Shown: piece by piece, positions 1-64,000 of the stretch | How positions within the stretch are numbered: position 1 is the first letter of the stretch | How the letters are laid out: each line of letters starts with the position of its first letter | Source of the DNA: Pseudovirgaria hyperparasitica | Lineage: Eukaryota > Ascomycota > Dothideomycetes > Acrospermales > Acrospermaceae | Reading direction: 5' to 3' | Assembly: GCF_010093815.1 (NCBI RefSeq) | Contig: NW_022985553.1 | Coordinates: 771,410-835,409 of the forward strand | DNA: 64,000 nt | The notes under the pieces: model-generated | Database searches by the model: none | What the model was told of the DNA's origin: nothing | Seen by the model: the letters and a program-made list of their open reading frames with translations, nothing else | Position numbers and translations under genes: made by a program

Positions 1-429
1 CTCGGTTTTAGTCGGGAGGTTTTTGAGATGTGGACTAATAATTACCCAGCTGTATCTTAGGGCGTTATGACGAGGGGTCACCATAAAAGCCGCTAGCCCA
101 TTTAGGTTGTGGACTCTTCCTCCTGTGAACACATTCAGTCTTCATCCGTCGAGGCCCATCGTCTTGACATGCGAGTCCTGTATTTCGCGAAACTAAGGTC
201 ATTTTTAACATCACAGATTGACCATGAACTAAGTTACCTCTCTATTATGCCATAGCTGATGTTCTTCATCTTCGCGTCAATGTTGCTCCACGACCATGGC
301 AATGGCTGGAAAGAACAAATAAGTAATCATAAAAGCGATGTACAAAAGGGAAAATCAATTTCCCTGAAGAAAATTCTGTCACACATTTTTACAAAAACGC
401 CCCCATGAAACGCAAGCACGCCGTTATCG
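1..429. other. Gene-free left edge
   Basis: No coding frame, RNA gene or repeat can be supported here. It is the 3' flank of the minus-strand gene that ends at 430. Confidence 0.5.
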
Positions 430-1434
430 CTAATAAGCACTCTCCAGTTTCTGATAATCCCCAACGTCATCCTTTGGATGCCACTTTCTAGTTCGCCTCC
501 AGCATGCGGTCGATAGAAGACTTCCGGTCCACTTCGTCGCCGTTCCCACGAACGAGTCAAGCACAGACTTGCACTCGTTCAATCGATCTGGTTCATTCTG
601 CGGAATCTTCCTCTCCGGCTGAGATCCCGGATCACTTAGCATTGTCCCGTATCCCATATTCTGGTCCGGAATGGAAACACTCAATCTAGGGCCCCTCACT
701 GGCTTCTCCTGAGAAGCTTCCGGAACTGGATAGCTCGCGGCCTTGACAGGGGAAACTTTGTACGTACTGGCCCTTGCCCTAGTTGGCAAAGTCACGCTTC
801 TTGCACGAGTAAATTCAACTTGAGGACCAGGCAGGTAGCCGTTAAGTTGTCTGCTCCTATTCAGTAGCGTTGTGAGTGCGTGGTGCTCCAATCGACATCC
901 TGTCTGTGCGAAGGGCTCGAGGTACCGCCAATCAACAGAGTACACGGTACGTACGTTGATGTAAACGTTTCCCGGAATCTCTTGGTCGTGTGCTAGTTCA
1001 AGAGAAGGAAGGTACTCCGTCTTGTCATGATCTGGATGTGGTGATGACGGAAAGATTGGGAGATAGGATAGGCGGTGATGCAGCGCATATCGACCACGGG
1101 AAAAGACGTCTTCGAGATTGTGGTTCTGGAACAGATCGACCTGGTCCATTAGTGAATCCTCGTTCACGCAAATTTGATCACTCACGAGATGCACATGCAC
1201 TGAATCCGGTCTCTCGGCTGGACGCGAGCATACCACAACTGGCGTGCCGTAGTCCTCATCCTCGAGGAAAGGCGACGACTGGAGAGGTTTCAATGTAACT
1301 TTCGGGCCTTCCTTCACTTTCGGAAGCCATAGGAGTCGACCTGGTACCACATATTCATTTGATATCTGGGACTGCTTGATGTCATGTCCTGGTAGTGATG
1401 AAGCTCTCTTGTGGTCCCGGTTGGAATTTGACAT
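430..1434 (-). CDS. Uncharacterised protein, 334 aa
   Basis: I do not recognise this family. The frame is open upstream to 1485, but the first ATG is at 1434, so that start is used (MSNSNRDHKRASS). Near the N terminus (about residues 29-38) is a hydrophobic VVPGRLLWLP stretch. The middle is rich in Asp, His and Pro, and about residues 215-290 are basic and Ser/Pro/Arg-rich, which suggests disorder. There is no signal peptide or membrane segment. A short upstream exon is possible, since a CCGCAG 3' splice-like site lies just before the ATG in the same frame. The next gene, also on the minus strand, is more than 2.5 kb away. The unbroken length of the frame and its protein-like composition support a real gene; the function is unknown. 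Confidence 0.6.
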   Translation of the reverse strand: MSNSNRDHKRASSLPGHDIKQSQISNEYVVPGRLLWLPKVKEGPKVTLKPLQSSPFLEDEDYGTPVVVCSRPAERPDSVHVHLVSDQICVNEDSLMDQVDLFQNHNLEDVFSRGRYALHHRLSYLPIFPSSPHPDHDKTEYLPSLELAHDQEIPGNVYINVRTVYSVDWRYLEPFAQTGCRLEHHALTTLLNRSRQLNGYLPGPQVEFTRARSVTLPTRARASTYKVSPVKAASYPVPEASQEKPVRGPRLSVSIPDQNMGYGTMLSDPGSQPERKIPQNEPDRLNECKSVLDSFVGTATKWTGSLLSTACWRRTRKWHPKDDVGDYQKLESAY

Positions 1435-2614
1435 CGTATTCGTAAAGTAATCCAGATTGCGCAACACTGCGGACCGTCGCGACAATTATTGGAGCAATGA
1501 TACAGAGAGAAGCTAATGGCTTGATAAGTGCGATTCTATAGCGTATCTAGCGATGACCATGACTTGCAGTCCCCGCCATATCTTGGACCAAAGCACCTAT
1601 ATATGTTCAACCTGCGACAAACAACGATATAATAGTCTATTCTATACAATTTCATATGAGGGAGTTTGATGCGGAGCACGGTTGTTGGTGTGGAGTGATA
1701 TGGCAAGGGTCCGACTGGCCAGATCATCGGCATAGCCTACAGCTCAGAATAGCATGTTTCAGAAACAACACTTGAAAATAGAATGGCTCACGGGACCCTT
1801 GGATTCAGCATAAAAGTTATGCAACTACAGTGTCCCCATTCGAGGCCGTCGTATTCGCACTTGAACGAGTCGTGGGCATGGAGAGGATCCAAAGCAGGAT
1901 CAGCGGATGAAGACGTCATATGTTGCTGCTGATGCTGTTACTGTTGTCTCATATGTCGCGGAACCAACGATCAGACCATAGGACGACAAGGGCATGCTAT
2001 CTTTCTGTTTCAGAATTCACAATTATCAGCAATCCCAGAAACACGGTCGCTGAATTTGTGTCCCGCGGCGTGCACAGCCGGCAGCCACGACTTTACCGGC
2101 TGAAGACATATTGTCTTCAACGCCTCAGTCTTGCAGGAATTTGTAGAGTGATGAGCTATTCGAGTGGCTCAACATACCTTTTGGTAATTGATAAGTTGTT
2201 GAAATAGTGGAATGCAGGTAGACGTGCACATCATCTATCTGGACTGTGCCGTCCGCATGCCGCCGTCCACAGCATGGTTACGGAGAAACATCGAAGTCCA
2301 CCATCTAATAGCTCATCTAGCGTATCATGAAACATCTACTCCATATTCTTGTCTTTATCAGCGTCATATAATTCTCCGTTTCATGCGTCTGTCTGACCAC
2401 AAAATCCTCCACATTGTCCTGACCCCAAGCGCTCAGCATCAGCATCCATGAAGGACCCGGGATGTGCCACTTGTGCCCCCTCAGCATAGCCAGGATAGAT
2501 CCCACACTCATCTAAAGATTACTAGATAACTAGAGCTAGTTTCTTGATATTTCCACCAGAACCCCGGAACATCACCCAAGTACTCCTTCCTAAGCCTATT
2601 CGTTCAGCTTCCAA
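1435..2614. other. Gene-free spacer
   Basis: Only short open frames occur here, with no family resemblance and no splice-supported extension. It probably holds the promoter of the minus-strand gene that starts at 1434. Confidence 0.45.
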
Positions 2615-2830
2615 TCAGCCCACTCGTTGTGAGTAACACTCCTGCGCCCACGGCTCATCCATCCATACTGCCCAACTCGCACACGGATCGATGAATCCCT
2701 GTGTCCAAGCCTCTAGGTACACCTTCGCCCCAGAACCCACGTTCGACATGCGATGATTATACTCATAGTTATCGCTGCGCCCTTGTCCGCTCTGCTGGAG
2801 ATATTTTGAGACGTTGGGGCTGTTGGTCAT
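2615..2830 (-). CDS. Possible small protein, 71 aa
   Basis: A short ATG-initiated frame with coding-like composition: Trp, Tyr and acidic residues spread through it, and a C terminus with repeated Trp (AVWMDEPWAQECYSQ). No family is recognised. It could be one exon of a larger minus-strand gene or a lineage-specific small protein. It lies in the same stretch as the broken frame at 3415-3988. Support is composition only, so this call is weak. Confidence 0.25.
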   Translation of the reverse strand: MTNSPNVSKYLQQSGQGRSDNYEYNHRMSNVGSGAKVYLEAWTQGFIDPCASWAVWMDEPWAQECYSQRVG

Positions 2831-3414
2831 GATGAGAGGAAGGGAGACAACATGTTGAGACTGTCATGGTGCTGGGGATCAAGTCTAAGTTTCGAATGGA
2901 GTCTTATGTATGCGTCAAGGTGGGTATGTCCGTGACAAAGTGATGTATCGTGAAAAAGGGGGTGCTGTAGGTGACTGAGATATGGTTAGAAAGTGTATGC
3001 TATTGCCCCCCTTTAGACAAACATGGATTCCCGAACATGGGTATAACTAGGTGATATACCATTGCGGGAATAAATGTACCGTGCCTCATTAAAGCTGTCC
3101 GATGAATGCTATAACAAGAGGCATCATAAATCCATAAAAGACACGCACTATAAAGCATTTCGTCCACACCATGATCACCCGCAAGCAGATTGATCTACAA
3201 CACGCGCCACGACCTACTACATGCAAATCGTAAAGACACATGCTGGTCTGTCCGTGTTCGCTGCTGGAGAGTGAGGATCTCATAGACGAGCAAATGTGGC
3301 TATTGAAGGTAGATATAGCTGGTCGTCAAGTATCATGCCAGCCCGGTGACAGAATCTTACATGCCATAACACTTGATATACCTGTTCGTTTATACATACA
3401 CATGCCCATCGATG

Positions 3415-3988
3415 TCACACATGGGTGCAACATGAACTACATTCTAATTGCGGTGTGTACACGGCCATCCTACTCCCCTCTCCTGTGTGAGTTCGTGAGA
3501 TCCACGAGGGGCTGGAATATTGCTTGAACCAAGTGCATATTACGGATGGTTGGATCGTTGATGTTGTCTCTGCTGTGTGCATAGATTGGCTAGAGACGCT
3601 GGCCAATTCTTGAATAGCGACCAGATAGGCCAAATGGCGGATCATTTCTGCTTGGTCTATGAGTCTCAAGGAGCACTTGTGTATGGGCGGGTCAGCTGCA
3701 TCTTTATCTGCGTACGTTTGACCTCTCACATGAAGCTCGGTTGCGTACTCTTCTTGGGCTGATTTGATGTGGTCTTGGAGGCGAAGCAAACATCCACGCT
3801 CAAAATGGAGTTCGTATAAATCGTAATTGTCAGGACATTCAACTCATGGCTTTCGTGCTACTCATCAATGCACGCTCAATCCAATACCTCCCATCATGCC
3901 TTTCATAGCCATAGCCCCCTGAATGCAACGCTAAGTCCCGCAAATACTCCTCAGAATGCTCATTAAACGCCTGCTCCATGCTTCTCAT
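3415..3988 (-). pseudogene. Possible disrupted minus-strand gene in two frames
   Basis: Two coding-like segments follow one another in different frames. The first (3988 to 3839) begins with an ATG and reads MRSMEQAFNEHSEEYLRD and later GRYWIERALMSSTKAMS before a TGA. One base out of frame the second begins at once with ECPDNYDLYELHFERG and later AQEEYATELHVRGQTYADK, and stays open to 3415. The two segments abut inside the same few bases around 3838-3842. That looks like a single-base frameshift rather than an intron, although a small intron starting at the GTTGAATG there cannot be excluded. No family is recognised. The start lies only about 40 bp past the stop of the minus-strand gene at 4030. 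Confidence 0.35.
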
Positions 3989-4029
3989 ATCAGACCGACC
4001 TGGATATTAACACATCGGTAAGATATGTC

Positions 4030-5541
4030 TCACATCAGACCACCCAAGACGACTTTCCCTACGCCAGCCATCTCACCTTTGACACCCGTACGACTCGCCT
4101 CTTCGAACTCGCGGACAACGCCTGCCACTATGACTTTCCGCACTCTTGCATCAGCCTTTGCAAAGAGATCGCTTACGCCAGGCGCACACTGCTCCGGGCT
4201 ATTTATCATGGTCATCACCTTGGTATAACAGTCGATCAAGACGTCGCACAGTGTCGCGAACGTCTCAAAAAAGTCCGGGTCAAACGGCAGCGCTGGCGTA
4301 AGAAGTAAGTCGTATTCTTCCCCTGGGAGCAGGTCACTTTCTCCCGATAACGACATGTCGATACTGGGGGTTCCATCTTGATTGCCCAGTCCCATGAGGT
4401 CTGCCGCACTCGACGATCGCCGTCCCTTGCCACCACCGAGAGGGTTTGCACGTTTGAACATTTGTGGTAGTCGGGCTCGTGTCAGGGAGGAAGGTGTGGA
4501 GCCGTCAGGTGGGTGGTTGGTCTGATATGTCTCGAATTCGACAAGAAGAGTATTCCATGCTCTGAGATATTCTGTGGGAGACTGAGAGTTTAAGTCTAAG
4601 ATTGTAGGTATTGAGTAGCCTAGTATCAGATAGTTCGTTGCGCGACGACCAAGCTTCTTGGGATCGAAAAATTGTAGGCGGGCGAGATCGTTCTTGCCGA
4701 AGAGCAAAGTGTTGAACCAATATACGCGTCCTTCATGGCTATGTCCAATGTCAGCTTTGGGGGCCTGCGATGTCTTCCACGATACCACTCACGCCTTCCT
4801 TAGATAGTCTAATGTAGATATTCTCTTGGTAGCTAAATCATGTATATGCTGAAAGACGACACTTGGGTTATAGCCATTTGAAGGTGGTACAAGCGGTGTA
4901 GCCTGTCCAATCACTCCATTGCTCTGGCTGTAATTCGAGTGTGATGTTCCCGGTGGACGTGGAGGAGGAGCGTTGTGTCTGAGAGGTATTGGTTGCATGC
5001 CGACGGATGAATTGGCTTCTGCCGCACTCAAGGGAGATTTGGAGAAGCTTGAGGGCCCACCATTGCTATCTGAGTTCAAGGTTCGCAAGTTGTCAGTCGA
5101 CTTCTGTCTGTTCCTCCCAAACGTAGTTATCGACAGAGCGGGGCGGGTAACATTGGAGCCAGGAAGCCCCTTCTCGGGGGAGTACGAGAGTGCCAGTGTT
5201 GCGGCTGCTGAGGGGGCCCGATTGTTTGAACTGAAGCTCGCGCTTCCTACTGTGGAAGAAGAACGCAGAGACGTAGAGCGACTCAGGGTAGAATCGGCGC
5301 CTTGTGAAGTAGAGATGCTCCGGCGGTGTCGCGACGATGCAATGGTGGGTTGTGGTGAAGGGTAGGTATAGGAATCCGAATCGTCGGTCGTAGAGGGAGG
5401 CTCTGGTGTACCGCTGGGAATGGACGACAAGGTACTCGAGACGGAGGTGTTGATGATGGAGGAGATGCCTTTCGACGGCCAGCCAAATATCGAATTCTTC
5501 CTAGTCCTGCCTACGCGCTGCTGCTGATCGGAAAAAGGCAT
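4030..5541 (-). CDS. Conserved-looking fungal protein, 485 aa, unnamed
   Basis: Two exons: 5541-4793 and 4738-4030, separated by a 54-bp intron (GTGAGT..CATAG). Splicing joins ..LDYLRKA to HEGRVYWFNTLLFG and removes an immediate in-frame TGA. The ATG at 5541 (MPFSDQQQRVGRTRKNS) is preferred over an in-frame ATG at 5640, because the intervening Trp/Cys-rich stretch looks like untranslated sequence. The first 240 residues are Ser/Pro/Thr-rich and probably disordered. From about residue 225 a compact, mostly helical domain follows, with motifs VFQHIHDLATKRISTLDYL, LLFGKNDLARLQFFDPKKLG and a C-terminal helix FETFATLCDVLIDCYTKVM. A disordered N terminus with a folded C-terminal half resembles fungal scaffold or polarity proteins, but I cannot name the family. 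Confidence 0.75.
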
Positions 5542-6202
5542 AATGGCCCGCCCTTTGTAGGAATTGGGCTTTGCGGCCCACCAGCAAAGGTCAGACCAGA
5601 CCCCTGGGAAGAAGGCAACCAAATTGGGGCACCAAGGCACTAGGCTATGATTCGTGAGTTGGCGCTGGCGGTGTGTACCTAACGATGGAGACTGTACCTG
5701 CCTAAGGACTTCGGGAGGGAGGTATGTTAGCCCAAGGTTTGGTGATAAGCTACCAAGGGACTACTGGGCAGTCGCCGTTCTACAGTGGGGAGGGTTCAGG
5801 GGAATATCAGTCGACTACTGTGGGTATGGTACCTCTTTGCACAAGGGTCCTGCCACTGTTATTATCAATCTATATTATGACTACAGTACTGTCTGTCACT
5901 GTCACTACTGCTAGATACTAATTGATGCTACTATTCTTCTAGGTGTCCGTTAGCGTTCGTGTTGTCTGTGCCGCGCCAACTGCTGTGCTGTGGGTAGGCC
6001 GATGAGCGCCTTTCGCATTCACGCAGCAAGTCCTATATGCTTAGAGACTTCTGATATCGCAACAACACCAACACCACCAGAACAACTCCCGATTGCGATG
6101 GAGTCTCAAGTAAAGGCAATATGCTGCTCGGTAGGTAGTCTTGGTGCCCGGTGTTTGTCGCGTGGGCGCGCCGTTCGCATTCGTTTGGGCGTGCTAGAGG
6201 GA
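5542..6202. other. Intergenic, left of a TIR element
   Basis: No gene is supported. The stretch presumably holds the promoter and 5' UTR of the minus-strand gene starting at 5541. Confidence 0.45.
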
Positions 6203-6325
6203 AGGATTTCCGAGGGTTTCTCAAGCGTCCAGTGTATTTTAGTGTTCTAAACGTTCAAAACAAAGACTTACTGAGTAATCATGTAGTCAATAGTTTAGCC
6301 GAAGTAATATCCGCTACCCTTCTAT

Positions 6326-6391
6326 CCGCCTCTTCTTCTTCTCTCTCTCTATCCCTCTCTCTCCCTCTCTTCCTCCCTCCCCCTCTCTCTA
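6326..6391 (+). repeat. Polypyrimidine (CT)-rich tract
   Basis: An almost pure run of C and T (CTCTCTCT and CCCTCCC motifs) directly before the minisatellite inside the TIR element. Confidence 0.8.
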
Positions 6392-6395
6392 TTAT

Positions 6396-6842
6396 ACGTG
6401 TTTTTTTGACCTTATAGGCTTTAAAACAACACTAATTACACGTGTTTTTGACTGATTTTGACCTTATAGGCTTCAAAACAACACTGATTACACGTGTTTT
6501 TTGACTGATTTTGACTGATTTTGACCTCGTAGGCTTCAAAACAACACTGATTACACGTGTTTTTTGACTGATTTTGACTGATTTTGACCTTATAGGCTTC
6601 AAAACAACACTGATTACACGTGTTTTTGACTGATTTTGACCTTATAGGCTTTAAAATAACACTAATTACACGTGTTTTTGACTGATTTTGACCTTATAGG
6701 CTTCAAAACAACACTGATTACACGTGTTTTTTGACTGATTTTGACTGATTTTGACCTCGTAGGCTTCAAAACAACACTGATTACACGTGTTTTTGATTGA
6801 TTTTGACTGATTTTGACCTCACGGGCGACGGATATACACGTG
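6396..6842 (+). repeat. Minisatellite with two unit lengths (52 and 63 bp), each with a CACGTG core
   Basis: ACGTG cores fall at 6396, 6440, 6492, 6555, 6618, 6670, 6722, 6785 and 6838, giving spacings of 44, 52, 63, 63, 52, 52, 63 and 53 bp. A unit reads CACGTG, a T run, GACTGATTTTGACC, TTATAGGCTTCAAAACAAC and ACTGATTA. The 63-bp form has one additional ACTGATTTTG module. Copies differ by a few substitutions such as CTTATAGG versus CTCGTAGG. The array lies inside the TIR transposon. Confidence 0.9.
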
Positions 6843-6954
6843 CTTTAAGTTTGTTCTATATTACTTAGTAAGACGGCTTAGATATATGGTATAATAGCCG
6901 ACTCGTATAGTACATATAATACAGCTGGACGCTTGAGAAACCCTCAGGATTTCC

Positions 6955-7404
6955 CCGGACCGCCCCAAATTGTCCGGCTCTCCAGACTCCCTACCGATCG
7001 CTCGTGAGATCATCCTTCAAGTCGTCAAGATGTAATGACTATGAGTGAATTGATGACATTGTGAATTGGTCGGTGCACACTCATTCCGTAACAATAGCCT
7101 GCACTCCTGGCCAATGCTCCTGATCGCGTCGCAAGAAGCAAGAGCGGGTTGTATCATCTGAGCAACCGCGTCTTGTCTGGTTTATACCGTTCATGGACTC
7201 TTAAATTCGTTCCTAAATATGAAGCATATGCAACAAGCCGCGGCCAGAACATCGATCATTGATATCCCAACCCATTTTATCCCCACTTAGTAGAGCTATC
7301 AAGCTTGAGCTGCCTAGTGGTGTAGATCGGGATGCCCTTTTTCACCGCCGAAGTGCCCCGCCAATCTTGCCCCGCCATCATTGCTTTGCGTATTCTCCAG
7401 CAAA
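6955..7404. other. Intergenic / promoter of the ECT1-like gene
   Basis: No gene is supported. The stretch lies between the right target duplication of the TIR element and the ATG of the plus-strand cytidylyltransferase gene, and should contain its promoter. Confidence 0.5.
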
Positions 7405-9116
7405 ATGACTTCCGCAAGACCCGGCGCAGGCAGGACGCGAACAAACAGCATCAGCCAAGTAAGTACAATTACTCGGTATATCTCCATGCCTCCGCCCCTT
7501 GCAACATGACCTTACTGACAACGCGTAGAAGGAGTCTGTTCCTAAGGCGGGCCAATGGCCGGTCGATCCTCAAGAAGCTGTTCCCATCGATGACGACCGC
7601 ATATGGATTGACGGGTGCTTCGACTTCGCGCATCATGGTATGAGCATATAGGACTTAACCGCGATGAGACACTTGATCTGACACTGTCTAGGTCATGCCG
7701 GCGCGATGCTACAAGCTCGGCAACTGGGCAAGGAGCTGCTCGTTGGCGTGCACTCCGATGAATCTATCTTAGAGAACAAGGGTCCAACGGTTATGGACTT
7801 AAAAGAACGGTATGGTGAATCCATGCTTCCACTGAACGGACTAACAAGCGTGGCAGTGTTGCTGCCGTGGATGCGTGCCGCTGGGCTACCAAATCCATTC
7901 CTCATGCTCCTTACGTTACCTCGCTACCCTGGATATCACATTATGGTTGCCAGTTTGTTGTGCATGGTGATGATATCACATCTGATAGCAGCGGGGAAGA
8001 TTGCTATCGCTTTGTGAAGGCAGCTGGCAGATTCAAGGTCGTCAAGAGAACCCCGGGTATATCGACGACCGACCTCGTTGGCCGTATGTTATTATGCACA
8101 AAGACACACTTCATTAAGTCATTCCAACGAACCCTTGCTGGTGAGGAGGGTGATGGAAGCGATGAAGAACGAAAAGTCAAGGCAGCAGCTATGCTCCAGA
8201 GAATCAAAGATTATGCCACCGATGAGTCGGGGCTCAATCCTGGATTGGAAGTATGGGACTGGATTGCATCACGACCAGCCAAGGAACGACGTGTATCTCG
8301 TGTCGATACCTCAACTTCGCAAGACTCCACTTCCCCTACTATGCACAAAACCGAGCGTGTTCGTGAGGAGAAAGGAATCTTCAAGCATCTCGTGCAGGGC
8401 AAGAGGCCCAAGCCTGGACAGCGAGTAGTATACGTCGACGGCGGTTTCGACTTGTTCTCTACCGGTCATACCGAATTCTTAGCCCTCGTTATTCGAACGG
8501 AGTCTGAGGAAGCTTTAGCGCAAGGATGGACCGCCGATGAACAGAGAGATAAGAGAGTCCAAGAGTCCGGATGTGACTATGCGCCGGTATATCTAATTGC
8601 TGGCATACACGACGACGAAGTCATAAACTATTGGAAAGGCGTGAACTTTCCAATCATGAACATGTTCGAAAGAGGACTCTGCGTTTTACAATGCAAGGTA
8701 TGTTTCTTCCACTGCTGATAGTGAACAACAACTGACCTATGGTACAGCATGTGGACGCCGTTGTATTCGGAGCTCCTTTCACCCCATCAAAAGCTTTCCT
8801 GAGAAGTTTGCCGTACGGTGTACCGGATACAGTCGCACATGGGCCAACCTCGTTTATGCCGCTGACATTCGATCCTTATAAAACCTCCAAAGAACTTGGC
8901 ATCTTCAAAGAGATTGGCTCGCATGAGTTTCAGAATGTCAATGCTGGGCAGATAGTAGAGCGTATCATGAAAGGAAGAGCTCTGTATGAAGAGAGGCAGC
9001 GTAAGAAAGGAGAAAAGGGTTTCGGAGAGGAAGCAATGCGAAGACGTGAGCAGATGGAGGAAGACGCAGCGAGGCAGAGGAAGTTCCGCGAGATCGAGAG
9101 GATGTATAGCGTCTAG
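7405..9116 (+). CDS. ECT1: Ethanolamine-phosphate cytidylyltransferase
   Basis: This enzyme makes CDP-ethanolamine from CTP and phosphoethanolamine, the regulated step of the CDP-ethanolamine (Kennedy) route to phosphatidylethanolamine. Five exons: 7405-7458, 7529-7637, 7692-7809, 7857-8697 and 8748-9116, giving 496 aa; introns are 47-70 bp with GT..AG ends. Two nucleotidyltransferase folds are present in tandem, as in the family. The first has WIDGCFDFAHHGHAG (residues 44-58, HxGH 53-56) and RTPGISTTDLVGRM (158-171). The second has VYVDGGFDLFSTGH (to residue 298), where the first His of the HxGH is Ser, and HVDAVVFGAPF. The C terminus ends in an Arg/Glu-rich helix. The product is longer than the roughly 390-aa animal enzyme because of a linker between the folds. 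Confidence 0.93.
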
Positions 9117-9449
9117 TATAGCGTTATGAATTTCTGCGATTGATTGCTGCATAACCTTACGCACTGCTGCTCTTTTGGCGGCTGACCCACTTAAATTCCA
9201 CTTAAACTTCAAGGGTCCAAGACTCGCGTCATGACGCGCTCGCGAAGGTGGAAACAACTAGTGCTATTTAGGCAAAGTCACAACAGCTGTTACTACATCC
9301 ACCAAGTTCGTCTCTCACCTGGTGAAAAATCGACTGAACATCAATGCTGTGCCGGCCGCATTCCTGCAGCTTCTAAGACCAGTCATCAATACTATGTCAC
9401 TGATCTCCATCTTGTAATTTTTTAGGATCACTCACCACGCGGCTCCAAC
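9117..9449. other. Short intergenic region
   Basis: A 333-bp gap between two plus-strand genes, holding the terminator of one and the promoter of the next. Nothing further is supported. Confidence 0.5.
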
Positions 9450-10307
9450 ATGGCGAGAGGCAACAAATTCAAGAAATCTAAAGCTCCAGAAGATCCAACA
9501 ATCGATTTTCCGATCCTCAAGAAATTAGCTAATCCCTCAATACTTCCCGTCGAGTCTACGACCTCTCGCACACACCCTCGCGATCCCTCCTCCTCAGACG
9601 ACCACGCCCGCACCCGTCCTCGCACGGCTGCGAAACCATGGGCAGATGGCGACGAGGAGCCCCGCTTCGCAACCCCCAATCAACCTATCCAATTTCATTC
9701 ACAGCAATCCAAACATCCAGAAGCCGTCCAACACAGCGGTCCGCCGAGCTATTCATCTCTCCTTCCCTCCCACCTCGCCACAAATCTCGAAAAAAGCTTC
9801 GACGTACACGCACTGAACATCAGTTCTGGATCCAAGATCAATGCAAAAGTCAAATCGCTTCTGGGCTTGCTCGAGAATGGATTTGACTTTGGCAAGACGG
9901 ACCAGAAGCCCGGTGTCGTGGCGCTGACGGCGAAAGCCGGCACGGCGAATAAAATGATTAGCGTGGTGGAGATTGCGAAGAGGGAATTGGAGAAGGAGAA
10001 GCTGAAGTGGTTTCAGTACTCGGCGGTGGGATCAAGGATCGAGGAGTTGAAAGAGAAATTGAAGAAAGAAGAGGGCAAAGGGCAGAAGGGCAATGGGAGG
10101 GCATTTGGTGGTGACACTGCGGATACGGAGGATGTGAATATGGTAGAGGAAATCGAAGAGGAAGCATTTGAGACGATGGTTCTACCGGAGAGGAAGAAGG
10201 TCAGAGCGGTGCCATATTTGACGGTATATATGGCGAGGGTGCCGGTACAACTGCTGAAGGCGGAATACGGAGAGCAGATGTACGATCCGAGGAAGGATCA
10301 GAGATGA
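9450..10307 (+). CDS. Alba-like nucleic-acid-binding domain protein, 285 aa
   Basis: A single-exon gene. The first 115 residues are basic and Ser/Pro-rich and likely disordered; a Lys-rich start (MARGNKFKKSK) could act in nuclear targeting. From about residue 120 an Alba-type domain is seen: an alpha/beta start (SGSKINAKVKSLLGLLE, 126-142), the strand KPGVVALTAKAG, the helix NKMISVVEIAKRELE (167-181), FQYSAVGS, and after an acidic/Lys-rich insertion the final strand VPYLTVYMARVPVQLL. Alba-fold proteins in eukaryotes bind RNA, for example Rpp20/Rpp25 of RNase P/MRP, or act as stress-granule and translation factors. The specific role here is not shown by the sequence. Assignment rests on the order of these elements, not a search. 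Confidence 0.75.
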   Translation: MARGNKFKKSKAPEDPTIDFPILKKLANPSILPVESTTSRTHPRDPSSSDDHARTRPRTAAKPWADGDEEPRFATPNQPIQFHSQQSKHPEAVQHSGPPSYSSLLPSHLATNLEKSFDVHALNISSGSKINAKVKSLLGLLENGFDFGKTDQKPGVVALTAKAGTANKMISVVEIAKRELEKEKLKWFQYSAVGSRIEELKEKLKKEEGKGQKGNGRAFGGDTADTEDVNMVEEIEEEAFETMVLPERKKVRAVPYLTVYMARVPVQLLKAEYGEQMYDPRKDQR

Positions 10308-10618
10308 GACGGACTATATAGCATGAGATAGTCTACACTCAATTACTGTGATGCCTTATCAGGCCCTCTAAGAATTTGAGCACTGGCGCTAATTACTATA
10401 TCTATTTCTCGGAGCATAGCCCGGGGCACAATGGTTGCACAAACACGGATGGATCCCTGAGATATTAGGAATGCGACAATGCATAAGTCTATCGATCTTA
10501 CTACGAGTCGTCGTCATACAGTATCTAATGGGATGATCGTTCTGAGAGAAAATATTCTTATTTTGTTTGCCGCTGTATCTGGGCTCAGCCGGCCCTTTGC
10601 CTTTGCGCAACTCTTCCT
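10308..10618. other. Convergent intergenic region
   Basis: The 311-bp gap between converging genes; it should hold both 3' UTRs. No conserved element is recognised. Confidence 0.5.
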
Positions 10619-11449
10619 TTACGCAGCAACCCCCCTCTCATCTCTTTCAACCAGCGCCCCGACCCCCAGGCCCCTCCCAACCTTGACCTTCCTAAGATCC
10701 TTCTTCTCCTCCTTTTCCTCATCACCCTTCTTTCCCGCACTGCCCACCTCGTCCCCCTCATCCCCCGCCTCCTTCTCCCCATCCTCGCCATCATCCCCGT
10801 CCCTCAATCGCAAATCACTCAGCTCCATCCGCATACTATACGCATCCTCACCATCCGCATAGTACTTTGCCTCCACCTTATCCACCGTGAAGCCCAGGGT
10901 ATCACGGTACAAGTGCAGTGCGGCAGTATTGGACATGCGCACGTGCAGAGACACATAGTGCGCGGAAAACGTCTCGGCCATGGCCCGCTGGCTCTGCCGC
11001 ATCAGCTTCTCCGCCAGTCCTAGACGCCGGTGCGTGCGCATGACGGACAGCGAGGTGATGTGCCCGTGTTGCACGCCGTCGCTCGGCTCCTCCTCCATTT
11101 TGGCGAGCACGTAGCCGACGATCTTGGGCGGGTCGTACGGCGATTTGGGCGGGTGCGAGACCTTGGGACATCATGTTAGTGGGTAGTTCCGTATACAGGA
11201 GCTCTAGACTCAATATTTGTGATTAATGAGAAGTGCCATGTTGGTATCTGGGATACGCTTGATGTTTGACTTGGGGGAGCACGTGAGCGCGAAGTGAAGC
11301 GCACTTACGTCGACGGCGACATAGCTTAATTGCGGCCAGCTCATTGCATGATAGAGGTAGTATTTGCAGAAGTAGTTTTCGGGCAGATTGGTGATGTTTG
11401 CTTGTTGTACGTGCGGGATATCAGATGGTCTCAGCACGCGGATATCCAT
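10619..11449 (-). CDS. NAA10: NatA N-alpha-acetyltransferase catalytic subunit (Naa10/Ard1)
   Basis: The catalytic subunit of the ribosome-associated NatA complex; with Naa15 it acetylates N termini exposed after Met removal. Two exons, 11449-11309 and 11161-10619 (intron 147 bp, GTAAGT..CCCAAG), give 227 aa. The N terminus [11 protein letters not shown], then [17 protein letters not shown] and [11 protein letters not shown], are hallmark Naa10 sequences. Across the splice follows [26 protein letters not shown]. The GNAT acetyl-CoA loop is RRLGLA (residues 92-97), followed by [18 protein letters not shown] and [14 protein letters not shown]. The last 50 residues are an acidic/Lys-rich tail of low complexity, as in fungal orthologues. 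Family length is about 235 aa, so it is complete. Confidence 0.96.
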
Positions 11450-13315
11450 GATGTGAGCTGTGCGAATAAAGTTTTTGCGGTACTTTTGCAGATGAACTCC
11501 AGTGTTGGGTTCTTGCTCTTTCTGATTTGATAGATCTGACAGGAATTGGTGATAGGATCGCTACAGGTCGATTACGGGAACGGAGTCGAACGGGATGTAT
11601 GATTTGCGCTTGAGATTGAACATGGATCTTGGAATTTCGAGCTTGTCGGGAGAGTTGTGGCTGAAGTGTGGCACTAATCATAAATTCTTCCTCGGATGTG
11701 GCGGTGCACAGCGTCCCAAGACGGCTAGTCTTCTGTTTACGCCTTACATTCTTCGACATTGATGATCTTGCATAAAGTCAATTGTAGCATCAGTCAATCT
11801 CAGGAACTGTAGTCCTAACGTCTTCGCTTCCTCACGCCAATTGACCATGGAGATAGAAAGGTAAAATTGCATAACGACATGCACGTCTAGGATAGAGCCG
11901 CGGCAATCACAGATTGATAATCGATGACGAGTATTGTTCTCGAACTCACCCGCTATGAAGAGGGACTACATATGAGTATAGGATAGTAAAATTTCAATAA
12001 TTGCTCAAAAGGCTGCCACCACCAACGACTTTAGTCGACGAGTTCCGCTGTCCTGGAGACCGTTCACCCAAGGATAATGTGCGGTCTTAGAATCCTTCGT
12101 CTGGCTTGTGATGTTCACTACGATATTGAAGCCTAATCTAGAAGGTTAGTAGAGTGTAGAAGAATACTAGAAAGAGAAATGAGGAGCACTAAAGTGTAGA
12201 AATCCAACTACGTGAATATTGGTCTCATACCTTTGAGCTTTGTTCTTGATACCCAGCATCTAGTTATCATAGAGAGTTGTTACGACTTGAGCTAAGTCTA
12301 TTGAGCTATTCGTAGTGTTGGACTACGAACGAATGCTACACTTAGTACATGATACTTGTATGCTGATTCGTTTCCAGACTGATGTAGGTGATACAAATTT
12401 GAATTCAGGTTACAGACCTAGTCGGTCGGTCGCAGCATGCGGAACCCCCTCGTATATCAAGACGTGAAGGCTTGTCCTCTGGATCACCTGAGGATGTCAA
12501 GTTGTTCTCAAGGACTCTTGTCTAGCGCGAGACCGACCAGTGTTCACCCTTTTCCGCGACCTTTGCAAGGGTATCATACTCGACTGGCATGATCTACAGC
12601 ATAGGCTATTTAGTCTATTACATTTCGCCCTTTTAAAATCGAGCAACCATTGTAAGGCTTGTTCAGTAATGTTATCTCATGACGATCTGTAACGAGTTGC
12701 ATAGCTTAGCTGTGACCATGAACTTGGAAAGTATTGGCTAAAAAAGCCGGGAACCACCTATGCTTCAATTTGTTCTAACCTCAGAATCGTCTCAAGCCCC
12801 TTTAGGGCAGTGCTTACAAGGCAGTGCGGGACAATGCACGGATTTGCGCATGCTAGCGATTGTCATCAGGGCTCTACATATCATTCTCGTTTTTTTGTCG
12901 ACCGCGCTCTCTCAGGCGCGAGGGCACCGAGCCGACGATAATTGGGGGTCGTTGGAAATTTGGGGAACCTGTTCGACATTCCTTCGCGTAACCTCCAGGC
13001 AGCCACTTAACGACCAATTGACGTGTACGCTGACGTCCAACATGGGATGAGGATGACGCGTCCAAACTTGGAAAAGAGACCAGCGTTCAAATGTATCGTT
13101 GAAGCAACCAGTTCGTATTAATGCTACTTAAAAGGACGCGATTTACTGCTCGGTAACTGTTTGGTTACTTTAGTGAACCTCTCCAGTCGCTTACCTTGTG
13201 TCACGGTACACAGCTACGTGAAGCTGTGTAACAGGAGCCTTTTCAATCATGTATCCCTCGGATGTCTGGTCAGTAGTCTCAGATATTTCATACGCCATAC
13301 TCACAGCTAATAATC
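11450..13315. other. 1.9-kb gene-free region
   Basis: No convincing gene. A 112-aa minus-strand frame (11421-11759) overlaps the start of the NAA10 gene and looks like chance. The left part should hold the NAA10 promoter, the right part that of the V-ATPase-like gene. Confidence 0.5.
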
Positions 13316-14011
13316 ATGTCGCAGCCCTATCTATGCGGTAAGCTCACATCCTGGACACACGTGAACTCTGCGGTTGCTCATTAGATATCGTTCAGTCGTT
13401 CTTCAGTAACATGGGATGCGCTTTTGCCATCGTTTTCAGTGTTTTAGGAGCCGCGTACGGTACGGCGAAGTCAGGTGTCGGCATTTGCGCGTCTGGCGTG
13501 CTGCATCCAGATCAGATAGTAAGGAGTAAGAGACAGTCCATTTCTAGATGAAGGCGCTAGAGCTTGCGTCCATGTCGTGTTTCCAGGTTGATCGGAATAC
13601 TAACAGCTCGGCAGACTCTGTTCCAGTCATCATGGCAGGCATTCTCTCGATCTACGGGCTAGTTGTAGCTGTTCTCATCGGTAACGCCCTCAAGCCTGAG
13701 ACACATATCTTCACTGGCTTTGCACACCTTGGCGCTGGTATCGCAGTTGGACTATGTGGACTTGGGGCAGGCTTTGCTATCGGTATCACTGGTGATGCGG
13801 GTGTACGAAGTACATGCCAGCAACCAAGGATGTTCGTGGGCATGATGCTCATCCAGATTTTTGCCGAAGTCCTAGGTATGATCAACGAGAGGTGTGTGAC
13901 CATATGCTGAAGAACTTGAGAACAGGTCTATACGGCATGATTATCGCGCTGCTGATGGTGGCGAGTACAGCGAATGTAAATTGCAATACAGCTGCGGATC
14001 TGCGATTGTAG
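13316..14011 (+). CDS. V-ATPase proteolipid subunit c (Vma3-like), divergent copy
   Basis: Subunit c forms the proton-carrying membrane ring of the vacuolar ATPase. Four exons: 13316-13337, 13385-13525, 13615-13875 and 13926-14011, giving 169 aa. The second intron (13526-13614) uses donor GTAAGA and has a perfect TACTAAC branch site 16-10 bp before its acceptor; this choice restores [20 protein letters not shown]. Four hydrophobic helices are visible: [54 protein letters not shown], and [19 protein letters not shown] with the essential proton-binding Glu at 139. GDAGVR and QQPRMFVGM mark subunit c rather than c' or c''. It departs from the usually near-invariant family at the N terminus, at [10 protein letters not shown] and at the Cys/Asn tail, so it may be a second, diverged copy. 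Confidence 0.85.
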
Positions 14012-14445
14012 GCCATGCGTCGGATCCAGACTGCGATTGTAAGTCAGACTGCGAGACGATCATGGTCGTACGAGGGCCGAGATGTTCTACGATAACGTCG
14101 AGAAGACTGATCTGATAGAGAAATAATCTAAGCAGTTATAAACGTGGAGGAGTGTTGAGCCGATCGGTCAGAGGTGGTGGATGGCTGAGCCGGTCAGTTG
14201 TCCGGCACACTATCTAACAAGCTAAATTATGATGCAATCGGAGGGGCACGATCAACCACTGAAGGATCTCGGTCGTTTTCGGTCGAGAGGATTGACGTAT
14301 TCGAATTACCCCGCCAGTAGGCTTGCTGTGGGTGATATTGAGGAATTTATATCAACCTGGTAGCCGGGATCGAATACAAGTCAATGGGTTAGCTATCTTT
14401 AAGACCCTGCAACATTAGAAAGCGCTTTGTCAATAAGGCATTACG
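14012..14445. other. Intergenic with short direct repeats
   Basis: No gene. CTGCGATTGTA occurs twice around the preceding stop codon (about 14000 and 14032), and GAGCCG-type GTCAG blocks recur near 14158-14200. It holds the promoter of the GST-like gene. Confidence 0.45.
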
Positions 14446-15403
14446 ATGGCTTCGCAACCCATAGTCGCATTTGACTACGGTATGAGTCTTTGTATGTTGT
14501 GAAGGAGACTTGCGTTGCTGATCTCGACTGATAGATTTCTCTCCATATGGACAGAAGATTCGCAGTGCGCTTGCGGCCTCCAATGTAGCCTTTTTGCGCG
14601 CCGATGTCCCTCCTGTTCTACCGAGACCAACTTTGGAGAAACTGGGCATCACCTATCGTAGAATCCCGGTGCTTGCTATCGGCAAAGACGTATATTGTGA
14701 TTCATCCTTGATCATCGATACGATCCAGAAGACCTTCAAAGCGCTTCCCAGTCACCCAGCTGACAAGGCCTTTGAAACCTTTGGAAGTGCTGGTCTGTTT
14801 GGAAGCGCATTGAACGTCATTCCAACAGCGGCTCTGACGCCCGAATTCCTCAAGGACCGTGAGACCATCTTCCCAGATTTAGCACGTCCAGACTACGCCG
14901 AACTCAGGCCAAGTGGTCTTGCAGAGATTCGAGAACAATTTCAGATCATCGAATCTCAATTTCTTGCAGCTTCAGGGGGGGCTTTCATTGGTGGGAACAG
15001 AATCTCGCTCGCAGATGTCCACGTCGGGTTCGTCGTAAAATGGCTGTTCGGCAACCTTGAACTCAGCAAAGAGGTAGGATTCGGGGCTGCAGAGTTTCCG
15101 TTGATTCATCAGTGGCTCGACAGTTGGCCAAAGTGGACCTATACGGATATCTCTGCTGAGCAGGCGATTGAGACGATTACCAAGGCTGAGTACAGCGCCA
15201 AGGACAGTGGAGTGAACGAGAATGACTACATTCAGATTCCCCCTGGGACGAAGGTTACAATCGAGAATTCGGATACGAAGGCTGGTGCGCATCTTCAAGT
15301 CGGTAGATTGGTTGGACTGAACGACTTGGAGACCGTGATCGAGCTGGAGAATACTGTTAGGGTTCACTTTCCACGTAGAGGTTATTATGTGAAGAGAGCA
15401 TAG
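14446..15403 (+). CDS. Glutathione S-transferase-like protein
   Basis: Two exons, 14446-14479 and 14535-15403 (55-bp intron), encode 300 aa. The N-terminal half is a thioredoxin/GST-N fold: PIVAFDYDFSPYGQKIRSAL, then YRRIPVLAIGK with the cis-proline before the VL strand, and CDSSLIIDTIQ in the position of the ESxxI glutathione-binding motif. The middle is an all-helical GST-C-like domain with GGNRISLADVHVGFVVKWL, the N-cap/D-box region. About 70 extra C-terminal residues (from VNENDYIQIPPGTKVTIENSD) look like a small beta domain, unusual for a plain GST. It may conjugate glutathione to small molecules, but the substrate cannot be read from the sequence, and the Ser/Tyr at the active-site turn are only candidates. 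Its plus-strand neighbour is an FMN oxidoreductase; a functional link is unproven. Confidence 0.85.
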
Positions 15404-16024
15404 ACATGTGAGATTTGACAGCTCTGAGTATAGTCCAAGCAATATGATGCCAAAAGTCATTGGAAACAACATGTGCTCTGGTGGTGAAGAACAGAAAGGA
15501 GAAAACATTACGCGCGACGCGTTGATTGTACCCGACTAGGATTTTGCTCTTATCCGCTTTCGGAACCGTCTACATTATTGCTTGTCTAGGACGTAAGTAA
15601 TTCTACTGCTCCAAATATTATAATATATCTCTTCTATTTAAAGTATTACAAAATATATATCTTGCAATATCTATATTATGGCTAGTTTGAATGCAGAAAT
15701 CATAGTTTGACATCTTGAATACTAAGAGTGATGGGTCTTAGGTATTAATGAAGAGATCTAATCCATGGATCTATGAGCTACGTTACCTCACCCCGCATCA
15801 AGGGGCCATTAGTTAAAATACAACTGGCATGCATGGATGCAGAGCGTTGTCATGTACAGGGTATGACTGCACGCCGAGATAACGGGACGGTATGTTGGAT
15901 GTGCCACGTCCTCAGGCAAATGTAATGACAATGGAACCCACATGTGTACGTCCCCAGTTTCGCCGTATTCTTCGTACTCTTTTCTGCACTCGTTTGTATC
16001 ATACAGTTCGTCATATCACGAATC
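15404..16024. other. Intergenic, AT-rich
   Basis: A locally AT-rich stretch (about 15600-15680) with no gene. Just before the next ATG, 15944-16024 encodes an in-frame hydrophobic stretch but has no ATG, so it is treated as 5' UTR. Confidence 0.5.
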
Positions 16025-17281
16025 ATGACTGGCCAGCCAGTCCCTACTCCTCTTAGAGAGAAGAAACCCATACTATGCATCGATGACATCAAGAAAGTTG
16101 CCGACAAGAAACTCTCAGAGATCGTCAGAGGTCCGTATTACCCTCCTCCATAAGTCAAATACCAATTCACTTGACTCACTTGACTCACCTCTTCCCAGAG
16201 TTTTATAATTCAGGTTCCCGCGAGCAAGTCACTGTCCACGAGAATACTTCTGCATATCGAAAATACCGCCTGCGCCCACGCGTCCTCGTCGACGTCTCCC
16301 ACGCGGATCCTAGCACCATACTTTGGAACCGCTCGATCACCTTTCCATTATGCATCTCACCTGCCGGCCTCCAGGCCATGGCACATCCAGATGGTGAGCT
16401 GGCCACCACCCGCGCCTGTGCTGCGCGCGGCATCAACATGGCCGTGTCCTCCTTCGCAAACTACAGTGTAGAAGACATCCGCGCCGCCAGCTCAGACATC
16501 GGCCCGATTGACCACGCAATGCAGCTGTACACGCTGCGCGACAGAGATTTGCAGCTGCGCATGATAAAGCGCGCTGAGGCCGCGGGCTGCAAGGCCATCT
16601 TCCTGACCGCAGACAGCGCAGTACTAGGCATGCGGTATCATGAGCACCGATACGACTTCCGCAGTCCTGCAGGGCTGGAGTATCCGAATATTGAAATCAC
16701 GAGCTCGGAGATGCGCCGGACCACGCATGAGGGAGCGGCCACTGGGATGACGTCGGACGCGCATTCGTGGGTGCGGGAGGTGCCGTGGCTGAGGAGTGTA
16801 TGTGGAATGGAGGTTTGGATCAAGGGCGTGTTGACAGCAGAGGATGTTGAGCTAGCGGCTGAGTATGGGTGTGATGGAGTGGTAGTAAGCAACCATGGAG
16901 GCAGGCAGCTCGATGGGGTTGTGGCGACGATCGACGCGTTACCGGAGTGTGTGAAGGCAGCGAGGGGGAGGTTGAGAGTACATGTTGACGGAGGAATCAG
17001 GACTGGGGCGGATGTCTTTAAGGCGTTGGCATTAGGCGCAGAGTGTTGTTGGATTGGAAGACCGGTGATATGGGCACTTGCGGTGAGTTTCGTGGGAAGT
17101 TGTAGGCCTGATTGCTAACATCTTGCAGTATGATGGCGAAGCTGGCGTTAAGAAAATGCTTGACCTGCTGTACGCAGAGTTCAAGGCGTGTATGCAATTA
17201 ACTGGCTGCAATAGTATTGCGGATATTACGACAGCGTCTCTAGGAATCGTTAGAAGTGACGGGCCCATTGCACGCCTGTAG
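16025..17281 (+). CDS. FMN-dependent alpha-hydroxy-acid dehydrogenase/oxidase
   Basis: A member of the glycolate oxidase / lactate dehydrogenase (flavocytochrome b2 core) family, which oxidises 2-hydroxy acids to 2-keto acids. Exons 16025-16130, 16199-17082 and 17129-17281 give 380 aa. There is no cytochrome b5 domain or clear targeting sequence. The active-site set is intact: Tyr in ENTSAYRKYRLRPR (Y55), SPAGLQAMAHPDGE, SSFANYS, MQLYTLRDR (Y146), TADSAVLGMR, Lys in WIKGVLT (K244), the catalytic His in SNHGGRQLDG (H268), and the FMN phosphate site VDGGIRTGADVFKALALGAE with IGRP. The ATG at 16025 is the first in frame. The exact substrate (lactate, glycolate or another hydroxy acid) cannot be decided. 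Confidence 0.93.
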
Positions 17282-18819
17282 AACGTTGGCAGTATATAGG
17301 CATAGCATTGCAGATTTTCACCTCACCAGAGTGTTTCCAGAGCTCTATACCTCTGCGTTCTAGCATATAGGTAGACTTTTAGATATCACTTTCCTCTATC
17401 CTTGTGCCTGCCGCACCCAATAGTAGATCGGGACCCCTTGGTTATGCTGTTATGCCACCGGGCGAGTATTGTCGCAACAGTCTGAACGTGGTAGATCAAT
17501 TCATGAATGGGCGAGATTGAGGAGGGACACTTTGTCCCTCTGAACCGATATGTAGTACTGATTTTCGCTTTAGCCATCAAAACAACTATTTTCACTTAGT
17601 AGTTTCCGTTAATGCTCGCGTTGAAATCGTACCCAGTTCGATACAATGTAAAGGATGATTCGATAGGAAAGAATAACCTGGACCAACTAGAATTCTTAAC
17701 ACAGTGTTATATGACAAAAGCAGTCGAGGTTCGCTCCGACGAAAATGACGGACGAAGTGACCTTGGAGAACGGAGCGTATGATCGCTAATATTCAGGATA
17801 TCATTCGCATCGAAGTTCGCTGTTGGATCTTTGACCTCTTGATTGGATGACTTCTTCTCTCTTCTGGTCCACTTGGTAAAATTGACTACTGCTCGAGTTT
17901 CTTAAGACAACTCGCAATTCACCGGTCATGGTCTCGCGGAATTAATAAAAATCGATATAATCATATGTGACTTCAATAGCCTTGTTCTGTAGATGATGGA
18001 AGTCATATGAACTTCGACCAAATTTGGTGGATCTTCTCTCTATAGCCTTCCATTAACCATAGGATAAGTACTGTTTTCTCGAAACGTGGTATCTTTTATA
18101 CGTCTACGAATATATATCTATCTGTTAAAAGATGAACCGTAGGCAGTTTATGGTTCCGCTCGTTATAGTATTCGGTCCTTGCAGCTTCAAAAAGTAACAC
18201 AACGGTGTGCAAACCCAATTGGACAATAAATTACACAAACAAAGACAAAATCACAGAAGCGATCATGGATACAGTCACCTGGAGTCAAACTTAGGGCACT
18301 TTGCGTTGGAGATGCGTTGGTGACTACTTCGCCCTGCACTGCTAATTGTAACTGATATTTGGAGTGTTTGGGTTACTTATGGAGGGTCTGGCTTGAGATG
18401 TGAAACTTAGACAGAAGCAGTCGATATTCGCTGTACGTGTAGGCATAAGACTATCTCCTATCAAGATAAAGCGATTAGAAGTACACATGTACCGACCACT
18501 AGGCTCGAAGTAAAGTCTTCATTACTATGAAGCACAGCTTTTAGGTCTAATTATTTGTCCGTCATGCGTGAAAAGGGGTCGTTTGATCAAGCACAACTCA
18601 TTACGTACTGCATGTCATCGCTTGCTAAGCTGAACAATCAGTCTAGTTACACATATATATCTCCTATACATCGGTCAACGACTCAACGTTGCAACATCTG
18701 AACCTTTCTACACGGTCACCAGCTCAACGAGCTCCCACAGTCGCATCCAAAGTTTCCGCCACCCTCTCCTCTATCTTTACAAAGCATCTCTTCTCTACCG
18801 ATCGTTGACTTGAGTGAGC
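17282..18819. other. 1.5-kb gene-free region
   Basis: No coding frame or RNA gene is supported. It separates two plus-strand genes; the last 100 bp are pyrimidine-rich, as expected of a 5' UTR. Confidence 0.5.
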
Positions 18820-19605
18820 ATGCCTCGCCAAAGTCTTCACAAAAGCGGTATGACAAAGGACAGCACACGCAAGCGCAAGCTGTCCGACACAGCTCTTTCT
18901 ACAACTCCTGATATCACCTCTGACAAGCATGGAGCTTCCCAGCTCTCTGTTACCAAACCTAAAGCGCGTGCGGCTGCTCATACCTTCGAATATGATCCAT
19001 CGTCTGCGTCAAAGTTAGCAGCTAGGCCAACGTTGCGAAAGAGACCACGTCATGGTACAGGCCAAAGAATCTCTGAGCAAAAGGCAAATGAACCATCCCT
19101 ACCGCTTCGCATGAAGGGCAGGAGGTTATTTTCCCATGTGGAGATACCAGCCCATTTGCCGGGTCCAGCATCAGGGTCCATAATCTTTCCCAAAAGACCA
19201 CGACCACTCGTCAAGTCAATAAGAGAGTCCTCACCATTTCATTCGAACCGTAAAGAGGTGTCTTCTCTCTCACCATTACATGTATCAAGAACATCATCCT
19301 TCGATGGCAAATCCGCTAGCGCCTCTGAAAGTTCAGAGTCGAGTCCAGGGCGTCTGAATACCCTGATAAGTCAAGATAAACCCGATACAACAGCATTGCT
19401 CACTTCGCTAATCTCTTCCGGCCCTGCTCAATTGCACGACCACATCATGGAACAGTTCAACAGATACTCAGACGAAGTGCTAAGCAAGTACAACACTCCA
19501 ATGTTACACATAGTGGAGGAATTGATGAAGGTCAAAGTGGCACAACTGATGGTCAAACTTGAGATGGAGAGGCGCAAGCAGGAAGCGGGTCTAGAGGACG
19601 AGTAG
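18820..19605 (+). CDS. Uncharacterised basic protein, 261 aa
   Basis: Single exon; the first ATG is at 18820 (MPRQSLHKSGMTKDSTRKRKL). Most of the protein is Ser/Lys/Arg-rich and probably disordered, with several clusters that could serve as nuclear localisation signals (TRKRKL, TLRKRPRHG, FPKRPRPL). The last 70 residues form a predicted helix with heptad character (HDHIMEQFNRYSDEVLSKY then EELMKVKVAQLMVKLEMERR), which may mediate oligomerisation. No known domain is recognised. A nuclear protein is an inference from the basic clusters. Confidence 0.65.
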   Translation: MPRQSLHKSGMTKDSTRKRKLSDTALSTTPDITSDKHGASQLSVTKPKARAAAHTFEYDPSSASKLAARPTLRKRPRHGTGQRISEQKANEPSLPLRMKGRRLFSHVEIPAHLPGPASGSIIFPKRPRPLVKSIRESSPFHSNRKEVSSLSPLHVSRTSSFDGKSASASESSESSPGRLNTLISQDKPDTTALLTSLISSGPAQLHDHIMEQFNRYSDEVLSKYNTPMLHIVEELMKVKVAQLMVKLEMERRKQEAGLEDE

Positions 19606-20171
19606 AAAGTTGTTGGGGAGGATTCAAGTTCACCGTCATTAAGTGATCTCTGTAGTCGATTATAGCTTATCTAGGCACGTTGGTTCAATCAATATTGAGA
19701 CTTTCATTGATATTGATATTTTGAAGATCTCGCGAAATAGTAATAATGATCCTGGTAACAAGTGCTTCAGTTGAAAGTAAGTGAACAAGAATCCTAAGCA
19801 AGGTATAAACAGAACGCGGGTATCTGTGAACAAATTATTAGTCTGGCCAGTGAATAGTGATTTCACCGTCCTGACTCACCTACACACACCTGATACCTCT
19901 CAGGAGCTAAACCACTCTAAGTTCAACTTTGATTGCGTATAGAAACCTTTCATATAAGCTGGCCTACTCTCAGTTCCACCCATTTGCAATAAACAACACC
20001 TTCTATCTACTACCTTCTGATTGCTTCCCCATTGCTACCACCTACTAGGGTGATGAACCAAGACATTAAGCAGCCTGTTACCCACGATCAGAAGCCTCTC
20101 CAAGTCCTCTAAATCTCTATACGACCTTACCAGCAAGCTTTTTTACTTCCCACAACACGACTACTTCTACC
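19606..20171. other. Intergenic
   Basis: No gene. The last 200 bp before the next ATG are CT-rich (many CTACC/CCTTC motifs), typical of a filamentous-fungus 5' leader. Confidence 0.5.
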
Positions 20172-20582
20172 ATGCTCCCAAGACTTCGACTACCTCACAC
20201 GATGAAACCTTCTGATTCTAGATTTTCCTACACCCCAGGCTTCTCATCCCACCTCGCGGCTTTCTATGAGCAGAACTCCAATACCAACTCGAGACCCCCT
20301 TCGATTAAGGCTTCCTCGTCCATGAATCACATGTCTAGCAGTGCGAGAGCTCCCACTCCTTCGACCCTGTCAAATATGAACGCCCCAAGCCTCTGCACCT
20401 GCGGAAATCATCCCAACCATTCACAAGATTGCGCTTTGAAGGTACTCGGGGCATACAAGCTGGACACGCTCAAAATGCTCTATGAGCTTACCAAGTTCGA
20501 TGGAGACCAGGGGCTTTGGGGGTCGTCAGAGTTCAATAACCGTCTGATCGGGCTGGAGATCCTTCGCCGCTACATGCTTTGA
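20172..20582 (+). CDS. Uncharacterised small protein, 136 aa
   Basis: Single exon, ATG at 20172. The first 75 residues are Ser/Pro/Asn-rich. They are followed by a short Cys/His cluster, CTCGNHPNHSQDC (spacing C-x-C-x3-H-x2-H-x3-C), which could bind a metal, and then a helical C terminus (LKVLGAYKLDTLKMLYELTKF, and FNNRLIGLEILRRYML at the end). No known zinc-finger class matches. A pyrimidine-rich leader precedes it. Function unknown. Confidence 0.6.
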   Translation: MLPRLRLPHTMKPSDSRFSYTPGFSSHLAAFYEQNSNTNSRPPSIKASSSMNHMSSSARAPTPSTLSNMNAPSLCTCGNHPNHSQDCALKVLGAYKLDTLKMLYELTKFDGDQGLWGSSEFNNRLIGLEILRRYML

Positions 20583-22239
20583 GGCTAAGCACTTGGGTAA
20601 CATGTATGTGAGGCGGCTGAAAGGTCTGTGGAGAGACGATCACCATACTATGGGATAGATCATAGAAATACCGAGGCATTAGCTACATTGGACATTGGGA
20701 AATTCTCGCAGTGAGATAAGAACAAAAGATCATGACTTTAATGAAAGGGTGCGATGTGGCACATTCATCTTCCTGAATTCATGCAAGTGTCTAATGTCAA
20801 GCATACCTGTAGCGTGATTATAATAACACAGCGCGCCCCTGAATTTTTCTGAAGTGTAAAATCACAAATCATTGAATCTCTGTCTGCAGAAGGTGTAGAT
20901 TGCATGTATAAGAGCCATAGATAAGACTTCATCAGTGTATACATAGGTAAATTCTTATGTGTGTTGAATTTCTAGACTACTTACCCTAGGATTCACATTC
21001 TGGAAGCTATCATTACTTTGCTCACTGACTTTGAATTTCCAGCTCTGAATCTCTTCGCTTCGCTAGATAACTCAATGATCTCAATACTTGCCATAGCTTC
21101 TAGTGGTCTACGACTAATCATCTCTGATAGACTATAACCCGGTTCTAAGTTATCATCCAATGCATGGAGCGGGGAAAGTAGAATTTCGGACGACCTCCAG
21201 CATAAATTACTTGGGAAATTTGAGATTACAACTATGACGACTGGGTTGCTCCTTTGGCCTAGCATATATATGCGTGGCGAAATTCCACAGGCACGTCGAT
21301 TAAGACTTCTCAGAGCGTAATTTTTTGATTATCAATACCTCGATGTCGATTCCTCTCTACATTAGACTTAGGAACACTAATAAGACATCGGCAATCCCAT
21401 AACCTCTTTGTCATCATGAACCATGAGATTTCTACTCGAGAGCTAGTGCCACATGGTATACAACAAATTAGCCGCTGACTTCACAAACAGTGAAGTTCTG
21501 TTCTTGAACCATGTACAAAATCTTGGCAGCTATCGATCATCCTGACTGACACTGGGTAAAATATGATGAGGGCGTTTGTATCTGTATATACCTTGTCAAT
21601 GAAAAATCGGCTTTTGACTGACGGCCCCTTGCTAAGGATCCCGACATGTATTCACCTTACCAGTGGGTGCCAGTTCGACACCAACGCCGCAGGAGCTGTG
21701 TACCAGATTGAAAAAGACGAGGACCAGGACAATGGCATGGGGCGATCAAGTGAAGATCTGAGATGAACGGACTCACTCGCGTTTAGTCTGTATCCCTGCA
21801 CCGTGGCTGTCCAATTAACGGGACTTGACTGGTAAGATGCAAGCTTGGATCTCGTAAATTCTACCTGGCACACTGCTTGTGTTTGCGGGAGAGGACGAAT
21901 TAGGAGCGTGACAACTTACCTTACACTGCACACGGCCGCCAGGTTCCTGTTCCATTGAAGTGAAGTCTTTGGCATGTTCGGCGACCCAGCACTCAGTCCT
22001 CACTTAATTGCCTAGGCGAAGCTCATAGAATGCTAAAGATCTACTTCGCCATCTCCGTCTAAGTCTCAACTCTTCCCACTGTCCGTCAAGCTCCTCCATT
22101 CTTCTTCCGTACCGTGACCTTCTATGCTCGTAGGTCATCTATACCTTTACTACGCAAGTCTGTCCTATACAATACATAGAGCTTTTCACCTCCGGCCCTA
22201 AAACTGTCAAGTCACGATGCCGAATCTCGCTAGGTAAAT
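20583..22239. other. 1.7-kb spacer, possible minus-strand 90-aa frame
   Basis: A minus-strand ATG frame at 21265-20993 (90 aa, ending EIIELSSEAKRFRAGNSKSVS) has mildly protein-like composition but no family match and is not called as a gene. The rest holds nothing recognisable. A CT-rich leader (about 22050-22200) precedes the next gene. Confidence 0.4.
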
Positions 22240-22890
22240 ATGACTAAACTGCAAAGGGCAATGAAGCTAATTGCGATATGCAGACATTGGGCAGAAAGTC
22301 CACTAGTTGAATTGCGAACTGCTTTTGGTTGGGTGTACCATATACATGAGGATCTCCTCGCAGGAGTGGGGCCCACATTCCAGGCTTTGCTTGAATCACA
22401 AGACGCCATGCCCATTAAGCAGATAAACATCGGGTTTCACGGAGGACGAGCGGTTGAGCACCTCATCAGCTATGCCGTCAAGCGCCATTCATATCAACAG
22501 CAAGGCATTGACGTAGCCGATTGGTATTTCGATTGGTGTCACACAATCAGAAATGGCGCGGCAGGTATGGATGTGAGAGCATTTGCTGAAGAGACGCTGG
22601 AACTCTGGTCATTCTCGCAAGAGTGGCGCCTTGAGATCATCCAAGGCCACATGCTCAAAGCATTCAGAGCACTCAAACAGACACATCTCGGCCGCGGAAA
22701 TGATGTGAGCCCGCCGATGCTCACATTAGAAATCGTATTACGAATGAACTCTAGCTACACCAAGCTATACGAATTCTTCCGCGATTGGTTAGCGACTGGA
22801 GACTTTAAGAATTTCATGGGACACCACGACATCTGTGAAATTGACCGCGAGATGCTGTGGAGTGCCCTCCACATTGCGGCGAACAAATAA
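22240..22890 (+). CDS. Uncharacterised protein, 216 aa
   Basis: ATG at 22240. An alternative start at 22217 with a tiny intron (CTAG|GTAAAT) cannot be excluded, because the sequence ATGCCGAATCTCGCTAGG sits just upstream. The protein is almost wholly helical and rich in Trp and His, with segments LIAICRHWAESPLVELRTAF, FHGGRAVEHLISYAVKRHS, EETLELWSFSQEWRLEI and LYEFFRDWLATGDFKNFMG. This resembles the C-terminal part of some fungal BTB-type lineage-expanded proteins, but no BTB fold is present and I do not assign it. No signal peptide or membrane helix. Confidence 0.6.
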   Translation: MTKLQRAMKLIAICRHWAESPLVELRTAFGWVYHIHEDLLAGVGPTFQALLESQDAMPIKQINIGFHGGRAVEHLISYAVKRHSYQQQGIDVADWYFDWCHTIRNGAAGMDVRAFAEETLELWSFSQEWRLEIIQGHMLKAFRALKQTHLGRGNDVSPPMLTLEIVLRMNSSYTKLYEFFRDWLATGDFKNFMGHHDICEIDREMLWSALHIAANK

Positions 22891-23245
22891 CCTATGCTCA
22901 GGACAGAGTATTTCATGGCAGGCCACCCGAAGCAGAGGAGCTCTCCCACTAGACCTCCTGAAAGTCGTCATCAAAGATACTACAACAATGACGTAAGATT
23001 CCTTCGCCGACAAAGCCTATACTCACATTCGGTAACCTTTATATTGTATTTTGTATATTGCATTCCCCAACCACTCAAGCGACGTCGATTCCATCACATC
23101 ATACCCTTAAATCACAGTAAATCTAGCCCAAGGTACATCACTCACAGCACACACCCACCCCCGCCAACTAATACCTTCCGCACCGCTCCCCAATCACATC
23201 ATTGCGTTGCCTTGAATCTGTATATCTAGATAATTTCTTTCTGGT

Positions 23246-23347
23246 CGTTTATCAGGGCTTCATTGCTTGGTTTATCATGACTTTGTTTATCATTACTTGG
23301 TTTATCATTACTTGGTTTATCACTTCTTGCTCCATCACTGCTTGGTT
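23246..23347 (+). repeat. Tandem 15-bp repeat (TTTATCATTACTTGG)
   Basis: About six degenerate tandem copies of a 15-mer ending in ACTTGG or GCTTGG. Confidence 0.75.
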
Positions 23348-23558
23348 TCACATGGTTTCTTACTTTCTCTTGGGACACAATAGGCGTTGGGATATTGGAC
23401 TGGCTTGTCATGGCCTGGTCCGAAATCTTGCACTAGATTGTCATAGCATAGCCTAAATCCAATAGTCCCTTTTTCTATCCAATGCTATATACAACATTCA
23501 AATCTGTTTTCTCTGCACTGCGATACTTGCCCTACCTTCAATTCTGCCTTCGATCCTG

Positions 23559-23600
23559 CCTTCCGTCCTTCTATCCGTCCTTCTATCCGTCCTTTTATCT
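23559..23600 (+). repeat. Tandem 12-bp repeat (TTCTATCCGTCC)
   Basis: Three to four head-to-tail copies of a pyrimidine-rich 12-mer. Confidence 0.8.
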
Positions 23601-24490
23601 CTCCTACCTTCCGTACACACTTCCCTCCTTGCAAGAATATCTAGCTCAGCTCAACGACCTCTAGGAACACGTTGCTTGGTGGTATCTCTACTTTCTTGAC
23701 TGTGATTCCTTTCTGAGTGTCATCACTTTCTAAATGGAACGGGTGTACCGAGCGCCCTCACTTTGCAACTATAACGAGTGCTTCTGGTTACTAATTGTTC
23801 TTATTCCCTGGCTGTACTATACTCCACCATACCTTCCATCCAGATCAGACTATACTGACCCCGTCCAGCCATATATGTACATGTCATTTGAAGAGTCATC
23901 GAAGGGATGACTGGAGCGCTTCTTCATTTTCTCCCTACCATCTTCTTCCTATACCCCATCCACATCCATAATAGCGCGCCTGCATACCATGACCCCCTTG
24001 ATACAGCGCCAATTCATGAGTGTAAGTCGCAGATGCGACTAGAGAGATAGGTACAGGTAGGTGGGCAGACACCGACAGAAATGCAGACAGACAGGGGTAG
24101 TCACGACCAGAGCCGCAGACGATAGACGACAGACGCGCCTGACAGACGGATACAGAGAAACATACAACATCGCAGTCAACTACAAACAAGAGATGCCAGA
24201 CCCCAGATCCAAACAGACACACAAACACATAAACATAAACATAAAATTAAGATATTCGTTATACACACACATATGTAGATCGAGACGCTCAGTCACGACT
24301 AGAGTCTCAGTCACGACCATAAACCTACACACCGCCACGCAATACTCACTCACGATCACTACACCCAAGCATCCCACTACATCCACAACCCCACTCCACC
24401 CAAACCAACAAAATCCCAGAAAATATGGTCCTTCTCACCAGCCCTCTTCAGAGCAGCCATCCAAAACAGCGCGACTCCAAGCTATCGCCA

Positions 24491-24520
24491 GAGCAGAGCA
24501 GAGCAGAGCAGAGCAGAGCA
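24491..24520 (+). repeat. (GAGCA)6 pentanucleotide array
   Basis: Six perfect GAGCA units, followed by a degenerate one. Confidence 0.9.
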
Positions 24521-24896
24521 GAACAGCAGAGGCAAAAGTGTGAGATATACCAGCAGGAAGAGGCGTGTTTTGAATTTGAAGCAGGGGAGATATGTATGTG
24601 TGATATGATTTGATAGATAGATGGATGAGTGGATGGATAGGTCAACGCATAGATACATAGATAGAAAAACGAGTGTATGTGTACGTGAGCGTGTGTGTAT
24701 CCTGAGGCCGGTGCTATGGTTGACGGAGCTATAGAGCGGCGGTCATGAGGGCGGATGCGTACAGGGGAGATGGCAATCTCAGTGCGGAGAAGAAGGTGGC
24801 AAGAGGAGAAGATCACTGAGATGAGAGGGTGGCAGAGAGAATATCCCTGAGAGGCGATCTATCGCAGAGAAGGACGAGACAGCCTGGGGGTGGTGC

Positions 24897-24933
24897 CGGA
24901 GGAGGGGAGCGGGGAGGGGGGGGGAAGGGGGGG
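24897..24933 (+). repeat. G-run cluster (G-quadruplex-capable)
   Basis: Four or more runs of three to nine G separated by one to three bases (GGAGGGG, GCGGGGA, a G9 run, AAGGGGGGG). This fits the G3+N1-7 pattern for an intramolecular quadruplex on the plus strand. Confidence 0.8.
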
Positions 24934-27900
24934 CTAATACGAGAGACTCCGGAGCACAACTGCAGATTAGATGAGGACAAAGATGAGAGGCCATCTGGAT
25001 CTGGGAGAAGTCAGATGAGGCAAACACCGAAATCCTGATGCATCCTCTCGGCGCAAAGAAAGCAGAATAACGACAAAGGGGCACTTAGGTCTTCCGAAGC
25101 CGCAAAGGCGCCGCCGGATTTGTTCCGTGAAACAGAACTTGCTCACGGGGTGACAAGGATGGTTCGGCATGTGAGTCGAAAAATAAGGCAAGTGTTTTCG
25201 CGGGCTCGTTTGCTTTTGTGCATGCATGCATCGGCTCTCCTGGAGCATACGAAGATAGAGCGGAATGGAAGGGGGTGGGTGAATGCGAACTGGTCGATGT
25301 TGTAGAGTGTCCGAAATCAGAATGATCCTAGAGTGAGAGAGAGAAAGGGAGCGAGAGAGATGCGTACATGTTCCGCATTCTTCGTTTTAGGAAAAGTCAT
25401 GATGCGGACAGTAGAGAAAGAGAGATATGTCGACTCGGAACAAATGCGAGCTTCAGTCCCCTGGCCCCTAGCCATGATGCCTAGTGGACCTCCTACCTCT
25501 CCAATACTTGTTTCCTACCTTACAAACCCATCGCTCATCCGTATACATCTCGAGGCGTCTACGGTCCATAGTATTGGAGGCCTTGGCTAGCTACAGGAGG
25601 AGGTAATTTCTCTCCTATTTGCAAGACGCCACACCGCCATATTTCCATCCGACCAAAAGTCGTAATGAGGTCTCAAGCCGACATACGCAAATTTCTCTGC
25701 TTTTGCAGCCACGTGAAACGTGAAATCCCAATCTGTTGCAGAGCGATACCCGTATCCGACGTTCATCACGCCACATCGCACCATCAGCTCCATAACCACC
25801 GAAATAGTTTGGTATATTCCCTTTATTAACAATAAACTGACCTCTACTAACGTCCATGCGTCTCGTAATCTCCACCGGCAGTAGTAACGAACACACACCT
25901 ACCTCTTCGGAGTCTAAAGTCGGCGAAACTGCGCCAGGTCACTCGCTCTTAACGCCTCCACCGAGACCACCATATGCCGGAGCCCCCACTTGTAACTCTC
26001 GACCGTTTTTGTACTCTTGTACTCCTGTATTCTTGTACTCAACATCTTAAGCACACGTTCCCGTCCGAGCGCATGAACGTATTCCAGACGTCTTGCACCG
26101 CACAAAATTCGGACTCGCGCCGTTCTCAGGCGCAAGATTTGCTTGCTTGCCGTTGAGAATACAAAATCGATGACGCGTGTGAGTAAGCATGGCGAGAATG
26201 ATGCGGCAGTACGGCTCGGTACAGAGAAGCAGGAAATGGGCAAAGTCTGCCTTGGGCCAGGACCTTACTGGTAGAAACTGGTTTGCAGCTTGCAGGAACC
26301 TGGAGTAAGTCTAGTATGGGTGGCGAGCAGGACGTCGTGCATTGCGAGACCGCGATGGTTAGTTAGATGACACGCATGAGCTGGTCTCGCCGGGACAGCA
26401 CGCGAGTGTTGCCAGGGGCGCATACTACAGGCAAGCACAAACAACGGCCAGTAGTGCGGGGCGCAGGTCGGTGGCTGCAAAATATGTCTGGGCAACGAGT
26501 GTTCGACTATATTGAGCACGGCGCAGCTAGATATGGACCAGGGCGACGTTTGTGTGCGATAAGCGTGCAGAAAGTCGGTGCAATGCGGTGCGCGGCGACC
26601 CTGTGATGCATTAGGCCATCTAGTGACATATTACCTGGTTTCCTGCTCATAGAAGCTATATCAGAGCCAGTCCCTCCCCTTGGTCTCGCCTTATTCTCCC
26701 CCGCCCCCTCATGGTTATGTGTGCGACAGTCGTCTGGGGATTGTATGCGTAGCGAACCTATCAGCTCGCTAGGATGGCGTAACACGTCTGAAGTTTCTGC
26801 TCATAGTCAGACCACAATGCCAAAGGTTCAATGAGTTATGGCGACTGAGGCCCACACGTACTCCACTTGCGTTCACACGCACGCGACGTGTACAACTTGT
26901 GTGTACGTGAGCAATGGTACCCAACAGAGCATGAAATGCCGACAACGGTTGAGGCGACGTTACGCAGTCTGACAAAGTAATGTACAGAATTGCCGTTGTA
27001 TTCTCGGACTGACAATTCCCGCTAGGATCACGGGCCGGAGCAGTCATACATATCACGCATCCATGTTGGAACAAGGACGTGTGAGGCCGTATGACGGAAG
27101 CACTACATGGAGTGAAACTTGCATTGCGATGCTGGAGCGGACATGCACTCCGCACGAACAGGTCTAACCGGTTGTCGTGTGCGCAACATGGCTTGGACGC
27201 GGTGTTACCGTGGCGTAGCCGAGTTAGATATCAGTCAGCGTCGAGATGAGGCGGTTAGCGAAGTGGCGAGAGGGAGAGAATAAGATATTGATGGTTGATG
27301 AAGTGAGGGATTGTCAACATGAGCAGACATACTAGAGAACTATTGAACCTCATCTTGTCTGTGAAAAAATTAGCTTCACGAGATTGAACTCTCTATGCTA
27401 GGGGTAAATTGAGTCATGAATCGATGTCACGGCCCGGGAATGTCATGCCGCTATTGTAAACAAATGGTCGCTTCGAGGCCAGTGTGCACCTTCAGAATTT
27501 GATGATGCTATCGCGTGCATTCTTGATGTCACTGTGCATTGTCAGCTCATGTCATACTCGAGTTACTCATACTGTGAAATCTGAGCCGTACGTCTGAGAC
27601 ATAGAACGCTGGTAGGGTCGGAACAAGCTGCCTAATACGGTCATTTGCAACTAAATAGCTGCGTCCGCATCCGCATCCGCTAGAATCCCCATCAGCACGT
27701 GGCAAACGCAGTCAGCACACGTGCAATTTCTTACTATCGGATGGTCAGGCCAGCATCAGCATGTCCTATGTGCCACCGCTATAACGACCATTGTTGGGAC
27801 CAAGGGGGAGCAACCCACTTATTTGGAATTTGCAATGCCGTCTAGTTATTCCAGTGATTGTGATGGGCCTAAAGGTTACAGTATTGGCGCCAATAAGAGC

Positions 27901-30900
27901 TGCGGGATTTGATCTCAAGGGAATGCATGGGCACATATCTTCCCTGTGCTGCCACGGGCGGGACCATCCGTTCTCCGGATACCTTGTCTTTTAGTTTCTC
28001 ACGTGGCAATAAGGAGTAGAAGCTAGATATACAGTGACCATAATAATACTACTACCCTGACAAAGACAATGCCAATGACAATGCCAATGAGGCCTCCAAA
28101 TCTGTAAAAGTGAAGACGGTGAGAAAACATCTGCGGAAACGCAGCGACTTCGTACGTGCGTAAGGGCGTAAAGACAGTACCACTACTGTTGCAGTTTGTA
28201 GGCGTTACTACACAATGAAGCCGCGTCCACGTACGGTATTCTAGCAGAATTGAGCTGAAATGCCGGTGATACTTAGCACGCCTTCTTCTTACAGTAGATC
28301 CTGAATCGCAGCCAAGAAGCTAGTAATTGACTCGAGGTCGTTATTGTCATTGTTGCTGTTCATAGAGCACAGGGACGCTGGTGGCTCCCATCGGCGTGGA
28401 TATCTGGCCGGAAGGAGGCTGCTCGGTCATAACACACGGACCTCTACGCCACGCGACAGAGGACGAGAACGGAAACGCTGAGCGACGCATCGATCTTCCA
28501 TATTCGACTCGTATTCAGGATCAAATGAAGTAACGATATTATCGTATTAACCATGTGCTTCTGGGAGATGGCGCATCTGAGTAGAGGCAATACCATTATG
28601 TGTTTGCGGCTTGATCGATCTGGAACATGTCAATCTATGGCTTCTGGAACGGTGGAGGGTCTTGGTCATCTAGACGAATACAGCTGGAAGGATTCGCGCT
28701 TGGGTTTGAGCTTGAGCCGCAACGCAGGTCCAATGTAGTCTTGTTTCGGGAAAGGCTCAAAATGTGACCACGCGACAGAGTCCTCAGTCAGGCTTCGGCA
28801 ACAGATCGCTCGCCATTCATCAGAATGCCCGTCGGAACAAACATTTAGCGCAAACATGCGGTATGGAGAGCGGTTGGTACCGCTGAAAGAGGTCCCAGGG
28901 GCGCCATTTCAGAAATTGCCAAGCCAATTTTAGAGTGCCAAGCACCAACAGATGCAGAGAATTCAAGCCTTGCACAGAAGCAGGAACAAGCGTGTTGGAC
29001 GCTTTGATAGAAGAGACCCACTTTGCCAATGTACTTCTTTGGATGTTGCCGTCATGTTGTTGAAAGCTTAAGTTGAGATTTGAGTCAGAGCATATGGATA
29101 GGGAGCGGTGTCGTGCATTGTCCCATCAACTGTCTGGGCGCGACCCGAGGCGAGCGAAACCGACGTGAAGGCTGCACGCCGTTGATGATGGAGATAGAGA
29201 TGCAGATGGAGATGGCGATACAGAGGCTGAGATTGAGTCGCGGGTACTGATGATAAGTTCACCATCATAAATTAGAAGGGTTTTGCGACACTCCAATTCC
29301 CTCCCTGGCTCACGTAGCACCATGGCAACACGTGGAAATTGGACGCTTGGGCATGACCAACACGGGCCTGGAGCGCGATGCCACGTGTGGGCGGCTCGAC
29401 GAGTCCTATGTACGAGTAAGGCGCATGGGAGACCCTAGTTTGCACATCCATTACGGACAGCATTGTGTGATTCTGGTGACCGGACTTCAACGGACGCATA
29501 GGCATCTGCTCCTGCAGTCTGCGGTGAAACAATCATGGATATTTGTTGCCGTCTGATGGTCGTCGGGCCGTCTTCGTGCAGCCAAGACTGCAGTGCATTC
29601 AAACAAGAGGAGCAACCTGGTAGCGATGAGCGATGATGGGTGCTGGTGGATGAGCGATGAGGAATGGGTGCGAATGATTCTGGGTGGTCAAGTGGAGTGA
29701 GGGATCCATTCCGATCATCATACCCTTCCGTTTCGACGTACAGCTCGGTCAGGGGCAGCCGTTTGAAAGGCATGTCTTCGTAGAAAAAACAATGTTGTAC
29801 ATAACTATATCCTGTAGGCGAGCGATGGGCGGAGGGCGAAAAGCAAAGAGCGAAGAGCAAAGAGCAATGGGTAGCGGCAGCCGAATCGAGTCGCGATCCG
29901 CAGCCCACTAACCAGCGGGTGGCCGTAGGCCACGTGTGAATCCCTTACATCCATCGCCACACGACGCTGGCGCCCCATTGCTCACAGCGTCACAATTCAG
30001 ACTAATACTCCAGGACTGGTCCCCGTCCTCGTTTGTCCTGGTCAAAGCCCATGTTCAACGTTTGGTTGGGATTTCAATTGTTTCTTTTTGCTGCTAGCTT
30101 GCCATGACCGAAATATAAAGCTGGACCAGTATATGAACTGGCCTTGGCTTTCTATCTGGCAGAGCATGGCGCCACGGTCGTACCTTGCCAAGTTGGGTAT
30201 TCTTCGGCTTACGTCAACTCCATGTGTGTGTGGGCTGATAATTGTCGCAGCAGATCGCTACCGGTGCATGGTAGGTCTTACGAGGAGGGGGGGAGGGGGA
30301 GGACGAGACCATTGCGAACGGTCCATGGCTGTGGGCCAAGTTGCACTAAGACGATCCACTGCATAGCAGCGACAGTAGTGACCAACGCATCAACGGCATG
30401 CGGTGTGATGGATGCCTCCTTGTCCCGTCATCGTTTCATTGGACCAGCTTGTACTGTAGCGAGCACATTCGGTACCGACACTGGTCCATCTCGTGCGATT
30501 GGCGACTCTTACGCATCGTGTTGCTACCTGATGGGATGCTGAAGAGACAGTGAGCCAATGTCGAAAGACTGCAGCACTGCAAAGTCTCGAGTATGGAAGG
30601 CGGAAGCACAGCGACGCTAGAAAAGTCTAGTGTGGCAGATGTCTGGTCATCTCGGCAACGACCAAGTCCTAATGCTCTTGTCCGGACTGAAATGTACGTT
30701 TGAGAAAGTCTTGGGAACTGTTTGCAGGCCGAAACAGCCGCGGTGCGCCAGCAACGTCGAATTGCGATTAAGAAATGGCTTGGAAATAAAGTTCAATTAA
30801 CTCTGTAGCCGGCAAGGCTGGTGGGGCTCCTTGAACACAAATAGATTCTGGCCAGAATTCTACGCAGATGCCATACTCTAGAACACGTGCCGCGAAGCCA

Positions 30901-33220
30901 TTCTCCAGGATCGAACGTGGTTCACAATATAGAGTTTAAGCCACGGTCGTCAATACTTCTGTCAGGCTTCGGGATCATTGGCATTCTCAAAAAAAAAAAA
31001 AGGACATGAAGTTGTCGAATAATTTGGCGGCGAACATCGTGCCGTTATCCGACGTACGTGAAAGTTGTACAAAACCTCATGATCTTTATACTTTTTGCTA
31101 CAGGCGATGGCTTCGACCGCGCAAAACGTGGCCGTGCCGAAGACGCTTCTGGCCCGCTGTCTCCCCTGTTCCCGCATCGACATCTCTTCCTCTGTCTCTC
31201 TCTTTCCCTCTCCTGAAACCTCGCATTGTTGGCCACGTGGCGAGGACGCCATGGCTACTTTGGCTATATGCAAGTCAGATTGACTTATTTCGTGAATGGT
31301 CCTGCAGTGTGCTTGCCCAGAGCAAAGCTCTAGTTACGTGCGTAGCAGCTTCACCCTGGCAAAATCAATTGCACATATATTCAGTGTCGTTTTACAAGAC
31401 CTACTATCACGCATCATCTGGAAAGCAAGAAAAGCATGTTCCGAACGAGAATATAGGCAAAAGATGGTCCACCCAAGATGAAGAAGCAGGCTTCAAGCTT
31501 CATATCAAGTGCCGATGTACCCACTCGTGGGGCGTGTGCTGCAGCGGAACTAAAGCCGGCATCTAACCCTGACGAATTCAACTGATTGATCATTGTTATG
31601 AAGCCTGCAAGAGACTGTTGTTCCTTCACGAAACAAGCTGCCAGATGGTCGTACGAAAGGAGGCCCGATTAATTGCCGAGGCTTTTTCGTACAACAGTGT
31701 AGCTAGGCTGTAAAGGAGGCTTCTCGGGTTTTCCAAGCTCATGTTAAGGTATATATGCATCTTTCATCGTTTCGTAGGTTCGTCGATGATCGGCCGGCCA
31801 CGTTCAGTGACGATCTGGCGGCAAGATATGGCAAGCGTGGACAGTGGGTCTTCGCACATGGCGGCGTGAAAGGCGATTCAAGGGCCTCTGGCTCATGGTG
31901 AGAATGAGATGGCGCCAGGTGCAGGCAGAACATCCATAGCAGCGATGATTCGTGAACTGTGATTCGTGAGGGCGGACTTCGCATTCGTGAAGGGCCGAGA
32001 GAGGTGGGGCGAGCGGCTGGAATAGATTATGGTAGATTATGGTCGATTACACTAGTAAAGGGTGAACTGTGAGCGCCAGTCAGAATCAGAGATTTGGAGT
32101 GTCGAGTCGAGTGTCAGAGAACGAGAACGGGCAGTGGGTAGGGTAGGTAAGTGAGCACGCACTCACTCCGGCCACCGACCGCTGCTAGGCTGCCCTCTCC
32201 TCCCCTCCCCTCCCTTCCCCCAGCTCACAGGAGCGGGCGATTCTCCTTGGCCCAATAAGACCCCCTCTCAAGGCCCCCCCCCTTGATCGCACGTCTCTTC
32301 CCCCAGTGCCTGCCGTTGTCGCGTGGAAGTGCAGCGTATGTAGCGTGGCCGCCTGCCGAAGACATGTGCCACAGGTTCACTGGACTTGCTGAAGATGCAC
32401 AGTAATTACACTGCTTTTGGTGCTGCTACAATCACGCCTTGACTCTTTGGCTCGATGTCTGACACCCTAGACATGATCTGCGGGCTTGTGAGAGCTGTGA
32501 GGACTGTTCGTGGCATGAGGAGCGACGATGCTGCTGCTGTTGTACGCCAGCTCTTCTGCCCAGAGCCGTAGTGGCTTTGGCGTGTGTTTCAGCGTCGGCT
32601 TCTCTGGGACGGCACCAAGAACCACAAAGCGTCACCTTAGTAGGTTTGGTAGGCTGTGGCTTCGCGGCGCTTTCCGCCGCCCCCACCATGTTCTTGGACA
32701 AATGCAGCGATAGGGAGGCTCTTTTGATGGGCGTCGGCGTTCACCAAGCGTGATGTGAATGTCCTAGTGGTGCCGTCAGACGGGACACGACGATCGCGGA
32801 AAAGGGCGTGAATGGGATGGATTATCGATGAGTAATGGACCAATGAGGGTTAGCACGGAGAGTCGTGTACCCGACTGGAGAGATCCGCGCCAGAAGAACA
32901 GAAAACGCCGAGTGAGGCTTGACTGGCTGACGATGATTCGTGTGCTGAGAAGATAGGAGCACATAGTAGTAGCTGTAATAGCAGTATAGTGCTATATAAG
33001 AACGCACTTGGCTGTTAGTGTCTTCGACTACCCAAACTTAATATAAAATTGTTCAGTACAGTAATACAGTTGAATGCTCTTCGAGGCTCGCGTAAAAGTC
33101 GTCGTGACCAGGAACGACGACAGTGTCGATAACAGAAACGTCACTAACATGACTCAGACTGTCCAGGCAATCAGGCACCTTGAGCATCAGGCGCTGATCT
33201 CTGTCTTGATCAGCCTCTCA

Positions 33221-33251
33221 CCATCATCATTATCATCATCATCATCATCAT
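33221..33251 (+). repeat. (CAT/ATC)n trinucleotide repeat
   Basis: About ten ATC triplets with one interruption. Confidence 0.85.
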
Positions 33252-33879
33252 TGAGACTTGATGAGGGAGGGCGTTCATGCCTGCATGTTCGGACCGGCAT
33301 CTATATGCCTATTACCTGTATGTCTCTCGCCTGAGCGTGCAGTCGGGACTAGGGAGGAGTGTAATGATTGCACTGCAGTCTCACCTGCGTTACTCTTCAC
33401 CGTGTAGACACGCGGCTTCTAGCTTGCAGATGGCTCAGATGGCTAAACTACGTGTGAGCGTAGAGTGTCTGAGCTGCAGCTCTCAGTGCTTCTTCCATTG
33501 TCCCATGTGCGCCTGTCTTGGCCGTGTCTCTTGGCGGTCTCAGTCATCATTAACTGTTCCAAGGCGCCCTCTCCCCCCCTCCCCCTTACCCCGGTATCAT
33601 GCCCCCTCCCCCCTCCCCTGGCATCTGAATTCCTGTCCCTTGTATCCCTGCACTAGCCATGAGCCATGAGCCATGGTCCACACGCTTCCTTTCCAGGACG
33701 GTTGGGCTGGTGCCTCTTAGCTCTCTGTTTTTTGGTGCTGCATGAGAAGAAGAAAGAGAGGTAAGCATGGCCGACCGAACGCGTCTGAAGACGGTCAGTG
33801 TTGTATCGCTCATTGCTCGAACGAGACGCACTGCTCATAGTCAGTGAGCGGCCGGACGCGAGAGAAGGAGTCACAATTA

Positions 33880-33906
33880 GGTGGTGGTGGTGGTGGTGGT
33901 GGTGGT
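33880..33906 (+). repeat. (GTG)n trinucleotide repeat
   Basis: Nine perfect GGT/GTG triplets, then a degenerate CGTAGT and CGTGGT run to about 33954. Confidence 0.9.
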
Positions 33907-34251
33907 CGTAGTCGTAGTCGTCCGTGGTTGTGATCGTGGTCGTGGTGGTCGTGGATCCGTCCAGTGCTTTTTGAAACCCTCCCTGTGCGCAGCGAAGAAG
34001 AAGAAGGTCGAGGAATCCTTGCTAGTGTGTGAGCACTACCTCCTACCCATTACCCACTACCCACTTCTTACCCAGTTCCCAGTCCCCAGTCCACCACCTG
34101 CGTCGCTGCTAGCTGGAACCCACTCACACTCTTCGACTCTTCTCTTCACACGCCCACGCTTTGAACCTCCCTAAGGAGCATTAGCATTACTCTCTCATCA
34201 TCCCCAGTCTTTTCATTCTCTTCTTTTCCTTCATCTAACCGCCTTGCTCCG

Positions 34252-36750
34252 ATGCCTTTTTCTACCTCTTCGATTCTTACCTCTCCCCTCCACAACTACG
34301 CTACAAACCCTCCAAAGTTCTTCAATCGTCGGACCTCAGTCACCACTTCCTCTTCTACTACCTCCCTCACCCACCCTTCTCTCCCAAAGCCCTCCCTTCT
34401 CTCCGACAGCGACTCTCTCCTCCACCTAGCAGAGACCGATACCTTACAACATACTACCGAAACCACAAAGACTGCTACCGAACAGAATCCCGTCACATCC
34501 CTCCGCAGACATTCACAACAGCTCCCCCTCGTAGCTCACCCCAATTCTTCCGTTGTCTCACAGCCTACGACGGATCCTCTGACAGCAACCTCCGCTGCCA
34601 GATCTACCCAGAACACTTTACCAGAATCAAACCCAGAAATCGCCAGGCTGGCTCCCGCAGTACTGTCCGGACCCCAGCGTTCTGCCGACCCCGGGCCAAG
34701 TCCTGGTACTGTACCCTCGAAAACGCAAAGCAAACCAGTTCTATCAGTGCCGTATCAGAACACGTCGCCTTCCACACCACCGTCGTCCACCGCTCCGGCG
34801 CCCTCTCGTACAACGAGTCAAGCTCAAACTGCGGCACCGTCGGTGGACGATCGACGCAGGAAGCTTTCGAGGCCTCAGAATAAAGCCGAGACTCGCAGCT
34901 TGCGTGGTGATTCATCGTCGCAGGAGAACGACAAAAAAATGCATCAAACATCTTCAAGACTCCTCCGCATGACGGACGATGAGCGACCATATACTCGGGT
35001 ACGTAGTGTTGCTTCTATCGTTGTGCCTGCCCCTCTCATGCACGATTCTTCGTTTGGTTCACCTGCTGCAGCCTTGCCACGTGTACCTATCCACTTCCCA
35101 CGTTTTTCTCTCCCACCATTCCATATACCAAACCTTAATGTTAGATTCTGCACTTGCAGTTTCTTCGACCACATCAATCATGTCGTGCTCCCCTATCACA
35201 TCGCTTTCTGAAATCACCTCATTTGTCGGAGCTAAGCACGAATGGGTATCCAAGACGCTCTCATTGCATATATGGCCGTCAAACAAGAAGTCTATACTAA
35301 CCAATCGTGTAGGACTTCAAGGACTTGTTCGCCACACTCATCGTTAGCCTTCCCCTTACAGCGCATCGTGTCCGCTTTCAGAAAGTTGATCACACATTCA
35401 CCTCTGAAGAAGCTATCACCAACTTAGGCTCGCTCAAATTCTCACAATCTAACCGAATGCCCGATCCGAAAGATCCTTCGCGTATTGTCACCACCACCAC
35501 TACCACAACCTTCTCCATGGCCAAAGAAATGGCTCGTTCTGTCTGTCAGAAGTTCCTGGACGCGAGATTCATCGAGTCTGTTGATGGAAAGATCGACTTT
35601 ACATCCAAAAGTGCGGTATGGCAGTTGACACCCAAGGGCATGCATATCCTTCACCGGTTCTGCCTACGCAACGGCATTGCACAAGACCACGTTAAGAGTA
35701 TAATAGAATCGCCAAGAAACTGTATGAAGCTCGTCATTTTAGAAAGAGATGTCGAAAGCGATAGGCTCAGCCATGACGCCGCTACTGTCGAAGTCATCTT
35801 TCGCAGATTTGCTGGGCCAGCTCCGAATGTCAAGACAGAAGCAGCAGTATCTGACTCTGACTCCATACATGAGTATGCCACTGGCCTGGTCGGTGTCAAG
35901 ATGTTGAACGATCGCAAGGTCGGTGACCGCTTCTACAAACTGTCCTTCACAGGCAAGGCTGCCACAGATTGGCTCATGGATTGTTGCACTATGGTAGACA
36001 AGCGTGAAACATACGAAGTGGCTAGTCTCTTTGTTGAATTTGGATTGATCCGCGCTGTTGAAGGGTTCGGTAACACGACCCGGTTCCAGGCATCAAAAGG
36101 CGCCATATACTACGTCACAGAGCGTGGCCAAGTTGTTGCAGGTTGGCTCTCAGGTCCTACAGGTTCTCTCAATGGAGATTCCGCAAGCAAGCTTACTACT
36201 CCCGGCAACATGGTAGGGCGAGATTCAAATGCCAACAGGATGCAAGTCATCGTCAAAGATCCCGCCCTCCGGTTACTGTTCAGGGAATATTTGAGACATA
36301 CTCACTGCGAGGAAAATCTGTCTTTCTACCTAGATGTCAGCGAATTTCTGACAAACTACCGAACCTCTAAGAAGTCTACAAACACACCCAAACTCGAGTT
36401 CATCAGAGAGACGCTCGCGTCGGCTTACAGTAAGTGACTGCTGCTCATACCCGCAATTGTTCTAACCACCACCAGGCCTTTACAACGCTTTCCTTGCACC
36501 GGGCTCGCCCTGCGAGCTGAACATTGACCATTCATTGCGCATTGCATTGGCATCCAGGATGACACGCGCGGTCGGTGACGATGATGCGATGATCAGAAGT
36601 CTTGATGAGGTTGCCAACCTGTTCGATCAGGCGCAGACAACTGTATTCAAACTTATGGCGACTGACTCGGTACCCAAATTCTCGAGAGACCCGAAGTATG
36701 TCAATGTTCTCAAGGAACGTAACCTGGACTTCGGCAACTCCTCGCAATAG
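34252..36750 (+). CDS. flbA: FlbA-type regulator of G-protein signalling (DEP + RGS)
   Basis: An RGS protein that speeds GTP hydrolysis by a fungal G-alpha (FadA in Aspergillus) and so switches growth to asexual sporulation; it is related to yeast Sst2. Exons 34252-34998, 35313-36429 and 36476-36750 encode 712 aa, close to FlbA. The first 225 residues are Ser/Thr/Pro-rich and disordered. The conserved block MTDDERPYTR joins across the 314-bp intron to DFKDLFATL, followed by VRFQKVDHTFTSEEAITNLG and FSQSNRMPDPKDPSRIV. A first DEP-like region ends about residue 365, and a second (DRFYKLSFTGKAATDWLMD) lies near 454-528. The RGS domain begins at about 566 (LRLLFREYLRHTHCEENLSFYLDV) and ends near 705. 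A CT-rich leader precedes the ATG. Confidence 0.93.
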
Positions 36751-39700
36751 TCATGAAGTGATGGAACACCACCTTCACTCTATTCGGAGACGTTCTACAA
36801 CTCTCACTCGCGCCCAGTCTCGAACAGAACACTTACCTTCAACAACTGGTGAGACGCTATACAGACATTCATTTGACCATCACATCGTGTCTCACCTGTA
36901 TGCCTCGCCTGCAGCCAACTTGCAATATATTGTGAGAGTTTCGTAAATAAAACCCGCCGCATGCGCTGCAGGACTGTCGAACCTCGCGAGCCGTCTTCTC
37001 GTATCTTACTAGCACATATTCAGATTTATTAATCCGCACTCCACTTTTGGCTCGGATTTGTGCATTTTTTCACCAACTTCATTTGACGATGGTCTCGATG
37101 CAATTAGAACGGCGTTATGGGTCATACAAAACGAAACGATCAGCTCTTATTCAACAGTGCGCAGCGGAGTAGGAGCTTTTACGGGAGGATGGTGTTGTTC
37201 CTGCCTGCGTTAGCGGACCAGCTTGGTTGCTTGGTTGCGCTGTTTCTATACTACTGAAAGCTTTGCATTCTGGGCAAGTCCCATGGTGCTGGAGAGCTTA
37301 GAGGCTCTGTTAGGATCTTCATGCGCTGTAGCATGTTTGGATGGTGGGTGACTTGGGCGAACCACGTGCGTGGAGGACGAAGGCGCATGCGGTATTCGAT
37401 AGTGTGCATGAGGCTTGATGAATCCAAGAGTCGCAATGAACATCAAATCCCCACTCTTGTATGCAGCACAGCAGCGTATGTTAGCACAACTCGTAATTGA
37501 GATGCCCAAGATGGAGCCTATATCCACATGATTATTACATTCCAGTACTCTCTATTTCCATTTATATCTCAATAACTGTATCCTACTAACGTGTTCTTTT
37601 TCATCGACTCGATAGCTCCATTACCCCGCCTCCTCTCATCATCACCGTCAACTCCACCTGTATCATCACCCCCAACTACAGCGCAGCCAACGACGATCAA
37701 GAAACAACTGCCCCACGTGACACAGGCGACACAACTCTTGTCATCTCGCACGCACTCACGCATGCATGCAGCGTCGACCGCGCGCGAACAGAGAGCCCTA
37801 TGATTTCCCCGAATGTTCACGCGCTGTCACTAGCCTTTACCTATGAGGCCACGTACCTGATACGTGATGCAGTCAGTGTTCCCTGAGCAGCAATGGTGCA
37901 CTGTCCTTTCCTGCCCTATCTGCCGGTCCGGGCTTTTCATTACCGGCTATTTTTGGCTGTTGTATCATTCCATCACACAGGTACATACATACCTACCTAC
38001 CTAATTCGTGTTCCTAGTGGGTCGCACGGGGCAAGTATGCTAATAGATGATCCTGGGGCAGTTACGAAATAATAGGGCCGATATTGTTTGCTGTTGAGGC
38101 TGTGGTGGTGCTGGTGGTGATTAGGGTATAGTGCTGATTGATGATCGGGGGAGAGGGGAGGAGGTGGTGGGGCAACAAACTCATTGGCGATCGCAGGGAG
38201 GGGGGGAGGCCTCAGGTATGCGGTTTGTTGCTATATATACACATATACACATATATGTATGTATACATATACGATTCAATCGAATGTTCGGTTTGTTCTC
38301 GGGTCTTTGTATGAGTGTCGGGGATTACGTCGTTTTCGGCAGATGGATGGGTAGCGGATGGTAGGGTTAGGTAGGTACATATTCATGTCGTCGGGTCTTG
38401 CTGTCGTTTGGGTCCGGGCGCGGCATGGCCGCGTGGGAAACTAAGGTATTGCTAGGTCGTTTGCGGATGTGGTGTAGGGTAAGGTATCCTAACGATAGGG
38501 TATCAGGGCATTCTAGCGATAGGACATCCTAGCCAACGGTGTGATGTCGGTGCCATTGCAATGGGAATGCATAGAATAGAAACGATAATCGAAATGGAAA
38601 TGGAATGGAATGACGTGGGTCGGTCTGTTCGATAACCTGATGCAGGGCTGATGCGGCGTAGTTTGGAAGGCGGGCTCCCCCCAGGGTACATACAGTACAT
38701 AACAGTACTTGCAGTAATTACCTACAGCACGCTGGCTGGAAGGGGGGGGGCCTTGGAAATACCTTACCGTAGCGTGGAGTTATTTCCGGACGCGTGAGAT
38801 TGGGAAGGGGCATCGACGGGGTGGCGATTCTGGTGGCGTGTTGGGATGAGGTGATGGATTTGGAGGTGGTGGTGGTGGTGAGAATGGGCGGGTAGGGATG
38901 AGGGCGGGAATGGGGATCGGGGATGGCGTGTTTGGATGTGGGTGGGCCACGTGGAAGAGGTGATGGGCTGATGGGAAGGGCTTGGTTCGGACGGGTTGTG
39001 GTCGTTTATGGCGGGATGTGACGGTCACCTGTTTCGACGAGAACGGATGGATGAATGATTGACTGCTGTCGTGTTCTCTATGGCATAGGTTCCTTGTGTT
39101 CGCACTGTCAGCTTTAGAGCCATGGATCGGTTGCCTAAATAGGTCGTAGCGCAGATCTTGGAGAAATGTCTGAATCAGTAATATCTGAAGCGGGACTGTC
39201 TGGATTGGGACTGTCCGAGTCAGGACTGTCTGAGTCAAGAACATAAAAACTCGCAAAGTAGATATACTGCCCTTGAATTTCAGCCGACAGAGCGCAACTT
39301 GGTCTTGAGACAGCCAAGTCAAGTGCGACCACCTCTGGAGTCTCATTTGGACAGGATACTATCCTCTAGGGCACAGGATTTGAATATCTAAATCACAAAG
39401 AAATTGCAGTCAAAGGAAGGACACAAAGACACGCTGCCTAGGCCGCATCGCAAAGAACGCCTCATGCCTCCCCAACGACACCCACGCACTCCCCATACCG
39501 TGTACCCACCTCCAACCTTTCGATCAAGGCGAGATCCCAACTGTTAGGTGACATAGCTGCAACACGGTGGTCTATGATGGGAATGATGCCCCCGAAGACG
39601 GAAATGGAGACAATGGGACGATTATCAGACATGGATATAAGATACCTTTGTCCTACTGGTCTTAGAAAGCCATTTCGGATACACGATGAAAAGCGTATGT

Positions 39701-40120
39701 AGCATACAGAAGAGCTTAGATTGAAGTGTAGGACTGCGTTCTGTTTCTCAAGCGGCATCTGGCAACTCGAGTTTGTTCTTTCTGTTGGACAGCATACAAA
39801 CGATGGTAAATCGACAGCATAAGTGCTCACTGACAGACGACGAACAGACAAAAGCATGTCTGCATTCGGCACCCTGACGAATGGAATTGCTCAACTCCGA
39901 TATATGTTCTTGTCTTTGAATGTGTCCTAGAAAGTAGAATAAGATAGTGCCAGCGCTTAGGATAAAGCAGCGTGGAATGTGGCACAGTGACTAGATTTAA
40001 GACTTGAAGAAAGCCGCCATACATAGAAGCAGCAGATCTCACGGAACCAGGTTCGCCAGAACTTGGAAATCTTTCCTTCGTTCCGCATTCTCTGACCCCA
40101 ATATACATTTCCTTATCAAC
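36751..40120. other. 3.4-kb gene-free region with low-complexity tracts
   Basis: No gene is called. A 136-aa minus-strand frame (39872-39462), whose second half is coding-like (SVFGGIIPIIDHRVAAMSP), is noted but has no splice or family support. Repeats: a TATACACATA/TATGTATG palindromic AT block (about 38232-38275) and a 15-bp ACTGTCTGAGTCAGG-type tandem (about 39193-39240). Confidence 0.45.
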
Positions 40121-40885
40121 ATGCCTAGAGCGACTCGAAAACGCCGCCGTGCTGTCGAAAGCTCAAATACTAGGCAGAGTAAGAAGAAGAAGTTGGTACG
40201 TTCCTGACTGTCATGATGGCGCGAAGGATACAACTGATGTCCTCGATCAGACTCCAGTTGAGGAAGAGACTGAAACAGTCAAGGAAGAGACTGAAGACGA
40301 ACGCGAAGAACGAGAAGCAAGAGAGAATGCTATGCAGGAACTTGAGCATGCTTACATAAGGGTTAAATATAACCGTGAGCCAAAGGTCTGTTGCGAAAGG
40401 ATCCCATATGATACTCTCCAATCTAATTCGCTATTCAGGATCCGTCAAAGTCTCCAAAATTCGAACTGAACCATAAAGTGTCACAAAGATATGTGTTAGG
40501 CGGAAGAGAGACCATTTTGTACGGTTACATCCATTTCATTGAATGGCTGAAGCCAGGCAAAGGCCAGGAGGGCTCATACATGTATCACCTGCGTGAGCAC
40601 GAAGACGCCAGCGTCCTTCCATTCAAGATGTTGCCAACATCGCCCACAGACGCCTATGGAGATGCCGGCCGTTCTGGGCGTCTCAACAAGTGCGGATATG
40701 ATGTAGGCGACGCTGTGTATGCGACTGGCGTGGGTTATGCCAAGATAGGTTATATTGGTAAAGAAGATGGTCCCGATGGTCGACAGTATCTGCTTTGTGA
40801 TGGCAAAACTGGGAAGACTTTCAAGAAGCCAGATGGTAGCGTATGGTATTGGCAGGATGACTTCACGGGATGGTACCTACCTTGA
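40121..40885 (+). CDS. Uncharacterised protein A of a tandem paralogue pair, 218 aa
   Basis: Three exons: 40121-40195, 40251-40385 and 40439-40885. The acceptor at 40250 is preferred over one at 40226 because the latter would leave a 31-bp intron. The N terminus is highly basic (MPRATRKRRRAVESS, KKKKL), a likely nuclear signal, followed by a Glu-rich coiled segment. Two small beta-rich units follow: FELNHKVSQ..YGYIHFIEW..GSYMYHLREHED, and GYDVGDAVYATGVGYAKIGYIGK..YLLCDGKTGKTFKKPDGSVWYWQDDF, ending in GWYLP. The second resembles the last 100 residues of the gene at 42050. Such patterns recall Tudor/chromo-barrel folds, but I do not recognise the family. Confidence 0.65.
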
Positions 40886-42049
40886 TGTTAACTTGGTGAG
40901 CGAGCAAGTCAAAATGTCAACGTCGAACGAAGTCATGGGCCAAGCTTGAGGAGGTCATGGAACACAAAAAGCATTGCGTGATATGCGTATTGAGAGCTTT
41001 CGAGTTGATTGGGAATGGAGTTGCTGTCAAGACTTTTGACTCGGGCAATTTTTTTTAGTTCGTGTAGCTCCAACACTCAATGTAAGCTGGCTTAACAGAA
41101 TACACACTCGAAAATGTATGGTACTGCGTCCTGCTTTGAGAAGGGCTCCAGGCCGAAAAGTCAAACAGTAGGGGGATTTCCGGATCTTGCAATCCGAAAC
41201 CCATGGCTATCACACTCGGCGAAAGGGGCTCTGACGGATATGAGTCTGATTGTTGATCGTGATAAGTAGTATGAAAGCAGTGACAGTATCGCAGATCATG
41301 AAGCAGTTAACCCTAGGCAAGTCAGGAGAATGATTCGATAATGTCATTTTCAGCACCCATCTAGGCCTCGCGCACTCAATGCTACGATATTGACTGCTTT
41401 ATCCCGTGAAGGAGTCTCTATCGGTGTAATGAGCGTCGCTCAATATGTGAAATAAGTACGTGTTGGCTGGATATTGCTCTCTATGTAGGGCTAATTACAG
41501 AGCGACTCTCACTTTCCCAGAAAATTGCAGCCGAAAGTCCCCGATGCCTTGCGGCAGATGAGACGGAGAGTTAAGAGCACATGGATGAGATTCATATGAT
41601 TCAGCCGTCAACTTGGACTTCCGTCTATTCTACTCAAACAACAGAGCAGGACGCATGAAAAAACAAAGAGAATAAATGCAAGATTACTTACTGAGTACAC
41701 AGGATCGAACATTTAGGTTGTATGCTGTATCCCGAATAGAGTATTGAGCTAGCATTTCTCCGGATCGTAGATTATCTGAGTGCTTAAATGTTACCTTGCA
41801 TTAGTCTGCAGGCGGTAGTTATATGCCTAAGATTAGCACTTTTGAAAGCATGCTCAAAAATTCGCCGACATGTCTTAAGCAGCAATACCAATATATAATC
41901 CTCACAAAGCACCATCAATCACTCTATATCTCCAAGATAGTTCGACATCACATAAATCAAGCAGCAGTCAGCAGAGCAAACGCTTCCGAACTTCGAAAAA
42001 CACTACCTCAAGTCCCTCTTCCAGAATCTCATTCCTCTCTCTAGGCCAG
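40886..42049. other. Spacer between the tandem paralogues
   Basis: No gene is supported in this 1.16-kb stretch. Confidence 0.5.
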
Positions 42050-43071
42050 ATGGCTCTTGCAACAAAGGACAATCAGAGGAACATTGCAAAAGCGGACCAT
42101 GAAATAAGACCCCTGTTTACGAAGACACTGGGAGAAAAAACCGGCGCCAGGGAAGAAAATGGCGTTCGAAAATCAGCTCTGCTCAAAATTCCAAGCTTGA
42201 AGTCGGGTTTACCCAAAATGAAGGGCAGTGTGGAAGGATTGAGATACTGGTCCAGAGCGAACAAGGCAGTCGATGAGCAGAACACTCCGCGTAGAGCGGG
42301 TCACAAAGCAGGAAATGGAAAAATTGAGGTGAGACATCTATACGATCAGGTGATCCTTCAGCCGGGAATGTTGACCGACTTCAACAGCGCAGTCCAAGGT
42401 TCCAATTAGGCAGTCGCGTCCAGACAAATTGCTATTATGACAACGGCTTCATCCACCAGATCCGCGAGCAAAACGGCAAATTTGAGTATCGCGTACGACA
42501 TACGTGGTATTATGCCTTTGAGTATTGGCCATCTTGGTTGGAGTCGAAGATCGGTGCATGGGTCTCAGAAGATAAGCTTATTTTGGCGCCAACTAAACTC
42601 ACATCAACGCAAGATGCGCCAAATATCCCATATGAGAGACTTGAAGAAACGCCATGGTTCTCGCGTCCAACCGATCTTGGATTCGATATCGGAGATCACG
42701 CTTTGACTGTGATCAACGGCAAGGAAGTTGAAGTACAGGTTCTTAGGAGTGGCTACTCACATGGGCCTTCGTTTGGGTCTGCGGGCGTATCAGGAAAACT
42801 TGATCCAAGGGCAGAAAGCATACCAGAAGGCGAGATGTATATGCTGTCAGATGCAGCAGGCAGGGAGACTCTTGTGAACAAGAACGGTTCGCTATGGTTT
42901 GCATATGCAGAGTATTCACTCAAGAAGCTACCACAAGACACAGAGACGGACTCTCGGGCGAAATCAGAAAATTTGGCAGGGAGGTTATCGGTGCACAGGG
43001 AGGCGAACCTGTGTGCGAATGAAGCAATACCCGATCTGAGCTTCCAGATGGCGGCGCCTACGAGAGCGTGA
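42050..43071 (+). CDS. Uncharacterised protein B of a tandem paralogue pair, about 308 aa
   Basis: The two-exon model is 42050-42328 and 42424-43071 (95-bp intron, GTGAGA..GTCCAG). An upstream in-phase extension of exon 2 reads RFQLGSRVQ, so the acceptor may really lie about 30 bp earlier with a different donor; the junction is the weak point. The first 93 residues are Lys-rich. Exon 2 then shows a possible barrel (YYDNGFIHQIREQNGKFEYRV, then WPSWLESKIGAWVSEDKLI) and a second unit (GFDIGDHALTVINGKEVEVQVL, then MYMLSDAAGRETLVNKNGSLWF). The second unit matches protein A in the order G[FY]D[IV]GD, Y.L.D..G, K.[DN]GS.W and final LP. The first unit has the layout of a Tudor-knot/chromo barrel. Function unknown; chromatin binding is only a guess from the fold pattern. 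Confidence 0.6.
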
Positions 43072-43756
43072 GCAAGGTAGATGTAATAATATGATAGCAT
43101 TGCGAGGAGGTATAGTGCATTCTTCGAAACAAGGTTACCAAAAAAATATAAAGAACCAACCTCTTGATACACCTAAAGCCCTGTTTCTATGTTTTGTCAG
43201 TACGTAACGTGGCACAGCGGTATACGGATAACCAAACGCAGCTTCTGCCTTGCACCACATCAGCCAAGCGGCCGCCAATCGCCAATACGGAGAGTATGAT
43301 CGAAGAACTCTCGAACAGGGTCAAGCCGATTTACCAGCGAAATGAAACATTTTGACACATTCATATTGCAACAGCCTTACCACTATCTTCGTCCAACAGA
43401 ACCATATTTAGATTCCAATATCCTACTCTCGCACTATCGGGGGGCAGGTAGGGTTATTTGCAGATATATGTCGGCTGGACGCATGTAGCGTATCGTGCGC
43501 GTAGCTAATATAGCTTAGCGCGACATCGAGTGAACGGAATGGGCACTCCAGCCATGTCCTAACCTAATGCGGTAAGGCTTCCTAGCTCTATGCGACCTCA
43601 GTTGGTAGCCGCATGATTGATCCCATGAGCATTGCAAACGCGACGACTATGTCTTACGTTAGTCATATCATATCAACTTCACCAAGCTGCCTTTCATGGC
43701 CACTCTGAAGCTAGACCAAAGCCACGGCCTCATCAACCGATATCGAGCTTCCAGAC
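43072..43756. other. Intergenic / transporter promoter
   Basis: No gene is supported in this 685-bp stretch upstream of the transporter. Confidence 0.5.
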
Positions 43757-45486
43757 ATGCCTGGCGGGGTGGCAGCAGCTCTTGAGCCCTTGATCCCGGG
43801 TGATCAGTACTCCCCAGACTTGCCCGAGGACGATGATGATGTGGAGGAGAGATATGAAAGCAAAATAAAGGCTGCTGGAAGCTTCATCTGGGGACTAACA
43901 CTGGCTGCTGGCGTGAGTGGACTGCTGTTTGGCTATGAGTAGGTTCAGCGCAAGACTACATATCGGTATGCATTCCTGACGATGCGAATAACAGCACGGG
44001 AGTGATATCGTCTACACTTGTCTCGATCGGCTCTGACTTGTCCAATCGTCCGCTTACCACACTCGACAAGTCGCTTATCACGTCTTGTACATCACTATTC
44101 GCACTGCTAGCCTCTCCTATCACAGGCCTCCTTGCTGACGCGCTCGGCCGGAAGCGCGTCATCCTCGTCGCGGACATACTGTTCATAATTGGAGCATTGT
44201 GGCAAGCACTCACTACCAGCGTCTGGGGTATGATCGGTGGGCGCAGCGTGGTTGGTTTGGCTGTTGGTAGTGCGAGCTTCGTGGTGCCGCTATACATCTC
44301 GGAACTTGCTCCTAGCCCGTTCAGGGGACGTCTGGTTACGATATCAAGTCTGTTCATTACTGGTGGACAAGTTGTGGCGTATCTAATAGGATGGCTTTTT
44401 TCCACCCAAACACACGGATGGAAGTGGATGGTCGGCCTTGGTGCTCTTCCTGCTGCTGTGCAATTCTGCATTCTAGGATTCATGCCCGAAACGCCGAGAT
44501 GGCTTGTCAAAGCTGGACGTCGTGAGCGTGCAAAGAGAATTCTAACCAGTGTGTATGGTATCGACCAGGATGCCCTTGTTGAAAGTGTGCTTCGTCGCAT
44601 TGAGAAAGAGGTCATGGAAGAGGAGACTGCTGCGGGCCCGAAAGAAGATGGTTCAGCGTGGAGCAGAATTACCGCCAACGCGTGCGAACTCTTTTTTATT
44701 CCTGCAAACCGTCGCGCTCTCTCAATTGCCTGTATGCTGCAAGGCTTCCAACAACTTTGCGGCTTCGTATGCCTGCCCCCTCGCCTTGCCACTCCTGACT
44801 AACGCTCTATATAGAATTCCTTGATGTACTTCTCCGCAACGATCTTCTCCCTTGTTGGCTTCCGCTCACCAACCCTAACATCTCTCTCCATCGCACTCAC
44901 AAACTTCGCCTTTACCATCGTCGCGTTCTACGCCATCGATCGCATAGGCCGCCGCCGCATCCTACTCTATTCCATCCCCATCATGACTTTCGGGTTGGTC
45001 CTTTGTAGTATCGCGTTCAATTTCTTTCAACTTCCAACGGCCTCGCCACAAGATGCTCTTCTTCTGCGGGCCTTTCACCTACCCGGTCGCCGTGAAGGGA
45101 ACAAAGCCACGGCATGGCCGCTTGTCATCCTCTTTGCCATGATAACCTACGTCGCTGGCTACGCCATCGGACTTGGCAATGTGCCTTGGCAACAATCAGA
45201 GCTCTTCCCACTCTCTGTGCGCGCACTTGGCTCTGCACTCGCAACAAGCACGAACTGGGGCTCGAACACGCTTGTGGGCTTGACATTCCTGCCTATGATG
45301 ACATGGCTGACTCCAGTGGGGACGTTTACTATATACATGCTCGTGTGTGTGGCAGGCTGGGCTTGCGTGTGGATGATATATCCCGAGACAAGCGGGTTGA
45401 GTCTTGAGGGTGTTGGTGGCTTACTCCGAGATGGATATGGCGTGTCTGAAAGCATGCGGAGTTTCTCTGCGCGTCGTAGTCGGTAG
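43757..45486 (+). CDS. MFS sugar/myo-inositol-type transporter
   Basis: A proton-coupled plasma-membrane transporter of the sugar porter family, 541 aa in three exons: 43757-43938, 43995-44766 and 44815-45486. Splicing restores GVSGLLFGYDTGVISSTL in TM1 and LQGFQQLCGFNSLMYFSA in TM7. Family signatures are intact: LADALGRKRVILVADI (loop 2-3), GRSVVGLAVGSASFVVPLYI, SELAPSPFRGRLV, PETPRWLVKAGR before the central loop, DRIGRRRILLYS (loop 8-9) and PETSGLSLE after TM12. The segment GNVPWQQSELFPLSVRALGSALATSTNWGSN in TM10 closely matches Itr1/Itr2-type inositol porters, so inositol is the best guess. The N-terminal 45 residues are acidic and cytosolic. An enclosed gene cluster is not apparent. Confidence 0.9.
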
Positions 45487-46623
45487 TTGAACCGGATAAT
45501 TTACAGATAATCGGAGCAAATACTGTCATTCAAGTCAAAAGGTCAGCATTCGTGTATGTTCCACGCCTCTCCAGCCTGTTTCACTCCCTAATGCAGCCTA
45601 GCGCCTCTGTTCTTGAGCTGTGCACAAAATACAAAAGCTCTGGCTTCACTGAAAGTTGAACCGGGGCCCAAACTTACTCGGATTGCCATACGAAACCAGC
45701 ATTCGGCGTCCCGAATAGGTTTGCACCTGGGACGTGCGTCCACCACCAGGCCATCGTATCTCAACGATGAAGGTCTCTAGCTTTAGTAAAATAAATAAAG
45801 TGCGAGCGCACCGAGAGAGGTGGTTGGGAGAATCAGGGGTCCTCGAGGTGGTCCGTGGGTAGTGAACAACGTGGGAGATCAGGCACCCGTATGCTTGGAC
45901 GCGTTTATTCAGGCTACCGAACTGGGTAGAATTGGCTTACGCTGGGATGCACATGGCATGTATAAGCGGTATAATGCTGTTTATCTCACAGCAGAGCTTC
46001 TAGGCTATGTATCACCGATCTCCCAGTCCCCCTCGAACCGCAAGATGCCTATACACGTTCTACGAATGGTACTTTTGTTGCACAATCAAATCGCAACTCG
46101 GGCTTCTGGATGCTGCAAAATGAAACTGGGAATCTGCCTGGATCCACTTCACGTGTATCTAGCACCTGAAAATTCAGTGTCATCAGCACTGCAAAACCTG
46201 GATTCAACCTTCTAGCTCACTCAACAGACGCTGCTATATACATTAGGTGCTTAAGTTATCTGTATCCACTACTAATATCAGCATGCCATCGAAACCGCAT
46301 AGCTTTGGTGGAGTGTAGCCGCCTCCACGTCCTGGACGATGGGCTGAGCTGCGAAAAGATGCACGGGAAGCGCGAACAGTCGGGTTACAATGGCATAAGT
46401 TAGAAAGAGTTCTGTATAGCAGGATAATCAAGATATGGTTTCGAAAAAAATGGGATGAATTGGGGAATGCCACCGGGACGGCTCGAGTTATAGCATTCTG
46501 AGGAGACACAGTGTTTCAGAATGAAAAGAGTGTGATGCATAGGCTTCAATAGCTCAAATGATATCCAAATGGTACGGTATATAGATGGTTGGTCTCAGAG
46601 AACTCCCTAAACAGTCAAAAGCT
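45487..46623. other. Intergenic, 1.1 kb
   Basis: No gene is supported; a 131-codon plus-strand frame (45820-46215) starts with GTG and has no family match. It lies between convergent genes. Confidence 0.45.
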
Positions 46624-48237
46624 CTAATGGCTACGCATGAAATGACGCTTCACTGCAAACCGGACTCCTATACGTACCCTCCTAGCCGCACTTTCCACCC
46701 GGTTGCGCACAAGAGAAACTGCACTTTCCACACGCTCTTTCAATCGCCACCTGTGCAACGACGTGTGATATCCGCTACGGATATGCCAGCGGCGCCGTCT
46801 GGCTTGCCCTGGGCTTTGCATCTCCTCAATTCTTCTCCTCTCTTCCGCAGCCGCCGCACCCCAGGTCTCGTCCATTGATAGCGTCTCAAGGACTGGTGTT
46901 GATGGCTCGAAGCTGGGACGTGGCTCATTATGAAGGTCTGGAGCACTCGCGAGGAAACGAGGCCGTTCGGGCGTCTTCGTGACACCCTCCTCCGCTAAAT
47001 TCCACGTCGAATTCGCTGCTGTCGTAGGGACGTAGCTGCGCCAAAGGAGTTCGTCTGTCGCGGCAGCACCTGCCAGCTCCTCTTGATACTTCCGGGCCTC
47101 TTCCTTCTGGCCCTCTATCCTGGCGTGTTCAAATCTCCAAGCTCGTTCTGCGGCCTCCTTCTTCTTCAGTGTATGCAGCGCCTCCTCGGACGGTGTCCGC
47201 AGATGATAGTCTTCATGGCCTGGCTGCTGATGCGCAGCGCGTACGATCTGCTGGTAGACCGTCATCGGGTCAAAACTGCTGGTCGACGCATTGCTGACGG
47301 AGAGCCCATCCAGAATCCTACGGCTGCGTTCCTGCTCGGGATTCAACTGCAGTATCTCCTGGATTCGCTGTTTGCCAGACGAATCTGGCGCTCTGAACCC
47401 GCCTCCTCTGCTCGAGCTTAAAGATTCTGAAGATGCGTACCCAATGTCTGATGGGCTGAAATAGACATCGCCGGACGGCGTACCAGCCGACGGTGTAGTA
47501 TTTTGTGACGGGACAGCCAGACGCGGGGCGGGAGCGGAGGCTTCGACTGGGTCAGTCAAAACCGGGCTGGAGGATTGTGTAGAAGTTATGGTCGTTTCTT
47601 GGGTTCCATGCTCTTGAATTGGACTGAGAGCCGTCTTGACGGAGAAAAGAGGTGGTGGGACGATTGTCGAAAGGTGCGAGCCACGAACAACGGGTTTCAG
47701 GATCTGAAGTTCTGTAGCTTGATAAGTTGATTCGGGTAACTCACTTTGCTGTGTTGTTATGGCTATAGTGGCGGGGTTCTGAGTATCGTGATAGAGCCAA
47801 CGGGGTGGAGAGGGCGGTTTATTGAGATCTGGAGAAGAGTCCGAGTCCGGCTCTACTACAGCTGGTGGATATGTGCCGCTGTTGGAGCTCACTGGGCTCA
47901 CTGTACGGTGGTAGGGAAAGGGCCGTTCGGGAGATCTATCAGGAACTGGTGGTGTGTTCTGCTCTTCATAGTTCCCAAACGTCTGAGTCTCTTGTGCTAA
48001 ATTGCTATCAAATTGTTCTTGTGGCAGCAACAAGGTATCTAGCTCCAGAGAGTCTGTCGATGGTGTCGTGTCCCTATCAAAGGAGAAATTAGGGGTTGGC
48101 GCCGGTCTAGAGTGTGCGGAACCGGCTGAAGCATTGGTATCTGAGGGAGGACTTTCTCGTGGCTCTTGCTGGCCAGACACCTTGGGAGGTGAAAGAGAAA
48201 CGTATGTCTTAGATGTGGGCTTTGTAGGACCTGCCAT
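46624..48237 (-). CDS. Uncharacterised low-complexity protein, 537 aa
   Basis: A long single-exon frame with ATG at 48237 (MAGPTKPTSKTYVSLSPPKV). The first 300 residues are Ser/Thr/Pro/Glu-rich and disordered. A Ser/Gly-rich segment (SSSRGGGFRAPDSS) leads into a helical region (LQLNPEQERSRRILDGLS) and then a Lys/Glu/Ala-rich coiled coil (LKKKEAAERAWRFEHARIEG). The C terminus is strongly basic and amphipathic (RRRRWHIRSGYHTSLHRWRL, then RVRIGVRFAVKRH), which could bind membranes or nucleic acids. No known domain is recognised. The open length makes it very likely a real gene. Confidence 0.7.
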   Translation of the reverse strand: MAGPTKPTSKTYVSLSPPKVSGQQEPRESPPSDTNASAGSAHSRPAPTPNFSFDRDTTPSTDSLELDTLLLPQEQFDSNLAQETQTFGNYEEQNTPPVPDRSPERPFPYHRTVSPVSSNSGTYPPAVVEPDSDSSPDLNKPPSPPRWLYHDTQNPATIAITTQQSELPESTYQATELQILKPVVRGSHLSTIVPPPLFSVKTALSPIQEHGTQETTITSTQSSSPVLTDPVEASAPAPRLAVPSQNTTPSAGTPSGDVYFSPSDIGYASSESLSSSRGGGFRAPDSSGKQRIQEILQLNPEQERSRRILDGLSVSNASTSSFDPMTVYQQIVRAAHQQPGHEDYHLRTPSEEALHTLKKKEAAERAWRFEHARIEGQKEEARKYQEELAGAAATDELLWRSYVPTTAANSTWNLAEEGVTKTPERPRFLASAPDLHNEPRPSFEPSTPVLETLSMDETWGAAAAEERRRIEEMQSPGQARRRRWHIRSGYHTSLHRWRLKERVESAVSLVRNRVESAARRVRIGVRFAVKRHFMRSH

Positions 48238-49741
48238 TGTGTCGAAAAAACCCTTGAGCTCCTATTAATGTATGATATTGAAGCCTCCGATCTGTATATC
48301 TACTAGTTCTTCTTTCGGTCATCCAGATAACCCCGGTTCGTGTTAGAATGCTCGCGTATGGGCAAGGAGAGAGTTCGACCGTCGTAGATGAGTGCGGTTT
48401 CCAAACAACACCACCCTGATCTCAAAAATGGATCTTGCCCTGGCGAAGTCCTTGTTATCGGTGAAGTGAAGCCTAGGTTACCAACGCTTTGGCTGACTAT
48501 GAGGCACAGTGCAAGTTCGTTGATGTTTATGGCGATGTTTACTAGCGTTGGATTTCAATGTGAAAGAACCCGTGAGAGTGGAGGGTCTCTCATCAGTCTG
48601 TCTATGAGTCGCCCTTACACAAAGTGAGTCTTAGTATCATAATTTCACAGCTGAAGAAGCCCACTTAGTGGTGTACCAGTAAGATTCGAGATACAGGCTC
48701 TCCAGGACACCCGAGCTTTCACTAAGGAGTGTCAGAATGCTCGGAAATAGTTGTACCGGGCTAGAGTAAGGTGAGGGCGATGGATGTATTTCGTCACTGA
48801 CTGAAAGACAATGATGCTCTTCCTAGGACGATTCAGAAAATTCAAGATTATGAAGAGATATACGATGATCAATTATAGTAGAGCAGGAAGCAATGACAGC
48901 AGGCCCTCTCATTCACAGATCGCACAACCCAACCGCATTCATTACCCGGCCATCCACAACAGCCGCGTCATATGGAAGTGGTGAAATATGCTAAGGAAGA
49001 AGCAAAGGAATTAAATAAATCGAGTCATTCATGGATGTCTACAAAGGTTGATGGCACAAGCAGGTATGGTCGACTGACACAAGTACATATACATATTGAC
49101 TACTTATCTTCTCCCCAGATGTCATAAAGAAAACGAGTCGAACAAATCGCAATTGTGATATACGACGAAACACGTCTATACGGTAGATGCAAGATACGTT
49201 ACAGTAGAGTCCCACTAGCGCATGTCCGCATATCCGTGCGTGAAGAGAAATATACAAGTCATAGCGGGCAGCAGGTCAATGAACAGATGGAAGATGATGC
49301 ATTACGATACGAAGAACGAGACCCATTGTTGGGATAATGTAAAATATAAGCTTGAATACTGGTAATAAGAATCTATCACGCAGAGAAGATTGGCAGAAAA
49401 TGAAACACACGAGATAAGTCATGTATGGAATATCTCGACATGATAATACAAAGTATGGTTACGCAACACGTCCTGGCAGGCAAGATTCGTTTTTGAACTT
49501 ATAGATCGCAATGATTTAAGTTTGAATCATCGCAGACAGAGAAAGAAAAAATACGGACCATCCGTGAATCAATCATTGAGACATCATTGCATTGGCAAGA
49601 CGGACGAGAAATATATGGCGTCTACCAAGCTTCTGTTAGGAGTCGGCTCTAAAGTTCAGGGTATTCATTCAAATCGGAAATTCTGTTGTACTCGTGTTGG
49701 GTGTCATGTCTACTAAATCTTCAAACGGGAATAAACCATCC
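48238..49741. other. Intergenic, 1.5 kb
   Basis: Between the starts and ends of two minus-strand genes. No gene, RNA or repeat is supported. Confidence 0.5.
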
Positions 49742-51429
<1,688 letters not shown>

Positions 51430-52034
51430 CTCGCGGTAACGGCGTGGCAAGTAGAGCTTTAATAGATGTCGCGCTTTACGTGCAGCAGTCTGACGTGGGA
51501 CTCGAAAATCGAAGCAACGGAATGACGCAAGAATTATCAGGCTAGGCCGGTCGAGGGATCACGGGAGTGTTGGTGAGCGAGTTTCACGACTATACCGAAC
51601 GATAGCACTGTTCGATGTTCTAGATTATGGTGATTAGGTAGATCCTGCCTCGGATTTGTCAGAGTGTTGCGCGATCGCTGAATTCTGCAGGTGAGAAGTT
51701 CAAGGTGGGGAGAATTCTATGGATAGAACTACGGGCATCTCGCCGATGTAACGCTAGGCTATCCTGCGCATATACACTACGCTTCGACTCGAGCTCATCA
51801 TCATGTCCAAAGCAATCATTGATATAGTTTCATGAAATCATAACTCTTACACTGTTGAGCAGGTGGAATTGTCTGATCAAATGCTGCTTCAATGGCCTTT
51901 TCGAGCTTCATGCATGGATGACGTCTTAGCAACCGGCAGGACCCCCTTGCTAGCTGCAGCTTATCCTCGCGAAATCAAATCCGTTTGTCCATAGTTACAT
52001 GGGAAAGCTTGGCGCCCGATGCACGTCTATGCCA
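51430..52034. other. Intergenic, up to the AT-rich boundary
   Basis: About 600 bp of ordinary composition upstream of GLR1, ending abruptly where CpA/TpG-poor AT-rich sequence begins. No gene is supported. Confidence 0.5.
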
Positions 52035-52379
52035 CCAACACGCGTTTTTATATATAATTAACATTTTATAGTATCGTCGCCGTACTATATATATATAGAG
52101 TCTATAACTATATAATATAGTATATAAGAGTTAGTATATATAATATTTAGTATTTTTAACTTACTAACGCGTATATATATAGTACCCTAGGGCGTTATCT
52201 ATCCCGATTCCATATATAGACGAATCAACTTCCTCCTATAATATAATATACCTATTAATAAGATTATCACTATTACTAAAGTTAGTAAGAATATAGTATA
52301 TAGAATAAGATTTAACCTTAAGATATATAGATAGAGGAATAAACCGCAGTTAACACATCATAGTCCACCTCATTAACTA

Positions 52380-53340
52380 AGTAATTATATAATATAATAA
52401 CTACTTAAGAGACTACTTCGTAAGGGCTAGCTATACCTTAATAAGATAGCTAGATAGATATATAAAGAGTTTAATCTTACTATATCTAAATAGCTTCTAT
52501 CTAAAGAGTTATCTAAGTAAGAGTAGAATTATAAGCTATTAAAATATATTAGTAGTACGCGCTTAGAGATAGTATATACTTTATACCTTAAGGATATCGC
52601 GGAGCTACTAGTAGACTCGTATATCTTCTTAGATAAGGTTATTTTTAATAAGAAAATTAGATAGAGGCGTCGAGCTAGAGTACTAAAAGAATAGACTCTA
52701 ACTAAGATTAGTACTCTTAATCGAGGACCTATATATAGTGTATATAGAGCTATTATAGCTAATAGTTTTATCTACTATTAGATAAAGGAAGGTTATTTCT
52801 TAATAGATAAGTTCTATACCTAGCTATAAGTATATCTATTACCTACTCTTAAGGTAAAATACCCTAGGCGTATAATAATAATTATTATAGATAATCTTAT
52901 ACTTTATACGAACTAATAGATTAAGCTACTTATACTTAGCGCTAGCTATATCATATAGTATACGCTACTATACTTATCTAACTTTAATTCTATTAAGCTT
53001 GTATAGGCGGTAATAAAGGTATAGATTTATAGATAGTATACCTAGATATGTTAGTAATCTCGAACTTTTAAGGACTTTCTCTATATTATATTTATATATA
53101 GCCACGCTAATTAGTAGGCTCTATACTTCTTTAAATATACTATAGATAGATACTATATTAATAAGACGCTCTAGTAGAAGGTAGTTACTAATTTAGAGAG
53201 GTTTAGATAAGATAGAGATAGTAGAGAGATTACTAAAGTTAAGGAGATTAGGAGACTTTTTTATAAACTCGTTAAGTAACTTACTTATTACTAACTTACT
53301 AATAAGTAAGTCGCTTAGCTAGCTAGTAATAGTCTATATA
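52380..53340 (+). mobile_element. Degenerate Tc1/mariner-type DDE transposase
   Basis: Reading through stops, the plus strand gives a DDE_3-like core: an IFFDKVIFNKK segment near 52610 (first Asp region), PRRIIIIIIDNLILYTN near 52880 (second Asp, as DN), and YLSNFNSIKLV then AVIK near 52975-53025. The last corresponds to the YSPDFNPIE motif with Pro-to-Ser, Asp-to-Asn and Glu-to-Lys changes, all single G-to-A or C-to-T steps. Terminal inverted repeats were not found, so the ends are approximate. Identification is by motif memory only. Confidence 0.6.
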
Positions 53341-53499
53341 TATATCCGTTTTAGGTACTATTCATTAAGTATATAGCCTTAATATATAAATATATACTCC
53401 TAAATATACTCTAAGAAACACTATACCATCCCTATCTAAATACTAGTTATACTAGTTATAGTAAACGCCTAGAGCGAGGACGCTACCTTACTTACCTTA

Positions 53500-55727
53500 A
53501 GTTACTCCTTATACTTATAAAGGTATAGATATATATCTAGCTACGAAGTCTCACGAACCGCGTCCACGTCGTTATAGCTAGGCAATGCCTCTTCGGAGGT
53601 AGTAAGAGGTTTAGAGCGGCGTTAATGGCGACCTCGTCGTCGCTAGGTAGGTGGTTATAGAGTTTTCGCGACGCGTTACTCTATAGGGACCACACCGTAA
53701 TAAACTAGCTAGGATAGTATATACTTCCATCCTATTCTTAATTAACGCGTTAAGAGGAGTCCACGAGGATACTAGGATAAGAAAACCATCTAATACGCTA
53801 CTACTATATCGAAAGCAGGCCTAAATCTACCTTACTATATAGGTAGAGAAAGCGGAAGTTCTAGTAGCGCGATAGGACACCTCGAGGCTTAAATAGCTCT
53901 AGGTATATAAGGATTAGCAAGAAATTACGTCGAGGGTAACTATAAACTACTACGGATGAACTTATTAAGGCTAACTCTCCTATAGTATTAAACTACGTTT
54001 ATTAAGACGCCTAGCGCGACCACTAGTAGCGTGACTCTATTAAGACCTTTCGCTCGATATAGGATACCGCTTAGGTCTAGAATAGATAGAGCGGCTTCCG
54101 CGTACGAGAGATATTATAGTCTACTATAGGAGGTAGGGCGCTAGTATATATAGATAATAGTATACGGATATAGGTAAGAGACGACTATAGAGACCTATTA
54201 AAAAGTAGTAGAAATAAGTCGGGTTAGTAGATAGAGGATACTTAAGTCGCCTAGGCGCGTCACGCGAGTATACACGTATAGGATTTAAAGGATACTCGTC
54301 TATAAGACACGGTCGGTCTATCGTAGAAAGATCCTTATAGGTAATATAAAACTAGATAGTAGCTATGCTTAAAGGCGGGGCGTGGTATATAGTAGTAACT
54401 ACTAGCTCTAAGGACCTTACCCCTTTAATAGGCTCTAACCTTTAGTATATCTAGAAGTAGGCGGGATCACGTTCTAGCCGGGGAGACTATTATATAGTCT
54501 AAGAGAACGGATACGTGTATCGATTTATAAAGAGATAGAATGTATTACTAGGCACGCACGCTAGTAACATGAGTTTAAGGAGTAAACCTTATAGTTTCCT
54601 AGCTAGATAAGGCGTTATGCCCCTCTTCTAGTAGAGCTAGAGGTATAAGCCTAAAGGGGATAAGATAAGGCGAAAACAGGAGTAGGGCCTAATGGTATAG
54701 GGCACGTCGAACCTGTAGGAGTCATCCGACTTCGAACTAGAGGTAAATAACAAGCATAGGAACGCATAGGAAACGTAGAATACACTTTCGCCGCGCTACG
54801 CGCACGAATTAGTATACATTACCGCGCACTTCTATACATAGGCTGGAATTAAATACGGTACAGGTGCTTAATAGAAGCCGACTCTAGCTAAGTAGTATAA
54901 GAAGTCCGAGATAACCCGGACACTCTCCTAGACCGGTAGAGCCTTTAAGAACTCGTAAAAAATATACGGTCGTAGACTTAAGATAAGTAGAAAGAGGTAC
55001 TCCGTGCCTACTAGACCTTCTAGTAGAATAGGTACCTAGAGTAGATTCGAGGGCTATAGAAGGAACCGAGTAAATAGATATATAAAGGGCTAACGAAAGC
55101 CTAAGTATCTATACTTATCTAAGCCCGAACGGGCGCCATAGGACTTCTATACTATATCTATAAGAGAGGCGTTCCCGATACCTCTCTATGGTATAAGGCG
55201 TATGGCCGGAGAGATATAATACGCTACTATCTAGCTATATACCCTAACCTCTATATATAACGGTAATAGCTTATCCACGTTACGAAGACTTTAGATATCG
55301 TATAATGGCTTAATAAGTACCCTAAGGACGTCTCCTAATAGATACTTATATATCTACTACTCCTCTAGTACTAGTAGACCTAGAAATATATACTAGAAGA
55401 GACCTAGTATACGCTAGTAGTAACCCGATATATACCGGAAGAACCCTAGGAGAACCCTAATTATTAGTCGGGGGCAGCCCTTAACTAATAACCTCCGCAT
55501 CTACACGTGCTACCTAAGGGTAAAATAACGGTAATATAGACTATAGGCTAATAGGCGTACCCTATAGCTATATACTTAAGACGAAATAGAGGTTTAACGA
55601 GATATAGTTATAGATATAAGGAAGTTTTTCCCTATAGGGTTTCTTCTTATATAGTGGCTTAGACTAGAGGAGGTATAGGCCTATAGAGTACTACTCTACC
55701 TAGTTATATAATATTATTATTATTATT
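53500..55727 (+). mobile_element. Degenerate Tad1-like non-LTR retrotransposon (LINE), 3' part
   Basis: The anchor is 55104-55250. With stops read through it gives ARTGAIGLLYYIYKRGVPD, then YKAYGRRDIIRYYLAIYPNL, matching the conserved C terminus of Tad1-type LINE polyproteins, where a CxxC..H..C zinc motif follows RTGxIG and a VPD-type motif. Here all four metal ligands are Tyr. The frame continues to a 3' end with an (ATT)n tail at 55705-55727. The left boundary is uncertain, and no reverse transcriptase motif was confidently read in 53500-55080. Confidence 0.55.
55705..55727 (+). repeat. (ATT)n tail of the LINE copy
   Basis: Seven ATT units follow CCTAGTTATATA, close to the arrangement at the end of the tRNA-headed unit at 58198. 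Confidence 0.85.
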
Positions 55728-55989
55728 ATTATAGATATATATCTAGTAGAATACTAAGTAGAATACCTACTATCTTCGCGGCTTTATAATAAGTAGTTCT
55801 AGGCCAAGTTATCTCCTTAATATAGTAGTAAGTATAGTAGTTATTATCTATATATAGTCTTAATTCGTATATCCTAGCCCTCGTCTTATTATAAGTCTCT
55901 ATCTTCTTACGCTATTTAAGAGCTAATAGTACTATATCCGCCTAGTAACGCCCTAGTTATACTAGACTACTAAAGGTTTCTATAACTCG

Positions 55990-57250
55990 TGTCTAAGGGG
56001 GTATTTTATAACGAGTCTTATAAGTTAGCGAATAATTTAAACTATAAGTAGATAGAGGGCAAGATTAAGGTTAAGGTTAAGGAAACGTAGGTATCTATAT
56101 AGGTATTATAGAATTAAACCCGTAATACTATAATTCTATCTAATAAAGTAGTTAAGTATACGTAAGCTTATCTTTATTATCTTAATAACATCTCGCTACC
56201 GCCTCCTTATACTTAATTATCGCCTATCTTATCTACTTATCTTAAAGCCTTATATTCCGCTCCTTATAATCTAACTTAGCCTCCTTACGTTATAATCTCT
56301 TTATTTTAAGGCGCTCGAGTATAGAAGTAGTACTTCTATTAACGGCGGTTAACGAGGTACTAGTTCTACTACTAGTTTAAGACTTCCTTAGATATAGTCG
56401 AGCGATAATCTTATAGAATAAGTCTATTAATGGCTTATCCTTAGTTACGCCTTAAATACTATTAATAATATTATTAGTCTATAGCTCTAAGATAGTCTTA
56501 TCTATCTTATAGTAGAGTATTCTATTAGATAATATAATCTTATAGTACTAACCTTAGTAGTTTATATATATCGCCTTACTATACTAGAGCTTACTCTAAA
56601 TATTATTAATAATAACTCCTTAGTTATGGCCTCGCTATCTTCGCTCCTTCTATAATTTAAATAGCTATTTTAAGTATCCCTTAAGATTCGGATCTATAGA
56701 TAATAATACTAGACTAGTAGAAACTATACTAGTAAGTAGTAATAGCGTAGGAGACTTCGGATTAGATACTATAGCCTTCTTATATTCTAGTAGCTAATAA
56801 GACTTATAGATAATAGTATCTTTAAAGATAAGGAATATAGCCTCTAGTAGATCCTTTCTTACTAGACTATAGATCTTATTAAGGAAGATAAGAAGCTTAT
56901 TCTAGTTATCTAGACTCTAGTCTAGAAGTATTAACTATTTTCTAGCACGACTAGATATTCCGAGCTTTATAGTAAAGCCTTAAGTCTTAAATAGCTAGTT
57001 ATTAGTACCGAGAGTCTTATTAATTAACTACTAAATCTCCTTCTTATATAACTTCTTCTCGAACTTATACTAGGCTTCCGTCTTTAGTAATATAGCCTTA
57101 ATAATCTTTCTAAAACTATCTACTCTAAGTTACTAATTTATATAGATAGTGTAAGAATAGGGTTATTAGATAGTAGTATAGTTAGATAGAATAATAGGGT
57201 GTATTCTATTATAGAACGAATTACTACCGAACCCTTTCGGTAGAAATCTA
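55990..57250 (-). pseudogene. Degenerate minus-strand reading frame, unidentified
   Basis: Treating stops as former Gln or Trp codons, long protein-like text appears on the minus strand, with segments such as QTNNIINSIQGVTKDKPLID and RLKIKRLQRKEAKLDYKERN (Lys/Glu-rich). It is probably a transposon protein. I do not recognise the family. Confidence 0.35.
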
Positions 57251-57258
57251 AGAGTATA

Positions 57259-57272
57259 TATATAAAGGGACG
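57259..57272 (+). repeat. Left target-site duplication of the tRNA-headed unit
   Basis: TATATAAAGGGACG here is repeated exactly at 58215-58228. Together the copies bracket a unit with a tRNA-like head and an ATT tail. Confidence 0.65.
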
Positions 57273-57361
57273 GCCAGGTGGCGTAGTGGTAGTATACTAC
57301 GTTACTAGAAGCGTTTGTCATCCAACGTCGTGGGTTCGAATCCTACAACGGCCACCTTTTT
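57272..57361 (+). tRNA. tRNA-like Pol III head (degenerate cloverleaf)
   Basis: An intact A box (TGGCGTAGTGG, 57279-57289) and a perfect B box (GGTTCGAATCC, 57333-57343) are present, and a T5 run follows at 57357. The T arm pairs fully (GTGGG/CCTAC), and the outer four acceptor pairs GGCC/GGCC form, but acceptor pairs 5-7 mismatch and no standard 7-nt anticodon loop can be drawn. The closest is GCGTT/AACGT around TGTCATCC. No isotype can be assigned. It is best read as a tRNA-derived head of a short retroelement or a tRNA pseudogene. Confidence 0.55.
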
Positions 57362-58197
57362 ATACACTAGTTTTCGCACGCTCTGTTAAAAAGTGTATAG
57401 GGCTAAGCGAGCACGTAACGTGAAGGTTACCGTTACATAACTACTTAGTCCTAAGCGACCATTAGGTAATATAAAAATGACTATACCGTTATCACATAAT
57501 AAGAATTACCTAATATAGCCACCTACTAAGCCACCTTAAGTGGTAGAGCGACGCCTAGAGCGGCTAGACCCATAACTAGCTTAGCTTAAATCATAGAATT
57601 TTCACCATATACCGGGGCCTTGTCCACCCTAATCCGGCTTAGCTTGCGCTTACTCCGGCTCGGTAACCACGAAATAGACGGTAATACCTAATTAAGTATC
57701 CCGCCTACCTATAGACGATTACATAGCCCCGAAGAATAATTTCCGAATTTGGCCTAGCTAGGGTTAGTGCTAAGGCATGGACCTATTAGATATACACCCC
57801 CTCCGGCATTAGTCATCTTAATTAATAACTACTATCTAGCGCAAAGCTATATTCCTATAGATAGGAAAAAAACACGGTAACATAGGAATAAAAGACTAGG
57901 CCTAGCCTAGCGACCTACCCAATCATAAGAAAGGTAATACCTACTATAGTTAGTTAGGGCGTTATTAAGAGCCGGTACTAATATAGTAATAAAAGCCTAA
58001 TATAAGGATAAGAAGTAAGTTTATCACCTAATGGGATTCGAGGACTTAGACTAGGCTAGGTTAGATTAGTAATAGGGTCTAGTTAGGGAGCTAATCATAG
58101 GAGGTTTTCTTATATACATAGTAGCTAATACTAGAGGAGGCCTGAGCCTATGGAGCATATATATGGCTATATATATAGTTCTTCCTAGTTAAACACT

Positions 58198-58214
58198 AAT
58201 ATTATTATTATTAT
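58198..58214 (+). repeat. (ATT)n tail of the SINE-like unit
   Basis: Five to six ATT triplets immediately before the right-hand target duplication. Confidence 0.85.
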
Positions 58215-58228
58215 TATATAAAGGGACG

Positions 58229-60440
58229 CCGATCTATCTAGCACGTAACTATTTACCGCCCTTTACGTCACCTCCTAACCCTATTAGCTAAGGTATATAT
58301 AGATCAGGTCCTACCTAAGGCTAAGTCCTAATAATTATCCCTTCCCTCTAGGAAGCTACCCTTAGCGATCTAGATTATTATCTATCTCTATATCCCTATT
58401 CTAAGTCTCGTAAGACCTTAGTTATTCTCTATACTTCGTCTTAGATACTTACTAATATTTACTAATCTAAGATTTATATAAGCGTTTTCCTAATAAACTA
58501 GATTTTATCTATCTTAACTTCTTATATAGGTAAGATTACCTGATTAGGCCTAGCGTATCACGTAATATAATTAGGTAAGCCTAAGTACTACCTATATTAA
58601 AATCTTTTCTTAGAAATATTCCTTTCTTTAAAAAACTTCTCAACTCTTTATAGAGTTTTTTAGATTATTAGATATATTACCCGATCCTTATAGACATAGA
58701 TTTATATAGATTTACTATAATTTAGTACGATTTACGTAATTTACTAATTTTCGTACTATCCTTAGCTAGTAATAATATAATTCGTAATAATCCGTATAAA
58801 TTAATAATAATTATAATATGGTTTCCTAAAATCTCGATACTCTAAAGTAATTAGTACGGAAATAGACGCCTTTAAATAATCCCTATCTTATATACGTTAC
58901 CGATATGTCGAAAGCTATTAATCTACCCCGACCTAGGCTAGGCTCTAATAATCTAGCTATATATTATTATAGTTATCGCTTTCCGTTATATATTACTCAC
59001 GGTAGTACTAAATCTATAATATATAGTACTTATATAACTAAGAAGCGTTATTACTTATAGGTATTTAAGTAAGTTTAAAGAACTTTACGTAGATTTACTT
59101 ATATTAGTATAGATTACTACTAGGCCTCTAGTAACCCCTACTAATAAGGAGCGTAGTACTACTGATCGTAACGCCTTAGAGAAGGCTTTCTACGAGCTAT
59201 ATATCTAAGATAAGGGTTACGCCTAGGAGTACGATTCTAATAAGATCCGTAAGGATTTATTAGAATCTACTATAGCTATTATTACCGCGATTACTAGGTA
59301 ATATCGTTTTTCTTAAATTATTATAGATTCTTACTAATATATATTAATCTCTATAATAGTACTAAAATCTCTACTACTTCGGACTTCTTTCTATATACCG
59401 GTAATATTAAAATTCCTAGAAAAGGTTCTAGTAAAAAGGCTAAGGTTCCTTCCTCGCGCGTGCTAAAGAGCTATAAATTTAGGGAAGATAGCTCTAATCT
59501 AGAAGTTTCTATACTAAAGGTATATAGTTCTATACCGATCGTTAAATCTTTTCGCTAATTTATATAATTCTTAGTATACCCGCGCCGGTCTATCCCTCTC
59601 TATTCTAGGTCCCGCTACTCCATAGGTTTCTATAGAGGAGTTCATAGCTATAAGGCGCGCTATATAGAATTTATAGCGTCGGAACGAAAGGCTAGAGACT
59701 TATATTATAAAGCTCTATACTATACTAAATAAGAACTAGCGGAAGGAATTAGATATAACTATCGCGGTAATTAGTACTTCTACTCCTACTCTAACTTAAT
59801 TAGTTTAGATCTATACTAATTAGTACTAATATATCTCTTTTATCTAGCGTTTTTAGTTTTTCGGTTTTAATTTTAAAGCGATCTTACTTCTTCTAGATAG
59901 ATTAGTACGAGTTTATATAGATCTATATAGATCTTTATATTTTCTTTTAGCTTTCTTAATTTTATCTTTCTTTAATAATAACTTCTTTAATCTCTTTAGT
60001 AATCTATACCGATCTATACCGATCGGCACCGATTTTCGATGTCTATTTCTCTTAGTGAATTATTTTTCTAAGTCTCTTTTTTAGTTAAATTTTTTAAAGT
60101 TCTAAGTTCGAACTTTCTAAGGAAGTTCCTTAATTTCTTAGAATATTTTAAAGATCTATATCTCTTTTACCTTCTTCCTTTTAGACGGCTATTCTTAGCG
60201 CCGAACTATACTAAAAAACGTTAAATCGCCGTACTTTAGTATAATTCTCTATAATTCCGCGGCTTCCTTTACTAATCACTACTTATATACTAATATCGCT
60301 ACTTTACTAATATTTATTATAGGTTTCTAAGTATCTTTATTAGAATTATATCCTTTCTAATAAATTTTATATAGCCATGTACTATCTTCGGCGTGTTACT
60401 AGCTAAGTATCTACTTAACTTTATAGATATCTATACCTTC
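58229..60440 (+). pseudogene. Degenerate plus-strand reading frame, possibly Gag/ORF1-like
   Basis: With stops read through, 59120-59310 gives PTNKERSTTDRNALEKAFYE followed by KIRKDLLESTIAIITAITR. Around 59620-59720 there is a coiled-coil-like EEFIAIRRAIQNLQRRNER. A helical, coiled-coil protein without a catalytic motif would suit a Gag or ORF1, but I cannot assign it. Confidence 0.35.
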
Positions 60441-60449
60441 TTACGTAAC

Positions 60450-63400
60450 TACTTTATATAGTATCTATTCGGAATAATCCGGTAATAATAAGGTATAAAA
60501 TAGCTCGAGAAGCGTAATATAGAATATATTATATATCTTTAACGTAGGAGGGAGTTATAACTCGTACGCCTAGTTATTAATTACACGAGTAATCTTATAT
60601 AGACCTATTATTATATAGTTAAGCTTCTTCTTTAGCCTAATACTATGAATATTCTTACTATTTAGTAAAACTTTATCCCTAATATTAAAGATTATAGGTT
60701 TTCTACCCTTGTTATAGTGCGATTTACTATAATTTATAGTATCTTATAGTAACTTTATAACACTTCTTTACGTTTAGAATAGTTCTATAGTAATTTCTAT
60801 TACTTTAATATTAGGTCATTCTACTTTAAACTAAGTCTCTAAGAACTATATATTATAGTTCTAACCGAAGTTTACTTTGAACGGACTCATGTAGGTTAAT
60901 GTATATTAGCTGTTATTATACGCGAATTCCGTAATATAGACTAACCTTATCTAGTTATCCTACTTATAGTTATAATATACGCGTAAATACGCCTCGACTA
61001 TCTAATTCTACCGCTCCATCTACCTATCTATTTAGAGATAGAACATAGTACTAAGTTTCCGCTTAATTCCTAGCATATAGTAGAAATCCTTCTAAAATTT
61101 AGACGTTATCTACAGACCTCTATCCGAAACTATACTATTTAGTATACTATAGAGCCGGACTACGTCACGGAGTAGTATATCTATAAGATCCAGTACTTAG
61201 ATCGTCTTCCTTATAGGGATATAGTATAATATCTTTATAAATCTATCTAGAACTACGAGTAAACTATTATAAATATATCTAGAATACTTACTTAGGGGTA
61301 GATCTATAATAAAATCTATCGATAATTCCTTCTATGCCTCCTTTAGCATAGGTAATAGCCTTAATTCGCTATATAGTAAGTGTCTATATATTTTCGTATA
61401 CTGGTAAACGTTATACGTTTTTACGTAGTCTTTTATATATTTATAAAGACCCGGCTAGTTATATATCCTTTAGATTAAATCGACTATCCTTATAATACTA
61501 AAGTACCCTACTAACGCGTAATCATGCTATTCCCTTAAAATATTAATTCGTAAGCCGCCTTCTAGTATATAGAGTTGGCCTTAGAAGTAGATCGCGTCTA
61601 ATTATCGTTCCTACCTTAATAACTATAGCGGATCTATAGCGCTTCCTTTTATACTTATAACTTTCTTTACTAATACATTAGAATTCTAGGTAGATTTAAT
61701 TAAGTCTTCGAGGGTTTTCTTAGTTTCTTAGACATTTATTTAGATTACTTAATACCCGCGCTAATTCCCGTAGAGAATCGCCGAAAGTGTCCTAGCTTCT
61801 AGTATTCTATTAGATAACTAGTCTTATAGTATCTAAAGTATAGTATAGTCTAACTTACACCGACTATCTACGTTATTCTATAACGATTTCTTATAATCTT
61901 TACGCCGCGATAGAGGATTAGCTTTATTCTCTCTTCTAGCTTTATATAAGATTTTAAAGTTAAATATTAATATCTACTTAGCCTAACGTACTTATTAGCG
62001 ATTAAGGACCTTAGTTAATATAAAGTAACGTAGATTTATATAATCTAATAATAATTTAATCTAATATACGGAGCCTTCTAAATAATATTACTATTACTTA
62101 AAACTCTTAATAATTATAAGTAGTTCCTAGTTATACGTGTTATAACGCGTCTCTATATCCACTATTTTATAGAAAAAGAAAGCGACCGGGTACTATTACA
62201 CCTTATCTTTCATACCTATATACGGTTAACTAATAATTCTAGTAATTATAAATCCTAACGCGTTAGTTTTAACCCGAATATACTTCTTAGAATTAAAATA
62301 CCTAAGAATCGGCGTAGTTATAAAGTAATTCTTTAACGATCGGAACGTATCTCACGCTTCCGGCGTTAACTATATCTCGACCGACTTAGCTTTATACTAT
62401 ACTCGCCTACCTATAGGGATTTTACTACTATTCTCTATAAGTTTATTAAGCGGCGCCGTAATTCGTAAGAAGTCTATAATAAATTTATAATAATAGTTCA
62501 CGAAACCTATAAATATTCTAATTTAACGTATAGTAGTAGGTTCTAGCCATTCTATAATAGTCTTTATACGCTCCGGCTCTATTTTTAGGCCGCTATATAT
62601 TATAATAAAGCCGAGAAACCCAACTTCTTATTAGTGAAACTTATATTTAGATAATTTTATATAGAGTTTATACTACCTTAGATAATTTAGTACTAATTTT
62701 ATATATTCTTTATAATCCTATATACTATCGGAGTAAATTAGTATATTATTAAGATAAACTACGTAAATCATATTAAGTAATCCTACGAGTATAGTATTAA
62801 TATATCCTTAAAACGCTTCTAGTATATTTATTAGCCCGAATAGTATAATAGTATACTTAAAATAACTATATCTAGTTTGAAATATAGTTTTCTACTTATC
62901 TCCGCGACGAATTTAAAGCCGGTAATATATATCTTGTAAATCTAGCTTCGTAAAGTACTTTACCTTTATTAATTAGTCTAAAGATTTACTAACTAGCGGT
63001 AATAGGTAACGATTCTTCTTAGTTACTATATTTAGTACCTAATAGTCGACGTATAGACGTAAACTTCTATCTTTCTTCTTTATAAAGAGAATAGATACGC
63101 CGGCCGATAACATACTATAACGTATCTAGTCTCTTTTAAGGTATTCTTTAATATATTTACGAAGAACTTTAAGTTCTAGTCTTAAAAGTAGATAAAGTAG
63201 GCTATAAGGGACGTCTACTCTCTCTTCGAGCTTAATCTTTAGCTTATACGGCCTATAATTAGGGAGAAGTAATATATCTTCTACCGAAAACATATCTATA
63301 TACTATGAATATACGTTAGATAGCGTGTCTTCGCCCCGATTATTACTATCATCCTTATCTTTATTAATAATTAATAAGGATATAAGATAGATTAGCGATG

Positions 63401-64000
63401 ATCGGGTCCGCACGGTAAGGTTCTATGCCTCCTTACTAATAGTTATAACTTACTAGTATAATTTACTACGGTATTATCGGAATATTAATATCTTCTTCTA
63501 AAAATTAAGGATAGGGTTTAGGCGTCTAAGCTAAGGCATCCCTAGAATCATATTCTATTAGCTAATATTAGCTACGATAAATTTATTAGATATCTACTAT
63601 TTTATTATCTTTAAGTCATGAACTTCGTAATTTATTATAGCTTTACCTAAAGTTCTAACTTTATATCTATTAACTATAATAGTTTAGCTAACTTTACCGA
63701 GATCATACGATAATCTATACTCCTTTATAAGAATTAACGAAATATAGTTATCTTCTATACTAGTATCTACGAGGGCCTATATAGTTTTATTACCATTTAC
63801 TATAGGTAACGATACTTTTAGTAATATTAGGTCTTTACTCGCCGGAAGGCGCTATAGCTCCTCCTAAGTATATATAATTTAGCTAAGAACGCGGTTAGGT
63901 CTTATATACTAGCCTATTCTTTTTTCGGATTCTTATAGTTAGGCGAAATATATTCTATTTCTCTATACTTATAGTAACGAAGTGTGCTATAATCCTACTA
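60450..64000 (-). mobile_element. Degenerate Ty3/gypsy LTR retrotransposon (Gag end and Pol), runs off right edge
   Basis: On the minus strand, in coding order: Gag zinc knuckle (63976-63926), protease ALVDTS (63795-63735), reverse transcriptase with AGVSILFIKKKDRSLRLYVDY (63109-63040) and the catalytic box now YLNN (62756-62745), RNase H with YPVAFFFYKIVDIETRYNTYN (about 62200-62090), and integrase with SDRG, TSKF.KDFYYMLGIKRKLS and D..MER.N.IVEAYLRVYYNY (about 61140-60960). The order PR-RT-RH-IN identifies Ty3/gypsy rather than copia. Stops occur at former Gln and Trp codons. No LTR could be delimited. Confidence 0.88.

Follow-up and report, generated by a model that had tools for sequence, protein, structure and literature searches.

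SINEs of filamentous ascomycetes have been described repeatedly, and three of them have a LINE-like 3′ end or a named partner LINE. The preliminary description of the locus studied here had held described SINEs to be uncommon in RIP-active ascomycetes, a view that this literature does not bear out. Fungal SINEs of 472-900 bp are listed in PMC5063351, where Mg-SINE is given as 472 bp long and present in ca. 100 copies. A table in PMC3747384 pairs Mg-SINE of Magnaporthe with MgL/MGR583, and SINE2-1_BG of Blumeria with Tad1-24_BG. AfuSINE2-1a of Aspergillus fumigatus is described as having a tRNA-related head, a 3′ end similar to that of a Tad-clade LINE and a trinucleotide tail, (ACT)n (PMC5063351). 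Stringent LINE/SINE pairs, the Tad1 clade among them, are described in PMC4176376. Long SINE-like retroposons, Eg-R1 (700 bp) and egh1/EGH24 (900 bp), are reported from powdery mildew (PMC5063351, PMC6022598), Eg-R1 being a likely Pol II element (PMC6022598). Other papers mention SINEs in general terms (PMC4522978, PMC4112212, PMC3441728), or name MgSINE and state that SINEs were omitted from the analysis (PMC10691877).

Here we describe a 0.94-kb SINE family of Pseudovirgaria hyperparasitica, compared with published elements by their descriptions. Like Mg-SINE and SINE2-1_BG it appears to be tRNA-derived and paired with a resident LINE, in the case of SINE2-1_BG one named Tad1 (PMC3747384); it also resembles AfuSINE2-1a in its apparently tRNA-related head, its LINE-like 3′ end and its trinucleotide tail, and the powdery mildew retroposons in its length. 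Mg-SINE, in contrast, is half as long, and the AfuSINE2 elements measure 140-493 bp, and a search of that source for the word RIP gave nothing (PMC5063351). SINE2-1_BG differs in its host, since barley powdery mildew possibly lacks RIP, and Eg-R1 is reported to have neither A nor B box (PMC6022598). Fungal SINE/LINE pairs are already in print, and within the literature consulted the present family is a further example of this known kind. To the short list of fungal SINEs it adds one whose 3′ end is LINE-like and whose copies come from a recent burst, in a genome where RIP is strong.

Organisation of the element

The window is a stretch of 64,000 nucleotides of contig NW_022985553.1. By direct reading of the sequence, a SINE unit of 943 bp was placed at window positions 57272-58214, with the following features.

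57259-57272, + strand: left target-site duplication TATATAAAGGGACG; exact repeat of 58215-58228; uninterrupted paralogous sites in L010, L019, L026, L029 and L036
57272-57356, + strand: 85-nt head related to tRNA and containing the Pol III A and B boxes; sequence, and alignments of the heads of two copies with host tRNAs that scored higher than any of 200 shuffles
57279-57289, + strand: A box TGGCGTAGTGG; pattern TGGCGTAGT[G/A]GTAG in 21 of 26 head-bearing rows
57333-57343, + strand: B box GGTTCGAATCC; found unchanged in 14 of the 26 rows that have a head
57357-57361, + strand: T5 run directly after the head; family alignment and census of 26 rows
57362-58101, + strand: body, ~0.74 kb, family-specific and non-coding; whole-unit genome search and ORF survey
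58102-58218, + strand: LINE-related 3′ region, ~117 bp, with ~70% identity to the 3′ end of a LINE on contig C39; blastn and alignment
58130-58190, + strand: predicted RNA three-way junction; 13 tails folded, RNAalifold and single folds
58201-58214, + strand: (ATT)n terminal repeat, the LINE having the same tail; sequence
58215-58228, + strand: right target-site duplication TATATAAAGGGACG; sequence reading and duplication survey

The exact 14-mer on both sides, the A box and perfect B box at the start and the (ATT)n end had all been reported in the preliminary description, and each was recovered at these positions. The last G of the left 14-mer doubles as the first G of the element (57272), which leaves a duplication length of either 13 or 14 bp. 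Where the B box departs from the exact motif (12 of the 26 head-bearing rows), the changes are C-to-T or G-to-A. At 943 bp the unit lies below the ~1 kb limit for SINEs, and it is non-coding: no ATG ORF of at least 40 aa was found inside the window unit (one listed ORF lies mostly outside it) or overlapping the unit in L027. When the genome was searched with the whole unit, the body matched only copies of the family.

The relation of the head to tRNA is suggested by the A and B boxes and by local alignment with host tRNAs. ARAGORN called no tRNA in the window head, and Rfam at gathering level gave nothing on the window. With E values of up to 5 allowed in five loci, Rfam did not recognise the head as a tRNA, the sole match being to a sub-threshold microRNA model outside the unit. 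Local alignment of the L011 head with tRNA-Leu(CAG) scored 21.0, against a maximum of 18.5 for 200 shuffles; the L009 head scored 18.0 with tRNA-Ala(TGC), against 16.0 for 200 shuffles. The best-matching parent tRNA therefore differs between the two heads. The comparison set comprised 50 tRNA-model matches of the host genome, 49 of them called tRNAs by ARAGORN, and is an incomplete list in which 63 of 912 candidates were scored. A conserved, syntenic tRNA gene, which the preliminary description had named as one outcome that would overturn its reading, was ruled out, as the head moves together with the element across the family copies. It is present in 22 of 24 young loci.

Family size and insertion sites

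A search of the source genome (35.0 Mb, 59 contigs) with the whole unit gave 34 matches. Thirty-three rows were examined with their flanks; the 34th match belongs to L033, which is matched in two pieces. By manual sorting, the family comprises about 31 loci: the window copy and 20 others that run from head to tail (21 in all); two headless copies (L029 and L030); one copy interrupted by an assembly gap (L035); five older copies, diverged to 76-83% (L031-L034 and L036); and two short tail pieces (L037 and L038). The last two were considered as LINEs with a SINE tail. This was rejected, since each consists of 57-62 bp of SINE tail adjoining the end of another repeat. L026a was left out of the count as an assembly duplicate, its left flank being identical to that of L026b across an N run, and L039 as a LINE 3′ end.

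Target duplications of at least 11 bp, different in length and sequence from copy to copy, were found in 23 of the 33 rows. The duplications of L012 and L015 are similar in sequence, yet their flanks differ. No convincing duplication was found in the remaining ten rows (L020, L026a, L031 and L033-L039).

Because many copies sit inside other repeats, their flanks could be joined and sought uninterrupted elsewhere. Matches were sought in the loci collected, and had to cover 30 bp or more on each side of the joint, with gaps allowed. Paralogous empty sites were obtained for 13 of the 23 copies with duplications, among them the window copy, whose site was matched in five loci. The best match was ~89% or more for 10 of the 23, and gap-free at 90% identity or higher for 7 of the 23; three of the 13 sites (L019, L021 and L025) are based on matches of only ~71%. 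The further copies and empty sites for which the preliminary description had proposed a search thus exist, the former at about 30 loci besides the window copy. With the family copies, their own target duplications and the empty sites all found, its reading of the unit as a tRNA-headed retroelement in a RIP island holds.

Two copies on contig C4, L016 and L020, lie ~107 kb apart and have a common right flank (1.7 kb at 94%) and different left flanks. They are the one pair that showed excess agreement of mutations, and L020 has no duplication. L020 is probably a rearranged duplicate; the common flank may be read as the result of duplication or of ectopic recombination between SINE-bearing segments.

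A resident LINE with a similar 3′ end

By blastn, unit positions 845-960 matched L044:3228-3324 on contig C39 (E 3e-9), and in the alignment the SINE 3′ region agreed with the 3′ end of this LINE at about 70% over 116 columns. The match lies 0.97 kb downstream of the reverse transcriptase domain. The LINE frame contains an RVT_1 domain, and its nearest solved relatives are L1 and R2. A search with the 572-aa frame gave at least 77 rows (76 of 250 candidates were scored). Of these 77 rows, 76 are interrupted by at least ten in-frame stops, which are almost always TAG or TAA; the C39 copy alone is open.

The C39 copy appears from its sequence to be 5′-truncated: upstream of its frame neither a long frame nor an endonuclease frame was found, and homology to other copies starts near L044:998. 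A target duplication of this copy was sought and none was found. A 460-bp LINE piece on contig C7 (C7:197806-198265) is identical to the C39 copy (C39:15007-16722) throughout its length, has no RIP stops, and carries its own duplication, TATAATCTTGTT, next to an (ATT)n tail. The LINE machinery was therefore recently active, and an active source probably exists or existed recently. Of 14 matches to the endonuclease PF14529, six are followed, ~0.4 kb further on and in the same orientation, by an RT-bearing frame; the LINE copies with both are 63-69% identical to the C39 protein. Placing the partner LINE in the Tad1 clade would be a guess by analogy with the known fungal pairs.

Two related LINE sequences lie in the window.

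54745-54919, + strand: related LINE remnant, end of the frame that bears the RT, 88% identity to the C39 copy; blastn and tblastn
55190-55737, + strand: 3′ part of a LINE, RIPed and ending in (ATT)n, 87% identity to the C39 copy, situated ~1.5 kb before the SINE; blastn and alignment

An exact 17-mer, TATAGATATATATCTAG, occurs at window positions 53524-53540 and 55730-55746, the second copy directly after the LINE (ATT)n tail. The two repeats may represent a target duplication made when the LINE remnant inserted, but ~1.2 kb between them is not LINE-like.

The LINE and SINE tails are alike in predicted fold, each having an outer stem ACUAG/CUAGU, an AGGC/GCCU hairpin and a second hairpin, the last differing strongly between them in sequence and length and being longer in the SINE. 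Predicted pair probabilities of the outer stem were 0.71-1.0 across the 13 folded tails. The stability of the folds was ordinary compared with shuffles (z of 0.39, 0.12 and -0.81 for SINE tails and -1.32 for the LINE). In the RNAalifold consensus of the SINE-LINE alignment the outer stem is invariant and just 2 of 13 pairs show two-sided change, so that covariation support for the fold is weak.

SINE and LINE insert into the same type of target. In 22 of 24 duplications (23 from SINE copies, one from a LINE copy) the sequence begins with TATA once the register is shifted manually by at most 3 nt, a step taken because the tail itself ends in TAT. TATA occurs at 4.5% of flank positions, giving a binomial probability of ~1e-14 even with four registers allowed. 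The LINE-like 3′ end, the same tail repeat, the common predicted fold and the same TATA target together point to LINE-driven retroposition. Given the only ~70% agreement at the 3′ end and the longer second hairpin of the SINE, the true partner may be another LINE lineage.

RIP of the inserted copies

The observed/expected ratio of CpA was 0.47 in the unit, 0.16 in the left flank and 0.13 in the right flank, compared with 1.14 in window positions 1-51000. The unit thus keeps more CpA than its surroundings, as had been noticed at the outset. From this the preliminary description had concluded that the element probably arrived after most of the RIP or escaped it. The first part stands, in that the unit is younger than its flanks; the second does not. 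A ratio of 0.47 is itself strongly depleted and shows that the unit was RIPed too, about half of the inferred CpA sites of the window copy (59 of 110) being mutated.

Counted on both strands in 24 young copies, C-to-T change affected 55% of sites at CpA and 1.7-8.8% in other contexts. The mutations were largely independent between copies; the spread of Z (variance 1.9) hints at some common mutation history. L009 and L030 lie in normal DNA, and there the unit is RIPed and the flanks are not. Since most copies were apparently still little mutated when they inserted and were then hit separately, the family is a record of RIP acting on a 0.94-kb repeat: RIP is directed to CpA, is nearly independent in each copy and, in these two copies, does not extend beyond the repeat. 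One idea holds that RIP spares short elements, and the family is a natural test of it.

The T run after the head reads TTTTC in 10 of 26 head-bearing rows and TTTTT in 16. Rows with TTTTC include L009, L011, L027 and L028, and L027, L028 and L009 have the fewest mutated CpA sites among head-to-tail copies. For this reason the T5 run is best read as a RIP product, a C-to-T change at a CpA site, and not as a feature of the source; a T5 terminator in the source element was rejected on the same grounds. The objection that T5 would prevent a full-length Pol III transcript is mostly dissolved, as copies with few mutations read TTTTC, but four T4 runs remain inside even L009, L011, L027 and L028. A T4 run is a poor terminator for fungal Pol III.

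Origin and mobilisation

We consider it very probable that the element is a tRNA-headed SINE, transcribed by Pol III and mobilised by a LINE reverse transcriptase in a recent burst, and that its copies were RIPed separately afterwards. The family, the duplications, the empty sites, the 3′ end and target preference in common with the LINE, and the near-independent RIP patterns are its observed basis; we infer Pol III transcription, use of the enzyme of a C39-type LINE and a role for the RNA fold. RNA polymerase III would most likely start at the internal A and B boxes and continue past the short T runs as far as the 3′ end of the unit. The LINE enzyme would recognise the 3′ region by the common junction fold and (ATT)n, and prime on a nicked target beginning with TATA, leaving duplications of ~11-16 bp. 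In this reading the burst arose from a single source copy or a small number of them, largely free of RIP, and the inserted copies were later struck by RIP one by one at CpA sites.

A SINE-like retroposon arising from a Pol II transcript, as for Eg-R1, with the tRNA-like head as a relic, seems unlikely to us. In its favour, Pol III transcripts are usually shorter than 0.94 kb, T4/T5 runs occur within the unit, and Eg-R1 is reported to be polyadenylated as well as free of A and B boxes (PMC6022598). However, the persistence of the A-box pattern and of exact B boxes in the counts given above, a tail of (ATT)n and not poly(A), and a head retained in nearly all young loci, as expected if it is needed, argue against such an origin. 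Still less probable is an internally deleted, non-autonomous LINE that acquired a tRNA and is no independent SINE. This would account for the LINE-like 3′ ~117 bp, but the remaining ~0.74 kb matches family copies alone, and in the LINE loci examined and the window the tail side alone matches beyond short, weak hits; a tRNA head joined to a LINE 3′ end is in any case the usual make-up of a SINE. The exact direct repeats around the unit might also suggest a tRNA gene with a fortuitous repeat next to it, a DNA transposon or a solo LTR. We give these practically no weight: the duplications vary in length and sequence, the tail is (ATT)n, copies occur in many places, the ends are by eye not mutual inverted repeats, and the family alignment and empty sites refute all three.

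The young headless copies L029 (C9:1319247-1320099) and L030 (C1:710848-711698) start within 1-2 nt of one another, in the T run after the head; they lie on different contigs, each with its own exact duplication. These starts would fit a detachable head, cut from some transcripts by the tRNA 3′-processing enzyme to leave a headless RNA that the LINE could still mobilise, a speculation to which we assign a low probability.

With four short tail-side matches and one C23 row taken as an assembly duplicate subtracted from the 34, 29 SINE matches remain, and contigs shorter than 420 kb carry 21 of them. The small contigs concerned (C21, C23-C26, C30 and C33) may be heterochromatic fragments or accessory chromosomes.
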